This document shows, piece after piece, positions 1-64,000 of a stretch of DNA of 64,000 nt. Where the stretch lies: the NCBI RefSeq assembly GCF_018127745.1, contig NZ_CP072333.1, positions 310,001 through 374,000 on the forward strand, read 5' to 3'. Made by a program: the position numbers and the translations under genes. Within the stretch, counting starts at the first letter, position 1. Each line of letters starts with the position of its first letter. The notes beneath the pieces were generated by a model. It did no database searches, had not been told where the DNA came from, and worked only from the letters and a program-made list of their open reading frames with translations. The DNA comes from Porphyromonas sp. oral taxon 275 (GTDB taxonomy: Bacteria > Bacteroidota > Bacteroidia > Bacteroidales > Porphyromonadaceae).

Positions 1-9
1 TTAAGAATA

Positions 10-1164
10 ATGAAGACTAAGAATATCCTAACGCTTGCGCTTGGGCTGCTCTCGCTGGCCTCTTGCAGCAAGTGGACCGACATGGAGATTCAGCACCCGA
101 CGAACCTCACCGAGTCCAACCACTCGGAGGAGTACTATCAGCAGCTGCGCAAGTACAAGGAGAGCGATCACCAGATCGCCTTCTCCTACTACAGCGCCTG
201 GACTGGTGTCGGGGTGAACATGCAGAGCTCCCTTATGGGGCTCCCCGACTCCGTCGACCTCGTCTCCCTCTGGGGAGGCTGGCGCAATCCAACTGAGGCG
301 CAGCTGGCTGACCTCCGCGCCGCACAGTCCAAGAAGGGCCTCAAGGCCATGATCTGCTTCCTCGTCCTCGATATGGGTGCTGGCATCACGCCCGACCCCA
401 CCGCCGAGGAGAAGAAGGCGCTGGCGAAGGATGAGTCCTGGACGCATAAGTACTGGGGCTGGTCCACGGCCTCGACCGACGCAGGCAAGGCGGCTCGCCG
501 TGCTGCTGTCGTCAAGTACGCCAATGCGATCTGCGACCTCATCGAGAAGTACGGCTACGATGGCTTCGACATCGACGCCGAGCCCAACTATTCGCACCCC
601 TTCGGCACGAACTACGAGCTCTGGCGTACCGACGTAGAGAAGGGCGTACCTACGCTGATGACGCTCTTCGTCGAGACCCTCGGGAAGCGTATGGGCCCTC
701 TGGCGGAGACCGAGGCTGGACGTAAGCGCATCCTCGCCATCGACGGTGAGCCCGACGCGCTGCCCGCCACGCACGCCAAGTACTTCAACTACTTCATCAT
801 CCAGGCCTACAACAACTACCAGTCCACGAGTAACCCGCACTTCCGCAACGCCCTCACCAAGTTCAAGGACGTCATGAGTGCCGAGGAGATCTGCAAGAAG
901 AGCATCTTCGTCGTGAACTTCGAGTCGGGTGCTACCAAGGGTGGTGAAGTCGGCGAAGGGCAGATCCTAGCCTTCGCCCTGCAGAACCCCGTCGTCGATG
1001 GCGTCACCTATCGCAAGGGCGGTGTCGGTGCCTTCCGCGTCGACCTCGAGTACGGCATCAAGACCCCCGACGTCGTCAATGGTATCGACATGTCGCCCGT
1101 CAAGGGGCTTTCCTACCCCTGGTGGCGTCGTGCTATCCAGCTGATGAACCCTATTATTAAGTAG
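10..1164 (+). CDS. GH18 family lipoprotein, probable endo-beta-N-acetylglucosaminidase
   Basis: The 384-residue protein starts with a lipoprotein signal ending in LASC (Cys19), so it should be anchored in the outer membrane or periplasm. The GH18 catalytic motif DxxDxDxE is present as DGFDIDAE at residues 184-191, with Glu191 the expected acid; Asp189 would assist the substrate N-acetyl group. Bacteroidetes lipoproteins of this size with this motif usually cut the chitobiose core of N-glycans (family knowledge). The next gene begins 15 bp later, and both following genes encode DUF1735 lipoproteins, the usual companions of such GH18 enzymes. A SusC/SusD pair would be expected just upstream, outside the window. 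The start lies only 10 bases from the edge, so its promoter is not visible. A non-catalytic glycan-binding role is unlikely because the acidic residues are intact. Confidence 0.85.
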   Translation: MKTKNILTLALGLLSLASCSKWTDMEIQHPTNLTESNHSEEYYQQLRKYKESDHQIAFSYYSAWTGVGVNMQSSLMGLPDSVDLVSLWGGWRNPTEAQLADLRAAQSKKGLKAMICFLVLDMGAGITPDPTAEEKKALAKDESWTHKYWGWSTASTDAGKAARRAAVVKYANAICDLIEKYGYDGFDIDAEPNYSHPFGTNYELWRTDVEKGVPTLMTLFVETLGKRMGPLAETEAGRKRILAIDGEPDALPATHAKYFNYFIIQAYNNYQSTSNPHFRNALTKFKDVMSAEEICKKSIFVVNFESGATKGGEVGEGQILAFALQNPVVDGVTYRKGGVGAFRVDLEYGIKTPDVVNGIDMSPVKGLSYPWWRRAIQLMNPIIK

Positions 1165-1179
1165 CCAAGCACAGCAAGT

Positions 1180-2373
1180 ATGAAGATCAAGTATACGCTG
1201 CTGGCCCTTGCAGCTAGCACGGCGCTCCTCGCCTCCTGTCAGGATGCGAAGCTGAGCAGTCAGTCCGATAGAGCCTACATCGCCCAGACGGCGACGCAGG
1301 CGGGACGCATCGGCTCGATCACCCTCGGTGAGGATGGCGCGAGCATCGACCTCAACGTACGTCTCTCCGACGTGCAGACGGGCGACCAGAGCTACACGCT
1401 CGAGCTGAGCCAGGAGGCCCTGGATCAGTACAACAAGCGCAATAAGACCAGCTACACGCTGCTGCCCGCAGCACAGGTGACGATCCCCGGCTCGGAGGTC
1501 GTCATCAAGGCGGGCTCCGTCTTCTCGGATCCTCTGACGGTCAAGCTCAAGCCTCTGACCACGGAGCAGAGCAAGAGCGGGAAGAAGTACGCTGTAGCCT
1601 TCCGCCTCACGCCTAAGGGGGGCTCGCTCCCCGTCGTCGAGGGTGCTGATACCTATGTCTATGGGCTCAAGACGGTGACCGTCACCACGGCTCCTATCCT
1701 CGGTACCTACAAGGGTCAGTATTACAAGGCTAAGGCTGTGGGCCTGCCTGTCGTCGAGCTCCCTCGCTTCACCATCGAGATGCGCGTCAATATGAATGGC
1801 TTCAGACGCAACAACCAGGCGCTCTTCGGCTCCTTCCACTCCGGCAGCGAGATCTATATGCGCTTCGGGGATGCCAACCCGCCCTACAACTACCTCAACA
1901 TCAAGTTCGGGGCAGGGGGACAGATCGACCGGACCTTCGATGGCGCACAGCCCAACACCTGGTACCACATCGCCCTCGTCTACGATGGTGCTCAGGCTAG
2001 ACTCTACGTCAACGGTGCTCTGATCACCACGACGGATAAGCCCGCAGGTCGTGTCTTCACCCTGGCTGAGACGCTGCACATCGCTGGCTCGGGTATGACC
2101 TGGTTCGTCAATAGCTGTATGTTCAGCGAGCTGCGCATCTGGAACGTCGTCCGTACGCCCGAGCAGCTCAAGGACAATGAGTACGTCGTCGATCCTTCGA
2201 CCCCAGGCCTGCTCCACTACTGGCGCATGGACGAAGGTCAGGGCCGCGAGTTCGCCAACTCGGTTAAGGGCATGCCTTCCCTCAAGGTCATGGACGGCTA
2301 CGACAAGGATCAGACGCCCGTCTGGGTCAGCAACGTCCGCTCCGACGGTCAGGGCACGACGCGTGTCCCCTAG
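1180..2373 (+). CDS. DUF1735 and LamG-like domain lipoprotein
   Basis: The 397-residue protein has a lipobox ending in LASC (Cys20). A DUF1735-type beta-sandwich follows (about residues 40-150, with the YTLELSQEALDQYNKR segment). A concanavalin/LamG-like fold then fills about residues 175-390; its typical motifs are NTWYHIALVYDG, ARLYVNGALI and the final LLHYWRMDEGQG. Such proteins are surface glycan-binding partners in N-glycan loci and not enzymes (family knowledge; the ligand here is inferred from the adjacent GH18). It is co-transcribed with the GH18 gene, 15 bp upstream. An imperfect hairpin at 2387-2431 separates it from the third gene and could lower expression of that gene. Confidence 0.8.
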   Translation: MKIKYTLLALAASTALLASCQDAKLSSQSDRAYIAQTATQAGRIGSITLGEDGASIDLNVRLSDVQTGDQSYTLELSQEALDQYNKRNKTSYTLLPAAQVTIPGSEVVIKAGSVFSDPLTVKLKPLTTEQSKSGKKYAVAFRLTPKGGSLPVVEGADTYVYGLKTVTVTTAPILGTYKGQYYKAKAVGLPVVELPRFTIEMRVNMNGFRRNNQALFGSFHSGSEIYMRFGDANPPYNYLNIKFGAGGQIDRTFDGAQPNTWYHIALVYDGAQARLYVNGALITTTDKPAGRVFTLAETLHIAGSGMTWFVNSCMFSELRIWNVVRTPEQLKDNEYVVDPSTPGLLHYWRMDEGQGREFANSVKGMPSLKVMDGYDKDQTPVWVSNVRSDGQGTTRVP

Positions 2374-2386
2374 TTTTTTCTTCGCC

Positions 2387-2431
2387 TAGAGTCCCTCGGC
2401 TGGGCTCGATGAGTTCCCAGCCGAGGCTCTA
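2387..2431 (+). other. intercistronic hairpin in the GH18 locus
   Basis: TAGAG-CTCGGCTGGG pairs with CCCAGCCGAG-CTCTA around an 11-base loop, with one small bulge. No T-run follows, so it is more likely a processing or stability element, or a weak attenuator, than a terminator. It lies between the stop of the LamG gene and the start of the F5/8C gene. Confidence 0.45.
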
Positions 2432-2453
2432 GACGCTATTAGGTATTGTTACA

Positions 2454-3482
2454 ATGAAGCAAAGCATCATCTATACGCTGGCGCTGATCACCCTCGGGCT
2501 GGGTAGCTGCCAGAAGCCCTTCGAGCTGGACTCGCCACTGACGCCCAGCACCGAGCAGTCGAGCTCTAGCTCTTCGCTCGCCTACCTCAAGGCTGCGGAC
2601 CTGGACTATAGCTCTAAGCGCGAGGTGATCTCCGTAGCACAGCACGGCGATGACCTCTCCGTCTTCGGGGATCAGCAGGTCTATGTCTATCTCTCCAAGC
2701 CCGCTACCGAGGACGTCCGCGTCTCGCTGGCTCTGGACCGCTCGGAGGCTGCACTCGAGGCCTTCACCAAGGGCCTCACTGAGAACCCCGGCTACAAGAT
2801 CGCCGAGGAAGGCTACGCCAAGCTCGAGAACGCCGAGGTCGTCATCCCTAAGGGGCAGCTCAAGAGCTCCAAGCCCGTCCTCGTCAAGGCGGGGGCTAAG
2901 TACGCCGAGCTCTCCAAGGCTACGGCTGGCTCTGAGTACCGCCTCATCGCCCTGCGCCTGGATAAGGTCGCCGAGGGTGTGGCTGCCCCCAGCAAGGAGC
3001 GCGCCCGCCTCTTCCTCCCCGTCGAGAAGGAATACACCAATATCCTGATGGACCAGGAGGCTCCTAAGGGCTCGAAGGTAGATGTCAATCTCCTCGACTA
3101 CGAAGTCTCTAGTGCCTACACGGGCTACGGCAAGGAAGCGCTCTACGATGGTACGGGTGACTTCTGGTACGCTGCCTTTGGCGACCAGGCTCCTTGGTTC
3201 TCCGCTACGCTGCAGAGCGGCACGCGCAAGTTCACTGGCGTACGAGTTAGCGTACTCGTGAGCTACTTCGCCATCGCTCGCGAATGGACGATCTACACGA
3301 CTACCGACGGTGAGACGTGGAATGCTCAGGGCGTAGTCCAGGGCTACGAGATCAACCAGAAGGGCGATGTCACCATCCACTTCGTATCGCCCATCGTGGC
3401 TAAGGGCATCAAGCTCGCAGCTACGCGCCGCGGTCTGAGTGGTTGTGCCGTCAAGGAATTCGAGCTCTACGCCCAGGACTAA
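2454..3482 (+). CDS. DUF1735 and F5/8 type C (discoidin) domain lipoprotein
   Basis: The 342-residue protein has a lipobox ending in GLGSC (Cys19) and a Ser-rich linker (SSSSSSLA). A DUF1735-like domain covers about residues 55-185. A C-terminal discoidin/F5-8C carbohydrate-binding domain covers about residues 200-340, with WFSATLQSG, REWTIYTTTDGETW and the closing GCAVKEFELYAQ motif. This is the third gene of the GH18 locus and is expected to bind glycan at the cell surface. A strong terminator follows at once, so the locus ends here. Confidence 0.78.
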   Translation: MKQSIIYTLALITLGLGSCQKPFELDSPLTPSTEQSSSSSSLAYLKAADLDYSSKREVISVAQHGDDLSVFGDQQVYVYLSKPATEDVRVSLALDRSEAALEAFTKGLTENPGYKIAEEGYAKLENAEVVIPKGQLKSSKPVLVKAGAKYAELSKATAGSEYRLIALRLDKVAEGVAAPSKERARLFLPVEKEYTNILMDQEAPKGSKVDVNLLDYEVSSAYTGYGKEALYDGTGDFWYAAFGDQAPWFSATLQSGTRKFTGVRVSVLVSYFAIAREWTIYTTTDGETWNAQGVVQGYEINQKGDVTIHFVSPIVAKGIKLAATRRGLSGCAVKEFELYAQD

Positions 3483-3511
3483 TCCTCCTGCCTAAGAGCT
3501 AAGCAATAAGG

Positions 3512-3556
3512 AGCGCCCCCTCGCTGCACTACCGCAGTGAGGGGGCGCTTCCCTTT
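3512..3556 (+). terminator. rho-independent terminator of the GH18 locus
   Basis: A 16-bp stem (AGCGCCCCCTCGCTGC with GCAGTGAGGGGGCGCT, one G-T pair) has a 6-base loop and is followed by a pyrimidine and T-rich tail. It lies 30 bp after the last stop codon. Confidence 0.85.
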
Positions 3557-3826
3557 TTCCCTTTCCTCCTTCTCTATTTCTCCCTTCCCTCTCCACTCAC
3601 CCTTCGTTCTCCTCGCTACAGCGAGCTCTCCTCTCGCTATCTAAGTCCTTACCCCTTGGCTCTCCCTTACGAGGTGCAGTACTCCTTGTTCGCCCTTCGC
3701 CTTCCCATCAGTGTGCTCGGCGGAGGCACGGGCGGCGAGATCAGCAGCGTCGTCGTCCTCCACCACATCTTCGCCCATTGCTGCATCGGTAAGTTTAGGG
3801 CAGCCGTTCAGCGGCGACGAGACGTG
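3557..3826. other. gene-poor spacer
   Basis: Pyrimidine-rich DNA follows the terminator. A 64-codon plus-strand frame at 3656-3850 has no ribosome-binding site and overlaps the 3' end of the opposing HD gene, so it is not called. Nothing else is seen. Confidence 0.5.
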
Positions 3827-4303
3827 CTAGCGAGAGGAGTGAGAGGATAGATAATCGTACTCACGCTCATAACGCTCGCGTCTGGTGAGGTCCTTTGGTG
3901 AGGGGGAGGACAAGCGCGAAAGGTCCATGTTGTGACGGAGGTCATGCAGCTTAACCGCTCTCGCTAGAGGATGCTCCCCTATGGCCCGAATATACGAGCC
4001 CCTATCGGGGGAATTGTGATGATTGAGTAGCTGTAGTGCTGTGGCCAATTCCTCCCTGTCTTCTTTTCCTAAGCTTTGTTGTGCCTCTTTTTCCAGTAAA
4101 GCAAGGGTCTCCTCTACTGTGTGAGGAGTATCCTCACTGGCGTCATGGAGATAACCCACGACTTGCTCTTGCCACCTTCGCCCCATAGCGGCAACCGTAG
4201 AGAGATGCCCCTCGAAGTAGTCCAGCCCAGCCTTATCGACCTGCCCCTTATGCAAGCGCCTAGCTAGCGCTGCTGCTGATGTTATCCAAATGTTCTTCTC
4301 CAT
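3827..4303 (-). CDS. small RelA/SpoT-type HD-domain phosphohydrolase
   Basis: The 158-residue protein is a stand-alone HD hydrolase related to the hydrolase half of RelA/SpoT and to MESH1-type small alarmone hydrolases. Visible metal-site residues are His33 (FEGHL), His53-Asp54 in GYLHDASEDT, and the later KLHDLRHNMDLSR block, which matches the RelA/SpoT KLxDxxHNM motif. No synthetase, TGS or ACT domain is present, and the length fits a single domain. The likely substrate is (p)ppGpp or another nucleotide (inference from the family). It stands alone, converging on the GH18 locus, and its coding strand is less GC-rich than its neighbours. A TATATTTG -7 box lies about 275 bp upstream. A stop-free but start-less stretch just upstream may be the remnant of a partner gene. 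Confidence 0.72.
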   Translation of the reverse strand: MEKNIWITSAAALARRLHKGQVDKAGLDYFEGHLSTVAAMGRRWQEQVVGYLHDASEDTPHTVEETLALLEKEAQQSLGKEDREELATALQLLNHHNSPDRGSYIRAIGEHPLARAVKLHDLRHNMDLSRLSSPSPKDLTRRERYEREYDYLSSHSSR

Positions 4304-4309
4304 AGATCA

Positions 4310-4480
4310 ACTTTTCTTAGGAAGCACTGCGATGAATGATGAGCGTAAGGCCTTAGGGACGACACCCAAGGCCATTGTTTTTATAGCGACAAAGGGTATC
4401 CCACTCGTGTTGCAGGGCACCGAGTGCTTCCGAGTAAAGCCCAGTATCTCCTGCTCGAGCTCGCTCAGAGGGCACTATTG
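4310..4480 (-). pseudogene. possible gene remnant upstream of the HD hydrolase
   Basis: On the minus strand about 50 codons with protein-like composition (including SELEQEILGFTRKHS and TSGIPFVAIKTMALGV) run into a TGA just upstream of the HD start. Upstream in the same frame are TGA and TAG codons and no plausible start. It could be the 3' end of a decayed gene once co-transcribed with the HD hydrolase. I do not recognise a family, and chance is not excluded. Confidence 0.25.
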
Positions 4481-4578
4481 GGATCAGTTCCCTATTCCGT
4501 GGGAATGTCCTAAGCCTAATGTGTGATGCTTATTCGTGGAGTCGCAGGGGAATTAACTCATCCGCTTGTCAGTGCTAG

Positions 4579-4586
4579 CAAATATA
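4579..4586 (-). promoter_or_regulatory. candidate -7 box (TATATTTG) facing the HD hydrolase
   Basis: It matches the Bacteroidetes TAnnTTTG consensus on the minus strand. It lies about 275 bp upstream of the HD start, and no TTTG -33 element is visible at the usual spacing. Confidence 0.35.
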
Positions 4587-4726
4587 GGAATAGAAATCTA
4601 TTACCTCCCCCGAGAAGGGATGTAGCTCCCAATCTACACCAGCGTTACACCCGAATAGACAAACTTCTGGTCTTTACCTTGTATTATGCTCATCGACCAG
4701 TAGGAGCCAGCTAACAAGTAGCAGCG

Positions 4727-4765
4727 AAAAGGGGAAGACGCTCACCGCGACCACCTTCCCCTTTT
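4727..4765. terminator. hairpin with A/T flanks
   Basis: The 11-bp stem AAAAGGGGAAG / CTTCCCCTTTT has a 17-base loop. The A-run on one side and T-run on the other would let it act as a terminator in either direction. No recognised gene ends next to it, so it may mark a decayed gene. Confidence 0.5.
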
Positions 4766-4956
4766 CTTGGAGCCTTCTTCCTTAGCTGCATAAATGCCAC
4801 CTATCCTAAGGGCTAGGCTCGTTAATACTGCATCTCTACTACCCCTCTGAATACCTACACACCAAAACTAGGATACGTACACGTCGAAGCGAAGCTAGCA
4901 AGGCAGCGCGAGATAAGTCCTGCGCCAATGAGCCCCGCACAGCAAGAGAAGGCCTC

Positions 4957-5060
4957 CGAGGGGTATCAGTCAGCGCGCTGAGGTACGTCAGTCAGAGGGC
5001 TGAGCGATAGCAGTCAGCTCCGTGAGGGATATCCCTCGCGGAGCTGGAGCAAGGCAGTCA
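4957..5060 (+). repeat. family A 22-bp-period array (five units)
   Basis: Units start at 4957, 4979, 5001, 5023 and 5045. Each is a 16-bp core (for example TGAGGTACGTCAGTCA and TGAGGGATATCCCTCG) followed by a 6-bp unconserved spacer. The fifth unit is degenerate. Core orientation is forward. It lies in the gene-free interval between the HD hydrolase and the 3' end of the DUF6122 gene, and it is the only family A array not in front of a gene reading in the same direction. Confidence 0.85.
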
Positions 5061-5203
5061 GTTTGCGGCAGCAGGCTTGTCGCCTTGGGGTAGGGCTGCC
5101 TGTCATTGGCTGTAGGCCTGTTCGTCTTTTGTAGAGGGGCTGGGGGAGCTTGGGGAGAGGCTGGAGGGGCAGGCCATCGAGGCGGGCTGGCGGGGTGGGG
5201 CGG

Positions 5204-5572
5204 CTAGAGGGAGAGGCGGCCGTCGAGGAGGCGCCAGAGGACGAAGTCCTGCCAGTCGGTCAAGATATGGAAGCAGAGGCCTACGCCCAGCACCCGCAGC
5301 CACCACGGCCATCCGAGGCGCTCGTAGGGCAGCACACAGAGCAGCGCGTATAGCAGCACAAAGGGCCAGGAGTGCAGCAGGTGGAAGCCCACACTACAGC
5401 GCTCAGGGTCGAAGATTGGCCGCACCAGCAGATGATCGAGGTCGATCGCCATCGTCGCGAGCAGCAGCAGATATACACGGAGGCGTGAGCGCTGGGGCCA
5501 CAGCGCGGCTAGGAAGTAAGGCGCGACGAGGTGCAGCCCGTAGTGGGCGAGGAGCTTGAGTAGTGGGAGCAT
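5204..5572 (-). CDS. DUF6122-like small integral membrane protein
   Basis: The 122-residue protein is almost entirely hydrophobic, with about four membrane segments. It carries a His/Asp pattern resembling putative membrane metal-dependent hydrolases: HYGLHLVAPYFLAAL near the N-terminus, DLDHL in the first third, FHLLHSW in the middle and FHILTDWQDF near the C-terminus. This matches my memory of the Bacteroidetes family DUF6122, whose function is unknown. The gene stands alone on the minus strand. A candidate -7 box (TATCTTTG) lies about 30 bp upstream of the start, giving a short leader. Confidence 0.65.
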   Translation of the reverse strand: MLPLLKLLAHYGLHLVAPYFLAALWPQRSRLRVYLLLLATMAIDLDHLLVRPIFDPERCSVGFHLLHSWPFVLLYALLCVLPYERLGWPWWLRVLGVGLCFHILTDWQDFVLWRLLDGRLSL

Positions 5573-5601
5573 AGAGTGTGGCTATTGCTTAGGCTTCATG
5601 C

Positions 5602-5609
5602 CAAAGATA
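5602..5609 (-). promoter_or_regulatory. candidate -7 box (TATCTTTG) for the DUF6122 gene
   Basis: It is an exact match to TAnnTTTG on the minus strand, ending 30 bp before the DUF6122 start. No TTTG is seen at the -33 position. Confidence 0.5.
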
Positions 5610-5710
5610 CGTAAGATGCACCATAGCGCTGAGCGGGCGACGCTCTTTGCCTAATGCTTAGGACTCGGAGGACGGTGCGTAAGATCTGCCACAGCGCCGA
5701 GTCGGGAGCA
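5606..5710. repeat. imperfect direct repeat, two copies
   Basis: The block beginning CGTAAGATGCACCATAGCGC near 5610 recurs as CGTAAGATCTGCCACAGCGC near 5671, about 62 bp later, with the following GAG-CGGG segment also shared. No coding potential is seen. Confidence 0.5.
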
Positions 5711-5797
5711 CTGAGGGAGCTTGAGAGACACGCCTTCTCACCCTTTTTCGTACGCTACTAAGCCCCTTGCGCGTCCTAGAGAAGTAAGCCGTCTAGC

Positions 5798-6016
5798 GCC
5801 TCGGGATAGGGCGGGCTGTAGGGGGCTTGCCTCGGAGTATGGCGCTGGGAGGTGAAAAGGAAGAGCTTAGCTAGCTTGTGGAAGCGTGCCTCGGGATAGG
5901 GCGGGCTGCAGGGGCCGGCCTTGGAGTGTAGCGCTGGGAGGTGAAGAGGGAGAGCTTAGCTAGCTTGTGGAAGCGCGTCTTGGGATAGGGTAGGCTGCAG
6001 GGGGGCTTGCCTCGGG
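5798..6016. repeat. 90-bp tandem repeat, about 2.4 copies
   Basis: Units begin at 5798, 5888 and 5977 (GCCTCGGGATAGGG and variants) and include the shared segments GGCGCTGGGAGGTGAA and AGAGCTTAGCTAGCTTGTGG. The third copy is cut short. It lies downstream of groEL, past its terminator. No open frame runs through all copies, so it is a non-coding minisatellite-like tract. Confidence 0.8.
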
Positions 6017-6109
6017 GGGAGGGACTTGGGGTAGATGCGGGAGGGGCTTGCTCTGTCTGTTGGCTTCCTTTATCAGCCGTGTAGCAGCCCTTACCTTATT
6101 ATAGGGATA

Positions 6110-6178
6110 GGAAGAAAGCAGCGCCGCGGGCGCTCGCAGAGGCCTCGGGAGAGGACTAGGCGAGCGCCCGCGGCGCTT
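6110..6178 (-). terminator. terminator of groES-groEL
   Basis: A 17-bp GC-rich stem (6120-6136 with 6161-6177) is followed on the minus strand by a TTTCTTCC tail. It starts about 22 bp after the groEL stop. Confidence 0.85.
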
Positions 6179-6200
6179 AACAGTTAGGGGTGGGGAGGGA

Positions 6201-7868
<1,668 letters not shown>

Positions 7869-7891
7869 CTATGTGTCTGCTGTGCTGGGGG

Positions 7892-8161
7892 CTAGAGCGT
7901 AGCGAGGACGTCGGACTGACGCATGATGAGATACTTCTCACCCTCGTGCTCGATCTCGGTGCCCGCGTACTTGCCGTAGAGGACGGTGTCGCCTGCCTTG
8001 AGGACCATTTCCTCGTCCTTGGTGCCGCCGCCGACGGCTACGACTTCGCCCTTGAGGGGCTTTTCCTTGGCGGAGTCGGGGATGATGATCCCGCTGGTGG
8101 TCTTCTCTTCCTGTGCAGCAGGGCGTACGAGGACGCGATCTGCCAGTGGCTTGATGCTCAT
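7892..8161 (-). CDS. groES: co-chaperonin GroES
   Basis: The 89-residue protein is the lid of the GroEL chamber. It shows the typical [14 protein letters not shown] start, the mobile-loop region [18 protein letters not shown], and the [14 protein letters not shown] and [11 protein letters not shown] blocks. It is transcribed first in the groES-groEL operon and diverges from valS across a 585-bp interval that holds a family A array. No clear TAnnTTTG box faces this gene. Confidence 0.98.
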
Positions 8162-8430
8162 AGTCTGTATTCTATTAGATGTTATTTGTCACTTGTGTCG
8201 GTGGGCGCGGCCTTGGGGGCGGGCGCTCGACCATGGAGGGCGTGGGCAAAGGCTATGCCAAAGGAGCGAAGCTCCGCTGTGGGCTGCCAAGATGGCAGAG
8301 TATCTGCAAAGCACTTGTCTTCCCTGGGTCAGCAGGGCGGTACGGACTGCCTTCGCCGCTGAGGAGCCTTGTACTCTAGGCGTGCTCTGAGCGAGGTCTG
8401 CCGCGGCTCGGGCTTAGGGAGGGGCACCCT

Positions 8431-8512
8431 TTAAGGATATCCCTCAGGGTGCTGAGGGGTATCAGTGGGCGCCCTGAGGGACGTCCGTCAGGAGGCTGAG
8501 GGATATCAGTCA
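8431..8512 (+). repeat. family A 22-bp-period array (four units)
   Basis: Units start at 8431, 8453, 8475 and 8497, exactly 22 bp apart. Cores are TTAAGGATATCCCTCA, TGAGGGGTATCAGTGG, TGAGGGACGTCCGTCA and TGAGGGATATCAGTCA, with 6-bp spacers. The array reads in the valS direction and ends 128 bp before the valS -7 box. The rest of the groES-valS interval (8162-8746) holds no gene. Confidence 0.9.
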
Positions 8513-8640
8513 GCGAGGGGAGGTAAGGGGTGGGGGAGAAGCGCTGCCGTGAGGGGAGTGGGGCGAAGGAAGGGACGGAGCTGCCCCAGGAGGCGGAGCG
8601 GCCGCGCGCGTGACGCGTCCCTGCTCTACGTAGAAATGCG

Positions 8641-8648
8641 TAAATTTG
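8641..8648 (+). promoter_or_regulatory. candidate -7 box (TAAATTTG) for the valS operon
   Basis: It is an exact TAnnTTTG match 98 bp upstream of the valS start. A TTTG -33 element is not seen at the usual spacing. This position argues against long upstream extensions of valS. Confidence 0.5.
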
Positions 8649-8746
8649 TACCCTCTAGCGTGCTGGGGCTAGGGCCTCCCGCCCTGACCCTAGCGCGTCT
8701 GACATGCGTATACATATATAATATAGATAGACCTCACGAAGCCATT

Positions 8747-11368
8747 ATGGACTTAGCTACGAAGTACAGCCCCGAGGCTGTGGAGAGCCGCTGGTATCAA
8801 TACTGGATGGAGCACAAGCTCTTCCACTCGAGCCCCGATGCTCGTCCTGCCTATACCATCGTCATCCCTCCGCCCAATGTGACGGGGGTGCTGCACATGG
8901 GGCACATGCTCAATAACAGCATCCAGGACATCCTGGTACGCCGTGCGCGTATGCGTGGCTTCAACGCCTGCTGGGTCCCCGGCACCGACCACGCCTCCAT
9001 CGCTACGGAGGCCAAGGTCGTCGGGCGTCTGGCCGCTCAGGGCATACAGAAGACCGACCTGACGCGTGAGGCCTTCCTCGAGCACGCCTGGGACTGGACG
9101 CGTGAGCATGGGGGCATCATCCTCGAGCAGCTCAAGCGCCTCGGTGCCTCCTGCGACTGGGAGCGCACGGCCTTCACCATGGACGAGGAGCGCTCGCAGA
9201 GCGTCATCGACGTCTTCGTAGACCTCTACCGCAAGGGACTCATCTACCGCGGCGTTCGCGTCGTCAACTGGGACCCCAAGGCGCAGACGGCACTCAGCGA
9301 CGAGGAGGTCATCTATCAGGAGCAGCAGGGCAAGCTCTACTACCTCCGCTACTTCGTCGAGGGCGAGGATCGCTACGTGGTCGTAGCTACGACCCGCCCC
9401 GAGACGATCATGGGCGACACCGCGGTGTGTATCAACCCCAATGATGAGCGCTACCGCGACCTCAAGGGCAAGCGCCTCATCGTACCCCTCGTAGGTCGCT
9501 CGGTGCCCATCATCGAGGACGAATATGTAGACATAGAGTTCGGTACGGGTTGCCTCAAGGTGACGCCGGCCCACGACATCAATGACTACGTGCTCGGGCA
9601 GAAGCATCAGCTCGAGACGATCGATATCTTCAATAATGACGGGAGTCTCAATCAGCACGGCGGCGCCTATGCTGGGATGGATCGCTTCGATGTGCGCAAG
9701 CAGATCGAGCTCGACCTCCAGGCAGCTGGCCTGATGGAGAAGGTCGAGGCCTATACGAATAAGGTAGGGCACTCCGAGCGTACCTTCGTCCCCATCGAGC
9801 CCAAGCTGTCGATGCAGTGGTTCCTCAAGATGGAGACCCTCGCCAAGCCTGCTCTCGATGCGGTGATGCAGGACGAGGTCAAGCTCCATCCTGCGAAGTT
9901 CAAGAACACCTACCGCTACTGGATGGAGAACATCAAGGACTGGTGCATCAGCCGCCAGCTCTGGTGGGGGCATCGCATCCCAGCCTATTACCTCCCCAGT
10001 GGGGGCTTCGTCGTCGCTGCCAGCGATGAGGAGGCGCTGCGTCTGGCACAGGAGCAGGATCCCAGCCTCACGGCGGCAGACCTTGTCCGCGAGAGTGACT
10101 GCCTGGATACCTGGTTCTCCTCTTGGCTGTGGCCGATCACGGTCTTCGCCCCTGCGCTGAGCGAGGGGAACAAGGAGCTCGACTACTACTACCCGACCTC
10201 CGACCTCGTGACGGGTCCCGATATCCTCTTCTTCTGGGTGGCACGTATGATCATGGCGGGCTACGAGTTCCAGGGCAAGAAGCCCTTCGAGAACGTCTAT
10301 CTGACGGGGATCGTGCGCGACAATCAGGGCCGCAAGATGTCCAAGACATTGGGCAACTCCCCCGACCCGCTCGACCTGATCGACAAGTACGGCGCCGACG
10401 GCGTGCGTATGGGGCTCATCATGAGCGCGCCAGCGGGGAATGATATCCTCTTCGACGAGAGCCTCTGCGAGCAGGGGCGCAACTTCTGCAACAAGCTCTG
10501 GAACGCCTTCCGCCTCGTCAAGGGCTGGACGGCAGACGCCGTCGTAGCTCCGCAGCCCGAGGCCTCGCGCCTGGCGAGCTACTGGATGCGCCAGGTGCTC
10601 AACGAGGCGGCCACCGAGCTGGAAGACCTCTTCGCCAAGTACCGCATCAGCGAGGCGCTGACGCTCGTCTACAAGCTCATCCGTGACGACTTCAGCTCCT
10701 ACTACCTCGAGCTGATCAAGCCCGCCTACGGCACGCCCATCGACCAGCAGACCTGCCAGGAGGCGCTGGACTTTTTCGACGAGGTACTGCGCATCCTGCA
10801 TCCCTTCATGCCCTTCATCACCGAGGAGCTATGGCAGAGCCTCAGCCCCCGTGCCGAGGGCGAGAGCATCATGTACGCCCAGCAGCGTGCCGCCGAGGCT
10901 GTCGACACGGCCTTCCTCAGCCGCTTCGCTGCCGTACAGGAGGTCATCACCGCCGTGCGTAGCCTGCGCACCAGCAAGAACCTCTCCCCCCGCGAGGAGC
11001 TGACCCTCGAGGTCTCCCCCAGCTACAGCACGGAGCTGGACGAGGTGCTGACCAAGATGGCAGGCCTAGCGACCATCGACCGCTCGGGGCAGCGTAGCGA
11101 GGGCGCAGTGAGCTTCATGGTCGGGACGGACGAATTCGCCGTACCCATGGCTGCCTACATCAATGTAGAGGAGGAGCTGGCCAAGCTGCGTGCCGACCTC
11201 GAGTACCAGCAGAAGTTCCTCGCTGGGGTGACGAAGAAGCTGAGCAACGAGAGCTTCGTGGCGAAGGCGCCCGAGGCCGTCATCGCCCTCGAGCGTAAGA
11301 AGCAGGCCGACTGCGAGAGCCGTATCGCCACCATCGAGCAGAGCATCCGCCAGCTGGAGGGCAAGTAA
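8747..11368 (+). CDS. valS: valyl-tRNA synthetase
   Basis: The 873-residue class I synthetase charges tRNA-Val. The HIGH signature is HMGH at residues 50-53 in [13 protein letters not shown], and the KMSKS signature is KMSK at 530-533 in [14 protein letters not shown]. The editing domain is present ([13 protein letters not shown]), and the C-terminus ends in the coiled-coil arm ([13 protein letters not shown]). I chose ATG 8747 because homology to ValRS begins with [20 protein letters not shown]. The frame stays open 94 codons further upstream, but that stretch crosses the family A array and the promoter and has non-protein composition. It is the first gene of a six-gene operon; the next ATG overlaps its stop (TAATG). 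Confidence 0.97.
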
Positions 11369-12240
11369 TGCAGACCCCACTCACCGAGCATCCCGACTAC
11401 ACGTCCCAGCACCACCCCTTGGCTATCCATATAGGGGAGGTGCTGGAGGCGAAGGTCGGCAAGCGCCTGCCACGCCCTATCCTCCGCACGCTGGAGCGTA
11501 TCATCCACCAGCGGGAGATCAATGATGTCCTCTACCGCTACGGGCATCTCGAGGGTCGGGACTTCCTGGCGGGGCTGATGCAGGAGTTCCGCCTGACGAC
11601 CGAGTGGGTACACCCCGAGCGCCTGCCCGAGAATGGGCGCTGCATCTTCGTCTGCAATCATCCCCTCGGTGGCATGGACGGCATCACCCTCTGCCACATG
11701 CTCGGGGAGCGCTACGGCGCCGTGCGCTACATGGTCTCGGATCTCCTCTACTACCTCAAGCCCCTACAGCCTGTCTTCCTCCCCGTCAATAATCGGCAGG
11801 GCGCGCAGGCTCGCGGCGCTATCCAGCTGATGCAGGAGGCGCTGGAGGGCGATGCGCCTATCGGCAGCTTCCCCGCAGGCTCCTGCTCTCGTATCTTCGA
11901 TGGGCAGCTGCAGGACAGACCTTGGCACAAGACTTTCGTCAGCCAGGCGATCAACTACCAGCGCGACGTCGTGCCGCTGCACTTCGTCGGGCGCAACTCC
12001 CGCCACTTCTACTGGGTGTGGCACCTCAAGAACGCCTTGCGCATGAAGTTCGACCCAGGACAGGCCTTGCTGCCTGATGAGCTCTTCCGCGCTCGGGGCA
12101 GCCACTACACCGTCCTCGTCGGGGAGCCCATCTCCTGGCAGAGCCTCAGAGACAGCACGCTGACGCCGCTCGAGGAGGCGCAGCGCATCCGCGCCCTGAG
12201 CTACCAGCTCCGCGAGGAATACGACCGCACGCACCGCTAA
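11368..12240 (+). CDS. glsA: glycine-lipid O-acyltransferase GlsA (PlsC-like)
   Basis: The 290-residue protein belongs to the PlsC/OlsA-type acyltransferases that add the second acyl chain to an amino-acid lipid. The usual catalytic HxxxxD is visible in CNHPLGGMDG, and a later FPAGSCSR block fits the substrate-binding motif. It lies directly before a GNAT-type N-acyltransferase gene that resembles OlsB. That pairing matches glsA/glsB described for glycine lipids in Bacteroides thetaiotaomicron (established work, recalled). Its start overlaps the valS stop by one base and the following gene begins 10 bp after its stop. An alternative is a general lysophospholipid acyltransferase, but the neighbour makes GlsA more likely. 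Confidence 0.8.
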   Translation: MQTPLTEHPDYTSQHHPLAIHIGEVLEAKVGKRLPRPILRTLERIIHQREINDVLYRYGHLEGRDFLAGLMQEFRLTTEWVHPERLPENGRCIFVCNHPLGGMDGITLCHMLGERYGAVRYMVSDLLYYLKPLQPVFLPVNNRQGAQARGAIQLMQEALEGDAPIGSFPAGSCSRIFDGQLQDRPWHKTFVSQAINYQRDVVPLHFVGRNSRHFYWVWHLKNALRMKFDPGQALLPDELFRARGSHYTVLVGEPISWQSLRDSTLTPLEEAQRIRALSYQLREEYDRTHR

Positions 12241-12249
12241 GTGCATACT

Positions 12250-13248
12250 ATGTACACCACACCGATCATCGCACCCATAGATAAGGCGCTGATACGTGCC
12301 GAGCTGACGCCCGACAAGCTCCTGCGCCAGACCAACAAAGGGGGCAACGAGCTCTACGTCTTCCACGCCCTGAGCGCTCCGCATACCATGCGTGAGATCG
12401 GGCGCCTACGTGAGGAGGCCTTCCGCTACTACGGCGGCGGCACGGGTAAGGATTGTGATATTGATAGCTTTGACTTAGATCCCGAGGGCTATCGACAGCT
12501 CATCGTATGGGATCCCGCAGAGGAGGCCATCCTCGGCGGTTACCGCTTCGTCTTCGGCGACGAAGTGGGCTATGATGCCGCCACGGGCAAGCCACGGCTC
12601 GCGACGGCAGAGATGTTCGACTTCAGTCCGCGCTTCCTCAGCGACTACCTACCTTATACTATAGAGCTGGGCCGCTCCTTTGTCTCGCTGCCCTACCAGT
12701 CTACGCGTATGGGGGCCAAGAGCCTCTTCGCCCTCGACAACCTCTGGGACGGGCTGGGCGCACTGACGGTGCTCAACCCCGAGATGCGCTACTTCTACGG
12801 CAAGGTGACGATGTATAAGGACTACGATCGGCACGTGCGCAACCTCATCCTCTACTTCCTCTCGCAGCACTTCCCCGACCCTGAGCAGCTCGTCACGCCG
12901 ACTGAGCCGCTGCCGATAGAGGTCGATGAGGCGGAGGTGCGGGAGCTCTTCCAGCTCGAGGACTTCGCCTCGGACTACCGCTCCCTCAACCGTGCGGTGC
13001 GTGCCCTAGGGCTCAACATCCCGCCGCTCGTCAGTGCCTACATGGCGCTCTCCCCCGAGATGCGCGTCTTCGGCACGGCGATCAACCATGAGTTCGGCCT
13101 TGTCGAGGAGACGGGTATACTCATAGCCATCGACACCATCATCCCCTCCAAGCGGAGCCGACACATAGAGACCTTCGAGCCCGCGGAGGCACAGAGTGAC
13201 CTGCTATGGACGAACATCTCAAGACGGGTGCGCTTGGTGAAGAGCTAG
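12250..13248 (+). CDS. glsB: glycine-lipid N-acyltransferase GlsB (OlsB-like GNAT)
   Basis: The protein is 332 residues from ATG 12250; an in-frame GTG at 12241 would add three. The middle region (TMREIGRLREEAFRYYGGG through AILGGYRFVFGDE and YTIELGRSFVSLPYQ) is the OlsB/hemolysin-type GNAT fold that transfers a 3-hydroxyacyl group to an amino acid. The second half resembles the other Bacteroidetes GlsB proteins in length. With GlsA it would make glycine lipids, the precursors of serine-glycine lipids known from Porphyromonas (established knowledge; the assignment here is inference). Its last 43 bp overlap the yraN gene in another frame. Confidence 0.8.
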   Translation: MYTTPIIAPIDKALIRAELTPDKLLRQTNKGGNELYVFHALSAPHTMREIGRLREEAFRYYGGGTGKDCDIDSFDLDPEGYRQLIVWDPAEEAILGGYRFVFGDEVGYDAATGKPRLATAEMFDFSPRFLSDYLPYTIELGRSFVSLPYQSTRMGAKSLFALDNLWDGLGALTVLNPEMRYFYGKVTMYKDYDRHVRNLILYFLSQHFPDPEQLVTPTEPLPIEVDEAEVRELFQLEDFASDYRSLNRAVRALGLNIPPLVSAYMALSPEMRVFGTAINHEFGLVEETGILIAIDTIIPSKRSRHIETFEPAEAQSDLLWTNISRRVRLVKS

Positions 13249-13616
13249 CCTGCCGCTACCTCGAGGCCAAGGGCTACAGCATCCTGGAGCGCAACTGGCG
13301 CTCGGGGCATCGCGAGCTGGACCTCATCGCTCAGCGTGGCCCGACGCTGGCCATCGTCGAGGTCAAGACCCGCAGCGCGGGCAGCCTCCTCAGGGCTCGC
13401 GACAGCGTCAGTCAGCGTAAGCAGTCCCTCCTCATCCAGGCTGCCGACCACTACGTACGTACCCGAGGCCTCGAGCTGGACGTACGCTACGACATCATCG
13501 CCATAGATATCGCCAGCGACCGCAGCTACACGCTGGAGCACATCGAGGCTGCCTTCTACCCGCGTCTAGGCAGTCACCGCCGCTCACGCCGCTCCGCGAC
13601 TAAGCCCCACAAGTAG
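13206..13616 (+). CDS. yraN: YraN/UPF0102 family nuclease-fold protein
   Basis: The 136-residue protein has a restriction-endonuclease-like core: Glu near GALGEELACRYL, then ELDLIAQRGPTLAIVEVKTRS with the D and ExK of a PD-(D/E)xK site. The family is widespread and its physiological role is unsettled. The start (ATG 13206) lies inside the 3' end of glsB, a 43-bp overlap; the alternative of a later start would remove conserved N-terminal residues. The C-terminus is Arg/Ser/Lys-rich. The next gene starts on the base after the stop codon. Confidence 0.88.
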   Translation: MDEHLKTGALGEELACRYLEAKGYSILERNWRSGHRELDLIAQRGPTLAIVEVKTRSAGSLLRARDSVSQRKQSLLIQAADHYVRTRGLELDVRYDIIAIDIASDRSYTLEHIEAAFYPRLGSHRRSRRSATKPHK

Positions 13617-14585
13617 ATGATCGCGCTCTCGACTCCCGTCGGCCTCCCGCCCGCGCCGCCTAGACTCAGCTATGGTCAGGCTGTGATGAGCCTCGGCTCC
13701 TGCTTCAGCCAGAGCATCGCCACACGCCTCAGAGCTGGCGCGCTGGACGTCCTGGTCAATCCCTTCGGCATTCAGTACAACCCACTCTCCATCGCCGCTG
13801 CGCTGGAGCGTATCCTTGAAGACCGTCCCTTCGAGGCGGACGAACTCGTGAAGACCAGCGGCGGCTACGCCTCGCTCCTGCATCACGGCAGCTTCACCCG
13901 CCGCCGACGGGAGGATGCGCTGGAGCTGATGAACTCCCGCCTCGAGCGTGCCGCGGCTCAGCTCCAGCGCCTGGACTTCCTCCTCCTTACCTGGGGCACG
14001 AGCTACGTCTACCGCTGGGGCGAGACGGGCCGTGTGGTGAGCAATTGCCACAAGCTCCCCGAGCGGCTCTTCCACCGCCAGCGCGTGAGCCTCGACGAGC
14101 TCGCGGCGTGCTGGCTGCCGCTGCTGGAGTGCCTCTTCGCCCTACGTCCCGAGCTCCAGATCATCACCACGGTCAGCCCTGTGCGCCACCTGCGCGATGG
14201 AGCGGTGGGCAATGCGCGAAGCAAGGCCACGCTCCTGCTGCTCTCCGAGCTCCTCGCGGAGCGCTACCCCGAGCAGCTGCACTACTTCCCCTCCTATGAG
14301 CTGATGATGGATGAGCTGCGGGACTACCGCTACTACGCCGAGGACATGACGCACCCCTCAGAGCTGGGCGAGCGCCTTATCGCCGAGCGCCTCACCCAGT
14401 GGTGGCTCAGCCCCGAGGCGCAGCGAGGCATCACTGAGGCGGAGCGCCTCCTCAGTGAGCTGCGCCACCGTCCTCTCTCCAGCGAGCCCGAGGCGCACCG
14501 TGAGCGGCTGGAGCGCCTGGAGGCTAAGCTCGCCGCCTTCTACCGCAAATATCCCTCCGCCCTAGACCTAGCAGCACTCGTATGA
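13617..14585 (+). CDS. GSCFA-domain protein
   Basis: The 322-residue protein carries the family-defining LGSCFSQSIATRL near residue 22 and NPFGIQYNPLSI soon after, with later TWGTSYVY and DMTHPSELG blocks. GSCFA proteins have an SGNH-hydrolase-like fold with Ser in the signature and a DxxH near the end (here EDMTHPS). Their substrate is not established. In Bacteroidetes the gene commonly precedes murF/alr, as here, which suggests a cell-envelope role (inference). It abuts yraN without spacing and overlaps murF/alr by four bases (ATGA). Confidence 0.85.
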   Translation: MIALSTPVGLPPAPPRLSYGQAVMSLGSCFSQSIATRLRAGALDVLVNPFGIQYNPLSIAAALERILEDRPFEADELVKTSGGYASLLHHGSFTRRRREDALELMNSRLERAAAQLQRLDFLLLTWGTSYVYRWGETGRVVSNCHKLPERLFHRQRVSLDELAACWLPLLECLFALRPELQIITTVSPVRHLRDGAVGNARSKATLLLLSELLAERYPEQLHYFPSYELMMDELRDYRYYAEDMTHPSELGERLIAERLTQWWLSPEAQRGITEAERLLSELRHRPLSSEPEAHRERLERLEAKLAAFYRKYPSALDLAALV

Positions 14586-17083
14586 ACTCCTCCCTAGCTC
14601 CCAGCCTTAGCCCCCAGCAGATTGTCCAGCTCCTCGGCGCCAGGACCGAAGCCCTGCCCTACGCACGTCCTGTGCAGTGGCTGCTCACCGATAGCCGCTC
14701 GCTGACCTCGCCCCGCGATAGCCTCTTCGTCGCGCTGCGTACGGAGTCGGGCGACGGGCAGCGCTATGTCGCGGAGCTCTATGAGGCGGGCGTCCGCCAC
14801 TTCCTCCTGCATGAAGGGAGCCTCCAGGCAAGTGCCTATCCCGAGGCCAACTGCTACTTCGTCCCCGACACGCTGGCGGCGCTGCAGCTTTTGGCGGCCG
14901 CGCATCGTGCCTCCCTCCCCGCGCTGCAGCTCGTGGCTATCACGGGCAGCTACGGCAAGACCATCGTCAAGGAGCTCCTCTATCAGCTCCTCTCGCCGCG
15001 CTACAGCTGCTACCGCAGTCCACGCAGCTACAATTCACAGCTCGGCGTGGCACTCTCGCTGCTGGGGCTGAGAGCCGAGCACGAGCTGGCCTTCATCGAG
15101 GCGGGCATCTCGCAGCCTGGGGAGATGGCAGCGCTTGCGGCGATGATCCAGCCCGAGGTCGGTGTCTTCACAGGGCTGGGCAGTGCCCATCAGGAGCACT
15201 TCGCCTCCATGGAGCAGAAGCTCGAGGAGAAGCTCCAGCTCTTCGCCTCCGCGCGCTGCATCATCTACCCCAAGGATAAGGGCTGGATCAGCGCGCGTAT
15301 CGAGGAGCGCTACCCCGCGGAGCGCCTCCGCAGCTGGAGCTACCAGGATCCCAAGGCCACACTCTATATCCCCCATAGCCTCACCCATGCCGATCGCTGC
15401 GAGCTGACCTGCATCTACAGGCAGCAGGCCTACGAGCTGGTGCTGCCCTTCACGGACGCTGCCTATATCGAGGACGCGCTGACGGCGCTCTGTCTCGTGG
15501 CGGAGCTTGCCCCTGAGCTCCTCGGCGAAGCGAGCCTCTGCAGTAGGCTGCGCCCCGTGAGCATGCGCCTCGAGGTCAAGGAGGGCGCGCGGGGCTGCAC
15601 GCTGATCAATGACTACTACAGCTGCGACCTGCAGAGCCTGCCGATAGCGCTGGATTTCCTGCGTCGCCGTGCCGATAGCTCGGGGATGCGCCGCGTGCTC
15701 GTCCTCTCCGATATAGAGGGCAGTGGGCTGAGCGATGAGGAGCTCTATGGCGAGGTCGCCCGCTACCTCAGGGACTACGAGGTCCAGGAGCTCTATCTCG
15801 TCGGGCCGCGTAGTAGCGGGGAGGCGAAGCGCTTCGACTTTATCCCCTGCTCCTGCTATCCCGATACGGAGACGCTCCTGGGCTCGCGCGTGCTGGAGCA
15901 GCTCTCGGGCGTCTGCCTGCTACTCAAGGGGGCGCGGCGCTTTGCCTTCGAGCGCCTCTACCGCAGCCTCTCGGCGCACGTGCACCAGACGGTGCTGGAT
16001 GTCGACCTCAGCGCCGTCGTCTCCAACCTCAATCACTACCGCAGCCTCCTGCCCCCAGGACATCCCCTGATCTGCATGATCAAGGCCGATGGCTATGGCG
16101 TCGGGGCGGTCGAGCTGGCGCGTACGCTGCAGGAGCACCGCGTGGACTACCTCGCTGTGGCCGTAGCTGATGAGGGGCGCGAGCTCCGCGAGGGGGGCAT
16201 CAGCACGCATATCATGGTGATGAACCCCGAGCTCAGCACGGCCGATACGCTCTTCGAGCAGCGCCTCGAGCCCGAGGTCTATAGCTTCGCCCTTCTGGAG
16301 GGGCTGGCGCGCGCTGCCGAGGCGCACGGGCTCAGCGACTACCCGATACATATCAAGGTGGATAGCGGCATGCACCGCCTCGGCTTCTCGGCCGAAGATA
16401 TCCCCGAGCTGGCCGCGCAGCTGGCGCAGCTCCCTGCGCTGAGAGTCAGCAGCATCTTCTCCCACTTCGCTGCCTCCGACGAGGGCGAGGCGAAGCGCTC
16501 CTTCACCGAGGGGCAGTACCGCTACCTGCTGGGGGCGGCCGAGGAGCTTAGCCAGCGGCTGGGCTACCGCCCGCGCTACCATATCCTCAATACGGCGGGC
16601 ATAGAGCGCTACCCCGAGTACGCGCTGGATATGGCGCGCCTCGGCCTCGGCCTCTACGGCATCAGCCCCACGCAGCTGCCCGGCACGACGCCTATAGCGC
16701 GCCTCTCGACCGTCATCCTGCAGCTGCGCGAGCTCCCTGCGGGCGAATGTGTCGGCTACGGCTGCCGTGGGCTGACGCAGCGCCCCGCACGCATCGCCGT
16801 CATCCCGATAGGCTATGCCGATGGTTTCAGCCGTAGGCTCAGCAATGGCGCCTATGCGGTCTCCGTGCACGGCGTCCTCTGCCCGACCATAGGCAACGTG
16901 TGTATGGATGCCTGTATGATCGACGTCACCGAGGTGCCCGAGGTCGCCGAGGGGGACGAAGTGCTCATCTTCGGCGAAGAGCCTCGCCCCATTCAAGCCC
17001 TCAGCGCGGCCCTCGACACCATCCCCTACGAGGTGCTGACGACACTCTCCCCCCGCATCCAGCGCCGCTACTGGCGTGAGTAG
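14582..17083 (+). CDS. bifunctional MurF ligase / alanine racemase
   Basis: The 833-residue fusion is typical of Bacteroidetes. The N-terminal half (about 1-450) is a Mur ligase that adds D-Ala-D-Ala to the UDP-MurNAc-tripeptide. The C-terminal half (about 460-833) is a PLP alanine racemase supplying D-Ala. The racemase lysine is Lys501 in MIKADGYGVGA, and the IPIGYADGFSR and NVCMDACMIDVT blocks are present. The ligase P-loop reads GSYGKT (residues 122-127) where GSNGKT is usual, so Asn is replaced by Tyr124. The ligand-binding ARGCTLINDYYSCD block is intact. It is the last gene of the valS operon. Confidence 0.93.
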   Translation: MNSSLAPSLSPQQIVQLLGARTEALPYARPVQWLLTDSRSLTSPRDSLFVALRTESGDGQRYVAELYEAGVRHFLLHEGSLQASAYPEANCYFVPDTLAALQLLAAAHRASLPALQLVAITGSYGKTIVKELLYQLLSPRYSCYRSPRSYNSQLGVALSLLGLRAEHELAFIEAGISQPGEMAALAAMIQPEVGVFTGLGSAHQEHFASMEQKLEEKLQLFASARCIIYPKDKGWISARIEERYPAERLRSWSYQDPKATLYIPHSLTHADRCELTCIYRQQAYELVLPFTDAAYIEDALTALCLVAELAPELLGEASLCSRLRPVSMRLEVKEGARGCTLINDYYSCDLQSLPIALDFLRRRADSSGMRRVLVLSDIEGSGLSDEELYGEVARYLRDYEVQELYLVGPRSSGEAKRFDFIPCSCYPDTETLLGSRVLEQLSGVCLLLKGARRFAFERLYRSLSAHVHQTVLDVDLSAVVSNLNHYRSLLPPGHPLICMIKADGYGVGAVELARTLQEHRVDYLAVAVADEGRELREGGISTHIMVMNPELSTADTLFEQRLEPEVYSFALLEGLARAAEAHGLSDYPIHIKVDSGMHRLGFSAEDIPELAAQLAQLPALRVSSIFSHFAASDEGEAKRSFTEGQYRYLLGAAEELSQRLGYRPRYHILNTAGIERYPEYALDMARLGLGLYGISPTQLPGTTPIARLSTVILQLRELPAGECVGYGCRGLTQRPARIAVIPIGYADGFSRRLSNGAYAVSVHGVLCPTIGNVCMDACMIDVTEVPEVAEGDEVLIFGEEPRPIQALSAALDTIPYEVLTTLSPRIQRRYWRE

Positions 17084-17171
17084 GCTAGGGCTCTGACGCT
17101 GCTCCTCGGCACGGCGCTGCCCCTCGTCCTCCCTTCCTCCCGCTTTGCTCACTACATATATATACTATACG

Positions 17172-19409
17172 ATGCAGCTCCCGAGTCTCCTTCGCCGCCT
17201 AGGCCTCGCCCTTGCTGTCCTAGGTCTCGCCCTCGAGGTGCAGGCTCAGACGCCCGCAGCAGTGCGCCCCTCCTATGCCGAGCTCGTGGATCCCCTTACG
17301 GGGACGCTGAGCAGCTACGAGCTCAGTGCGGGCAATACCTACCCCGTCATCTCCCGCCCCTGGGGGATGAATAGCTGGACGCCCCAGACGGGGAAGATGG
17401 GCGACGGCTGGCAGTACACCTACACGGCTCAGAAGCTCTGCGGCATCAAGCAGACGCACCAGCCCAGCCCCTGGATCGGGGACTACGGACAGTTCGCCTT
17501 CCTCCCTATGGTCGGTGCCTCCCCGCGCTTCGGCGATGAGGAGCGCGCCTCGCACTTCAGCCACAGGGCCGAGCGGGCACACCCCTACAGCTATGAGGTC
17601 TATCTGGCGGACTACGATACCCAGCTGCGCCTAGCGCCTACCGAGCGCGCTGCCGTCTGCGAGATCACCTACCCGAGCTATAGCAAGCCCGAGGAGCGCT
17701 GGCTCGTCATCGACGCCTACGATGGGGGCAGCGAGCTGAGGCAGACCTCACCGCGGACGCTCGTGGGCGTCAGTCGGCGCAATAGCGGGGGCGTGCCCGC
17801 GGGCTTCGGCTGCTACTTCATCTTCACCTTCGAGGAGCCCATCAGCCTTGTCCAGTTCAAGGAGATCAAGGGTGAGGGGGGCACGCGGGCGCTCGCTGCC
17901 GTACGGCTCTCCTCCACCAAGCCCCAGCAGCGCCTCTGGGTCGCCTCCTCCTTCATCAGCCCCGAGCAGGCGGAGCTCAACCTCCAGGAGACCGCGGGGC
18001 GCGACTTCGCCACCATCGCCCGTGAGGGCAAGGCCGTGTGGAATGAGCTGCTGGGACGCCTCGCCGTAGAGGACGAGCACCCCGAGCGGATGCGCACCTT
18101 CTACAGCATGCTCTACCGCTGCCTGCTCTTCCCGCGCCGCTTTTGGGAGCGCAACGCGGCGGGCGAGATCATCCACTACAGCCCCTACAATGGTCAGGTA
18201 CTGCCCGGCTACATGTACACCGATACGGGCTACTGGGATACCTTCCGCGCGCTGATGCCCCTGATCAATCTCGTCTACCCCGACGAGGCAGGGCCTATGG
18301 CCGAGGGGCTGATGAACGCCTATCGCGAGAGTGGCTTCCTGCCCGAGTGGGCGAGCCCAGGGCACAGAGACTGCATGGTGGGGAATAACTCCGCCTCCGT
18401 CCTCGCTGACGCCTATCTCAAGGGGCTGGGGCGCCTTGAGGCCAAGGAAGTCGTCGCGGCGCTACTGCATGGGGCGAGTGCCGAGCATCCCACGATCGGC
18501 TCCACGGGGCGCAAGGGCTATCAGTACTACAATAAGCTCGGCTACATCCCCAGCGATGTCGGAATCAAGGAGCACGCTGCCCGCAGCCTCGAGTATGCCT
18601 ACGCCGACTGGTGCATCGCCGAGGTGCTGCGACGCACGGGGGCGCCGAAGAAGCTGGAGGCCCTCTACCGCGCACGCAGCCAGAACTATCGCAAGCTCTA
18701 CAACCCAGCCCTGGGGTGGATGCAGGGACGCAAGGCCGACGGCAGCTGGCAGCAGCCCTTCTCGGTCTACAAGTGGGGCGATGCCTTCACCGAGGGCAAC
18801 GCGCTACACTACACCTGGTCGGTCTTCCACGACGTCCCAGGGCTCATGCGGCTGATGGGCGGTGCTGCGGGCTTCACGGCGCGCCTGGATAGTATCTTCT
18901 CCCTGCCGCCCCTCTTCGACGAGAGCTACTACGGCTTCGTCATCCACGAGATCCGTGAGATGCAGCTGATGAATATGGGCAACTACGCCCACGGTAATCA
19001 GCCCATACAGCACATGATCTACCTCTACGACTATGCGGGCAGGCCGCAGCGCACGCAGTGGTGGGTGCGTGAGGTCATGGAGCGCCTCTATAGCGCACGT
19101 CCCGATGGCTACTGCGGCGATGAGGACAACGGCCAGACCTCGGCCTGGTACGTCTTCTCGGCCCTGGGCTTCTACCCCGTCAATCCCGTCTCGGGCGAAT
19201 ATGCGCTGGGGATACCCTACTTCCGCCGCGTACGTCTGCAGCGCCCTGGGGCTAAGTCCTTCGTCATCACGGCCGACCGCCCCGAGGGGCGCTACGTGCG
19301 GCGGACGCTCCTCGGGGAGCAGCCGCTAGCGAAGCCCTTCCTCAGCTATCAGAGCATCCTCGAGGGTGGGCACCTGCACTTCGAACTCACGCCCCAGGCC
19401 GAGCCTTAG
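17172..19409 (+). CDS. GH92 family alpha-mannosidase
   Basis: The 745-residue protein starts with a signal peptide ending in VQAQT. The start is ATG 17172; the frame continues nine codons upstream through a TATATA tract that looks like promoter. GH92 hallmarks are clear: WGMNSWTPQT, QPSPWIGDYG, TGYWDTFRALMPL, NYAHGNQPIQHMIYLYD, and the signature GYCGDEDNGQTSAWYVFSALGFYPV near the C-terminus. GH92 enzymes are calcium-dependent exo-alpha-mannosidases that trim high-mannose N-glycans in the periplasm (family knowledge). Together with the GH18 lipoprotein at the left edge it suggests N-glycan use, although the two loci are 14 kb apart. Confidence 0.93.
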   Translation: MQLPSLLRRLGLALAVLGLALEVQAQTPAAVRPSYAELVDPLTGTLSSYELSAGNTYPVISRPWGMNSWTPQTGKMGDGWQYTYTAQKLCGIKQTHQPSPWIGDYGQFAFLPMVGASPRFGDEERASHFSHRAERAHPYSYEVYLADYDTQLRLAPTERAAVCEITYPSYSKPEERWLVIDAYDGGSELRQTSPRTLVGVSRRNSGGVPAGFGCYFIFTFEEPISLVQFKEIKGEGGTRALAAVRLSSTKPQQRLWVASSFISPEQAELNLQETAGRDFATIAREGKAVWNELLGRLAVEDEHPERMRTFYSMLYRCLLFPRRFWERNAAGEIIHYSPYNGQVLPGYMYTDTGYWDTFRALMPLINLVYPDEAGPMAEGLMNAYRESGFLPEWASPGHRDCMVGNNSASVLADAYLKGLGRLEAKEVVAALLHGASAEHPTIGSTGRKGYQYYNKLGYIPSDVGIKEHAARSLEYAYADWCIAEVLRRTGAPKKLEALYRARSQNYRKLYNPALGWMQGRKADGSWQQPFSVYKWGDAFTEGNALHYTWSVFHDVPGLMRLMGGAAGFTARLDSIFSLPPLFDESYYGFVIHEIREMQLMNMGNYAHGNQPIQHMIYLYDYAGRPQRTQWWVREVMERLYSARPDGYCGDEDNGQTSAWYVFSALGFYPVNPVSGEYALGIPYFRRVRLQRPGAKSFVITADRPEGRYVRRTLLGEQPLAKPFLSYQSILEGGHLHFELTPQAEP

Positions 19410-19474
19410 CAGGCCTCCCGCCTCGCGCAGCTCGTCCCGATCTTGAAGGGTACGGCCTTATCCCTCTAGCTCCC

Positions 19475-19510
19475 GAAGCCCGCGACTGGACGCCTCCAGC
19501 CGCGGGCTTC
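19475..19510 (+). terminator. terminator after the GH92 gene
   Basis: GAAGCCCGCG-CTGGA pairs with TCCAG-CGCGGGCTTC around a 4-base loop (one mismatch), followed by CTTCGTTT. Confidence 0.8.
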
Positions 19511-19595
19511 CTTCGTTTACGCGCGGGCTAGCCTTGAGGGGAGCAAGCCCGCTGCCCGTGCCCGTGGCGGACTGCGGCTAGCGGGGGAGGCCTCG

Positions 19596-19677
19596 TGAGG
19601 GATATCCGTCAGTCCTTTGAGGGACGCCAGTCGCGGGCGTGGGGGATATCCATCAGTGAGCTGAGGGATATCCCTCA
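19596..19677 (+). repeat. family A 22-bp-period array (four units)
   Basis: Units start at 19596, 19618, 19640 and 19662. Cores are TGAGGGATATCCGTCA, TGAGGGACGCCAGTCG, TGGGGGATATCCATCA and TGAGGGATATCCCTCA. The array reads in the uvrA direction and ends 153 bp before the uvrA -7 box. The rest of 19511-19892 is G-rich and without genes. Confidence 0.9.
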
Positions 19678-19830
19678 TGGGCGCTGGGGCTGGGGGGCAC
19701 CTCGCGTGGAAGCCTTTGGCGCGGGTGCAGCCCCTTGGTGAGGCCTGTGGGAGCGGCCTTGGCGGCCAAGCTGGGGGGCGGGATGAGGCTCGAGAGTCAG
19801 CCGAGGGAAGGTGCAGTGGGGGACTTTTCG

Positions 19831-19838
19831 TATTTTTG
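19831..19838 (+). promoter_or_regulatory. candidate -7 box (TATTTTTG) for uvrA
   Basis: It is an exact TAnnTTTG match 54 bp upstream of the uvrA ATG. No TTTG lies at the -33 position. Confidence 0.5.
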
Positions 19839-19892
19839 CCCCATGCGCCAGATTGCTTGAATCCTCCCTAGCGCAGCACGATAGACGACCCA

Positions 19893-22793
19893 ATGGCAAA
19901 GACTACCCCCAGCAGCAAGCAGGCTGCCCTGAGCGGCGACCGCCAGGATACGAGCACCAGCATCCTCCTTCACCACGTACGTGTCAATAACCTCAAGAAC
20001 ATAGACCTCGAGATCCCCCGCGGCAAGCTCGTCGTCGTCACCGGGGTCAGCGGCTCGGGCAAGAGTTCGCTGGCCTTCGACACGCTCTATGCCGAGGGGC
20101 AGCGCCGCTATGTGGAGAGCCTCTCGAGCTACGCCCGCCAGTTCGTCGGCCGCATGGCCAAGCCCGAGGCCGACTGGATCCGTGGGCTGCCGCCCGCCAT
20201 CGCCATCGAGCAGCGCGTCGTCAGCCGCAATCCCCGCTCCACCGTAGCGACCTCGACCGAGATCTACGAGTATATGCGCCTCCTATGGGCGCGTGTCGGG
20301 AAGACCATCTCCCCCAGCTCGGGACAGGAGGTGCGCAAGCATACCGTCCCCGACGTGCTGGGCTATATCCGTCAGCTGCCCGTGGGGAGCCGTGTCTACC
20401 TCATCACGCCGCTCATCCTCCCGAAGGGGCGCAAGCTCGCCGCGCACCTAGAGATCCAGCTGCAGCAGGGCTACAGCCGTCTGTGGCGCAGCGATCAGGG
20501 CGTCGTGCCCATCGACGAGGCGCTCGTATGGCCCGACAAGGAGGCCAAGCACTGCTGGCTGCTCATTGACCGTCTGGCCGTGGGGGATGACCTCAGCGCG
20601 GTGGATCGCCTCGGGGAGTCGGTAGAGACGGCCTTCTTCGAGGGACGCGGCAGCTGCAGCCTCGCCGTCGAGCGCATGGAGGGTGGCGAGCGCCAGGAGG
20701 CGGTGCTGGTGCCCTTTAGCAATGTCTTCGAGGCCGACGGACGCGTCTTCCAGGAGCCGAGCCCTGAGATGTTCAGCTTCAATAATCCCATAGGTGCCTG
20801 CCCCGAGTGTGAGGGCTTCGGTATGGTCGTCGGCATCGATGAGCGCCTAGTGATCCCCGACCCCACGCTCTCGGTCTACGAGGATGCTGTAGCCTGCTGG
20901 CGGGGCATGGTCTCCTCGGAGTGGAAGAACTTCTTCATCGGTCTCTCGGATCAGGAGGGCTTCCCCATCCACAAGCCCTACAAGGACCTCACGGCTCGGC
21001 AGCGCGAGCAGCTGTGGGAGGGACTGCCGAGCAAGCAGTACGGCCCCGTAGGGATCAACCCTTACTTCGCCTCGCTGCGTAGCCAGCTGCACAAGATCCA
21101 GAACCGCGTCCGCATCGCCCACTTCACGGGCAAGACGGTATGCCCGAGCTGCCATGGCGGACGCCTCAAGCCCGATGCCCTCTGCGTGCAGGTGGGCGGG
21201 AAGAACATCGCCGAGGTCGTCAGCCTGACCCTCTGGGAGGCACGGCGCTTCTTCGATGAGCTTGAGCTAAGTCCCGCAGATCAGCTCATCGCCAAGCGCC
21301 TCCTACACGAGATACGCTCCCGCCTCGGCTTCCTTGACGAGGTAGGCCTAGGCTACCTCACCCTAGACCGCCTCTCCAATAGCCTCTCGGGCGGGGAGAG
21401 CCAGCGTGTGACGCTCGCCACTCAGCTCGGCAGTAGCCTCGTCGGCTCGCTCTACGTGCTCGACGAGCCCAGCATAGGCCTGCACCAGCGCGACACCGAG
21501 CGGTTGATACGCGTCGTCAAGCGTCTGCGTGACCTGGGGAATACGGTGGTCGTCGTCGAGCACGATGAGGAGATGATGCGCGCCGCCGACTACATCGTGG
21601 ACATAGGCCCCGATGCAGGTATCCACGGCGGCCAGGTCGTCTACGCAGGTGATGCCTCGGCCATCACGTGCGAGACGCCCGGCTACACGGCCGCCTACCT
21701 CACGGGACGTGAGCAGATCCCCCTGCCCAGCGTGCGCCGCGGCTGGACGAGCTTCCTCGAGGTCAAGGGCGCCCGTCGGCACAACCTCAAGGAGGTGGAT
21801 GTGCGCTTCCCCCTGCACACGCTCACCGTCGTCAGTGGCGTCAGCGGCTCGGGCAAGAGTACGCTGGTGCGTGACCTCTTCTACGAGGGTGTCAGCCGCA
21901 AGCTAGGGCGCGAACCCATGACGGAGCTCGAGCTCACGTCCATCACGGGCGACTGGCGCGAGATCGAGCAGGTGGAGTATGTAGACCAGAACAACATCGG
22001 CCGCAGCTCCCGCTCCAATCCTGTGACCTACGTCGGTGCCTTCGATACCATCCGTGACCTCTACGCAGGCCTCCCCCTGTCGAAGCAGATGGGCTACAAG
22101 CCCTATTACTTCAGCTTCAATAAGGAGGGCGGACGCTGCGAGACCTGTCAGGGCGCTGGTGAGATCACCATCGAGATGCAGTTCATGGCCGATATCCACC
22201 TCACCTGCGAGGCCTGCGGCGGCAAGCGCTTCCGCAAGGAGCTCCTCGAGGTCGAGTACTGCGGAACGAATATCTCCCAGCTGCTGGAGCTGAGCGTGGA
22301 CGAGGCCGTGGACTTCTTCGCCGAGCACCGCGAGCAGTCCCCCCTCTCGGATCGCATTATCAATCAGCTCCGTCCGCTGCAGCGCGTAGGCCTCGGGTAC
22401 ATCAAGCTCGGACAGTCGGGCTCGACGCTCTCGGGCGGGGAGAACCAGCGTGTCAAGCTCGCCTACTACCTAGGTAAGGGAAGGAAGCTGCCGACGCTCT
22501 TCATCTTCGACGAGCCGACCACGGGCCTGCACTTCCACGATATACGCACGCTGCTGGGCTCTCTGGAGGCGCTGGTCGACCAGGGGCACTCGGTGATCGT
22601 GGTTGAGCATAACCTTGAGGTCATCAAGGCCGCGGACTGGGTCATTGACCTCGGCCCCGAGGGGGGTAAGGGTGGTGGCTACATCGTGGCCGAGGGGACG
22701 CCCGAGGAGCTGGCCGCGCATCCCGACTCGGCTACGGGGCGCTACCTGCGTCCGCTGCTGGAGGCGGCAGGCAGAGCGCCGAAGCCCCGATAA
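19893..22793 (+). CDS. uvrA: excinuclease ABC subunit UvrA
   Basis: The 966-residue protein is the damage-sensing ATPase of nucleotide excision repair. Both ABC modules are complete: Walker A motifs in [13 protein letters not shown] and [13 protein letters not shown], signatures [12 protein letters not shown] and [12 protein letters not shown], Walker B in [11 protein letters not shown] and [11 protein letters not shown]. Zinc-finger cysteines are visible (CPECEG, CPSCHGG, CETCQG, CEACGG). Length is slightly above the usual 940 or so. It stands alone between a family A array and a long inverted repeat. Confidence 0.97.
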
Positions 22794-22833
22794 GGCTGCT
22801 CCGCCTCGTCCTCGGGCGAGGCCCACAAGACAC

Positions 22834-22894
22834 TAAGCCCTATAGGGGCGTTCCGAGCTGAGGCTTAGCCTGTGGGACGCCCCTATAGGGCTTA
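22834..22894. terminator. long hairpin after uvrA
   Basis: An 18-bp perfect stem (TAAGCCCTATAGGGGCGT with ACGCCCCTATAGGGCTTA) encloses 25 bases. A second nested pairing (CCCACAAG-like with CCTGTGGG) is possible. The plus-strand tail is AGCTGTCTTCT, so termination of uvrA is plausible but the T-run is poor. Confidence 0.6.
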
Positions 22895-22924
22895 GCTGTC
22901 TTCTAGCGATAGGCCGGGGGAGTA

Positions 22925-23034
22925 TTCTTATAATATATTCCCCCGAATCTTATATTAGTTTTCGCTAGATCTTATATCATTTTCCGTGACTTCTTATATC
23001 ACTTTCTCCCACTTCTTATATCACTTGGCTCCCG
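22925..23034 (+). repeat. family B AT-rich 22-bp-period array (five units)
   Basis: Units start at 22925, 22947, 22969, 22991 and 23013. The core is TTCTTATATNA(C/T)TTT, followed by variable bases to make exactly 22. The array stands out as AT-rich in GC-rich DNA and lies 327 bp upstream of the frd -7 box, reading in the same direction. The remaining DNA to 23497 holds no gene. Confidence 0.88.
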
Positions 23035-23361
23035 CTCCCTAGGCTCGGAGCGCGCCGCGCCTTAGCTCGGGGCAGCCTCCCCCTTGTCCCTCGGTCGCCT
23101 CCCTCCGCACGCTTGGCAGCCTTCCTCCCTTATCCCTCGGTAGGCTCCGCGAGGCAGGTGCCCTTGCTCCGCCTTATCCTTGCTCGGCCCGCCGAGCCTC
23201 CCCGGAGCGCGCTGCTACACCTATGTAGCTAGCTATATATAGGTAGGCAGAAGGGTCCTTTTCCTTTGACTTGACTATTCTGTACCTATTTGTGGGGAGA
23301 GGTGTTGGGACGATTACGCCTTTTTTTCGCCAATAATGGTGCTTCATATACCTAATTGAGT

Positions 23362-23369
23362 TATCTTTG
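23362..23369 (+). promoter_or_regulatory. candidate -7 box (TATCTTTG) for frdCAB
   Basis: It is an exact TAnnTTTG match followed by GTGG. The implied leader before frdC is about 120 nt. No TTTG is present at -33. Confidence 0.55.
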
Positions 23370-23497
23370 TGGAGGCAAGGCACGGCCTGGCGCCTAGGCT
23401 CTGCTTCGGGGATACCACGGAGCCTACTGCACCTCGGCTCTATAGCGCCTGCCGACAAGGGCATAAACTAAGTAGAATCAAACTAATAATAAACTCT

Positions 23498-24202
23498 ATG
23501 TCGTGGTTAATCAAATCCTCGATCGGCCGTAAGCTCGTGATGAGTATCTCAGGACTTGCGCTGATCCTGTTCCTGACCTTCCACATGTCGATGAACCTCG
23601 TAGCTCTCTTCAGCGAGGAGGGCTATAACGCGGTATGTGAATTCCTCGGAGCTAACTGGTACGCGCTGGTAGCCTCAATGGGGCTGGCCGTACTCTTCGT
23701 CGTGCACATCGTCTATGCCTTCATCCTGACGCTGCAGAACCTCAAGGCACGCGGCAACGACCGCTACGCCGTCATCGACAAGCCTAAGGGCGTCGAGTGG
23801 GCCTCGCAGAACATGATGGTACTGGGTGTCGTCGTCGTCCTCGGGCTCCTGCTGCACCTCTTCAACTTCTGGGCGAAGATGCAGCTGGCAGAGCTCCTCG
23901 GGCAGCATGACCTCGGGATCGCGGGTGTGAGCGGGCCTACCGACGGTGCTGGTCTCATCCGCTATACCTTCTCCAACCCCATCTTCGTAGTCCTCTACCT
24001 CGTATGGCTGGGTGCTCTGTGGTTCCACCTCTCGCATGGCTTCTGGAGCTCGCTGCACACCATCGGCTTCGATAACAAGATCTGGTTCGAGCGCCTGCGT
24101 TGCATCTCCAATGTCTACACGACGATCATCGTCCTCGGCTTCGCAGTCGTGGTCGTATGGTACTACCTGCAGAGTCTCTGCGGTGGGGTCTGCCCCTTCT
24201 AA
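23498..24202 (+). CDS. frdC: fumarate reductase / succinate dehydrogenase cytochrome b subunit
   Basis: The 234-residue protein has five hydrophobic segments and is the di-heme membrane anchor of the B-type quinol:fumarate reductase, as in Bacteroides and Wolinella. Likely heme-ligand histidines are in FLTFHMSMNL, FVVHIVYAF, LLLHLFNFW and WFHLSHGFW. The start at ATG 23498 gives MSWLIKSSIGRKLVMSISGL, the usual N-terminus. A 43-codon upstream extension crosses the promoter and is rejected. It is the first gene of frdCAB. In anaerobic Bacteroidetes the enzyme runs as fumarate reductase for energy and succinate formation. Confidence 0.93.
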   Translation: MSWLIKSSIGRKLVMSISGLALILFLTFHMSMNLVALFSEEGYNAVCEFLGANWYALVASMGLAVLFVVHIVYAFILTLQNLKARGNDRYAVIDKPKGVEWASQNMMVLGVVVVLGLLLHLFNFWAKMQLAELLGQHDLGIAGVSGPTDGAGLIRYTFSNPIFVVLYLVWLGALWFHLSHGFWSSLHTIGFDNKIWFERLRCISNVYTTIIVLGFAVVVVWYYLQSLCGGVCPF

Positions 24203-24240
24203 TGCCTGTAGTTATCCACTCCAGTACCTATATATAGCAT

Positions 24241-26184
24241 ATGTCTAAGATAGATTCCAAGATCCCTGCCGGCCCATTAGCTGACAAGTGGACTAATTAT
24301 AAAGACCATCAGAAGCTCGTCAACCCCGCCAACAAGCGCCGCCTCGACATCATCGTCGTCGGTACCGGGCTCGCTGGGGCATCGGCTGCCGCATCGCTGG
24401 CAGAGATGGGCTTCAACGTGCTGAACTTCTGCATCCAGGACTCGCCCCGTCGTGCGCACTCCATCGCTGCCCAGGGGGGGATCAACGCTGCTAAGAACTA
24501 TCAGAATGACGGGGACTCGGTCTACCGCCTCTTCTACGATACGATCAAGGGGGGGGACTACCGTGCTCGTGAGGCCAACGTCTACCGCCTGGCAGAGGTC
24601 GCCAACAGTATCATAGACCAGTGCGTAGCACAGGGTGTACCCTTCGCTCGTGAGTACAGCGGTCTTCTGGACAACCGTTCCTTCGGGGGCGCTCAGGTAT
24701 CACGTACCTTCTATGCTCGTGGTCAGACGGGGCAGCAGCTGCTGCTTGGCGCTTACTCCGCCCTGAGTCGCCAGGTCGGTAAGGGCTCGGTCAAGCTCTA
24801 CACGCGCCACGAGATGCTCGACGTCGTCATCATTGACGGACGTGCCCGAGGGATCATCGCCCGCAACCTCGTGACGGGTAAGATCGAGCGCTTCGCTGCT
24901 CACGCTGTCGTCATCGGTACGGGCGGCTACGGCAATGCCTTCTTCCTCTCCACGAACGCTATGGCCTCCAACGGCTCGGCTGCCTGGCAGTGCTACAAGA
25001 AGGGCGCCTACTTCGCGAACCCCTGTATGGCGCAGATCCACCCGACCTGTATCCCCGTACATGGCGAGTTCCAGTCCAAGCTGACGCTGATGTCCGAGTC
25101 GCTGCGTAACGACGGTCGCATCTGGGTACCCAAGAACATCGAGGATGCCAAGAAGCTGCAGGCTGGTACGCTCCGCCCCACTCAGATCAAGGAAGAGGAT
25201 CGTGACTACTACCTCGAGCGCCGCTACCCCGCCTTCGGGAACCTCGTGCCTCGTGACGTAGCGAGCCGCGCAGCCAAGGAGCGCTGCGACGCTGGCTATG
25301 GGGTGAACAACACCGGCCTAGCCGTCTTCCTCGACTTCTCCTCCGCCATCCAGCGTCTGGGTAAGGACGTCGTAGAGGCCCGCTATGGTAACCTCTTCCA
25401 GATGTACGAGAAGATCACCAACGACAATCCCTACGAGACGCCGATGATGATCTACCCTGCCATCCACTACACCATGGGCGGTATCTGGGTCGACTACGAG
25501 CTGATGACCTCCGTGCCCGGGCTCTTCGCTATCGGGGAGGCCAACTTCTCTGACCACGGTGCCAACCGCCTCGGGGCTTCGGCGCTGATGCAGGGTCTGG
25601 CCGACGGCTACTTCGTCCTGCCGTACACGATCCAGAACTATCTGGCCGACCAGATCCAGGTTCCCCGCTTCAGCACGGACCGTCCAGAGTTCGACGAGGC
25701 AGAGAAGGGCATCCAGGATCGCATCGCTCGCCTGATGAGCATCAAGGGCTCGCAGTCTGTCGACAGCCTGCACAAGAAGCTCGGCCACATCATGTGGGAC
25801 TTCGTCGGCATGGGCCGTGAGCGTGAAGGCCTAGAGAAGGCGATCGTAGCGCTCAAGGAGCTGAAGAAGGAGTTCTGGAGCGATGTGCGCATCCCCGGTA
25901 AGGCCGATGACCTCAACGTCGAGCTGGAGAAGGCACTGCGACTGGCTGACTTCATCGAGATCGGCGAACTGATGGCCCGCGACGCTCACGACCGAGAGGA
26001 GAGCTGCGGTGGTCACTTCCGCCTCGAGCATCAGACGCCTGAGGGCGAGGCACTGCGTCACGACGACCAGTTCGCCTACGTCTCCTGCTGGGAATACCAG
26101 GGCGAGGATCAGGATCCCGTCCTGCTCAAGGAGTCTCTGGACTACGAGTTCGTCGTCCGTCAGCAGCGTAACTACAAGAACTAA
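24241..26184 (+). CDS. frdA: fumarate reductase flavoprotein subunit
   Basis: The 647-residue catalytic subunit carries covalent FAD. The dinucleotide-binding [21 protein letters not shown], the flavin-attachment block [11 protein letters not shown], and the active-site region [21 protein letters not shown] are all present. Length fits the long Bacteroidetes form. It begins 38 bp after frdC and is followed by frdB after 23 bp. Confidence 0.96.
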
Positions 26185-26207
26185 CCCCAAGCCACTCTAT
26201 CGGTACA

Positions 26208-26963
26208 ATGGATAAGAATATCAATATCAAGGTAAAGGTCTGGCGCCAGCGCGGTCCCGAGGCAAAGGGTGCGTTCGAGATGTATGACCTCAAGAATATA
26301 TCCCAGGGCAGCTCGTTCCTAGAGATGCTCGACATCCTCAACGAGCAGCTGGTACGCGAGGGCAAGGAGCCCGTCGTCTTCGACCACGACTGCCGTGAAG
26401 GGATCTGCGGTATGTGCTCGCTCTACATCAATGGGCATCCTCACGGACCCGATGACAGCATCACGACCTGTCAGCTGCATATGCGTCGCTTCGACGAAGG
26501 CGACACGATCACCATCGAGCCTTGGCGCTCGGCGGGCTTCCCCATCATCCGCGACCTTATGGTAGACCGCTCGGCCTACGACAAGATCATCCAGGCGGGG
26601 GGCTTCGTATCGGTCAATACGGGTGGTGTGCCTGACGCCAACGCGATCGCCATCCCCAAGGCGGACGCTGATATGGCTATGGACGCTGCTGCCTGCATCG
26701 GCTGTGGTGCCTGTGCTGCGGCATGTAAGAACGGCTCGGCTATGCTCTTCGTCTCGGCGAAGGTCAGCCAGCTTGCGCTCCTGCCTCAGGGGCGTGTCGA
26801 GGCTGCTCGCCGTGCTAAGGCGATGGTCGCGAAGATGGACGAACTGGGCTTCGGGAACTGTACCAACACGCGTGCCTGCGAGGTAGAGTGCCCCAAGAAC
26901 ATCTCTATCTCGAACATCGCACGCCTCAACCGCGAGTTCCTCTCCGCTAAGTTCAAGGACTAG
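26208..26963 (+). CDS. frdB: fumarate reductase iron-sulfur subunit
   Basis: The 251-residue subunit carries electrons from the membrane hemes to FAD. Cysteine sets for three clusters are visible: CREGICGMC with a later TTC for [2Fe-2S], [11 protein letters not shown] for [4Fe-4S], and [12 protein letters not shown] for [3Fe-4S]. It is the last gene of frdCAB and is followed by a strong terminator. Confidence 0.96.
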
Positions 26964-27014
26964 TCCCGCGCAGCACGTGCCGCCTGTGCGGCTAGTGCTG
27001 CCTCCCAATACCAG

Positions 27015-27061
27015 CCGCGCCTGCGACCATCTCCCGATGGCTGCAGGCGCGGTTCTCTTTT
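27015..27061 (+). terminator. terminator of frdCAB
   Basis: CCGCGCCTGC pairs with the CTGCAGGCGCGG arm (inner ACCATC / GATGGC also pairs), followed by TTCTCTTTT. Confidence 0.88.
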
Positions 27062-27064
27062 ATT

Positions 27065-27092
27065 CCAGGAGGAGGGAGCTCCCTCCTCCTGG
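27065..27092. repeat. 28-bp perfect palindrome
   Basis: CCAGGAGGAGGGAG is followed at once by its exact reverse complement, giving a loop-free palindrome 3 bp after the frd terminator. The rest of 27093-27467 is purine-rich and without genes. Confidence 0.75.
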
Positions 27093-27467
27093 GGCTCTGT
27101 TGTAGCTTAGAGGAGGAGTGGAGAATGGGAGGAGGTGAGCTCGGGGGATAAGGCGCGATGCTCGCTGCCCTTAGCTTGAAGGGGCTTGGGCGCTAAGGCA
27201 CGGCACTCCTTCTAATAGGAAGGGTTGGGGCTAGGGCAGGGAGAAGCCTTGGGATGGAGGAGGGGGAATGGCGCGCTGGGCTAGCTGAGTGAGGCTGGAT
27301 AGGGTGGTAGAGTGAGGCTTTAGCTTGGGTGATAGAGATCGTAGAGCTTAGCAGAGTGAGACGGCTAAGTGGGGAGAGTGACGGGCGGGCTTAGGTGTGA
27401 TCGGGTGCAGGGCTCTAGGGGGTGATCGTTGCTGTGGGGGATAGAGGGAGCTGAAGGAGGAGGGCCG

Positions 27468-28352
27468 CTAGGGGCGGGAGATGAGGAAGGCATAGGCGAG
27501 GTGCTCCGCGCCCGACTCTTCGCAGCGGATGGAGAGGAGGTAGGAGCTGCCTGCGGGGAGGCCGAGGCGGTCGAAGAAGCTCCGCGGATCGGTGCAGAGG
27601 ACCTCCAGCCAAGCATGGCTGCCGCTGCTCTCCCCTTGATGGATGCTTTGCCCCGTGAGGTCGTAGACGATCCAGCTACAGAGGGCTGTGGGGTGCTCCG
27701 CCAGCCAGCTGCGCAGAGCTCGTGGGCTACGTTCGTCCGTCTCCGAGCTACCTTCGTCCCCGCCTCCCGCGCTGGGGGGCTTGGGCTGCTGCTGACGCTG
27801 GAGGCTGACGCTATTGGGCTGCCCTGGGCTGGCATAGCCTGCAGCTGCGAGCGCGGGGAGCCACTGCGCCGACTCCCAGGGGGCGCTGAGGTCGACGCGC
27901 TCCCAGGCGACATCCTTCTTCGTCTTCAGCCCTCGCGGGAGGCTGCTGCTGTCGTAGACGAACTTATCCACCACGAGCTCCTCGCCCTCCTTGATCAGCG
28001 CTACGACGCCCCGACTATTGACGAGGCGCGGTAGGCCGAGGCGAAGGACTAGGTCTCTCGCGAGGCGGGGATAGCGCTCGGTGAGGCGCTGGGGCTCGGA
28101 GCAGAGCACGATGTAGCTGTGCGGCGGGAGCTCGACGTCGGGGAGACGGACGCCCTGGACGCGCGTTTCCTCCTTGCCGACGGCCAGCAAGTAGTCCCCG
28201 AGCGTGCAGGGCTGATCGCTCGGGTTGTAGAGCTCGACGTACTCGGCGCTCGAGGGGCTGGGTGCAGCCATCACTTCGCTGAGTAGGGGATGCGCTAGGG
28301 CGAGTTGGGGGAGGGTGAGCCCAAGGACTAGGAGGAGCTTGCGGGGGTGCAT
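27468..28352 (-). CDS. secreted lamin-tail domain protein, possible T9SS cargo
   Basis: The 294-residue protein has a signal peptide (LTLPQLALA) and then a lamin-tail domain at about residues 22-140, with LLSEVMAAPSPSSAEYVELYNPSDQPCTL. A low-complexity linker (QRQQQPKPPSAGGGDEGSSET) follows. The last 75 residues (WIVYDLTGQSIHQGE through LPAGSSYLLSIRCE to AYAFLISRP) resemble a divergent type IX secretion C-terminal domain, which would export the protein to the surface (inference). No enzyme domain is seen. A family A array lies 80 bp upstream, in the same orientation. Confidence 0.65.
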   Translation of the reverse strand: MHPRKLLLVLGLTLPQLALAHPLLSEVMAAPSPSSAEYVELYNPSDQPCTLGDYLLAVGKEETRVQGVRLPDVELPPHSYIVLCSEPQRLTERYPRLARDLVLRLGLPRLVNSRGVVALIKEGEELVVDKFVYDSSSLPRGLKTKKDVAWERVDLSAPWESAQWLPALAAAGYASPGQPNSVSLQRQQQPKPPSAGGGDEGSSETDERSPRALRSWLAEHPTALCSWIVYDLTGQSIHQGESSGSHAWLEVLCTDPRSFFDRLGLPAGSSYLLSIRCEESGAEHLAYAFLISRP

Positions 28353-28431
28353 GGTAGTGTGCTGTAGAAGTAAGGCAAAGAAGTTGGTCGGGAGTAATGC
28401 GGGCTAAGGCCCGCGCCTAGGGGCCGCTCTG

Positions 28432-28513
28432 TGAGGGATATCCCTCAGCGGATTGACTGATAGCCCTCAGGTGTGTGAGGGACGTCCCTCAGCCTCGTGA
28501 CTGATAGCCCTCG
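28432..28513 (-). repeat. family A 22-bp-period array (four units)
   Basis: Units start at 28432, 28454, 28476 and 28498, exactly 22 bp apart. Cores read TGAGGGATATCCCTCA, TGACTGATAGCCCTCA, TGAGGGACGTCCCTCA and TGACTGATAGCCCTCG. The TGACTG half is on the left, so the array is in minus orientation, matching the lamin-tail gene that starts 80 bp away. The remainder of 28353-28676 has no gene. Confidence 0.9.
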
Positions 28514-28676
28514 GAGGCGCTCCCCTTATGCTTGTGTCTTGCTGGGAAGAGGGACTCCCTTCACCTACATCAAGGTGAGGGAGGGGAAGAGGAGGGTATT
28601 AGGACTTGGCTTAGAGTTGGCTGCGAGGGGCAGGCCGAGCTTCGGAAGGAGGTGCGAGGGTAGGGCTGGTGCCGCC

Positions 28677-29624
28677 TTAGTCCTCCGTGGTCGGGTCGTC
28701 CTCGGGTGCGGCATCCTTAGGCGGGCTTGCGGCTCGGGGGTGGGCGGCGTAGAGCTTGCGCAGCTGCTCGAAGGAGGTATGCGTGTAGCGCACGGTCGTG
28801 GAGACGGAGTTGTGCCCCATCAGTTCGCGCAGCAGCATGAGGTCGCCTCCAGCGTTGAGCATGTCGGTGGCGAAGGAGTGGCGCAGGGCATGGGCTCCGC
28901 GACGGGTGAGCTTCGGCACGTCGCGTAGAGCGGCGTGCACCACGCGGTAGATAGCGCTGTCGGAGAGCGGCTTGCCTCGCGAGGAGAGGAGGAAGTGCGG
29001 GCTGTCGCCGAAGATCTGGGTACGCTCGCCTCGCCAGCGCTCGATGGCCTCCGCGAGCTGCTCGCCGAAGGGGACGATACGCTCCTTGCGCCCCTTACCC
29101 AGCACCTTGAGCTGACGCTGTCGGGTGTCGACATCGCCGTCGGCGAGCCCTGCCAGTTCGCTGCGTCGCAGCCCGCACTCGTAGAGCATCGCCAGGATCA
29201 GGCGGTCGCGTACGGCCTGCCAGTCTTCGCCGGGCTCCTGCGGCTCGTCGATGAGGCGGTTCAGTTCCTCGGTGGGGACGTAGACGGGCAGAGGCTTGTC
29301 GGCCTTCGGGGGGCGCAGCTGCTGGATGGGGCTTCGGCGGAGCAGGCCGAGCTTGATGAGGTAGCGGTAGAAGCTCTTCACCGAGGAGAGGTACTTGCCC
29401 ACGGAGGAGGCTTTGACCCCTGCATCGAGGCTGGAGGAGAGCCAGCCGCGCACCAGATCGAGGTCGCCCTCGCTCGGGGTGAAGGGCTCGGCGAGGCGCT
29501 CCTCGGCATAGCGGCGGTAGCGCTCCAGGTCACGGCTGTAGCTGGACACCGTCCTGGGGGAGGCGTCCAGCTCGTAGCGCAGGTAGTCCTCGAAGCGCTG
29601 GAAGAGGTCGGGCTCGGTACTCAT
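28677..29624 (-). CDS. xerC: Xer family tyrosine recombinase
   Basis: The 315-residue protein resembles XerC/XerD, which resolve chromosome dimers at dif. The catalytic set is complete: Arg in YECGLRRSELAGL, Lys in VLGKGRKERIVPF, HxxR in HALRHSFATDML, His in MGHNSVSTT, and Tyr in VRYTHTSFEQL. The N-terminal SAM-like domain spans about residues 1-100. The start is ATG 29624 (MSTEPDLFQRFEDYL). The open frame extends 94 codons further, antisense to pdxH DNA, and is rejected. The tail is Pro/Asp-rich. Whether it is XerC or XerD cannot be settled from one paralog. Confidence 0.85.
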   Translation of the reverse strand: MSTEPDLFQRFEDYLRYELDASPRTVSSYSRDLERYRRYAEERLAEPFTPSEGDLDLVRGWLSSSLDAGVKASSVGKYLSSVKSFYRYLIKLGLLRRSPIQQLRPPKADKPLPVYVPTEELNRLIDEPQEPGEDWQAVRDRLILAMLYECGLRRSELAGLADGDVDTRQRQLKVLGKGRKERIVPFGEQLAEAIERWRGERTQIFGDSPHFLLSSRGKPLSDSAIYRVVHAALRDVPKLTRRGAHALRHSFATDMLNAGGDLMLLRELMGHNSVSTTVRYTHTSFEQLRKLYAAHPRAASPPKDAAPEDDPTTED

Positions 29625-29707
29625 CGGAGAGGTCGGGACAAAGGGTAGGAGGGGGACGAAGGGCTGTAAGGCAGGATACCTTCGTCCTCGTCCAAGAGCT
29701 GGCGAAG

Positions 29708-30358
29708 CTAGGGGGCGACGCGGGTGAGGCTCCAGCTGCCGTCCTCCTGCAGCTCGTAGACGAAGCGGTCGTGTAGGCGGCTGTCGCGTCCCTGCCACAG
29801 CTCGATGCGGTGCGGCGTCACGGCATAGCCGCCCCAGCTGTCGGGGCGGGGCACTTCGCGGCCGACGAACTTGAGGCTCTCGGCGGCAAAGCGCATCATG
29901 ATCCACTCGCGCGAGGGGATGGGCTGGCTCTGCGGGGAGATGCGCGCGCCGATGCGGCTCTTGTAGGGGCGCATGGCGAAGTAGGCGTCACTCTCTGCGG
30001 CGGGGAGCCGCTCGATCGTGCCCTCGACGTGGATCTGACGCTCTAGCTCGTGCCAGAGGAAGGTTAGCGCTACGCGTGGGTTGGCGGCGATCTGTCGCCC
30101 CTTGCGACTCTCGTAGCCGGTGTAGAAGACGAAGCGCCCGCCGAGGACTTCCTTCAGCAGGACGGTGCGTATACTGGGCTGGCCCTCGGGGCTCGCCGTG
30201 CCCACGAGCATCGCCGTAGGCTCGTAGACGCGGCTCTCTATGGCCTCGCGGAGCCAGCGCTCGACCATGGGGAGGGGCTCGGCGGGGAGCTCGCTGCGGC
30301 TGAGGCTGCGGCTGGAGTACTCGCGTCGGATATGCTCGAGGTGAAGATCTTCATTCAT
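29708..30358 (-). CDS. pdxH: pyridoxamine 5'-phosphate oxidase
   Basis: The 216-residue FMN enzyme makes pyridoxal 5'-phosphate from PNP or PMP. Visible blocks are RTVLLKEV and GRFVFYTGYESRKGRQIAANP (FMN site) and the closing WGGYAVTPHRIELWQGRDSRLHDRFVY with the conserved Arg and His. The start at 30358 (MNEDLHLEHIRREY) is preferred; an 11-codon extension upstream adds only a Pro/Arg-rich stretch. It lies between the Xer gene and a terminator. Confidence 0.95.
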   Translation of the reverse strand: MNEDLHLEHIRREYSSRSLSRSELPAEPLPMVERWLREAIESRVYEPTAMLVGTASPEGQPSIRTVLLKEVLGGRFVFYTGYESRKGRQIAANPRVALTFLWHELERQIHVEGTIERLPAAESDAYFAMRPYKSRIGARISPQSQPIPSREWIMMRFAAESLKFVGREVPRPDSWGGYAVTPHRIELWQGRDSRLHDRFVYELQEDGSWSLTRVAP

Positions 30359-30391
30359 GTCTGTCCTTGGTCTAGGTAGGGGGCAAAGCAA

Positions 30392-30429
30392 GCAGGGGAT
30401 AGCACCGAGTGCTCGGTGCTATCCCCTGC
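30392..30429 (-). terminator. terminator after the nitroreductase gene
   Basis: An 18-bp perfect stem (GCAGGGGATAGCACCGAG with CTCGGTGCTATCCCCTGC) has a 2-base loop. The minus-strand tail is TTGCTTTGCC. Confidence 0.8.
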
Positions 30430-30444
30430 CTATGCTGGTTGCTA

Positions 30445-31077
30445 TTAGATGAAGGTGGCGAACTCCTCCATTGAGTTGCGCACCTTCTTCATCTGGCCCA
30501 TCCAGTCGCGCTCGGGATCAGCGTAGCCGAGGTAGAGGAGGCAGACGCTACGTAGGCCCTTGGAGGGCAGGTCGAGCAGCTCGTCGACGAGCTTGGGGTC
30601 GAAGCCGCCGATGGGCGTGCTGTCGATGCGGAGCTCTGCAGCCTGTGCCAGCGCCATCCCCAGGGCGATGTAGGCCTGGTTCGCAGCGTGCTGGTACTGC
30701 TCCTCCTTATCCATCTCGCCGAACTTCTCCTTGAGCATGTCGGTGTAGCGCTTGAAGCGTCCGCGCACCAGCCCGCGCTCGTCGGTCGTGAGGTCATAGA
30801 TGGCGTCGATGCGCTCGGGCGTGTATTCGTCCCAGGCGGCGAAGACGATGACGTGGGAGCACTCACGCATGCAGTCGGGGTTGAGGGCCCCTGCGACCAT
30901 CTTCTCCTTGAGGTCCTGGTCGCCGACGACGATGAGGCGGAACTGCTGCAGCCCCGAGGAGGTGGGGGCGAGGCGGGCAGCCTCGACGATCTTCATCAGA
31001 TCCTCCTGGGAGAGCTTCTTCGTGGGGTCGTATGCCTTGACGGCGTGCCGCCAGTGTAGGTCTTCGATAAGTGACAT
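30445..31077 (-). CDS. nitroreductase family NAD(P)H oxidoreductase
   Basis: The 210-residue flavoenzyme has the nitroreductase start HWRHAVKAYDP, the FMN-contact block ARLAPTSSGLQQFRLIVV and the C-terminal VCLLYLGYADPERDW. Family members reduce nitro compounds or quinones with FMN; the natural substrate is not predictable. It lies 28 bp after the glycosyltransferase gene and may be co-transcribed with it, although its base composition is that of the host and the glycosyltransferase's is not. Confidence 0.85.
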   Translation of the reverse strand: MSLIEDLHWRHAVKAYDPTKKLSQEDLMKIVEAARLAPTSSGLQQFRLIVVGDQDLKEKMVAGALNPDCMRECSHVIVFAAWDEYTPERIDAIYDLTTDERGLVRGRFKRYTDMLKEKFGEMDKEEQYQHAANQAYIALGMALAQAAELRIDSTPIGGFDPKLVDELLDLPSKGLRSVCLLYLGYADPERDWMGQMKKVRNSMEEFATFI

Positions 31078-31105
31078 AGTCTGCTGTATTTAATGATGGA
31101 TGATG

Positions 31106-32284
31106 TTATTGTTTAGGGCGTAGTTCTTTGAAGAGCTGCTCCCATTGCTTCATAATTACATCTAGGGCAAAGCGCTCCGAATTGGCTCGTGCTGCTCGCC
31201 CCATCGCTTGACGGAGTTCATCGCTTTCGATGAGTTGTCGCAGATGTTGAGCAAAGGCCTTTTTATCCCCGGGGTTAACGAGGAAGCCATCTTCTCCGTG
31301 ACGAATAATATCTCTAGGGCCGCAAGGGCAGGCATAAGAGACAACGGGTAAGCCACAAGTCTCGGCCTCTACCAAGACCAAGCCAAAGCCTTCGTATGTA
31401 GATGGCATTGCGAAGATAGATGCACTGAGGTAGTGCTCCTGGATATTATTACTGAAGGGTAGGAGCTCGACCTGATCTTCTATGCCAACACTGCGTATGG
31501 CCTCCTTAATCTCTTCCTTTGACTCTCCGTCACCTACTATGTGGAGCTTCCAGTCAGGGTATTCCTTGGCAATCATCCCCCAAATGTGGACTAACTCAGT
31601 GAAGTTCTTCTGTCCAGTGAGGCGCCCAGTGGCTAGGATGACCTTATTGGTTAGGGGAGATACTACATCGGACTCTATGGTCCGGGGGTTGTAGATGACA
31701 CTAGCATTAGGACAGTGACTACAGAGTGCTTTGTCTTCCTCGGTGAGGACGACTAATCTGTCGTATCGCTGGTCATGATACCGCTGTTGGCGTACCGCCT
31801 GTAGGCTCCACTGAGTACGAAGCCAGTACTTGAGTCTGGAAAGAAGAGGGAGCTTGTTATTCTTATCATAGAAGGTGGGGAAACGGGCGATAGGAGCATA
31901 CAAGAAGTTGTGATGCTCCACGATCTTGGCGCTACCATCCTCGATCCTATGTAAGAAGCCAGCTTCATGCCACCCTGCTGCGATTGTGATGTCTGGTCTA
32001 AGCTTGAGGAGTAATTCGCGTAGCCTTTGCTCATGAAGCTTGGGCTTGGATCTGTTCCCCCTATACTGAGTGATAAAGGAGGCCCCAGGCATTATGTAGT
32101 TTATGTCAAGGTCAATATGCTTGATGTTTGGCTCCAGGCTATAGTAGGAAGGACGTCCATTGTGGCCAGTCGTGATCAGATACACATCGTGTCCGTGCTG
32201 AGCTAGCCAATTGGCCTTGACCGTTGTCGTTCGTTCGATCCCGCCTACGGTATAGGTGCCGAAAAGACAATACGCGATTTTCAT
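31106..32284 (-). CDS. GT4-type glycosyltransferase
   Basis: The 392-residue protein has a GT-B fold: an N-terminal FGTYTVGGIERTT acceptor loop, GRLTGQKNFTELVHIW at the start of the donor domain, and the GT4 signature PSTYEGFGLVLVEAETCGLPVVSY with the EGFGLVLVE acid pair. It most likely adds a sugar to a surface polysaccharide or lipopolysaccharide, but donor and acceptor are unknown. The DNA is clearly richer in A+T than its neighbours and uses codons (AAA, ATA, TTA) that they avoid, suggesting acquisition from elsewhere. It is a lone glycosyltransferase with no polysaccharide cluster around it. Confidence 0.85.
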   Translation of the reverse strand: MKIAYCLFGTYTVGGIERTTTVKANWLAQHGHDVYLITTGHNGRPSYYSLEPNIKHIDLDINYIMPGASFITQYRGNRSKPKLHEQRLRELLLKLRPDITIAAGWHEAGFLHRIEDGSAKIVEHHNFLYAPIARFPTFYDKNNKLPLLSRLKYWLRTQWSLQAVRQQRYHDQRYDRLVVLTEEDKALCSHCPNASVIYNPRTIESDVVSPLTNKVILATGRLTGQKNFTELVHIWGMIAKEYPDWKLHIVGDGESKEEIKEAIRSVGIEDQVELLPFSNNIQEHYLSASIFAMPSTYEGFGLVLVEAETCGLPVVSYACPCGPRDIIRHGEDGFLVNPGDKKAFAQHLRQLIESDELRQAMGRAARANSERFALDVIMKQWEQLFKELRPKQ

Positions 32285-32361
32285 ACTGAGATAGTTTAAA
32301 CTGGTGATTCCCGTCTTCTGAGACTACTTCTGGAGGCTCGGGGCTTGTTGCTGAGGGCGGG

Positions 32362-34251
32362 CTAGGGATGCTGGGGGTGGTCCTGCTCGACGTAGTCGAT
32401 GAAGGCCTTGTTCACCAGGTGGGAGCCGCCGGGGGTGGGGTAGTCGCCGCTGAAGTACCAGTCGCCGTGGTGGTGGGGGATGGCCTCATGCAGCCCCTCG
32501 AGGCTCTGGAAGACCAGCTCGACCTCGGCGCGGGTATCCTCGGGGCGCAAGAGCTCGACCATCTTGGCCGAGATCTCCTCGGGGCTGAAGGGGGCGTAGA
32601 TCGCCTTGACGACGTTCTCTACCTCCTCCGTCTCGGGGCGCTGGCGTAGCTCGAGGGCGCGCTGGTACTGCTGCTCGATGAGGGTCTCCATACCGCGCTC
32701 CTTGATCAGGGCGATGGCGGCACGGAAGGCAATGAACTCCTTCATCTTGCTCATGTCGATGCCGTAGTAGTCGGGGTAGCGTACCTGTGGGCAGCTGGAG
32801 ACGATGACGATCTTGCGCGGGGAGAGGCGGTCGAGGATGCCGATGATACTTTGGCGCAGGGTCGTCCCACGCACGATGCTGTCGTCGATGACCACGAGGC
32901 TATCGAGGCCAGGGCGTACCGTGCCGTAGGTGATGTCGTAGACGTGGGCGGCGAGCTCATTACGGCTCTTGCCCTCGGAGATGAAGGTGCGGAGCTTGAT
33001 GTCCTTGATGGCGACCTTCTCGCTGCGGATGCTCAAGGCGAGGATCTGGCGTAGCTCCTCGGTGCTCAGCTGACGCCCTGACTGCAGCAGGCGTAGCTTC
33101 TCCTCGTTGAGGTGCTCGTTGAGTCCCTCCAGCATGCCGTAGTAGGCGACCTCGGCGGTGTTGGGGATGAAGGAGAAGACGGCGTGCTCGAGGTCACCTC
33201 CCAGAGCGCGTAGGATGGCGGGCGTGAGCAGGCGGCCGAGGGCCTTACGCTCCTGGTAGATGTCCTTGTCACTGCCCCGGGAGAAGTAGATGCGCTCGAA
33301 GGAGCAGGCCTGCTGCTGCCGTGGGTCGACGATCTGCTCGAGGCGTACCTCGGCCTGGCGGTTCACCAGCAGCGCCTGCCCGGGCAGCAGCTCCTGAACC
33401 TGCTCGCTGGCGATATTCATCACCGTCTGGATGACGGGGCGCTCGGACGCTAGGACGACGATCTCCTCATCTACATAGTAGAAGGCGGGACGTATGCCCC
33501 AGGGGTCGCGCATGGCATAGCTCTCGCCGCTGCCCGTCTGGCCGCACATGACGAAGCCGCCATCCCATAGCGGGGCGCACTGGCGCAGGACGTTGGCCAG
33601 GTCGATACGCTCCTCGATGTAGTGGGTGATGTCCATGCCCTCGAGCCCAAAGGTACGGCTCTGGACGAAGAGACGCTCTACCTCGCGGTCGAGGCGGTGC
33701 CCGATTTGCTCCAGCAGGATGTGCATGTCGGAGACGTGACGCGGGTGCTGGCCTACGGAGGTGATGGCGTCGAAGATCTGTGAGACGTTGGTGAGGTTGA
33801 AGTTACCGCAGATCGTCAAGCACTTGGCTCGCCAGTTATTGCGGCGGATCATGGGGTGGACGAAGGTCAGTCCGCTCTTGCCCGTGGTGCTGTAGCGTAG
33901 GTGACCCATCATGCAGTTGCCCGCATAGGGGAGGTGCTCCTCGGCGTAGATGGGGTCGGCGAGCTGCTCGCGGGGGACCGCTCCGAGGGCGCTGTGCACG
34001 GTGTCGAAGATCTCCTGGATGGCTCCTGTGCCCTCGGCGCGCTCACGGAAGAGGTACTCCTCGCCAGGCTGGGTGCCGAGCTTGACCACGGCGAGGCCTG
34101 CACCCTCCTGCCCTCGATTGTGCTGCTTCTCCATCAGGAGATACAGCTTGTTGAGTCCATACATCCACGTGCCGTACTTCTCCTGGTAGTAGGAGAGGGG
34201 CTTGCGAAGGCGTATCATGGCTACGCCACATTCATGCTTGAGCGGTTCCAT
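32362..34251 (-). CDS. purF: amidophosphoribosyltransferase
   Basis: The 629-residue protein makes 5-phosphoribosylamine, the first step of purine synthesis. An N-terminal Ntn glutaminase domain begins KHECGVAMIR; Cys8 would become the N-terminal nucleophile after removal of seven residues. The phosphoribosyltransferase PRPP loop is LVVIDDSIVRGTTLRQSI. The protein is longer than the usual 470-510 residues and matches the long form common in Bacteroidetes. It stands 77 bp from the glycosyltransferase start and 146 bp from yidC. Confidence 0.9.
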   Translation of the reverse strand: MEPLKHECGVAMIRLRKPLSYYQEKYGTWMYGLNKLYLLMEKQHNRGQEGAGLAVVKLGTQPGEEYLFRERAEGTGAIQEIFDTVHSALGAVPREQLADPIYAEEHLPYAGNCMMGHLRYSTTGKSGLTFVHPMIRRNNWRAKCLTICGNFNLTNVSQIFDAITSVGQHPRHVSDMHILLEQIGHRLDREVERLFVQSRTFGLEGMDITHYIEERIDLANVLRQCAPLWDGGFVMCGQTGSGESYAMRDPWGIRPAFYYVDEEIVVLASERPVIQTVMNIASEQVQELLPGQALLVNRQAEVRLEQIVDPRQQQACSFERIYFSRGSDKDIYQERKALGRLLTPAILRALGGDLEHAVFSFIPNTAEVAYYGMLEGLNEHLNEEKLRLLQSGRQLSTEELRQILALSIRSEKVAIKDIKLRTFISEGKSRNELAAHVYDITYGTVRPGLDSLVVIDDSIVRGTTLRQSIIGILDRLSPRKIVIVSSCPQVRYPDYYGIDMSKMKEFIAFRAAIALIKERGMETLIEQQYQRALELRQRPETEEVENVVKAIYAPFSPEEISAKMVELLRPEDTRAEVELVFQSLEGLHEAIPHHHGDWYFSGDYPTPGGSHLVNKAFIDYVEQDHPQHP

Positions 34252-34292
34252 CGTCGGTCTGTCCTTTGGCTCTTGTCTCTTAGTGTTTAGGT

Positions 34293-34347
34293 CAGCAAGC
34301 GACAGCTGCTCGCCCTCGGTAGGGCTGGAGTAGCGTGCCGCTTGCTG
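34293..34347 (-). terminator. hairpin between yidC and purF
   Basis: CAGCAAGCG pairs with CGCTTGCTG across a GC-rich loop. The minus-strand tail is weak (CTGACCTAAAC), so it may be an attenuator between the two genes. Confidence 0.45.
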
Positions 34348-34397
34348 TCGTTGGGCTTATCTAGGGATTGAGGTGTCAGCCTGGTCCTTGGGGAGGG

Positions 34398-36251
34398 CTA
34401 GCGCTTGCGCTGGGCCTTGCGCTGCTGCTCCTGCTGTAGGCGCTGTGCCTCCTCGAGGCGCTGCATCCACTTGCTCTTCTTGCGGGGCTTCTTCTTGTTC
34501 TCCTCCAGCTGCGCCAGGAGCTTGTCCTCGTTGAGCGTCCAGCGGAAGGCGAAGTACTGCGCGATGGTGATGAGCGTGGAGACGAAGTAGTAGTAGCTCA
34601 GCGCCGAGGCGTTCTGGTTGAACATGAAGAAGAACATGATGCTCATGATGTAGGGCATCATCTGCATCCCGGCCATACCCTCGCCCGAGGTCGGCGTCTG
34701 CGTCATCGTATAGCGGGTATAGACGACGTTGGTCACGGTCATCAGCAGACAGAAGAGGCTGAGGTGGTTGCCGAGGAAGGAGGAGATGATGGGGATGTTG
34801 GCATTCCAGGATACGATGGCGTCGTAGGTGGAGAGGTCATCGGCCCAGAGGAAGCCCTCGCCGCGCAGTAGGATCGATGTAGGGAAGTACATGTAGAGCG
34901 CGATGAGGAAGGGCATCTGCAGCAGCATCGGCAGGCAGCCACTCATGGGGCTGGCTCCAGCCGAGCGGTAGAGGTTCATCGTCTCGGTCTGGCGCTTCAT
35001 CATCGCCTCCTGCTCCTTGCCGGGGTACTTGGCATTGATGGCCTCGATCTGTGGGCGTAGGACGCGCATCTTGGCCTGCGAGAGGTAGCTCTTGTTGGTG
35101 AAGGGCCAGAGGAGTAGCTTGATGGCGAGCGTCATCAGGAAGATGATGAGTCCCCAGTTCGACAGGTAGCGGGAGAGGAAGGTCACCAGCGGGATGATCA
35201 TGTACTGATTGATCCAGCGGAAGAGGCTTATCCCGAGGTAGACGAGGTGATCCAGCTGGAGCTCCTCACCCTCGACAGCCCCTGCGTCGTAGCCCTTGAG
35301 GAGCTCGTAGTCGTTGGGGCCGAAGAAGAAGGTAAGGGGAGCGGTAGGCTCAGCGCTGCGGAGGCTGAAGGGGATGGAGCTCTGGAGCTGTGCGCGGCGC
35401 ACGTAGCCCGAGCCCTCAGCCTCAGCCTGTAGCGTCAGCTGGTTGCCCTCGAGGCCGCCCTGCTGCTGGATGAGCACGCTGCTGAAGTACTTGTCCTTGA
35501 AGGCCACCCACTGCAGGCGCTGCTGTACCTCCTGCTGCTCCTCGCTGCTGGTCTCCAGACGCTCTACGTCTCCCTTAGGGAAGTGATAGTAGATACCGCT
35601 GTACTGACCCTCGAACTTCCACGACTGCTCCTGCTGGGGCATGCGCTGCGACCACTCGAGCTCCTGCATCGTCATGTTGGCAGGCAGGAGGTGATGGAGG
35701 TCCTTGCCCGCTAGGCGTAGCGAGAGGCGGTAGTCGTCCTTAGCTAGCGTATAGATGTAGTCAAGGTAGGCGGCCGAGTCGATGCGCATACGCAGCACGG
35801 CGCTGCTGTCGCTGTGGCTGACGAGCTCGAAGGAAGCGTCGGCCGTGTTGACGATCGTATTTGACAGCGTGCGCAGGGGGAGGTTGAGGCGCGCGTCGCC
35901 CTTACGGAAGAGCTGCACGGGCTTCTTGGCCTGGTCCTGATACTTGGCGAGCGTAGCCTCTACGGGGGCGGCTCCCTTGGTGGAGAGCTTGACCGAGAGC
36001 AGCGCATTGCGTAGCTCTACGACCTGCTCAGGCTGGGACGTGAGGTAGGGGGGGCGCACGCTCGTGCTGTCAGCACTCGTCGTGGCGAGGGCCTGCTGCT
36101 GGTGGGCCGCGGGCTGTGCGGGCTTCTTAGCCGCGGCCTGCTCGCTGCGCTGGCGCTCGGCGATCTGCTCCGGCGTGGGCTGCTGGAGCCAGGTGAAGCC
36201 GATGAGGACAAGCCCGATGAGGAGGGCTCCGATCAGTGTATTTCTATCCAT
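34398..36251 (-). CDS. yidC: membrane protein insertase YidC
   Basis: The 617-residue protein inserts and folds inner-membrane proteins with or without SecYEG. It has an N-terminal anchor (MDRNTLIGALLIGLVLIGFTW), a long periplasmic beta-domain (about 60-350), and a C-terminal core of five membrane segments starting at YLGISLFRWINQYMIIPLVTFL. The basic tail (KKPRKKSKWMQRLEEAQRLQQ, then RKAQRKR) suits ribosome contact. It lies 104 bp downstream of pyrG, with an imperfect GC hairpin at 36276-36299 between them. Confidence 0.97.
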   Translation of the reverse strand: MDRNTLIGALLIGLVLIGFTWLQQPTPEQIAERQRSEQAAAKKPAQPAAHQQQALATTSADSTSVRPPYLTSQPEQVVELRNALLSVKLSTKGAAPVEATLAKYQDQAKKPVQLFRKGDARLNLPLRTLSNTIVNTADASFELVSHSDSSAVLRMRIDSAAYLDYIYTLAKDDYRLSLRLAGKDLHHLLPANMTMQELEWSQRMPQQEQSWKFEGQYSGIYYHFPKGDVERLETSSEEQQEVQQRLQWVAFKDKYFSSVLIQQQGGLEGNQLTLQAEAEGSGYVRRAQLQSSIPFSLRSAEPTAPLTFFFGPNDYELLKGYDAGAVEGEELQLDHLVYLGISLFRWINQYMIIPLVTFLSRYLSNWGLIIFLMTLAIKLLLWPFTNKSYLSQAKMRVLRPQIEAINAKYPGKEQEAMMKRQTETMNLYRSAGASPMSGCLPMLLQMPFLIALYMYFPTSILLRGEGFLWADDLSTYDAIVSWNANIPIISSFLGNHLSLFCLLMTVTNVVYTRYTMTQTPTSGEGMAGMQMMPYIMSIMFFFMFNQNASALSYYYFVSTLITIAQYFAFRWTLNEDKLLAQLEENKKKPRKKSKWMQRLEEAQRLQQEQQRKAQRKR

Positions 36252-36355
36252 TAATCTAACTAAGGCCTGCAGCCACCGCCCCGACGATCGAGGGGGCGGC
36301 GTGCTGTAGCACTAATACTATCTAAAGCCGTTTGTCGGCTCCTTTGTTCGCGTCC

Positions 36356-37987
<1,632 letters not shown>

Positions 37988-38065
37988 CTATATATAACAA
38001 TGAGTAGTCGCTTGGGCGGGCTGCGGGGAGCCTTCGCTCACCTATCATCTACCCAAGATACGCCA

Positions 38066-38073
38066 CAAAGATA
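38066..38073 (-). promoter_or_regulatory. candidate -7 box (TATCTTTG) for pyrG
   Basis: It is an exact TAnnTTTG match on the minus strand, 90 bp upstream of the pyrG start. Confidence 0.5.
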
Positions 38074-38097
38074 CATCATTGTCGTGAGTCCTAGCCC

Positions 38098-38342
38098 TCC
38101 GAGCAGCTATGCACGCCGCGCCTTCGGAGGCTATTCTCGTGCTCTGCCCTCGCCCGCACCGAGCTGAGGGATTAGCTGCTCTGCTGCTCCGCCTGGGCTC
38201 GCAGCCGCATGCGAGCTAAGGGGCAACAAGATTTCTTATATAATATCCCGAAGAATCTTATATAATATTCCGACAAATGTTATATAACTTCTGCTCCGAT
38301 ATTATATAATATTCCTCGAGATATTCTATTACTTTTCTCCCT
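38098..38342 (+). repeat. duplicated intergenic block with family B array, copy 1
   Basis: This segment recurs almost unchanged at 41536-41771. It ends with five AT-rich 22-bp units starting at 38233, 38255, 38277, 38299 and 38321 (for example ATCTTATATAATATTCC). The array lies 219 bp before the lipoprotein -7 box and reads the same way. The remainder of 37976-38701 holds no gene. Confidence 0.9.
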
Positions 38343-38561
38343 TCCACCTAGCTGTCAGTTCCGCCTTACGCGTGTCGGGCCTCCTTCCCGCATAGCAGGG
38401 GCTAGGCTGAGCCGAGAGGCTAAGGACTACTGCTTGTTCTTTGGGAGGGTTGTCCACAGTAGCCTCGGGCTGCAGCCCCGAATGAGCCTAGGGTGGAGGC
38501 TGCTTTGTGTGGTGCAAAAGTTTGATGCGCGAAAGATGCTGCTTGTTAAAAATATTTATTG

Positions 38562-38569
38562 TAACTTCG
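38562..38569 (+). promoter_or_regulatory. candidate promoter of lipoprotein copy 1 (TAACTTCG)
   Basis: TAACTTCG differs from TAnnTTTG by one base. The upstream TTGTTAAAAA and the downstream CAGAGA stretch are conserved with 42012-42019 in copy 2, while much flanking DNA is not. The leader would be about 130 nt. Confidence 0.45.
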
Positions 38570-38701
38570 CGCCCCAGAGAGCGTGCTTACTAACTGACTT
38601 CATTTCTCACCGTGCTTTGCCAAGTAGCTGGCGCAAGTCGTATGGAGTCCATGGGAGCACCCTAAAAAAGAAGCTTACATTAGTCACTAAACAATCATTC
38701 A

Positions 38702-39994
38702 ATGAAAGCAACAAGACCCCTACTATTGCTTGCCCTGCTGGTGGTATTTGGATCCTGCTCCAAGGCCACTGATGAGCCTGTAGCCCCAAGCCCTAGCTCC
38801 AGCGATCAGCCGCTCAAGATCGCCCTGAGCGGTGAAATCGAGATGCCCGAGGTCGACGCTCAGACGGCGCGCGATCTGATCCTGACTGAAGGAACCAATA
38901 GCTCTGGTAAGCGCATCATTACTCCTTACTTCACCGATAGCCGCCTTCCGGCCATCCTCTGTATCTACGATGACTTCGGGGGGATGAGCCTCTCGCGTGT
39001 CTTCATCGATGTTACCCCTGCTACGAGCAGCAATGGTAAGCTGGTGAGCCGCTTCCGCTACTATGGAGGTCTAGACCAGGGAAAGTTTAAGGTCCGCGGT
39101 GCGAACCAACAGTTCAAGTCTGGAAATAAGGTCTCCTACAAGCAAGACCCAAGTAACTCTGGGGTCTACGTAGGGCTCTTCGTAGGTCTTGACCCCAATG
39201 GTGGTGAAGATACTTCCCTTGATATCGGTGAGAGTAGCATAAGCTATACCCACGGTGGCTGGGAAACCAAGCTCGGTCAGCAGGTAGACTATACATCTAA
39301 TGGACCTAACCGCAGTGCTACCCGCATCATCTTCGGTACGACGAGCGAGCGTAAGGGTACCGAAACTGTCGAGATTGCTGGAGAAAAGGTCACCCGTGTC
39401 CTCTACGAGCATCATCCTCTGAAGTTCGTTAACGACAAGACCATCTTCGACAGGGCTCCAGATGCTCGCCATCCTAACCCTGACACCCGCGATAATGTCC
39501 TCACGGTAAATGACCTCAAGCTCACTATGCGCGGAGCCCTCCTCGAGGTCGCGGTAGAGAACTGGGGTACGGCTGACGTCAATGTCGGCGGTGTACGTGT
39601 CGGCACATTCGGTGGTGGTAAGGTTGAGTTCTCTGCCCCTACCGCGAAGAAGATCACACGTAAGAATCAGTACGGCCAGACGAATACCTTCTGGGAAGTA
39701 GATACGCCTCCTATGGTGACCCCCGCTAGCACTACGGAGAAGTACGATATCAAGTTCTACGATGCTGTCCGCCTAGAGGGTAAGGATCCCAGAAGTGAGA
39801 AGGTCGCTTCTATGAAGAAGATCGTCTACCTGCCCTTCGTCAACACCGTAACGGGTCGGGTGCAGAATCCAGGTACCCTCGAGATCTTCTATAACCAGAC
39901 TACGGGTGCTACCGAGCAGAAGACTGTAGGTACAGCTGTCCGTGGGCTGAAGAAGCAGGGGATTCTCGTCTCGAAGAAGTTCATGATTAACTAG
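38702..39994 (+). CDS. lipoprotein of unknown function, duplicate copy 1
   Basis: The 430-residue protein has a lipobox ending in VFGSC (Cys19), then a Ser/Pro linker. The body is beta-rich with several conserved tracts (FRYYGGLDQGKF, DTSLDIGESSISYTHGGWE, KKITRKNQYGQTNTFWEVDTPPM) and ends ILVSKKFMIN. I recognise no family. The overall plan (lipoprotein, beta-rich, about 430 residues) recalls Bacteroidetes fimbrillin-like or surface lipoproteins, but the fimbrillin signature is not clear. It is closely similar to copy 2 over its whole length. A 52-residue peptide gene follows 23 bp later. The DNA is less GC-rich than its neighbours. Confidence 0.75.
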   Translation: MKATRPLLLLALLVVFGSCSKATDEPVAPSPSSSDQPLKIALSGEIEMPEVDAQTARDLILTEGTNSSGKRIITPYFTDSRLPAILCIYDDFGGMSLSRVFIDVTPATSSNGKLVSRFRYYGGLDQGKFKVRGANQQFKSGNKVSYKQDPSNSGVYVGLFVGLDPNGGEDTSLDIGESSISYTHGGWETKLGQQVDYTSNGPNRSATRIIFGTTSERKGTETVEIAGEKVTRVLYEHHPLKFVNDKTIFDRAPDARHPNPDTRDNVLTVNDLKLTMRGALLEVAVENWGTADVNVGGVRVGTFGGGKVEFSAPTAKKITRKNQYGQTNTFWEVDTPPMVTPASTTEKYDIKFYDAVRLEGKDPRSEKVASMKKIVYLPFVNTVTGRVQNPGTLEIFYNQTTGATEQKTVGTAVRGLKKQGILVSKKFMIN

Positions 39995-40017
39995 TAACGA
40001 AGATACACGCAAGAGAT

Positions 40018-40176
40018 ATGAAGAAGCAAGCCTATACGCAGCCCGAGATCGAGCTCCTCAAGCTCCAGGGTGAGCCTAGTCTTCTCGTGGACTTCTCTGT
40101 CGGAGGCAGCCTTGATGACATCGAGGATGCAGGGGAATGGGATGATAACGCCTACGCTCCAGGTAAGAGCTGGTAG
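40018..40176 (+). CDS. 52-residue acidic peptide, duplicate copy 1
   Basis: The ORF begins MKKQAYTQPEIELLKLQGEP and continues LLVDFSVGGSLDDIEDAGEW to end APGKSW. It is 24 bp downstream of the lipoprotein stop and followed by a hairpin. The N-terminal plan MKKxxYxxPxIExxxLxxE resembles very short Bacteroidetes proteins often left unannotated. A GG at residues 29-30 could be a leader-peptide processing site, leaving an acidic 22-residue product (inference). Copy 2 differs at only two residues, although several synonymous third positions have changed, which supports selection on the protein. No maturation or export gene is adjacent. Confidence 0.65.
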   Translation: MKKQAYTQPEIELLKLQGEPSLLVDFSVGGSLDDIEDAGEWDDNAYAPGKSW

Positions 40177-40204
40177 TCCTCTTCACACGAAGAAAGCAAA
40201 GAGC

Positions 40205-40241
40205 GCGGGGCGCTACCTCCCATCTGGGGGTAGCGCCCCGC
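40205..40241 (+). terminator. hairpin after peptide gene copy 1
   Basis: GCGGGGCGCTACC pairs perfectly with GGTAGCGCCCCGC. No T-run follows, so it may be a stability element. It is conserved in copy 2 at 43661-43697. Confidence 0.6.
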
Positions 40242-40388
40242 CTGCATTAGGGGGCTCGCGCGAGCGCTCCTTAGATCTGTTCCCCGCTCGGGGCGCCTTC
40301 GCCCCCGCGGGCGTTGCGGGGTGCGAACTATCTAGGGGGGCAGGCTGTTCTACTCACAGCTAATTCCCTCACCTAAGACAAATAGAAT

Positions 40389-40895
40389 ATGGCAACAGTA
40401 ACGTTCAAGAATCAGCTCACCGTCACTCTCAACGGTCAGCTCCCCGCCGTGGGCAGCATCGCCCCTAACTTCGCCGCTACCAAGGCAGACCTCAGCGACG
40501 TCCACCTCGAGGACTGGCGTGGTCAGCGCGTGGTGCTCAACATCTTCCCCAGCGTCGACACGGGCGTCTGCGCTGCCACCGTACGCCGCTTCAACGCCGA
40601 GGCCGCCGCGCTGGAGAACACCGCCGTCCTCTGCCTCTCCAAGGACCTACCCTTCGCGCTCAACCGCTTCTGCGGTGCTGAAGGCCTAGACAAGGTCGTG
40701 CCCCTCTCTACCTTCCGCTGCAACTGCTTCACCGACGGCTACGGCCTGCTGCAGACGGACGGCCCGCTGCGCGGCCTGCTGGCCCGTGCTGTCGTCGTTA
40801 TCGACACCGATGGCAAGGTCCTCTACACGGAGCTCGTCCCCGAGATCACTGAGGAGCCCAACTATGAGGCTGCGCTGGCTGTGCTGAAGAAGTAA
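40389..40895 (+). CDS. tpx: thiol peroxidase
   Basis: The 168-residue periplasmic/cytoplasmic-type 2-Cys peroxiredoxin reduces peroxides using thioredoxin. The peroxidatic Cys61 is in [14 protein letters not shown] and the resolving Cys95 in [11 protein letters not shown], at the expected Tpx positions. Asp57 and Thr58 of the active site are present. The gene has its own start after a 210-bp interval and ends at a long palindromic terminator. A 5'-truncated copy lies at 43757-44191. Confidence 0.95.
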
Positions 40896-40919
40896 GCTCG
40901 CCCTCCGCGCGTTCTAATT

Positions 40920-40965
40920 AAGGCCAAGGGGCGGCACCACGATCGTGGTGCCGCCCCTTGGCCTT
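40920..40965. terminator. 46-bp perfect palindrome, bidirectional terminator, copy 1
   Basis: AAGGCCAAGGGGCGGCACCA followed by CGA is mirrored exactly by its reverse complement, with no loop, and flanked by TTTT. It terminates tpx. An identical copy at 44216-44261 ends the opposing operon. Confidence 0.88.
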
Positions 40966-41040
40966 TTGCTTACTTAATTAGGCGGGCGCCTTAGCTGGTC
41001 GTGCTAGGCGAGCGCCTTGGCTCTCGGCTGCTAGAAGAGG

Positions 41041-41100
41041 TAGTCCAGTCGGAGCGCCCGAGGACGCCGAGCTCATCGCGCTTCTGGGCGGGGATGCATA
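41041..41100 (-). pseudogene. fragment of the outer-membrane protein gene
   Basis: About 60 bp match 45706-45764, inside the 601-residue outer-membrane protein gene, with scattered substitutions. Just before it, 41020-41038 matches the 3' end of the same gene near 44320-44337. Both are leftovers of copy 1 of the tandem duplication after internal deletion. Confidence 0.75.
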
Positions 41101-41332
41101 GGTCGAGGGAGCGGGTGGGCTCGGTGAGCTTGGTGTAGAGGGCTGTGGCCTCGGAGCTGCGCTACGTCTCCTCGTCGTGGCGCGGGCCAGCAGCAGCTCA
41201 GCCTTGCCTGCGTCACGGCTCTTGGGATAGGCACGGACGTAGTTCTCTAGCGCGGCGATGGTGCCCTCCTTATCCTTCTTGTGCTCTCGAGGGAGAGGTC
41301 CTACAGGTGGGCGCCTTCCTCCTCGGAGGGGC
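41091..41332 (-). pseudogene. fragment of the 1005-residue TPR gene
   Basis: About 240 bp match 46731-46979 with many substitutions and small indels that break the frame. It lacks start and stop. It joins directly to a pyrG fragment at about 41333, which marks the original duplication junction. Confidence 0.85.
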
Positions 41333-41458
41333 TGAGCGTCCCTGGGTTGATATTGATGTAGGGGTCAAACTTCTGTATCGTGATGCTGTAGCCACGTGCC
41401 TGGAGTAGCTTGCCTAGAGAGGCGGCTATGATCCTTTTCCCCAGGGGCGAGACGCCGC
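41333..41458 (-). pseudogene. fragment of the pyrG 5' region
   Basis: About 126 bp match 37819-37944 of pyrG with a few substitutions. No intact reading frame remains. The junction with the TPR fragment lies in a short shared stretch (AGGGG-T-AGC in both parents). Confidence 0.88.
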
Positions 41459-41535
41459 CGCGGCATGAACTCCTCTTGAACTACCTCCCCAGCAGCTCGC
41501 AGCCTGACTTGCAGGAGGACGAAGGCCCCGAGCAG

Positions 41536-41771
41536 CCTTGTACGCCGCGCCTTCGGAGGCTCTTCTCGTGCTCTGCCCTCGCCCGCACCGAGCTGAGGGA
41601 TTAGCTGCTCTGCTGCTCCGCCTGGGCTCGCAGCCGCATGCGAGCTAAGGGGCAACAAGATTTCTTATATAACATCCCGAAGAATCTTATATAATATTCC
41701 GACAAATGTTATATAACTTCTGCTCCGATATTATATAATACTCCTCGAGATATTCTATTACTTTTCTCCCT
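41536..41771 (+). repeat. duplicated intergenic block with family B array, copy 2
   Basis: It is nearly identical to 38099-38342. The AT-rich 22-bp units start at 41662, 41684, 41706, 41728 and 41750. The array lies 240 bp before the -7 box of lipoprotein copy 2. The 80 bp before this block (41459-41535) match nothing else seen here. The interval 41772-42011 carries no gene. Confidence 0.9.
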
Positions 41772-42011
41772 TCCACCTAGCTGTCAGCTCTGCCTCACGC
41801 GTGTCGCGCTGCGCTGGCATCAGCCTCGGAGCGCGGCATCAGCCTGGGGAACGCGAGCCAAGACCAGGGGCAAACGTGTAGAAAAACATAAATCGGAGCG
41901 AGCTGTGTAAAGCATTGGCAGTGTGCTCCCAGCGTGATTCTGGGGGCTTCGGACTTGCTTCGTGAAAAGTTAGGTGCAAGAAATAAAATTGTTGTTAAAA
42001 AAGATTTATCG

Positions 42012-42019
42012 TAACTTCG
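42012..42019 (+). promoter_or_regulatory. candidate promoter of lipoprotein copy 2 (TAACTTCG)
   Basis: It is the same box and the same preceding TTGTTAAAAA as in copy 1, conserved where flanking DNA has diverged. Confidence 0.45.
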
Positions 42020-42151
42020 CCATACAGAGAACGTGCTCACTAACTGATTTCGACGACTGCCTAGCCCCTTTCTCCCACTCTAGGCAGCTAGTATGGAGGA
42101 GGTGCGGGGTACGGGATCGTAAACGTACTATATACACTAAATTACTATTCA

Positions 42152-43450
42152 ATGAAAGCAACAAGACCTCTTCTATTGCTTGCCCTGCTCGCATTACTCG
42201 GGTCCTGCTCCAAGGCTACTGATGAGCCCGTAGCCCCAGGCGCAGGTACTGCCTCCAGTGATCAACCGCTCAAGATCGCCCTGAGCGGTCAGATCGAGCT
42301 GCCCGAGGTCGACGCTCAGACGGCCCGAGAATTGTTCCTAGAACAAGGTGAAACTAGCACGGGTAAGCGCATCATTACTCCCTTTTTTTACGAGGCTAAT
42401 CTCCCTGCGATCCTCTGTATCTATGATGATTTTGGGGCGATGAGCCTCTCGCGTGTCTTACTTACTGTCGTTCCTGCTACGAGCAGTAATGGTAAGATGG
42501 TGAACTACTTCCGCTACTATGGTGGGCTGGACCAGGGTAAGTTCCAGGTGCGCAGAGATAACCAAACGAGTAAGGCGGGTGCTAAGGTCTCCTACAAACA
42601 GGATCCAAATAACTCTGGGGTCTACGTAGGCCTCTTCATCGGTCTTGATCCCAATGGCGGTGAAGATACCTCCCTCGATATCGGAGAGAGTAGCATAAGC
42701 TATACCCACGGTGGCTGGGAAACCAGGCTGAATCATATGATAGACTACGTCTCTAAAGGCCCTAATCGCGAAGCCACCCGTATTATCTTCGGTACGACGA
42801 GTGAGCGTACGGGTACGGAGACTGTCGAGATTGCTGGAGACAAGGTAACCCGTGTCCTCTACGAGCATCATCCTCTAAAGTTTGCTAACGACAAGACCGT
42901 CTTCGACAGGGCTCCTGATGCTCGTCACCCCAACCCTAAGACCTATGACAATGTCCTCACGGGGAATGACCTCAAGCTCGCTATGCGTGGAGCCCTCGTC
43001 GAGGTTACGATAGAGAACCAGAGTACGGCTGATGTCAATGTTGGCGGGGTCCGTGTCGGGGATTTCGGTGGTCGACAGGTTGAATTCTCTGCTCCTACAT
43101 CGAAGAAGATCACACGTAAGAATCAGTACGGCCAGACGAATACCTTCTGGGAAGTAGATACGCCTCCTATGGTGACTCCTGCCAATACCACGGAGAAGTA
43201 CGATATCAAGTTCTACGATGCTGTCCGCTTGCCTCAGAAGGATACCAAGGATGGTCCGATCGCCTCTGTGAAGAAGATCGTCTATCTGCCCTTCGTCAAT
43301 ACTGTCACGGGACTGAAACAGACCCCAGGTACCCTTGAGGTCTTCTACAACCAGACTACAGGAGCTACCGAACAGAAGACCGTAGGCGGTGCTGTCCGTC
43401 CACTGAAGAAGCAGGGGATACTTGTCTCGAAGAAGTTCACCATCAACTAG
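42152..43450 (+). CDS. lipoprotein of unknown function, duplicate copy 2
   Basis: The 432-residue protein has a lipobox ending in LLGSC. It is a full-length paralog of the lipoprotein at 38702-39994. The central and C-terminal tracts are almost identical, and differences cluster near residues 50-75, 110-170 and 215-230, which could be surface-variable parts. Both copies keep intact frames and conserved promoters, so both are likely expressed. It is followed by its own 52-residue peptide gene 23 bp later. Confidence 0.75.
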   Translation: MKATRPLLLLALLALLGSCSKATDEPVAPGAGTASSDQPLKIALSGQIELPEVDAQTARELFLEQGETSTGKRIITPFFYEANLPAILCIYDDFGAMSLSRVLLTVVPATSSNGKMVNYFRYYGGLDQGKFQVRRDNQTSKAGAKVSYKQDPNNSGVYVGLFIGLDPNGGEDTSLDIGESSISYTHGGWETRLNHMIDYVSKGPNREATRIIFGTTSERTGTETVEIAGDKVTRVLYEHHPLKFANDKTVFDRAPDARHPNPKTYDNVLTGNDLKLAMRGALVEVTIENQSTADVNVGGVRVGDFGGRQVEFSAPTSKKITRKNQYGQTNTFWEVDTPPMVTPANTTEKYDIKFYDAVRLPQKDTKDGPIASVKKIVYLPFVNTVTGLKQTPGTLEVFYNQTTGATEQKTVGGAVRPLKKQGILVSKKFTIN

Positions 43451-43473
43451 TAATGAACATACATGCAGTAGAT

Positions 43474-43632
43474 ATGAAGAAGCAAGCCTATACGCAGCCC
43501 GAGATCGAGCTCCTCAAGCTCCAGGGCGAGCCTAGTCTTCTTGTGGACTTCTCTGTCGGAGGTAGCCTTGACGATATCGAGGATGCAGGGGAGTGGGATG
43601 ATAACTCCTACGCTCCAGGTCAAAGCTGGTAG
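43474..43632 (+). CDS. 52-residue acidic peptide, duplicate copy 2
   Basis: It begins MKKQAYTQPEIELLKLQGEP and ends NSYAPGQSW; it differs from copy 1 only at Ala/Ser and Lys/Gln near the C-terminus. Spacing from the lipoprotein stop and the hairpin after the stop are both conserved. Two near-identical copies with mostly silent changes support a real gene. Function unknown. Confidence 0.65.
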   Translation: MKKQAYTQPEIELLKLQGEPSLLVDFSVGGSLDDIEDAGEWDDNSYAPGQSW

Positions 43633-43660
43633 TCCTCTCCACACGAAGAAAGCAAAGAGC

Positions 43661-43697
43661 GCGGGGCGCTACCTCCTAGATGGGGGTAGCGCCCCGC
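43661..43697 (+). terminator. hairpin after peptide gene copy 2
   Basis: It has the same perfect 13-bp stem as at 40205-40241 with small changes in the loop only. Confidence 0.6.
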
Positions 43698-43756
43698 CTG
43701 CATTGGGGGGATCGCGCGAGCGCTCCTTAGATCTGTTCCCCGCTCTTGGCGCCTTC

Positions 43757-44191
43757 GCCCCTAACTTCGCCGCTACCAAGGCAGACCTCAGCGACGTCCA
43801 TCTCGAGGACTGGCGTGGTCAGCGCGTGGTGCTCAACATCTTCCCCAGCGTCGACACGGGCGTCTGCGCTGCCACCGTACGCCGCTTCAACGCCGAGGCT
43901 GCCGCACTGGAGAACACCGCCGTCCTCTGCCTCTCCAAGGACCTACCCTTCGCCCTCAACCGCTTCTGCGGTGCTGAAGGCCTAGACAAGGTCGTAACTC
44001 TCTCGGCTTTCCGCTGCAACTGCTTCACCGACGGCTACGGCCTGCTGCAGACCGACGGCCCGCTGCGCGGCCTGCTGGCGCGTGCCGTCGTCGTCATCGA
44101 CACCGATGGCAAGATCCTCTACACAGAGCTCGTCCCCGAGGTCACCGAGGAGCCCAACTATGAGGCTGCGCTGGCTGTGCTGAAGAAGTAA
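43757..44191 (+). pseudogene. 5'-truncated thiol peroxidase gene
   Basis: The sequence encodes Tpx residues 25-168 with both catalytic cysteines but lacks the first 24 codons, the ribosome-binding site and the promoter. Relative to copy 1, 160 bp were lost between two TCGCCCC heptamers (40299-40305 and 40459-40465), leaving one heptamer at 43755-43761. The frame stays open upstream to 43541, inside the peptide gene in another frame, but no start with a plausible ribosome-binding site is visible. Residual translation cannot be excluded. Confidence 0.82.
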
Positions 44192-44215
44192 GCTCGCCCT
44201 CCGCGCGTTCTAATT

Positions 44216-44261
44216 AAGGCCAAGGGGCGGCACCACGATCGTGGTGCCGCCCCTTGGCCTT
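44216..44261. terminator. 46-bp perfect palindrome, bidirectional terminator, copy 2
   Basis: It is identical to 40920-40965. It separates the truncated tpx from the minus-strand operon that ends at 44328. Confidence 0.88.
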
Positions 44262-44327
44262 TTGCTTACTTGGCTAGGCGGGTAGGCTTAGCTGGTCGTG
44301 CTAGGTGAGCGCCTTAGCCCTCGGCTG

Positions 44328-46133
44328 CTAGAAGAGATACTGCAGGCCGAGGAGCGCCGTGAGGGGCTGCTGGCGGTAGCCATACCACTGGGTGGCGCCC
44401 GTCAGGAGCTGCGCGCGCAGCTCGGCCGTCAGAGAGAAGCGCGAGGAGACGCGATAGATAGCCTCGCCATGCAGGACGTGCTGGGGCTTGAGCCGCACTA
44501 CCTGCCCCGCGAGGTCGTAGCTGCTCGTGGCGGTAGCGAACTCATAGCCTACGCGTAGCTGGGTATGGGGGATACTCTGCAGCTCGAGGAGCGCCGAGAG
44601 CGTCCACTCGGGGCGTCCCGTCAGGAGGTCGCTCGCCTGCTGGTAGTCCTTATGCTCCGCAGCCAGCGAGGCGGTGAAGAGCCCTTCGTGGCGGTAGCTC
44701 AGCGCAGCCCCGATCGAGAGGTCCTGATAGCCCGCATAGTAGGGGACGAAGCCTAGCGCGAGCGGAGCCGTAGCGCCCTGAGGTAGGGAGACGTTGACCA
44801 TGGAGACCGGACGCCACTGCGCGGCGTGGCGGTATGAGCTGTAGCCTACCCAGGCCTCAGCGCTGAAGCGATCCTGGAGCAGGGTCTTGGCCGAGAGCTT
44901 GACCCAGCTGCGACGCTCCAGCAGCTCAGGGTAGCTGGTGGGGCTGAGGTAGGGCATCTCGCGGCTGAGGAGCTGACCTCGGAGCTGGGCGTAGTGCTCG
45001 GCGTCGGACTCGAGGCGGAGGCTGAAGGCTGAGCCGTAGCTGAGGCGGGCATCGACCTTGGGGAAGAGGTAGAGCTGCGCTCCCGAGGGATCACTGCCGT
45101 TGGTGAGGCGAAGGCCCCCACGCAGGTCCCAGCGCCAGTCGTCCGAGAGGTCGCCGTAGGAGATGTAGGGGGCGACGCTGAGGCTAGAGCGGGAGGCATC
45201 GGGCAGCACCTGCTGCTGGCTCAGCTGCTGGTAGCTGGGGCGGTAGTAGCTGAGCGCCCCATAGATGCCGAGGCGCGCCGTGCTGGAGAGCCTGTGGGAG
45301 AGCTGCAGGGAGAGGCGCGGTGCGAGTTCGCTGGCCTCGTAGCTATAGCTCTGCAGGAGGGCCTCGGTGTACTTCGTCGAGGCGTAGTCGAGGCTGAAGC
45401 CCAGGTCATAGAGCCAGTCCTCAGAGGCGATCTCGGGGGTAGCCAGGCGCGCGCTCAGGCGGAAGTGCTGCGTGGCCTGCTCGGGGTCCTCGATGGTGGT
45501 CTGCGAGCCGAGTGGGGGCTGGGTCGGGGCTGTCGTCTGCTCGTAGGTAGCACGTCCGTAGTAGTTGGTCTTGTAGCGGCCGAGCTCGGCTCCGAGCTCG
45601 AGGCTAGGCAGGTCGAAGCGGTGGAGGTAGCGGGCGCCGAGCAGCCACTGCTGCTGGCGGGCTGTCCCCTGACCGGCGAGGACGTCGTAGCCGAGGCGTG
45701 CCTGCGTCCAGTCGAAGCGCCCGAGCACGTCCAGCTCATCGCGCTCCTGGGCGAGGATGCGGTAGCCTGCGCCGAGGCGTAGGGTGGTGCTGACCCCGCC
45801 GCGGGCGGTGAGGTAGCCGCGCTGCTCGGAGCGGGCAAAGCCGCCCTGCATCGGGGCCAGCGCGCGCAGCGGGCTCAGCAGAAGGCTGGCGCCGAGGCCC
45901 CGGTCCTCATAGCTGTAGCGGGGCTCGCTGACGCGGGGAGCAGGGAGGCTCAGCGAGAGATCCTGGGGCTGGCGCGTCGAGAGGGTCAGCTCCTCCTGCG
46001 TCATGACGGTGAGCTCGCGGCGCAGGGTGTCGGCGCGCTTGGGGCTCTCGGTCTGTGCGCTCAGAGGGAGGGCAGCGCTGCCGCCGAGGATTAAGGCTAA
46101 GGGGAGGATATGCTGCTTCTTCATACTCATCAT
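44328..46133 (-). CDS. outer-membrane beta-barrel protein
   Basis: The 601-residue protein has a signal peptide (ALPLSAQT) and then alternating amphipathic strands rich in Tyr, Arg, Leu and Ser, ending in LLGLQYLF with the C-terminal Phe typical of barrels. There is no clear plug domain or TonB box, so it is not a standard TonB-dependent receptor. Its start lies 2 bp after the stop of the long TPR gene, so the two are translated together and probably function together at the outer membrane. The start may be Met1 or Met4 (MKKQHIL). It is the last gene of the seven-gene operon. Confidence 0.75.
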   Translation of the reverse strand: MMSMKKQHILPLALILGGSAALPLSAQTESPKRADTLRRELTVMTQEELTLSTRQPQDLSLSLPAPRVSEPRYSYEDRGLGASLLLSPLRALAPMQGGFARSEQRGYLTARGGVSTTLRLGAGYRILAQERDELDVLGRFDWTQARLGYDVLAGQGTARQQQWLLGARYLHRFDLPSLELGAELGRYKTNYYGRATYEQTTAPTQPPLGSQTTIEDPEQATQHFRLSARLATPEIASEDWLYDLGFSLDYASTKYTEALLQSYSYEASELAPRLSLQLSHRLSSTARLGIYGALSYYRPSYQQLSQQQVLPDASRSSLSVAPYISYGDLSDDWRWDLRGGLRLTNGSDPSGAQLYLFPKVDARLSYGSAFSLRLESDAEHYAQLRGQLLSREMPYLSPTSYPELLERRSWVKLSAKTLLQDRFSAEAWVGYSSYRHAAQWRPVSMVNVSLPQGATAPLALGFVPYYAGYQDLSIGAALSYRHEGLFTASLAAEHKDYQQASDLLTGRPEWTLSALLELQSIPHTQLRVGYEFATATSSYDLAGQVVRLKPQHVLHGEAIYRVSSRFSLTAELRAQLLTGATQWYGYRQQPLTALLGLQYLF

Positions 46134-46135
46134 AC

Positions 46136-49100
46136 TTATTTGTAGCTAGCGAGGCGCTCGGAGATCATCCGCTGGATGTCCTCCTCGCTGCCCTTATAGT
46201 TGTCACGCAGGCTCTCGACGTACTGCTTGGCTAGGTAGGTCTCACCCGTGCGCTGGTAGCAGTCTGCCAGGAGCAGGAAGGCGCGGGCGAGCCAGTACTG
46301 CTGGGTGGTGCCTGCGGCGATGAAGCTGTCGAGGCTCTTGCGTGCCTCGGCAGGCTTGCCCGAGCGTAGGAGGAGATCGGCATGGCGCACGATGCCCTCT
46401 GCGCCCTCGGGGCTGTCGCCCTGCTTCAGAAGCGCCTCGTAGGTCTTCAGTGCCTGGCCGGTGGCGCCGCTGGCCTCTTCGCTCTTCCCCTTGATGAGGA
46501 TGAGGGCGCTGCGTGCGCTCGTGCCGAGGTCGCTGCGCTTCAGCAGTTCGCTCGTCACCGCAAGGCTGCGCTTGTAGTCCTTCGCCTCGTGGGCCGAGAC
46601 AGCGAGCTGGACGCCGTAGCGGATCTTCTGCGGAGCCTCGAGCCCTTCCAGAGCGTAGAGCTTGGACCAGGAGGCGGTGCTGGCGGCGAGCTTGCCCTCG
46701 CTCTTCTGGAGTCGTGCCAGTGCCTCGAGGGCGGGGATGCGGAGGTCGAGGGAGCGAGCGGGCTCGGCGAGCTTGGTGTAGAGGGCCGTGGCCTCGGAGC
46801 TGCGCTGCGTCTCCTCGTAGTGGCGGGCCAGCAGTAGCTCGGCCTTGCCTGCGTCGCGGCTCTTGGGGTAGGCACGGACGTAGTTCTCTAGCGCAGCGAT
46901 GGTGCCCTCCTTGTCCTTCTTGTACTTGCTCTCGAGGGAGAGGTACTGCAGGTGGGCGCCTTCCTCCTCGGAGGGGCTCAGCTGCTTGCCGAGGGTGGAG
47001 GCGTAGGCGCTGTACTCGTCTACGCGGTCTAGGTCGATGTAGATGTTCTTGAGGTCGGAGAGTGCGGAGCGTGCCTCCTCGCTTTCGGGGTAGCGTGCGA
47101 TGAGGTCCTTGTAGGCCTTGATGGCCTCCTCGTGGCGGCCTGCGTTGTAGGAGACCATCCCGAGCTCGAGGGCGCCGAGGCGGGCATAGCTCGTCTCGGG
47201 GTAGCGCTGGATGAGCTGGGAGAAGGTACGCTGCGCCTCGGTGACGGGTGCCTTGCTCAGGATCTGCGCGCGGCCCTTGTCATAGAGCACCTCGGGCAGG
47301 TGGGCGGACTCGGGGTATAGGCGAGCCAGTAGGTCGAGCGACTCGATCTGCTTGGCATAGTTGCCCCAGCGTCCCTGGATGGCGGCCATGCGGTAGAGGG
47401 CCTCGTCGTTGCCGCCTGGTGCGAGCTCGTTGGCGGCGCGGTAGTCCTCGAGAGCCTCCTTGCTGCGGTGCTGTACGAGGTAGCTGTCGGCACGGCGGCA
47501 GAGGGCGTCTACACGGCGGGCTGTGGGCTCACTCGCGGCCTGGCTGAGGTAGCTGGTGAAGGCACGCTGTGCCTCGCTGTAGCGCTTCGCATTGTAGTAG
47601 GCGTAGCCCTCGACATAGGCGCTGAGGGGTACGCTGAACTGGGCGCTGCGGCTGTGCTGCACGTCGCGGGCGGACTCGGCGTAGCGCCCCTCCTGCAGGT
47701 AGGTGAGGGCACGCAGTAGGTAGCACTGAGCGGTATAGTCGGGCTGTGTGGCGAGCTTGATACCCTCGGAGAGGCGCTGCTCGGCCTCGGCATAGCGCCC
47801 CTTGTTGAAGGCATCCTCCCCGAGGCGCAGCAGGACGTACTGCTTGGCCTCGTCGAGGTCACGGCTCTGGAGCTGCAGGCGCTGCAGGGTTGCCAGCGAC
47901 TGGCTGTAGTCCTTGTTGGTGAGGAAGAGGCGCTTCATCAGCCCCAGCACCTCGGCGTGGTGCTTGGACTGGGGGTACTCCTTGACGAAGGCCTCGGCGG
48001 CGCGTACGGTCTGGCCGAAGTTAGCCCGCTGCGTCTGGTACTGCAGCAGTACGCCGTTGTAGAGGGCGGCCTCACGCAGCTGGCGGTCGGCGGCGGGGTG
48101 TGCGGCAGCGCGGCTGAAGGCTAGGGCGGCAGCGCTGGACTGGCCGAGCTTCAGGAGGCTGTTGGCCTGGACGAAGAGCGTCTTGGCCCCGTAGTCCCCA
48201 GCCTTGTCGGTCTCTACGCCTTCAAGGGCCTTGAGGGTCTCGTCGTAGCGGCCTAGGGCGTAGAGCGAGGCGCCGAGGGCGTAGCGCTCCCCAGCGTTCG
48301 GCTCGTAGCCGCTCTCCGAGAGGAGGGGCTGCAGGTAGCGCACCGCCTCGGCATAGGAGCCGAGGGCGAAGTGTGCCTGTCCCTGGGCGCCGCGGATGTC
48401 GGGGCGGGAGGCGAGGCTGGGGTAGCTACGCAGTAGGGGCTGGGTAGCGCTCAGCGCAGCCTCGGGCTGGAGGGTGGCGAACTGTAAGAGGACGAGCTGG
48501 CAGGCAGCCTCGGGGCGCAGCGCCTCGGGGTAGCTCTCGGGACGGAAGAGCTCACGGGCGAGCTCCGTCTTCCCCTCCAGCTGGGCAATGGTGCCGAGGT
48601 AGAGGGTGGCCTGAGCTCCGACGAGGCCGCCATCAAGGTCGGCCGCCTGCTCTAGGGCTGCCTTGGCCTCTGCGAGCTGCTCCATGCCGCGCCTATCCTT
48701 CAGGAGGCTGTAGCCGAGGGCCAGCTGTAGCTGGGCGGCCTCACGTGGGGCGAGGGCCGAGAGGGGGACGCGGCGAAGTTCCTCCTGCGCTACCGAGTAG
48801 TGCCCTTGCTCGAGGTAGATGAGCCCCAGGAGCAGCTGGGCCTCGGCACGGTCGAGGCTCTGCGGATGCTCGGTGAGGAAGCGATTGACCAGCTCCTCGG
48901 GGCGGTCGGTACGCTGGAGCATCAGTGTGGAGAGCATCTGGCGGTAGGCAGCGTGCTCCCGCTCTAGCGGTAGGCGACCTAGCTGGGGGAGGTCGTGGAG
49001 ATAGCCTAGATAGTTGGCCGAGGCATAGTCCTGGTGCAGCTGAGCAGTCTCGAGGAGGCTACGGCTGGGATCCGTCGTCTGCGCCTGGAGGCTTGCCAGC

Positions 49101-49153
49101 GAGCCGAGGCAGGCCAGGCAAAGGACGAGGCGTCTATAGTTCGTTGACTTCAT
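46136..49153 (-). CDS. large periplasmic TPR protein
   Basis: The 1005-residue protein has a signal peptide (LGSLASLQAQ) followed by TPR-like helical hairpins over the whole length, with recurrent A-x-L-x-G-x-x-Y-x-x-G-x-Y-x-x-A patterns (for example EDAFNKGRYAEAEQRL, YVEGYAYYNAKRYSEAQRAF, YNAGRHEEAIKAYKDLIARYP). Such proteins act as periplasmic scaffolds in Bacteroidetes. The partner is probably the barrel protein encoded 2 bp downstream. Part of this gene (46731-46979) is copied as a broken fragment at 41091-41332. Confidence 0.85.
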   Translation of the reverse strand: MKSTNYRRLVLCLACLGSLASLQAQTTDPSRSLLETAQLHQDYASANYLGYLHDLPQLGRLPLEREHAAYRQMLSTLMLQRTDRPEELVNRFLTEHPQSLDRAEAQLLLGLIYLEQGHYSVAQEELRRVPLSALAPREAAQLQLALGYSLLKDRRGMEQLAEAKAALEQAADLDGGLVGAQATLYLGTIAQLEGKTELARELFRPESYPEALRPEAACQLVLLQFATLQPEAALSATQPLLRSYPSLASRPDIRGAQGQAHFALGSYAEAVRYLQPLLSESGYEPNAGERYALGASLYALGRYDETLKALEGVETDKAGDYGAKTLFVQANSLLKLGQSSAAALAFSRAAAHPAADRQLREAALYNGVLLQYQTQRANFGQTVRAAEAFVKEYPQSKHHAEVLGLMKRLFLTNKDYSQSLATLQRLQLQSRDLDEAKQYVLLRLGEDAFNKGRYAEAEQRLSEGIKLATQPDYTAQCYLLRALTYLQEGRYAESARDVQHSRSAQFSVPLSAYVEGYAYYNAKRYSEAQRAFTSYLSQAASEPTARRVDALCRRADSYLVQHRSKEALEDYRAANELAPGGNDEALYRMAAIQGRWGNYAKQIESLDLLARLYPESAHLPEVLYDKGRAQILSKAPVTEAQRTFSQLIQRYPETSYARLGALELGMVSYNAGRHEEAIKAYKDLIARYPESEEARSALSDLKNIYIDLDRVDEYSAYASTLGKQLSPSEEEGAHLQYLSLESKYKKDKEGTIAALENYVRAYPKSRDAGKAELLLARHYEETQRSSEATALYTKLAEPARSLDLRIPALEALARLQKSEGKLAASTASWSKLYALEGLEAPQKIRYGVQLAVSAHEAKDYKRSLAVTSELLKRSDLGTSARSALILIKGKSEEASGATGQALKTYEALLKQGDSPEGAEGIVRHADLLLRSGKPAEARKSLDSFIAAGTTQQYWLARAFLLLADCYQRTGETYLAKQYVESLRDNYKGSEEDIQRMISERLASYK

Positions 49154-49203
49154 TCGTGTATAGGGCTAGGGTGGGAGGGCGAGGTCGGTAGCGCGGGCGA
49201 GGC

Positions 49204-50118
49204 TTAGACCTCGAGGGTCATCAGTTCGTCGGCTGCGGTCGTCTCGGGGAAGAGGGCGCGTGCCTCCTCCAGCAGAGGAGTGGCATCGCTATAGCGTGCG
49301 GAGTAGTGTCCTATGAGGAGGCGCCCTACGCCCGAGGCGCGAGCGATCTCGGCGGCCTGCTCGGCCGTGCTGTGCCCCGTCTCGGCGGCGCGTGCGGCTC
49401 GCTCGTGGGGGAAGGTCGCCTCGTGGTAGAGGAGGTCGACCCCCTGCAGGAGGGGGATGAGGGCAGGGCGATAGGCCGTGTCGGAGCAGTAGGCGTAGCT
49501 GCGACCTGCCTTGGCGGGGCGCGTCAGCCGTGCGTTGGGGATGAGCTGCCCCTCAGGCGTCGTGTAGTCGGCGCCCTCACGCAGGGCCTTGAAGGCGCTG
49601 ACGGGTACGCCGTAGAAGTCACAGGAGGCGCGGTCGATATGCCGCTCGAGGCCCCGCTCACGGAAGAGGTAGCCCGTGCAGGGCATGCGGTGGTCTAGTG
49701 GGAGGCTGCTCACCGTGAGGGAGCGATCCTCATAGACGGGGCCTGCCTGCCTATCGTCGAGGGTATGCACCTCGATCTCATAGCCGAGCCAGCTCGTGCT
49801 GGAGCTGATGAAGGGGGCGAGGTAGTCGGCGATGCCGTGCGGCCCGTAGATGGGCAGAGCGCGGCGCCGTCCCAGCAGGCTGAGCGTCGAGAGTAGCCCG
49901 GGCAGCCCGTAGCAGTGATCGCCGTGCAGGTGGGAGATGAAGACCGCGACGAGCCGACCGAAGTCCAGCCGTAGGGCACGCCACTGGCGCTGCGCTCCCT
50001 CACCGCAGTCGATGAGGAAGAGCTTGTCGCGGTAGGCGAGGACCTGAGCACTGGGATAGTGCCGTGTCGTAGGCAGCGCCGAGCCGCAGCCGAGGATGTG
50101 TACGCGGAAGTCACTCAT
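49204..50118 (-). CDS. rnz: ribonuclease Z
   Basis: The 304-residue metallo-beta-lactamase-fold enzyme cuts the 3' trailer from tRNA precursors. The zinc motif HxHxDH is in ISHLHGDHCYGLPGL, with later AYCSDTAY and IGHYSARY metal ligands. Length fits the short RNase Z form. It lies between rseP (17 bp upstream) and the long TPR gene (50 bp downstream). Confidence 0.95.
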   Translation of the reverse strand: MSDFRVHILGCGSALPTTRHYPSAQVLAYRDKLFLIDCGEGAQRQWRALRLDFGRLVAVFISHLHGDHCYGLPGLLSTLSLLGRRRALPIYGPHGIADYLAPFISSSTSWLGYEIEVHTLDDRQAGPVYEDRSLTVSSLPLDHRMPCTGYLFRERGLERHIDRASCDFYGVPVSAFKALREGADYTTPEGQLIPNARLTRPAKAGRSYAYCSDTAYRPALIPLLQGVDLLYHEATFPHERAARAAETGHSTAEQAAEIARASGVGRLLIGHYSARYSDATPLLEEARALFPETTAADELMTLEV

Positions 50119-50135
50119 GGGGCTAGGGACGCGCC

Positions 50136-51458
50136 TTACTTAAAGAAGGCGCGGTAGACGTCATTGCCGTTGGCGTAGAGCATCAGCAGCATCAGGAGCA
50201 CGAGCCCTACGGTCTGGATAGAGGTCATTGCCTTGTCGCTAAGGGGCTTGCGGCGGATCATCTCGATGATGATGAAGAGGATATGCCCGCCGTCCAGCGC
50301 AGGGATGGGGAGGATGTTCATCACCGCCAGGATGATGGAGAGGAAGGCCGTGATGCTCCAGAAGCTCTGCCAGTCGAAGCTCGAGGGGAAGAGCTTGCCC
50401 ATCGTGCCTAGGCCGCCCATCTGCTTGGCGCCCTCCTTGGTGAAGATGTACTTCAGCCCCCCGACGTAGCTGGAGATGGCCTGTGTGGCGCGGTCGAAGC
50501 CTGCGGGGATAGCGCTGAGGACATTGTAGTGCACCGTCTCGATGGGGTAGATCGCCTCGATGGGGCGCAGCTGGATACCTAGACGACCCTCGGTGTCGAC
50601 CTTGGCCGAGAGCTCGTGGAGGCCGTCGGGGCGCTCTACGGTGAGGCGCACCTCCTGCCCCTTGTGCTCGTGCAGCGCAGCGATCACCTGGCTGAGGTCA
50701 CCCGTGGACTGGCCAGCGACAGCGACGACGCGGTCGCCCACCTGCAGCCCACTGCCCTCGGCGGGGCTACCTGCGGGGAGCTCGTCGATGATGAAGGGCA
50801 TGCGGAGCGAGCCGAAGCCTTCCTCTGCCTTGAGGATACGGCGCATCATGTCCTCGGGTACAGCGATGACCTTGGTCTCCGTCCCGCGGCGTACCTCGAC
50901 CTCACGTGCCTTGACCAGCGAGGAGAGGAAGCGGCTGTCCAGCACGTTGGGCGCCTCGGTATCGTCCACGCGGAGGATGACGTCGCCGTCGACGAAGCCC
51001 ACGGCCTCAGCGGTGGCGGAGAACTCCATGCCGGCCGAGACCTTGTCGCTGTGCAGCACCTTCGTGCCCCAGGTCAGCGAGATAGCTGCGTAGATGATGA
51101 AGGCTAGGATGACGTTGAAGATGACGCCGCCGGCCATGATCATCAGGCGGGCGAAGGCGCTCTTGCTACGGAACTCGTCGGGCTTGGGCTCACTGGCCAT
51201 GCTCTCGGTGTCCATACTCTCGTCGATCATCCCTGCGATCTTGCAGTAGCCTCCGAGGGGTAGCCAGCCGAGGCCGTAGGTCGTGCCGCTGCGTTTGCTC
51301 GTCCACTTGGCGAGCGAGAACCAGGGGTTGAAGAAGAGGTAGAACTTCTCTACGCGCGCCCCGAAGAAGCGTGCCATCGAGTAGTGTCCGAGCTCGTGGA
51401 TGAAGACGAGGATCGAGAGGGAGAGGAGGAGCTGAAGTATCCGAATTGCTATATCCAT
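50136..51458 (-). CDS. rseP: site-2 metalloprotease RseP
   Basis: The 440-residue intramembrane protease has the zinc motif HELGH at residues 21-25 in the first membrane helix, the GYCKIAGMIDE block after it, one or two PDZ-like domains in the periplasmic region (about 120-320), and NILPIPALDGGH in the penultimate helix supplying the third zinc ligand. It is adjacent to dxr, as in many bacteria, with 6 bp between them. Confidence 0.95.
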   Translation of the reverse strand: MDIAIRILQLLLSLSILVFIHELGHYSMARFFGARVEKFYLFFNPWFSLAKWTSKRSGTTYGLGWLPLGGYCKIAGMIDESMDTESMASEPKPDEFRSKSAFARLMIMAGGVIFNVILAFIIYAAISLTWGTKVLHSDKVSAGMEFSATAEAVGFVDGDVILRVDDTEAPNVLDSRFLSSLVKAREVEVRRGTETKVIAVPEDMMRRILKAEEGFGSLRMPFIIDELPAGSPAEGSGLQVGDRVVAVAGQSTGDLSQVIAALHEHKGQEVRLTVERPDGLHELSAKVDTEGRLGIQLRPIEAIYPIETVHYNVLSAIPAGFDRATQAISSYVGGLKYIFTKEGAKQMGGLGTMGKLFPSSFDWQSFWSITAFLSIILAVMNILPIPALDGGHILFIIIEMIRRKPLSDKAMTSIQTVGLVLLMLLMLYANGNDVYRAFFK

Positions 51459-51464
51459 GCTTGT

Positions 51465-52652
51465 CTATTGATTGTAGTGGGGGAGGGCCTCGAGGCTACG
51501 ACGGCGTACGTCGCTGTCTACTGCGCTCAGGGTCTCGAGGTCGTACTGGGCGGCGGGGCTGGTGCTGTGCAGCATGTCGGCGATGAGGCGGCTCATGGCG
51601 CGGAAGCCAAGGCGTCCCTCGAGGAAGGCTGCGACGGCGATCTCGTTGGCAGCGTTGAGCACGCAGGGCGCCGTGCCCCCGAGCTCTATGGCCTCGTAGG
51701 CGAGGGCTAGGTTGGGGAAGGCCTCCAGATCGGGGCGCTCGAAGGTGAAGCTCCAGTCGGCGAAGCTGAGGCGCGGGTAGTCATTGCTCATACGCTCGCT
51801 AAGGCCGAGGGCGTAGCTGATCGGCAGGCGCATATCGGCCTGCCCGAGCTGTGCCTTGACCGAGCCGTCGCAGAACTGTACCATCGAGTGGATGATGCTC
51901 TGCGGGTGCACCACGACCTCGATGTCCTGGGGCGCGGTGTCGAAGAGCCAGCGCGCCTCGATCATCTCCAGCCCCTTGTTCATCAGCGAGGCCGAGTCGA
52001 TGGTGACCTTAGCGCCCATGACCCAGTTGGGGTGCTTGAGGGCCTGCTGGGGCGTGACGCGCTCCAGTGCCTCGGGGCTCCAGCCTCTGAAGGGGCCGCC
52101 CGAGGCCGTCAGCAGGATGCGCTCTAGGGCGCGGCGCTCGGCACGGCTGTCGCAGCTCGACTCCCCGACGAGGCACTGGTAGATGGCCGAGTGCTCCGAG
52201 TCTACGGGGATGATGCGGGCGCCGTACTGGGCCGAGAGGCGCATGATCAGTTCGCCCGCCACGACGAGCGTCTCCTTGTTGGATAGGGCGATGGTCTTGC
52301 CTGCCTTGATGGCGGCGAGCGTGGGGCGTAGTCCCGAGTAGCCGACCATGGCCGTCAGGACGACCTCGACCTCGGGGCGCTGTACGACCTCCTCGATGGC
52401 CTCGGCGCCCGTGAGCACCTCGATCCCGAGGGGGTCGAGGGCCTCGCGTACCTCGGGGTAGTAGCGCTCGTCGGCGATGACGACTGCCTGCGGACGAAAT
52501 TCCCTAGCCTGTGCGATGAGCAGCTCGGCCGAGCTGCGGGCGACCAGCACGCTGGCCTCGAGCTCGTCGGCGTGGCTGCGGATGACCTCCAGCGCCTGCG
52601 TCCCTATGGAGCCCGTCGAGCCGAGGATCGCTATCTGTCGTCTCTGCTCCAT
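51465..52652 (-). CDS. dxr: 1-deoxy-D-xylulose 5-phosphate reductoisomerase
   Basis: The 395-residue NADPH enzyme forms MEP, the committed step of the non-mevalonate isoprenoid pathway. The NADPH motif GSTGSIGTQALEVI is at the N-terminus; the metal and substrate blocks PVDSEHSAIYQCL and MNKGLEMIEARWLF are intact. Its ATG overlaps the pepT stop by one base (TGATG), and rseP follows after 6 bp. Confidence 0.97.
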   Translation of the reverse strand: MEQRRQIAILGSTGSIGTQALEVIRSHADELEASVLVARSSAELLIAQAREFRPQAVVIADERYYPEVREALDPLGIEVLTGAEAIEEVVQRPEVEVVLTAMVGYSGLRPTLAAIKAGKTIALSNKETLVVAGELIMRLSAQYGARIIPVDSEHSAIYQCLVGESSCDSRAERRALERILLTASGGPFRGWSPEALERVTPQQALKHPNWVMGAKVTIDSASLMNKGLEMIEARWLFDTAPQDIEVVVHPQSIIHSMVQFCDGSVKAQLGQADMRLPISYALGLSERMSNDYPRLSFADWSFTFERPDLEAFPNLALAYEAIELGGTAPCVLNAANEIAVAAFLEGRLGFRAMSRLIADMLHSTSPAAQYDLETLSAVDSDVRRRSLEALPHYNQ

Positions 52653-53899
52653 CAGGCGGTGGGGCTAGCTAGTGTGACCAGGTGGACGAGGGTCTCGGCG
52701 GCACGGCACATCGTGTCGAGGGAGGCGTATTCGTAGGGGCCGTGGAAGTTCGCCCCGCCCGTGAAGAGGTTGGGGCAGGGGAGGCCCATGTAGCTGAGGC
52801 GTGCGCCGTCCGTCCCGCCGCGTATGGGGCGTACCAGCGGAGCTACGCCTGCGCGCAGCATGGCCTCCTTGGCACGCTCCAGCCACTCGGCATGGGGCGC
52901 GACCTGCTCATACATATTGTAGTAGCTATCCTCTAGCTCTACGCGGATGGCGGTATGGCCGTAGGCCTTGTTGATCTCGGTGGCGATCTTGGTGAGCAGC
53001 TCCTTCTTCTCCTCGAAGGTCGCCCGATCGTGATCCCGTATGATGTACTCGGCGTAGGCCTCGCTGACGTCGCCGCGTAGCTCCGTCAGGTGGTAGAAGC
53101 CCTGGTAGCCCTCGGTGAACTCGGGGCGTGCCATGTGGGGCAGGGCTGCGTGCAGGAGGTAGACGACCTCGAGGGCGTTGATCAGCTTGCCCTTGGCGTA
53201 GCCTGGGTGGATGCTGCGGCCTGTGGCGTAGACCCTGGCCGTGGCGGCGTTGAAGTTCTCATACTCCAGCTCGCCCTCCTTACCGCCGTCGACGGTGAAG
53301 GCGAAGTCTGCCCCGAAGGCGGGGACATCGAAGTAGTCGACGCCCTTGCCGATCTCCTCGTCGGGGGTGAAAGCGATACACAGCGCGCCGTGCTCCAGCT
53401 CGGGGTGCTCCATGAGGTAGCGCACGGCCTCCATAATCTCCGCGACGCCTGCCTTGTCATCCGCCCCCAGCAGCGTCGTGCCGTCGGTGGTGATGAGGGT
53501 GTCGCCGATGAGCTCGCGCAGCTCGGGGAATTCGCGCGGGTCGAGCACCGCCCGCTCTCCGAGCGCGATGACCTCTCCGCCGTAGTCCTCGATGACCTGG
53601 GGCTGCACCTCGCGTCCCGAGCAGTCGGGGCTGGTGTCTACGTGTGCGATGAGCCCCAGGGCAGGGGCTGCCTCATGGCCAGGGCTCGCAGGGATGCGTG
53701 CCACGACATAGCCCCGCTCCTCGAGGCGTACCTCAGGCACGCCGAGCTCGACCAGCTCGTCTCGGAGGAGGCGCAGCAGGTCGAGCTGGCAGGCGGTAGA
53801 GGGATAGGTACTGCTCTTGGGGTCGCTCTGCGTATGGATACGCACGTAGCGGATGAAGCGCTCCAGCAGTCGGGGGCGTAGCTCGTCAGCTATAGTCAT
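52652..53899 (-). CDS. pepT: peptidase T
   Basis: The 415-residue M20 aminotripeptidase has metal-ligand motifs AHVDTSPDCSG, TLLGADDKAGVAEIM and FTPDEEIGKGVDYF, and closing RGGTDGARLSYMGLPCPN. It releases the N-terminal residue of tripeptides, which fits a peptide-using anaerobe. Its start overlaps the upstream TPR gene by four bases (ATGA). Confidence 0.96.
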   Translation of the reverse strand: MTIADELRPRLLERFIRYVRIHTQSDPKSSTYPSTACQLDLLRLLRDELVELGVPEVRLEERGYVVARIPASPGHEAAPALGLIAHVDTSPDCSGREVQPQVIEDYGGEVIALGERAVLDPREFPELRELIGDTLITTDGTTLLGADDKAGVAEIMEAVRYLMEHPELEHGALCIAFTPDEEIGKGVDYFDVPAFGADFAFTVDGGKEGELEYENFNAATARVYATGRSIHPGYAKGKLINALEVVYLLHAALPHMARPEFTEGYQGFYHLTELRGDVSEAYAEYIIRDHDRATFEEKKELLTKIATEINKAYGHTAIRVELEDSYYNMYEQVAPHAEWLERAKEAMLRAGVAPLVRPIRGGTDGARLSYMGLPCPNLFTGGANFHGPYEYASLDTMCRAAETLVHLVTLASPTA

Positions 53900-55092
53900 T
53901 GCTTCTCTTGATGTAGCTCCGCGTAGCGCTGCTCTAGTCCGAGACGATAGTAGACATTGCCCAGCAGCTCACGCACCTGATCAGGGGAGCGCTTGTAGGC
54001 TGCCTCCAGATGGGGCAGGGACTGGCGGAAGTAGTCCTTGGCCTTGTGCTCGTCGAGCTTCGTCGCTAGGGGATTAGCCAGCAGGCTTACGGCTTGGTTG
54101 TAGTATACTTGCCCGAGATTGAAGAGGGCATCATAGTTGTCAGGGCTTAGCTTCAGCACCTGCTTGTAGACTTCGGTAGCGTGCACCCAGTCCTGAGCCA
54201 TGAAGTAGACGTTGCCGCGTAGCACCAGGAGGTTGGGATTGGTGGGGGCTGCCTTGATGGCCTCGTCGATGAGGGCGACGGCAGCCTTGTAGTTGCCCTG
54301 CGCCTGGTGGATGGAGATGAGCTTGCCGAAGAAGAAGGTCGTCTTCGGGAAGCGCCGAGCTCCCTCCTCCAGCAGCGGGAGTGCGCCGAGGGTGTCCTGC
54401 TGCGCCAGATGGCTGCGGGCGATGAACTGGTAGACCTCGTTCTGATTGGTCGAGAGGTCGCGGTACTCCTTCCCGAGGCGAATGACCTCGGGGTAGAGCT
54501 TGCCCGTGTAGGCCGAGACGAGGGCGTAGTAGGCGAGGTTGGCCGTCGTGCTGTCAGCCTTCAGCACGCGCTCGCCTGCGGGGAGTAGGAGGCGCTGTGC
54601 CTGCAGGGCGTAGTCGAAGGCACGGCTGGCGCGCGCGTAGTCCTTATGGTCGAGGTAGAAGAGCCCCGCGTCGTACATCTTCGGCGCGTCCTCCTTCAGG
54701 AAGTCCTGGATACGCTTGGTGAAGCGTGGCTGGACGCGTCCCTGCGCGTTGGGGCGCTGGTCGAGCGAGTCGGCCCGCAGCCAGGCGGGGAGCTCATCGA
54801 CGACGTGGCGAAACATCGTCGCCGTATCCCCAGGGATGCCAGGGGTCGTCAGCTTGCGGTACTCAGCCTTGTAGAGCTGGTGGTCTACCAGCCCGCGGAT
54901 ATAGTAGGTATAGGGGTCTGCCTTGGTCTCTTCGTGAGCCTCGGCCAGCCCCAGCAGGCGGCGTATCTCGGAGTAATTAGGCTTCTCTGCCTGGAGGAGA
55001 CGCTCGGCTGCACGCACGTGAGTGCGCTGTGCCCAGCCGCTCATCGGAGCCAGTAGACACAGGGCAGCTACGTAGCCAAATATTTTCTTCAT
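53896..55092 (-). CDS. periplasmic TPR protein, first gene of the seven-gene operon
   Basis: The 398-residue protein has a signal peptide (PMSGWAQR), then TPR repeats, best seen in the second half (LLEEGARRFPKTTFFFGKLISIHQAQGNYKAAVALIDEAI is one hairpin pair in the middle). The C-terminal block includes LSPDNYDALFNLGQVYYNQA. Its job is unknown; scaffold or assembly roles are typical. A TATCTTTG box lies about 120 bp upstream, and a family A array in the same orientation begins about 180 bp further. Confidence 0.8.
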   Translation of the reverse strand: MKKIFGYVAALCLLAPMSGWAQRTHVRAAERLLQAEKPNYSEIRRLLGLAEAHEETKADPYTYYIRGLVDHQLYKAEYRKLTTPGIPGDTATMFRHVVDELPAWLRADSLDQRPNAQGRVQPRFTKRIQDFLKEDAPKMYDAGLFYLDHKDYARASRAFDYALQAQRLLLPAGERVLKADSTTANLAYYALVSAYTGKLYPEVIRLGKEYRDLSTNQNEVYQFIARSHLAQQDTLGALPLLEEGARRFPKTTFFFGKLISIHQAQGNYKAAVALIDEAIKAAPTNPNLLVLRGNVYFMAQDWVHATEVYKQVLKLSPDNYDALFNLGQVYYNQAVSLLANPLATKLDEHKAKDYFRQSLPHLEAAYKRSPDQVRELLGNVYYRLGLEQRYAELHQEKQ

Positions 55093-55211
55093 CGTAGAGT
55101 CGTCTATCTATTAGGTAGCGATGAGCTCTGCCCACCTATGCGGGCTACCCGAGTTCATCTCTATAATAACTCGCTGAGGGGCATGTCTGGTATATCCCCT
55201 CGCTATAGAGA

Positions 55212-55219
55212 CAAAGATA
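55212..55219 (-). promoter_or_regulatory. candidate -7 box (TATCTTTG) for the TPR-pepT-dxr-rseP operon
   Basis: It is an exact TAnnTTTG match on the minus strand with a leader of about 110 nt. No TTTG is seen at -33. Confidence 0.55.
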
Positions 55220-55398
55220 CTACAATACTCCCTAAGCGTCACGGAATAGGCGCCTCGTGCGGCACGGCGAGGGTTGGGGCTAAGCCCCCTAGAGCCAGCG
55301 AGGATGGCCAGGTGTGGAGCGCCTCGGCGTGGGCTCGGGAGCGGTCTAGCTCCCGCACTGGGAGCTCGTAGCGTGGCGACAGCCTTGTCCTAGCTCCG

Positions 55399-55481
55399 TG
55401 AGGGATATCCCTGAGCCCTGCTCACTGGTATCCCTCAGCACTCTGACGGACGCCCCTCAGTGCCCTGATTGATATCCCTCA
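55399..55481 (-). repeat. family A array (four units)
   Basis: Units start at 55399, 55422, 55444 and 55466 (spacing 23, 22, 22). Cores read TGAGGGATATCCCTGA, TCACTGGTATCCCTCA, TGACGGACGCCCCTCA and TGATTGATATCCCTCA. Orientation is minus, matching the TPR operon, and the array is 179 bp upstream of its -7 box. The rest of 55093-55768 holds only promoters. Confidence 0.88.
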
Positions 55482-55641
55482 CGAGGCCTCCTTGCACAGG
55501 TGCACCTCGCTGAGGCCTTAGGGACGCCCTTCCTCTCCGCTGAGGTGAAGGACGAGTGTGAGGAGTGCGCTGGTGCAGAGCGCTTTGGGCGGGGCGGGGC
55601 GCCGAGTCTTGGCCTGGCTTGGGTATTCCTAGGAGAATTGC

Positions 55642-55649
55642 TACATTTG
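55642..55649 (+). promoter_or_regulatory. candidate promoter (TACATTTG) for the threonine dehydrogenase gene
   Basis: It is an exact TAnnTTTG match with CTTGG 19 bp upstream as a partial -33 element. The leader would be about 110 nt. Confidence 0.55.
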
Positions 55650-55768
55650 CCTCGTAAAGAGCACTTGTACGCTCTATACCCAGGGCTCCATGAGAAGCGC
55701 ACCTGGCCGTAATAGAAAACGCAACACAAGTAGACGAACTCTTACTCAATTAACATCAAGATCGAGGT

Positions 55769-56713
55769 ATGAAAAACATCCTGATTATCGGCTCTACGGG
55801 GCAGATAGGTACGGAGCTAGCCCTCACCCTACGCAAACACTATCCCACCGTTGTCGTCGGCTACATCCCCTCAGCACCCCCTCATGGCGAGCTGCTCGAG
55901 ACCGGGCCTAGCGAAGTCGTAGACATCACCAACGCCGCGCAGATCGCCGAGGTCGTGCGCCGCTACAAGATCGACACCATCTACAACCTGGCCGCACTGC
56001 TGAGCGCTGTGGCCGAGGCCAAGCCCCAGCTGGCATGGAAGATCGGCCTCGGAGGCCTCTTCAACGTGCTGGAGGTCGCCCGCGAGGAAGGCTGCGCTGT
56101 CTTCACCCCGAGCTCCATCGGCTCCTTTGGCCCCGAGACCCCGCGCGACATGACGCCCCAGGACACCATCCAGCGCCCCAAGACCATGTACGGGGTGACC
56201 AAGGTGTCAGGTGAGCTGCTCAGCGACTACTACCACAAGCGCTTCGGCGTCGATACGCGCTCGGTACGCTTCCCAGGGCTGATCTCCAATGTAGCGCCTC
56301 CAGGGGGCGGCACGACGGACTACGCCGTAGATATTTACTACGCTGCCGTGCGTGAGGGTAAGTTTGCCTGCCCGCTCAAGCCCGGTACCTACATGGATAT
56401 GATGTACATGCCCGATGCCCTGCGTGCCTGCATGGAGCTGATGGAGGCGGACCCCAGCCGCCTGCTGCACCGCAATTCCTTCAACATCACGGCCATGAGC
56501 TTCGACCCCGAGGGTATCGCTGCCTCGATCCGCGAGCTCATCCCCAGCTTCGAGCTGCACTACGAGCTCGATCCACTGCGTCAGGGCATCGCTGACTCCT
56601 GGCCCAACTCCCTAGACGATAGCTGCGCGCGCAGCGAGTGGGACTGGAAGCCCCAGTACGACCTGCCGGCCATGACGCGCGATATGATCGAGACGATCCG
56701 CCGCAAGGGCTAG
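55769..56713 (+). CDS. SDR-family L-threonine 3-dehydrogenase
   Basis: The 314-residue protein is an extended short-chain dehydrogenase. NAD-binding GSTGQIG starts at residue 8 and the catalytic Tyr141/Lys145 pair lies in TMYGVTKVSGE. The blocks AALLSAVAEAKPQLAW, SIGSFGPETPRD, RFPGLIS, GGGTTDYAVDIYY and MDMMYMPDALRA are characteristic of the SDR-type threonine dehydrogenases of Bacteroidetes (family knowledge). The reaction would be L-threonine to 2-amino-3-ketobutyrate. The usual partner, glycine C-acetyltransferase (kbl), is not adjacent. A general nucleotide-sugar epimerase is a weaker alternative. Confidence 0.85.
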   Translation: MKNILIIGSTGQIGTELALTLRKHYPTVVVGYIPSAPPHGELLETGPSEVVDITNAAQIAEVVRRYKIDTIYNLAALLSAVAEAKPQLAWKIGLGGLFNVLEVAREEGCAVFTPSSIGSFGPETPRDMTPQDTIQRPKTMYGVTKVSGELLSDYYHKRFGVDTRSVRFPGLISNVAPPGGGTTDYAVDIYYAAVREGKFACPLKPGTYMDMMYMPDALRACMELMEADPSRLLHRNSFNITAMSFDPEGIAASIRELIPSFELHYELDPLRQGIADSWPNSLDDSCARSEWDWKPQYDLPAMTRDMIETIRRKG

Positions 56714-56739
56714 CCCCCTCACGGACCCGAGATATAAGG

Positions 56740-56776
56740 AGAGCGCCCGACTGCTATGCTAGCAGTCGGGCGCTCT
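56740..56776. terminator. bidirectional terminator between the threonine dehydrogenase gene and recO
   Basis: A 16-bp perfect stem (AGAGCGCCCGACTGCT with AGCAGTCGGGCGCTCT) has a 5-base loop. It is flanked by ATTTGT on the plus side and CCTTATATC on the other. Confidence 0.88.
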
Positions 56777-56800
56777 ATTTGTATGCCTTGCTCTGGGGGC

Positions 56801-57562
56801 TCAGTCCTCATCTACGGGGATCGGGGCCGGCGGAGGGCTCGTGGTGGCGAGCTGCCGCAGGATGGGTAGGCACTTCAGCGGGGGAAAGTGGTGCAGGTGC
56901 AGGCGGTAGTAGTCCAGCAGCAGGTCGAGGATGCGGGCGCGCTGCAGCCTATTGAGCGGGTAGCCATACAAGCGCTCGTAGCTCATCCGAAGCAGAGCAG
57001 GCACGGCCGCGTACTCCTCGGGGCTGAGGCGATAGGCGCCTGGGCTAGGGACGAAGCGCAGCTCCGAGAGGTCGAAGAAGCGCCCTAGGCAAGGCTCCTC
57101 CGGCAGCTCGGGCGTGAGGCCGAAGTACTCCAGCAGCTGGATGAGGAAGCTGAGGTGGAAGTTCGCCACGCCTTGCTCCAGCCCTTCCCAGAGCTGCAGC
57201 GAGTGGCTGATGAAGTGGTAGAGCTCGGGCTCGGGGCTCGGGGTGCGGAGGATGCGGTAGAGGAACTCGCTGAGGAAGATGGCCTGTGCGCCCTTGGCAG
57301 GGTGCGTCTGTAGGCTGTGGTGGAGGCAGAGGCCACGGGCTTCCTGGATCTTGTAGAGCTCGCCGCGGCTTTGCTTCTTGAGGATCAGCTCTACCTCTGC
57401 CAGCGGGCGCAGTAGCTCCCGTATGGGCTGCCGACGCTGGCGCCGCTCGGGTACGAGGACGCCTACAGCCCCTGCCTCGCGTGTGTAGAGCTGGTAGATG
57501 CTGTAGCTGTCGCTGTAGCGCGTGCGGTGGAGGACGATGGCGGGAGTGCTGAGGGCCTGCAT
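56801..57562 (-). CDS. recO: DNA repair protein RecO
   Basis: The 253-residue protein anneals DNA and loads RecA in the RecFOR pathway. The N-terminal OB fold (STPAIVLHRTRYSDSYSIYQLYTREAGAVGVLV) and the helical domain (LSEFLYRILR, HFISHSLQLWE, LIQLLEYFGLTPELP) match the Bacteroidetes form, which lacks an obvious zinc site, as here. The C-terminal tail is Pro-rich. It stands alone between a terminator and a 23-bp tandem repeat. Confidence 0.92.
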   Translation of the reverse strand: MQALSTPAIVLHRTRYSDSYSIYQLYTREAGAVGVLVPERRQRRQPIRELLRPLAEVELILKKQSRGELYKIQEARGLCLHHSLQTHPAKGAQAIFLSEFLYRILRTPSPEPELYHFISHSLQLWEGLEQGVANFHLSFLIQLLEYFGLTPELPEEPCLGRFFDLSELRFVPSPGAYRLSPEEYAAVPALLRMSYERLYGYPLNRLQRARILDLLLDYYRLHLHHFPPLKCLPILRQLATTSPPPAPIPVDED

Positions 57563-57589
57563 GAGCGGAGCCTAGTGAGCGGCGTGAAG

Positions 57590-57681
57590 GAGTGTTGAGG
57601 AGCTGCCTTAATGAGTGCTGAGGCGCTGCCTTGATGAGTGCTGAGAAGCTACCTTAATAAGTACTTGGGGCGGCTGCGAAG
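57590..57681. repeat. 23-bp tandem repeat, four units
   Basis: Units start at 57590, 57613, 57636 and 57659. The consensus is GAGTGCTGAGG-GCTGCCTTAAT; the fourth is degenerate. It lies just upstream of recO. Confidence 0.75.
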
Positions 57682-57691
57682 GACTAGAAAT

Positions 57692-57748
57692 GACGAAGCC
57701 CCTACCGCTGGCAGCCCGCGTGGGGCTAACCAGGAGTAGGGGCTCGTC
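57692..57748 (-). terminator. terminator of the ruvX-def operon
   Basis: GACGAAGCCCCTAC pairs with GTAGGGGCTCGTC (one bulge). On the minus strand it is followed by ATTTCTAGTCCTT. It lies 37 bp after the last stop codon of the operon. Confidence 0.65.
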
Positions 57749-57784
57749 GCTAGAGGGATCGTCTCGGATCGCTAAGCTAGGCGC

Positions 57785-58639
57785 TTAGTCTACCTGGACG
57801 ACGAGGATCTTCGAGTTGCTCCAGAAGGCCTCGCTATTCTTGATGTGGAGGACGAGTTGCTTGTCACTGCCGGGCAGGAGCTCGTAGGAGCTAGCGGGGT
57901 GCACGGTCAGGAGGCGGGCCTTGCGGCTGTAGAGCGGCAGCTGCGAGAGGTCGCGGCGGTCGGTCTTCGTGAAGTAGCTCATATTAGCCTGCTCGGTGGC
58001 TACGCGGCCGCCCTGTAGGATCTTCATGTCCTTGAGGTCGCCCTTGGTACCGATGCAGTAGCGTACGGTGTTGAGCTCCTTGTCCTGGCTCGCCAGAGCC
58101 GCTGCCTGCTGTGCGGTAGCTGCGTTGAGGCGATCGACGTCACTCATGCGCTGCGTGAGCATGGAGTCCAGCAGACCGATGGCGAGGTTCTTACGCTCGA
58201 GCTCCTCGGTGAGGGTCTGCACGCGCTGCTTCTGCACCTCGAGCTCCTTGCGGAGCGCCGCGATGGTGGCCTGCAGGCGACGGTTCTGTCCGCCGCTCTT
58301 CTCGAGCTTCTCGGTCAGGGCATTGATGGCGTCGTTGCTGGCGCGGAGCTTGTCGTTGATCAGGAGCATATTGTCCTTGATGCGATCGCGCTCCGAGCGG
58401 CGGATGTCGCCCTTCATGGGGTTGACGTTGATCATCCCCTCGACCGAGGAGATCTCCTGGAAGTTGGTCAGGACGCTTGCCACGAGGGAGTCAGTCTCGT
58501 GGAGCTCGGACTCGTAGTTCTGGTTGACGATGGCGAGCGAGTCGTACTGAGCCTTCAGTGTCTTATACTCACTCGAGTTCGTCGAGCAGGATGCTAGGCC
58601 CAGTGAAAGTAGGCCAGCAAAGATCAGGATCTTCTTCAT
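57785..58639 (-). CDS. coiled-coil lipoprotein
   Basis: The 284-residue protein has a lipobox ending in LASC (Cys18). Residues 25-190 are almost wholly heptad-like helix (YKTLKAQYDSLAIVNQNYES, KLEKSGGQNRRLQATIAALR, KELEVQKQRVQTLTEELERK). A small beta-rich C-terminal domain follows (VRYCIGTKGDLKDMKIL to SKILVVQVD). Similar Bacteroidetes lipoproteins have been annotated as Cbp1-like collagen-binding adhesins (from memory; uncertain). It is the last gene of a five-gene operon, 14 bp after rsmI. Confidence 0.75.
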   Translation of the reverse strand: MKKILIFAGLLSLGLASCSTNSSEYKTLKAQYDSLAIVNQNYESELHETDSLVASVLTNFQEISSVEGMINVNPMKGDIRRSERDRIKDNMLLINDKLRASNDAINALTEKLEKSGGQNRRLQATIAALRKELEVQKQRVQTLTEELERKNLAIGLLDSMLTQRMSDVDRLNAATAQQAAALASQDKELNTVRYCIGTKGDLKDMKILQGGRVATEQANMSYFTKTDRRDLSQLPLYSRKARLLTVHPASSYELLPGSDKQLVLHIKNSEAFWSNSKILVVQVD

Positions 58640-58653
58640 ACACGTGAGATTAT

Positions 58654-59421
58654 TTACTTATTCCACTTTTTAGAGCGCCGTAGTCGCTTGCGCTCCTCTT
58701 CGCTGAGTGGCTTGCTGTCGTCTATTGGGGGCTCCTTTTCACCCTCAAATGTACTATTTCTTCCGATAATAAGCACAAACTCCCCCCGCGGCTCGTGCTG
58801 GGTGAAGTGCTGGATGAGCTCCGCGAGGGTGCCGCGTACCGCCTCTTCGTAGAGCTTGGTGAGCTCCCGCACGGCCGCCACCTGCGTGTCGGCGGCGAAG
58901 TGCTCGGCCAGCTGCTCGAGGGTCTTGAGGAGGCGGTGAGGGGACTCGTAGAGGATCATCGTGTGGTCGCGCTGGGCGAGCTCACGGAGCTTGGTCTGCC
59001 GCCCCTTCTTGGCGGGGAGGAAGCCCTCGAAGCTGAAGCGATCGGAGGGCAAGCCCGAGATGACGAGCGCGGGGACGAAGGCCGTAGCCCCTGGGAGGCA
59101 CTCGACCTCGATGCTACGCTCCAGGCAGGCACGCACTAGGAGGTAGCCGGGGTCGGAGATGGCGGGGGTGCCCGCGTCGGTGATGAGGGCTACCTCGCCC
59201 TCCTGCTCGATGCGGTCGCAGAGGCGCTCCAGGGCCTGATGCTCATTGTACTTGTGGTAGCTCTGCATCGGGCACTTGATCTCGTAGTGCTGTAGGAGTA
59301 GCCCCGAGGTGCGCGTATCCTCGGCGAGGATGAGCGGGACGCTGCGCAGCACCTTGAGGGCGCGTAGGGTGATGTCCTCGAGGTTGCCTATAGGGGTGGG
59401 CACTAGGATGAGCTTGGGCAT
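58654..59421 (-). CDS. rsmI: 16S rRNA (cytidine-2'-O)-methyltransferase RsmI
   Basis: The 255-residue SAM-dependent enzyme methylates C1402 of 16S rRNA. Diagnostic blocks are LILVPTPIGNLEDITLRALKVL, LAEDTRTSGLLLQHY, LITDAGTPAISDPGYLLVR and LPSDRFSFEGFLPAKKGRQ. The C-terminal tail is basic (RKRLRRSKKWNK). It is 10 bp downstream of the TPR gene. Confidence 0.96.
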   Translation of the reverse strand: MPKLILVPTPIGNLEDITLRALKVLRSVPLILAEDTRTSGLLLQHYEIKCPMQSYHKYNEHQALERLCDRIEQEGEVALITDAGTPAISDPGYLLVRACLERSIEVECLPGATAFVPALVISGLPSDRFSFEGFLPAKKGRQTKLRELAQRDHTMILYESPHRLLKTLEQLAEHFAADTQVAAVRELTKLYEEAVRGTLAELIQHFTQHEPRGEFVLIIGRNSTFEGEKEPPIDDSKPLSEEERKRLRRSKKWNK

Positions 59422-59431
59422 AGGGCGGGGC

Positions 59432-61504
59432 TTATTGGTTCATGCGCTTGATGATGCTGTAGGCCTCGTAGAGCCCGAGCTCGCCTGCACGGCTGAGGTC
59501 ACGCGTCCCCTCGGCGACCTTACCCTGAGCGTAGTAGAGGAGGCCGCGGTTGAAGTAGGCCTCAGCGAAGCTCGCGCTGAGCTCTATGGCCTTGTTGTAG
59601 TCCTCGAGGGCGCGGGTCTGCTCCCCTGAGCGCAGGTAGAGGTTGGCCCTATTATAGTAGCCGTAGGCGAAGCCTGGGGCGAGCTGTAGGAGCTGGTTGA
59701 GGTCGAGCAGCGGCGGGTGCTCCAGCAGGGCGCTGGGGCGGCGTGGGGCACTCGGCACGGTGATCGGCTGTCCACCGACGGTAGCTGCCGAGCGGATGAG
59801 CTGCTGCTCGGTGCTCGTGCTGGGCTCGGCCTGACGGCTCTGCAGCGCCTGCGAGCGGCGCACGGAGGCTGCGGCACGCGCTAGGTATGCTATAGAAAGT
59901 TTGGGGTCGATACTCAGGGCGCGGGTGAAGTCTAGGATCGCCTGGTCGAGGTCCTGAAGCAGGGCGTAGTCGATGCCTCGGCGTAGGTAGAGCTCGGCCT
60001 GATCCTCGCCGAGCTCCGAGAGCTGACGGATGTCGGCGTGCAGCGCCTGGATCTGCTTCTCGCCGAGCTGTAGGCTGCGCTCCTCGAGGAGGATGCGTGG
60101 GGCGCGGCGGTCGCGCTGCCTGAGGCGGCTATTGAGCTGGTCGAGGAGGCTGGAGTAGAAGACGCGGCTCTGGTTGCCATCCTTATCCACCTCGGTGAAG
60201 TAGCTGAGGTGCACGTCCTGCTTGGGCTGCAGCTGCTGCTCTACGTCCTGCACGCGGCCGCGCAGCTGACTGCTGTAGCTGGGGCGCTCGGCGCCCGTCT
60301 CGGGCTTGGTCTCGACGAGGAGGCCATACTTCTCGATCGCCTCGTCGGTCTCGCTACGGGTCTTGCTGGGCTTGCTGTTGGTCTTGGCCTGCTGCGTGGC
60401 CTGCTTGCGGTAGCGGGCGTTGTTGCTTAGGTCGAAGACGTGCAGCTGGTCCTGCGTGGCGCCCTTCGTATCCCCGAGACGCTGCCTGAGGGCAGCACGC
60501 GCTACGAAGCCCTCGGAGAAGATGGGGTAGACGCGGAGTACCTCATTGAGGTCGCTGAGGGCGGCACGCAGACGGCCCACGCGCTCGAGGAGCAGGGCGC
60601 GGTTGTAGCGTGCGATGTGGTTCTTCGGCTCGAGCTGGAGCAGCTTGTCCCAGTCGGTGATCGCCAGGCTGTATTCGCCGACCTGCATGCGCAGCAGGGC
60701 GCGGTTATTCAGCGCCGCACGCTCCGAGGGGCTGAGGCGTAGGGCCTCGCTGTAGTCCTCCATAGCGCCCCGCAGGTCATTCTGGTGGTAGCGCATGATG
60801 GCCCTATTGACATAGAGGCTAGCAGAGGCGCTTCCCCGACCGATGACGTAGTCTAGGTCACGGATGCTGGAGCTGTAGTCCTGGCGGGCTGCGGCGATCT
60901 GGGCGCGCAGCAGGTAGGCAGGGCTGTAGGCGCTGTCGAGCTCCAGGAGCTGCCCGAGGCGCTGCTGTGCCAATAGCGTGTCCTGCCGCTCTAGGGCGGA
61001 CTGCGCTAGGAAGCGGTAGGCCTCGCGGCTCTTGGGGGCGAAGCGCAGCATCTGATAGGCGGCGCTGTCGGCCTCCTGGTACTTCTTCTCCTCCAGCAGC
61101 GCCAGCGTGAGGTTGTGGTGCATGCCCTGGTCGGCGGGGGAGAGGCTCAGCCCCTGACGGAAGTCCTTCGTCGCCGCTGGGTAGTCCTTGCTCGCCAGGT
61201 GTGCGATCCCTCGGATGAGGTAGGCTCGGCTCAGAAGGGGGTTACGCTCTAGCGCTAGGCTGGCATCGGCTGAGGCCCCAGCGTAGTCGTCGAGGCTGAT
61301 CTTGGCGATGGAGCGGTAGAGGTAGGGCTCAGCCATCCAGGGGCGTAGGCCGATGACCTGGTTGAAGTAGCCCATCGAGACGATGTAGTCCTTGAAGTAG
61401 ATCGCATTGCGCCCTATGTTCAAGACCTGATCCACATCGATCTGGGCGCGGAGCAGGCTGCTCGCACCGAGGAGGGCTAGGGCTAGAAGTAGGGGCTTAC
61501 GCAT
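59432..61504 (-). CDS. TPR protein with signal peptide
   Basis: The 690-residue protein has a signal peptide (LLGASSLLRAQ), then two runs of TPRs (about residues 25-340 and 480-690) separated by a polar linker (KQATQQAKTNSKPSKTRSET and following). Canonical repeat text includes AYLIRGIAHLASKDYPAATKDF and YYNRANLYLRSGEQTRALEDY. Function unknown; it is in an operon with def and rsmI, which is likely a positional and not a functional link. Confidence 0.85.
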   Translation of the reverse strand: MRKPLLLALALLGASSLLRAQIDVDQVLNIGRNAIYFKDYIVSMGYFNQVIGLRPWMAEPYLYRSIAKISLDDYAGASADASLALERNPLLSRAYLIRGIAHLASKDYPAATKDFRQGLSLSPADQGMHHNLTLALLEEKKYQEADSAAYQMLRFAPKSREAYRFLAQSALERQDTLLAQQRLGQLLELDSAYSPAYLLRAQIAAARQDYSSSIRDLDYVIGRGSASASLYVNRAIMRYHQNDLRGAMEDYSEALRLSPSERAALNNRALLRMQVGEYSLAITDWDKLLQLEPKNHIARYNRALLLERVGRLRAALSDLNEVLRVYPIFSEGFVARAALRQRLGDTKGATQDQLHVFDLSNNARYRKQATQQAKTNSKPSKTRSETDEAIEKYGLLVETKPETGAERPSYSSQLRGRVQDVEQQLQPKQDVHLSYFTEVDKDGNQSRVFYSSLLDQLNSRLRQRDRRAPRILLEERSLQLGEKQIQALHADIRQLSELGEDQAELYLRRGIDYALLQDLDQAILDFTRALSIDPKLSIAYLARAAASVRRSQALQSRQAEPSTSTEQQLIRSAATVGGQPITVPSAPRRPSALLEHPPLLDLNQLLQLAPGFAYGYYNRANLYLRSGEQTRALEDYNKAIELSASFAEAYFNRGLLYYAQGKVAEGTRDLSRAGELGLYEAYSIIKRMNQ

Positions 61505-61537
61505 GGAGGCAGCGGGGCTAAGGGGGTGAGGCGGGGC

Positions 61538-62104
61538 TTACTTACGCTTCTGAGGGGCAGTGACGGTGCGGTAGTGTGCACTCACCTTACCCTTCTGTAG
61601 GTTGGTCAGCTTGCCCTTGATGAGCTGGCGGCGGATGGCGGCGATCTTGTCCGTGAAGAGCACGCCCTCGATGTGGTCGTACTCGTGCTGGATGACGCGG
61701 GCAGCGAAGCCGGAGTAGGTCTCGCGGTGTGGCTCGAAGTTCGCATCCACGTACTCGATGGTGATCGTGGCCGGGCGGGTGACGCGCTCGTGGATGCCTG
61801 GGATGCTGAGGCAGCCCTCATCCTCGGCCAGCGTCTCCTCGCTGCTCTCTACGATACGAGCATTGATGAAGGTCTGCTTGAGCCCCTTGCACTCGGGGTA
61901 GCTCTCGGCCATGGGATCGGCGTCGATGACGAAGAGGCGAATGGCGCGCCCGATCTGAGGCGCCGCTAGCCCGATGCCATCGGAGAAGTACATAGTCTCC
62001 CACATGTCCTCGAGGAGCTGCTGTAGGCCCACATAGTCGGGGCTGATGTCGGCGCCGACCTCGCGTAGGACGGGGTGACCGTAGATATAAATAGGTAGTT
62101 TCAT
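61538..62104 (-). CDS. def: peptide deformylase
   Basis: The 188-residue metalloenzyme removes formyl from nascent chains. All three motifs are present: [13 protein letters not shown] (metal Cys) and QHEYDH (metal His pair with catalytic Glu). Length is normal. It is second in the operon, 48 bp after ruvX. Confidence 0.97.
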
Positions 62105-62152
62105 AGCGAGTCAATATCTGCTCTGTATAATCTAACGTATGGGATCCCTATC

Positions 62153-62593
62153 CTAGGGTAGCTGTATGGGCCCGAGGCCATCGCGCTGCTCGAGGTAGCT
62201 CTGCAGGATGATGACGGCGCTGACCTCGTCGACGAGCCCCTTGTCCTGCTGGCGGCGCATCTTGCCTATGCCTGCCTCGCGTATGGTACGCTGCGCTAGG
62301 ACCGAGGTGAAGCGCTCGTCCTGATAGACGATCTTGAGCTGGGGCTGTGCCTGCTGCAGGCGGGTGACGAAGGGGCGGATGTATTTCATCGATTCGGACT
62401 CCTGACCCTGCATCTGGCGGGGGTAGCCCATCACGAGTAGATCCACGGGCTCGCGGCTGAGGTAGTCGGCGAGCCAGTCCAGTAGCTGGTGTGTGGGTAT
62501 CGTCCCCAGCCCGCCTGGTACGAGCTGTAGGGTGTCGGTAGCCGCTACGCCGCAGCGCTTGCGTCCGAAATCAATAGCTAATATCCTTCCCAT
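62153..62593 (-). CDS. ruvX: YqgF/RuvX family Holliday-junction nuclease fold protein
   Basis: The 146-residue RNase H-like protein begins GRILAIDFGRKRCGVAATD, with later DLLVMGYPRQMQGQESE, YQDERFTSVLAQRTI and LVDEVSAVIILQSYLE acidic motifs. Members process the 5' end of pre-16S rRNA or resolve Holliday junctions. I chose ATG 62593; the open frame extends 35 codons more but crosses the -7 box and is Arg-rich. It heads the operon ruvX-def-TPR-rsmI-lipoprotein. Confidence 0.92.
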   Translation of the reverse strand: MGRILAIDFGRKRCGVAATDTLQLVPGGLGTIPTHQLLDWLADYLSREPVDLLVMGYPRQMQGQESESMKYIRPFVTRLQQAQPQLKIVYQDERFTSVLAQRTIREAGIGKMRRQQDKGLVDEVSAVIILQSYLEQRDGLGPIQLP

Positions 62594-62604
62594 AGTTGTA
62601 GACA

Positions 62605-62612
62605 CAAAGATA
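62605..62612 (-). promoter_or_regulatory. candidate -7 box (TATCTTTG) for the ruvX operon
   Basis: It is an exact TAnnTTTG match on the minus strand, 11 bp before the chosen start. Transcription would therefore begin within a few bases of the ATG, giving a nearly leaderless message. Confidence 0.5.
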
Positions 62613-62665
62613 CAAAAGCTAGGGGGATCGCCTGCCGCGCGCCTCGGGCTTCGTCCCCAGCGCCT

Positions 62666-62989
62666 CCCAAGGCTGCCCGCCCTCGTCCTCCGCCTCACAC
62701 GCCTATAGTCTAAGGACGTCCCCTCGTGCGTGTCCTATGAAATGGCGAAGTGTGCCGCTGCGGTCTCACGACCGCTTTGAGGGTCGCCCCTGTAGGGCTC
62801 TGTCCTTTTGTCTGTAGTTTACCCAGGGTTTGGTCGCCCTTACAGGGCTGCGCACCCTGGGCTTTGAGGGGGTTGCCCCTTTAGGGGCTTTGCTCCTCCT
62901 CTTGGCGCATAGCCTCCTAAGTGTCTCCCTTCCGCTGCGTCATACCCTTAGTTCATGCTAGAGAAGTCCTCTCTTATCGCTAAGCTATG
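62666..62989 (+). repeat. large intergenic repeat, copy 1
   Basis: About 324 bp recur at 63025-63349 with only a few substitutions. The core contains nested inverted repeats: ACCCAGGGT ... ACCCTGGGC around CGCCCTTACAGGGCTGCG. No conserved reading frame is seen. Confidence 0.9.
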
Positions 62990-63024
62990 TTCTATCTAGC
63001 TCTCGAGCTTAGTCTGCATGCCAG

Positions 63025-63349
63025 CCCAAGGCTGCCCGCCCTCGTCCTCCGCCTCGCACGCCTATAGTCTAAGGACGTCCCCCTTGCGTGTGTCCTATGA
63101 AATGGCGAAGTATGCCGCTGCGGCCTCACGACCGCTTTGAGGGTCGCCCCTGTAGGGCTCTGTCCTTTTGTCTGTAGTTTACCCAGGGTTTGGTCGCCCT
63201 TACAGGGCTGCGCACCCTGGGCTTTGAGGGGGTCGCCCCTCTAGGGGCTTTGCTCCTCCGCTTGGCACATAGCCTCCTAAGTGTCTCCCTTCCGCTGCGT
63301 GATACCCTTAGTTTATGCTAGAGAAGTCCTCTCTTATCGCTAAGCTATG
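63025..63349 (+). repeat. large intergenic repeat, copy 2 (direct)
   Basis: It is a direct repeat of 62666-62989, offset about 359 bp, with the same internal hairpins. Confidence 0.9.
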
Positions 63350-63360
63350 CCTCACCTTGT

Positions 63361-63628
63361 TCCATAGTTTGCGCCTATAGAGTGTCTTTGGCGTCTATTT
63401 TCTTGCTCTCTTCACGCCCTCCTCGTAACACCTACAGCTTTGCTGCCTTCGGCTTAGCTTTGTTCTTGGTAAGGGATAGGCGGAGGTGCAAGCCCCAGCG
63501 GGGCGACCCCTTCAAAGCCCAGGGTGCGCAGCCCTGTAAGGGCGACCAAACCCTGGGTAAGGTGGAGGCAATAAGGATAGAGCCCTACAGGGACGCCCCC
63601 CCAAACAACTAAGGATGGTCAGTGCTAT
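63361..63628 (-). repeat. large intergenic repeat, copy 3 (inverted core)
   Basis: Its core (about 63485-63600) is the reverse complement of the core of copies 1 and 2 (GCCCAGGGTGCGCAGCCCTG and GCGACCAAACCCTGGGTAAG). The flanks differ from copies 1 and 2 but match copy 4. Confidence 0.85.
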
Positions 63629-63895
63629 TCCATAGTTCGTGCCTACAGGGTGTTTTTTGCCTCTATTTTCTTGCTCTCTTGACGTCCTCCCCGTAACACC
63701 TACAGCTTTGCTGCCTTCGGGTTAGCTTCGTTCTTGGTAAGGGATAGGCGGAGGGGCAAGCCCCAGCGGGGCGACCCCTTCAAAGCCCAGGGGTGCGTAG
63801 CCCTGCAAGGGCAACCAAACCCTGGGTAAGGTGGAGGCAATAAAGACAGAGCCCTACAGGGGCGCCCCCCCCAACGACTAAGGATGGTCAGTGCT
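63629..63895 (-). repeat. large intergenic repeat, copy 4 (inverted core)
   Basis: It is a direct repeat of 63361-63628, offset 268 bp, with a few substitutions and one-base indels. The remaining 105 bp to the window edge hold no recognisable gene. Confidence 0.85.
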
Positions 63896-64000
63896 GATGC
63901 TGGTTCGCCTTATCGGGGCGTGCTTCCGTGCTGGCTGCTACCCTTTGGTGCGCTGCACTGAGGGGCTTGCCTTCGTCCGAGGAGGCTCTGCGGGAGCTGA

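Follow-up and report, generated by a model that had tools for sequence, protein, structure and literature searches.

Four-unit arrays of phased near-palindromes in a Porphyromonas genome and their association with HU-HIG genes

Palindrome arrays of the window

The window analyzed here is a stretch of 64,000 bp (G000:C1:310001-374000) from the genome of Porphyromonas sp. oral taxon 275 (G000; 2,180,921 bases in one contig). It has a GC content of 62% and carries intergenic palindrome arrays of two families, A and B (Table 1). According to a preliminary description, five Family A arrays are built of near-palindromic 16-bp cores, with four or five units each, unconserved 6-bp spacers, and a period of 22 bp in four arrays and 22 to 23 bp in the fifth. 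Direct reading and a matrix scan recovered all five arrays, each of them consisting of four 16-bp near-palindromes, and traced the longer period of the fifth to one 23-bp step. The unit number was four in every array, as the putative fifth unit at 5045 scored only -5.2. The spacers are indeed free in the middle, but their edges are biased, with G at position 1 in 76% and C at position 6 in 65%. When the window was scanned with a matrix derived from the genome sample, scores of at least 12 went to the 20 sites of the five four-unit arrays and to a lone site at 58131 (12.1), and TGAGGGATATCCCTCA at up to three mismatches gave 12 matches compared with 0.33 expected from shuffles.

Table 1. Palindrome arrays of the window, in window coordinates
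Feature	Position	Strand	Units and surroundings
Family A array 1	4957..5038	+	Four units: 4957, 4979, 5001, 5023
Family A array 2	8431..8512	+	Four units; upstream of valyl-type class I tRNA-synthetase gene
Family A array 3	19596..19677	+	Four units; flanked by GH92 gene and UvrA-like gene
Family A array 4	28432..28513	-	Units at 28432, 28454, 28476, 28498; flanked by called genes 27468-28352(-) and 28677-29624(-)
Family A array 5	55399..55481	-	Four units, one 23-bp step; amid divergent genes
Family B array	22926..23035	.	AT-rich palindrome, 22-bp period, five units; core type of the array upstream of HU-HIG gene G000:C1:280906
Family B array	38234..38343	.	Five units
Family B array	41663..41772	.	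Near-copy of the 38234 array

Additionally, a phage-integrase-family (tyrosine recombinase) gene at 28677-29906 adjoins the 28432 array. Between 38180 and 43450, two near-identical intergenic stretches hold the second and third Family B arrays, and each is followed on its 3' side by one of two open reading frames of similar length (38702-39994 and 42152-43450); the pair is probably a local duplication. Two other tandem repeats were seen, one of 360 bp at 62666-63349 (1.9 copies, 96% matches) and one of 23 bp at 57577-57662 (about three copies).

Number, anatomy, and placement of the arrays

Family A is abundant in its own genome and nearly confined to it. Across the genome, exact forward matches of the palindromic pattern TGANNGAYRYCNNTCA number 307, compared with 1 for the reversed-pattern control, and allowing one mismatch raises these counts to 667 and 25. 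In 60 relatives, of which 25 belong to the same genus, TGANNGAYRYCNNTCA has 0 to 7 matches per genome, and an exact two-unit pattern had no match in GTDB r220, a collection that possibly excludes the window's own genome. In a 450-kb sample (the window plus 386 kb more) we counted 41 arrays. Four units were present in 37 of them; of the other four arrays, two had five units, one had six, and one had three. Scaling from site counts gives an estimate of about 216 to 229 arrays in the whole genome. The spacing is rigid as well: this sample has 164 sites that score at least 12, and any two of them within 110 bp of each other were 22, 23, 44, 45, 66, or 67 bp apart. The unit-to-unit step was 22 bp in 119 of 126 cases and 23 bp in 7. 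A 390-kb segment contained 137 real sites, versus 4 to 8 in each of five second-order shuffles. The preliminary description had allowed that the arrays might prove a local curiosity, without further copies or with random spacing and unit number; the genome scan found further arrays in abundance, and neither their spacing nor their unit number was random.

Because the spacer edges are conserved, the effective palindrome is 18 bp long. The arrays are oriented: one side has TGAGGG, and the opposite side mostly has TGACTG or TGACGG. For the position tests we used the 35 of 41 arrays that had four units and a called orientation. Their oriented consensus was TGAGGGATATCaGTCA for unit 1, TGAGGGACGtC.GTca for unit 2, a mixed center for unit 3, and TGAGGGATATCCcTCA for unit 4; the ACG center lay in unit 2 in 21 of these arrays, and the CC of CCCTCA in unit 4 in 20. 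Cores that occupy equal positions in different arrays agreed at 12.50 of 16 bases, compared with 11.84 (sd 0.025) when the unit order was permuted and 11.67 within one array, and the four center columns alone agreed at 2.95 of 4 compared with 2.47 permuted. Spacer identity (of 6) was 2.49 within an array, 2.60 for any between-array pair, and 2.74 for same-position pairs between arrays. Same-position cores are thus alike and spacers barely so, and the element as a whole has an identity of its own, which lies in its cores and not in its spacers.

The tandem period by itself would suit an ordinary minisatellite generated by slippage. However, this origin hardly accords with a count of four units in 37 of 41 arrays, with spacers whose similarity within an array does not exceed that between arrays, or with cores that are closer across arrays at the same position than inside one array. 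Units of one array are no more alike than units of different arrays, and we ruled slippage out as extremely improbable.

Periodicity was also sought in the flanks beyond the four units; going outward, the signal amounts to 4.5 bits in the first 22-bp step and 2.4 bits in the second and beyond that is near the sampling bias. The consensus of the 60-bp flanks has just one weak motif, of the TAGGGGGAG type and on a single side, and within these 60 bp we noticed neither a leader or tail nor terminal inverted repeats. Family A and B arrays are often edged by an outward-pointing CTCCCCCTAGGC-like motif (e.g., at L042, at L043, and at 23024-23050 of the window).

None of the 41 Family A arrays overlaps a gene called by our own gene caller, and none lies in a gap shorter than 300 bp. 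The gaps holding them are divergent in 15 cases (9.9 expected by length), tandem in 24 (26.6), and convergent in 2 (4.5). Within the 24 tandem gaps the array orientation showed no bias relative to the downstream gene (9 same, 11 opposite, 4 uncalled). These data bear on whether the arrays work as RNA or single-stranded hairpins, such as terminators or attenuators. A perfect unit could give a 6-bp stem with a 4-base loop, but fully complementary arms occur in 17 of 167 units, below the 20.6 (sd 2.9) of shuffled arms, and the complementarity of flanking spacers is 2.41 of 6, against 2.38 by chance. The unbiased orientation and, weakly, the shortage of convergent gaps also disagree with terminators, and the window gave no Rfam match at the gathering threshold. 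Lacking arm and spacer covariation and any Rfam match, a structured RNA element was dismissed, and the probability of a hairpin function appears negligible to us. The absence of arm covariation instead favors a duplex-DNA reading, with a half-site tolerating TGAGGG or TGACNG. The fixed period and unit number, together with the spacer and arm tests, therefore favor the view of the preliminary description that the units are binding sites lined up along one face of the DNA and not a product of slippage.

After Family A was masked, a lag-22 peak persisted in the noncoding DNA of the 390-kb segment. Two residual families account for it, namely Family B, with a palindrome of the AAAGTTATATAATATT type, and Family C, with AAGTGGCTAATCTT. 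One lag-22 stretch (186421) and nine noncoding stretches at lags 21 to 25 remain unassigned. Gaps of 300 bp or more numbered 80; of these, 41 held Family A, 14 held an array of another family, and a single gap held both (A and C), compared with 7.2 expected (P = 2.3e-4); the 186421 stretch, which lies beside an A array, was left out of this test by hand, and including it gives 15 other-family gaps and 2 of 80 gaps with both, compared with 7.7 expected (P = 0.0011). When only Family B is considered, none of its 13 gaps was shared with Family A (6.7 expected). It follows that long gaps tend toward one array of one family. We make no claim of even chromosomal spacing, as the coefficient of variation was 0.65, and arrays placed at random in the long gaps gave 0.80 (sd 0.13; P = 0.09).

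Related arrays and their association with HU-HIG genes

Four genomes of the same genus were sampled at 100 kb each, and all had 22/23-bp arrays built on palindromes other than that of Family A: ACCAGTACTGGT, GACCTATATAGGTC, and AACGTATACGTT in G004, GACCTACCGTAGGTC in G014, GAGTTACCATAACTC in G021, and two further types in G022. In 20-kb stretches of eleven more genomes, further such arrays appeared in some, and the 20-kb stretches of G003, G007, and G009 contained none. The two-unit pattern of CAGTACTG (at most one mismatch) had 176 matches in G004, 2 in G008, and 0 in the other 24 genomes, with 0 for the control. The dispersal of Family A in G000 and of CAGTACTG in G004 therefore means that at least two species have a widely dispersed family of their own, although their ValS proteins are 89% identical.

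A PF18291 profile search located HU-HIG genes directly 3' of large Family B arrays in both G000 and G004. HU-HIG is a clade of the HU/IHF superfamily, reportedly described by Burroughs et al. in 2017. We collected 62 HU-HIG genes from the best-scoring listed places of seven genomes, which account for 79 of the 195 genus-wide matches. The set contains three near-identical copies and one identical pair; a broken locus (L176, without an array) and two canonical-HU-like genes of G000 (L191 and L192, with no array near the gene) were left out, and the tree comprises 61 of the 62, without G021_L199, whose frame is broken. An array of 21 to 24 bp lies within 650 bp upstream of 42 of the 62 genes, with sharp lag specificity and 0 in shuffles, and the other 20 had no upstream array at the threshold. 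In four genomes, the upstream array was found for 23 of 36 HU-HIG genes versus 49 of 330 other genes (p = 7e-10).

The palindrome differs among most HU-HIG paralogs, for example AACGTATACGTT, TTAATACGTATTAA, AAAACGTCTAGACGTTTT, and ATATGTCGACAG. The first of these, the D core, is present in 6 of 26 genomes (two-unit pattern, at most two mismatches) and adjoins one orthologous HU-HIG gene in four species. The orthology of the G013 and G023 genes to the G000 D gene (at 1212432) was predicted from coordinates before their sequences were fetched and was borne out by 90 to 91% identity and a single clade with support of 0.99. The G021 ortholog (88% identity) has just a single D pair about 4.3 kb off. 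Only 3 of the 15 D-array loci fetched (L284, L285, and L290) include an HU-HIG gene; the rest are dispersed, including all four G014 loci, and no D ortholog was present among the eight fetched of ten G014 HU-HIG genes. The orthologs G000_L166 and G021_L204 are about 90% identical and yet have arrays of dissimilar consensus.

In other Bacteroidales, an array scoring at least 28 lies within 650 bp on either side of 13 of 20 HU-HIG genes, a raw count in which one array (L279, lag 24) resembles a coding repeat. All six HU-HIG genes of G066 have an array, and G025 also has HU-HIG-linked arrays. Among seven further loci from seven outgroup genomes, six have an array (score of at least 27) at some point of the locus, four of them on the upstream side. 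Additionally, Family C arrays lie upstream of three near-identical HU-HIG genes (G000:C1:562677, 1225201, and 2091038), as if each gene had been copied together with its array.

From this association we infer that HU-HIG proteins bind the arrays. Another DNA-binding protein, an undiscovered regulator or a recombinase, might do so instead, with the HU-HIG genes merely among its targets: HU-HIG binding is an indirect conclusion, arrays also stand upstream of genes at large (the 49 of 330 above), and a recombinase gene lies beside the 28432 array. However, the core switches between HU-HIG paralogs and can stay with orthologs, and a single foreign regulator is hardly plausible because so many unrelated palindromes would need to be read. 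An Lrp/AsnC octamer and a tyrosine recombinase were candidates that we considered for this role. We consider such a binder unlikely.

Candidate binder, proposed architecture, and known systems

It seems probable that the arrays are rows of HU-HIG dimer sites bent in phase, with Family A most likely serving the product of the HU-HIG gene G000:C1:1804413-1804748(-). That Family A pairs specifically with this predicted binder has, judged from sequence, about an even chance. Counting against the general reading are the 20 HU-HIG genes that lack an array, the near-identical and identical copies in the set, the close orthologs with dissimilar arrays, and array positions that sister species mostly do not share in the few loci compared. 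The assignment of Family A is by elimination, because the three other array families of G000 (B, C, and D) adjoin HU-HIG genes; it is weakened by the ten unassigned periodic stretches and by the D loci that have no HU-HIG gene. The 1804413 protein scores 54.5 bits with PF18291 (cutoff of 26.2), and its 97% homolog P0001 scores 53.9 bits; it has the HU/IHF fold, here with a glycine-rich tail. No array lies upstream of the gene. The pairing also leans on a weakly supported clade (0.60) with G004_L173, which has the dispersed G004 family 340 to 430 bp upstream, in a genome where the chance of an upstream array is 14/107 for any gene.

Dimers of HU and IHF bend DNA, and where two such bends are two turns apart, they are in phase and add up. 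One HU-HIG dimer would cover one 16- to 18-bp palindrome, and the 22-bp site spacing, about two turns, would put four dimers on nearly the same face of the DNA. Because the sites are about two turns apart and HU-type proteins bend DNA, the four bends could add up in phase, and about 88 bp between transcription units would then be folded compactly, as a loop or coil. Arrays beside HU-HIG genes may then autoregulate those genes, and dispersed ones may shape intergenic DNA as local chromosome architecture or insulate promoters. A bolder version, which we hold to be doubtful, is a Bacteroidales chromatin with private codes: each paralog of an expanded HU-HIG set would read its own two-turn-phased palindrome arrays, four in-phase bends would turn about 88 bp into a nucleosome-like particle, with about one such particle in each long intergenic region, and every code would evolve together with its protein and be rebuilt within a species at up to hundreds of loci.

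parS, Noc sites, and matS are many dispersed sites for one architectural protein. Family A resembles them in this respect, whereas they are single sites or loose clusters and Family A has four phased palindromes. IHF sites are asymmetric and usually single. The arrays described here differ from IHF/HU sites in their near-palindromes, two-turn phasing, and paralog-specific codes, while the dimeric DNA-bending fold is common to the proposed complex and known IHF/HU site complexes (e.g., 1ihf, 1p71, and 2np2). The array-adjoining genes belong to PF18291, as BVU_2165 (structure 4fmr) reportedly does. PMC3969353 deals with PG0121, the canonical HU of P. gingivalis, and with the DNA architectures of an inverted repeat on which it was studied. 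No report of cognate DNA sites for HU-HIG proteins was found in the literature searched; its coverage is partial, with most subscription papers outside it, and novelty is therefore provisional.

According to PMC4596501, BrickBuilt of P. gingivalis is a minisatellite-MITE of 23-nt tandem units without spacers and of variable array length, with a leader, a tail, and IS5-like inverted ends. Like BrickBuilt as described there, Family A is tandem, intergenic, and species restricted, in probably the same genus; unlike it, Family A joins a 16-bp palindrome to a largely free 6-bp spacer, nearly always has four units, and has no such ends that we noticed. BrickBuilt is the nearest described element found, and one of its defining features, a 23-nt repeat without spacers, is absent from Family A. 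The preliminary description also mentioned 22-bp direct repeats in P. gingivalis, which is partly borne out. Section 7 of that article cites 22-nt tandem repeats of strain W83, with the same period and probably the same genus, as having been described without exact locations, and mentions neither cores nor a binder.

By analogy with BrickBuilt, Family A could be a nonautonomous, MITE-like mobile element spread within each species, whose conservation reflects copying or transposase binding without a host role. Its high copy number, the species-restricted cores, and the common flank motif near TAGGGGGAG would fit, and the position-specific signature is expected from common descent. Array positions are also mostly unshared between sister species, as only about two of roughly ten orthologous spots, a small comparison by eye with too few spots for a firm conclusion, have an array upstream in both. 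Against this, same-position spacers of different arrays are scarcely more alike than those of any between-array pair, so that the copies are old or the core alone is held; none of the expected ends was noticed in the 60-bp flanks, and the association with HU-HIG genes is left unexplained. We regard a purely MITE-like element as quite improbable, although a MITE-like origin is compatible with the reading as HU-HIG sites.

In the usual view, proteins of the HU type recognize the shape of DNA, and IHF is the classic exception. If each paralog does have its own palindrome, the expanded HU-HIG sets of Bacteroidales would provide protein-site pairs for testing how an HU fold gains sequence specificity, as well as a functional handle on an expanded and little-studied family. 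The same reading, if true, might explain the 22-nt repeats of P. gingivalis, and the two-turn phased array might be what corresponds in bacteria to a wrapped unit of chromatin. A further question, an evolutionary one, is how about 200 arrays acquire a new code between species as close as G000 and G004.

Sequence searches of the PDB gave no confident homolog, and the named homologs of the G000 HU-HIG proteins come from P. gulae, P. crevioricanis, and uncultured Porphyromonas. Within a genome, many of the HU-HIG paralogs end in a common, short, genome-specific C terminus, often after a glycine-rich stretch, and some lack it; these ends read NSGL in G000, HVGI/YVGI in G004, HVGA/HIGA in G014, mostly VGI/IGI in G021, and often GGL in G025.
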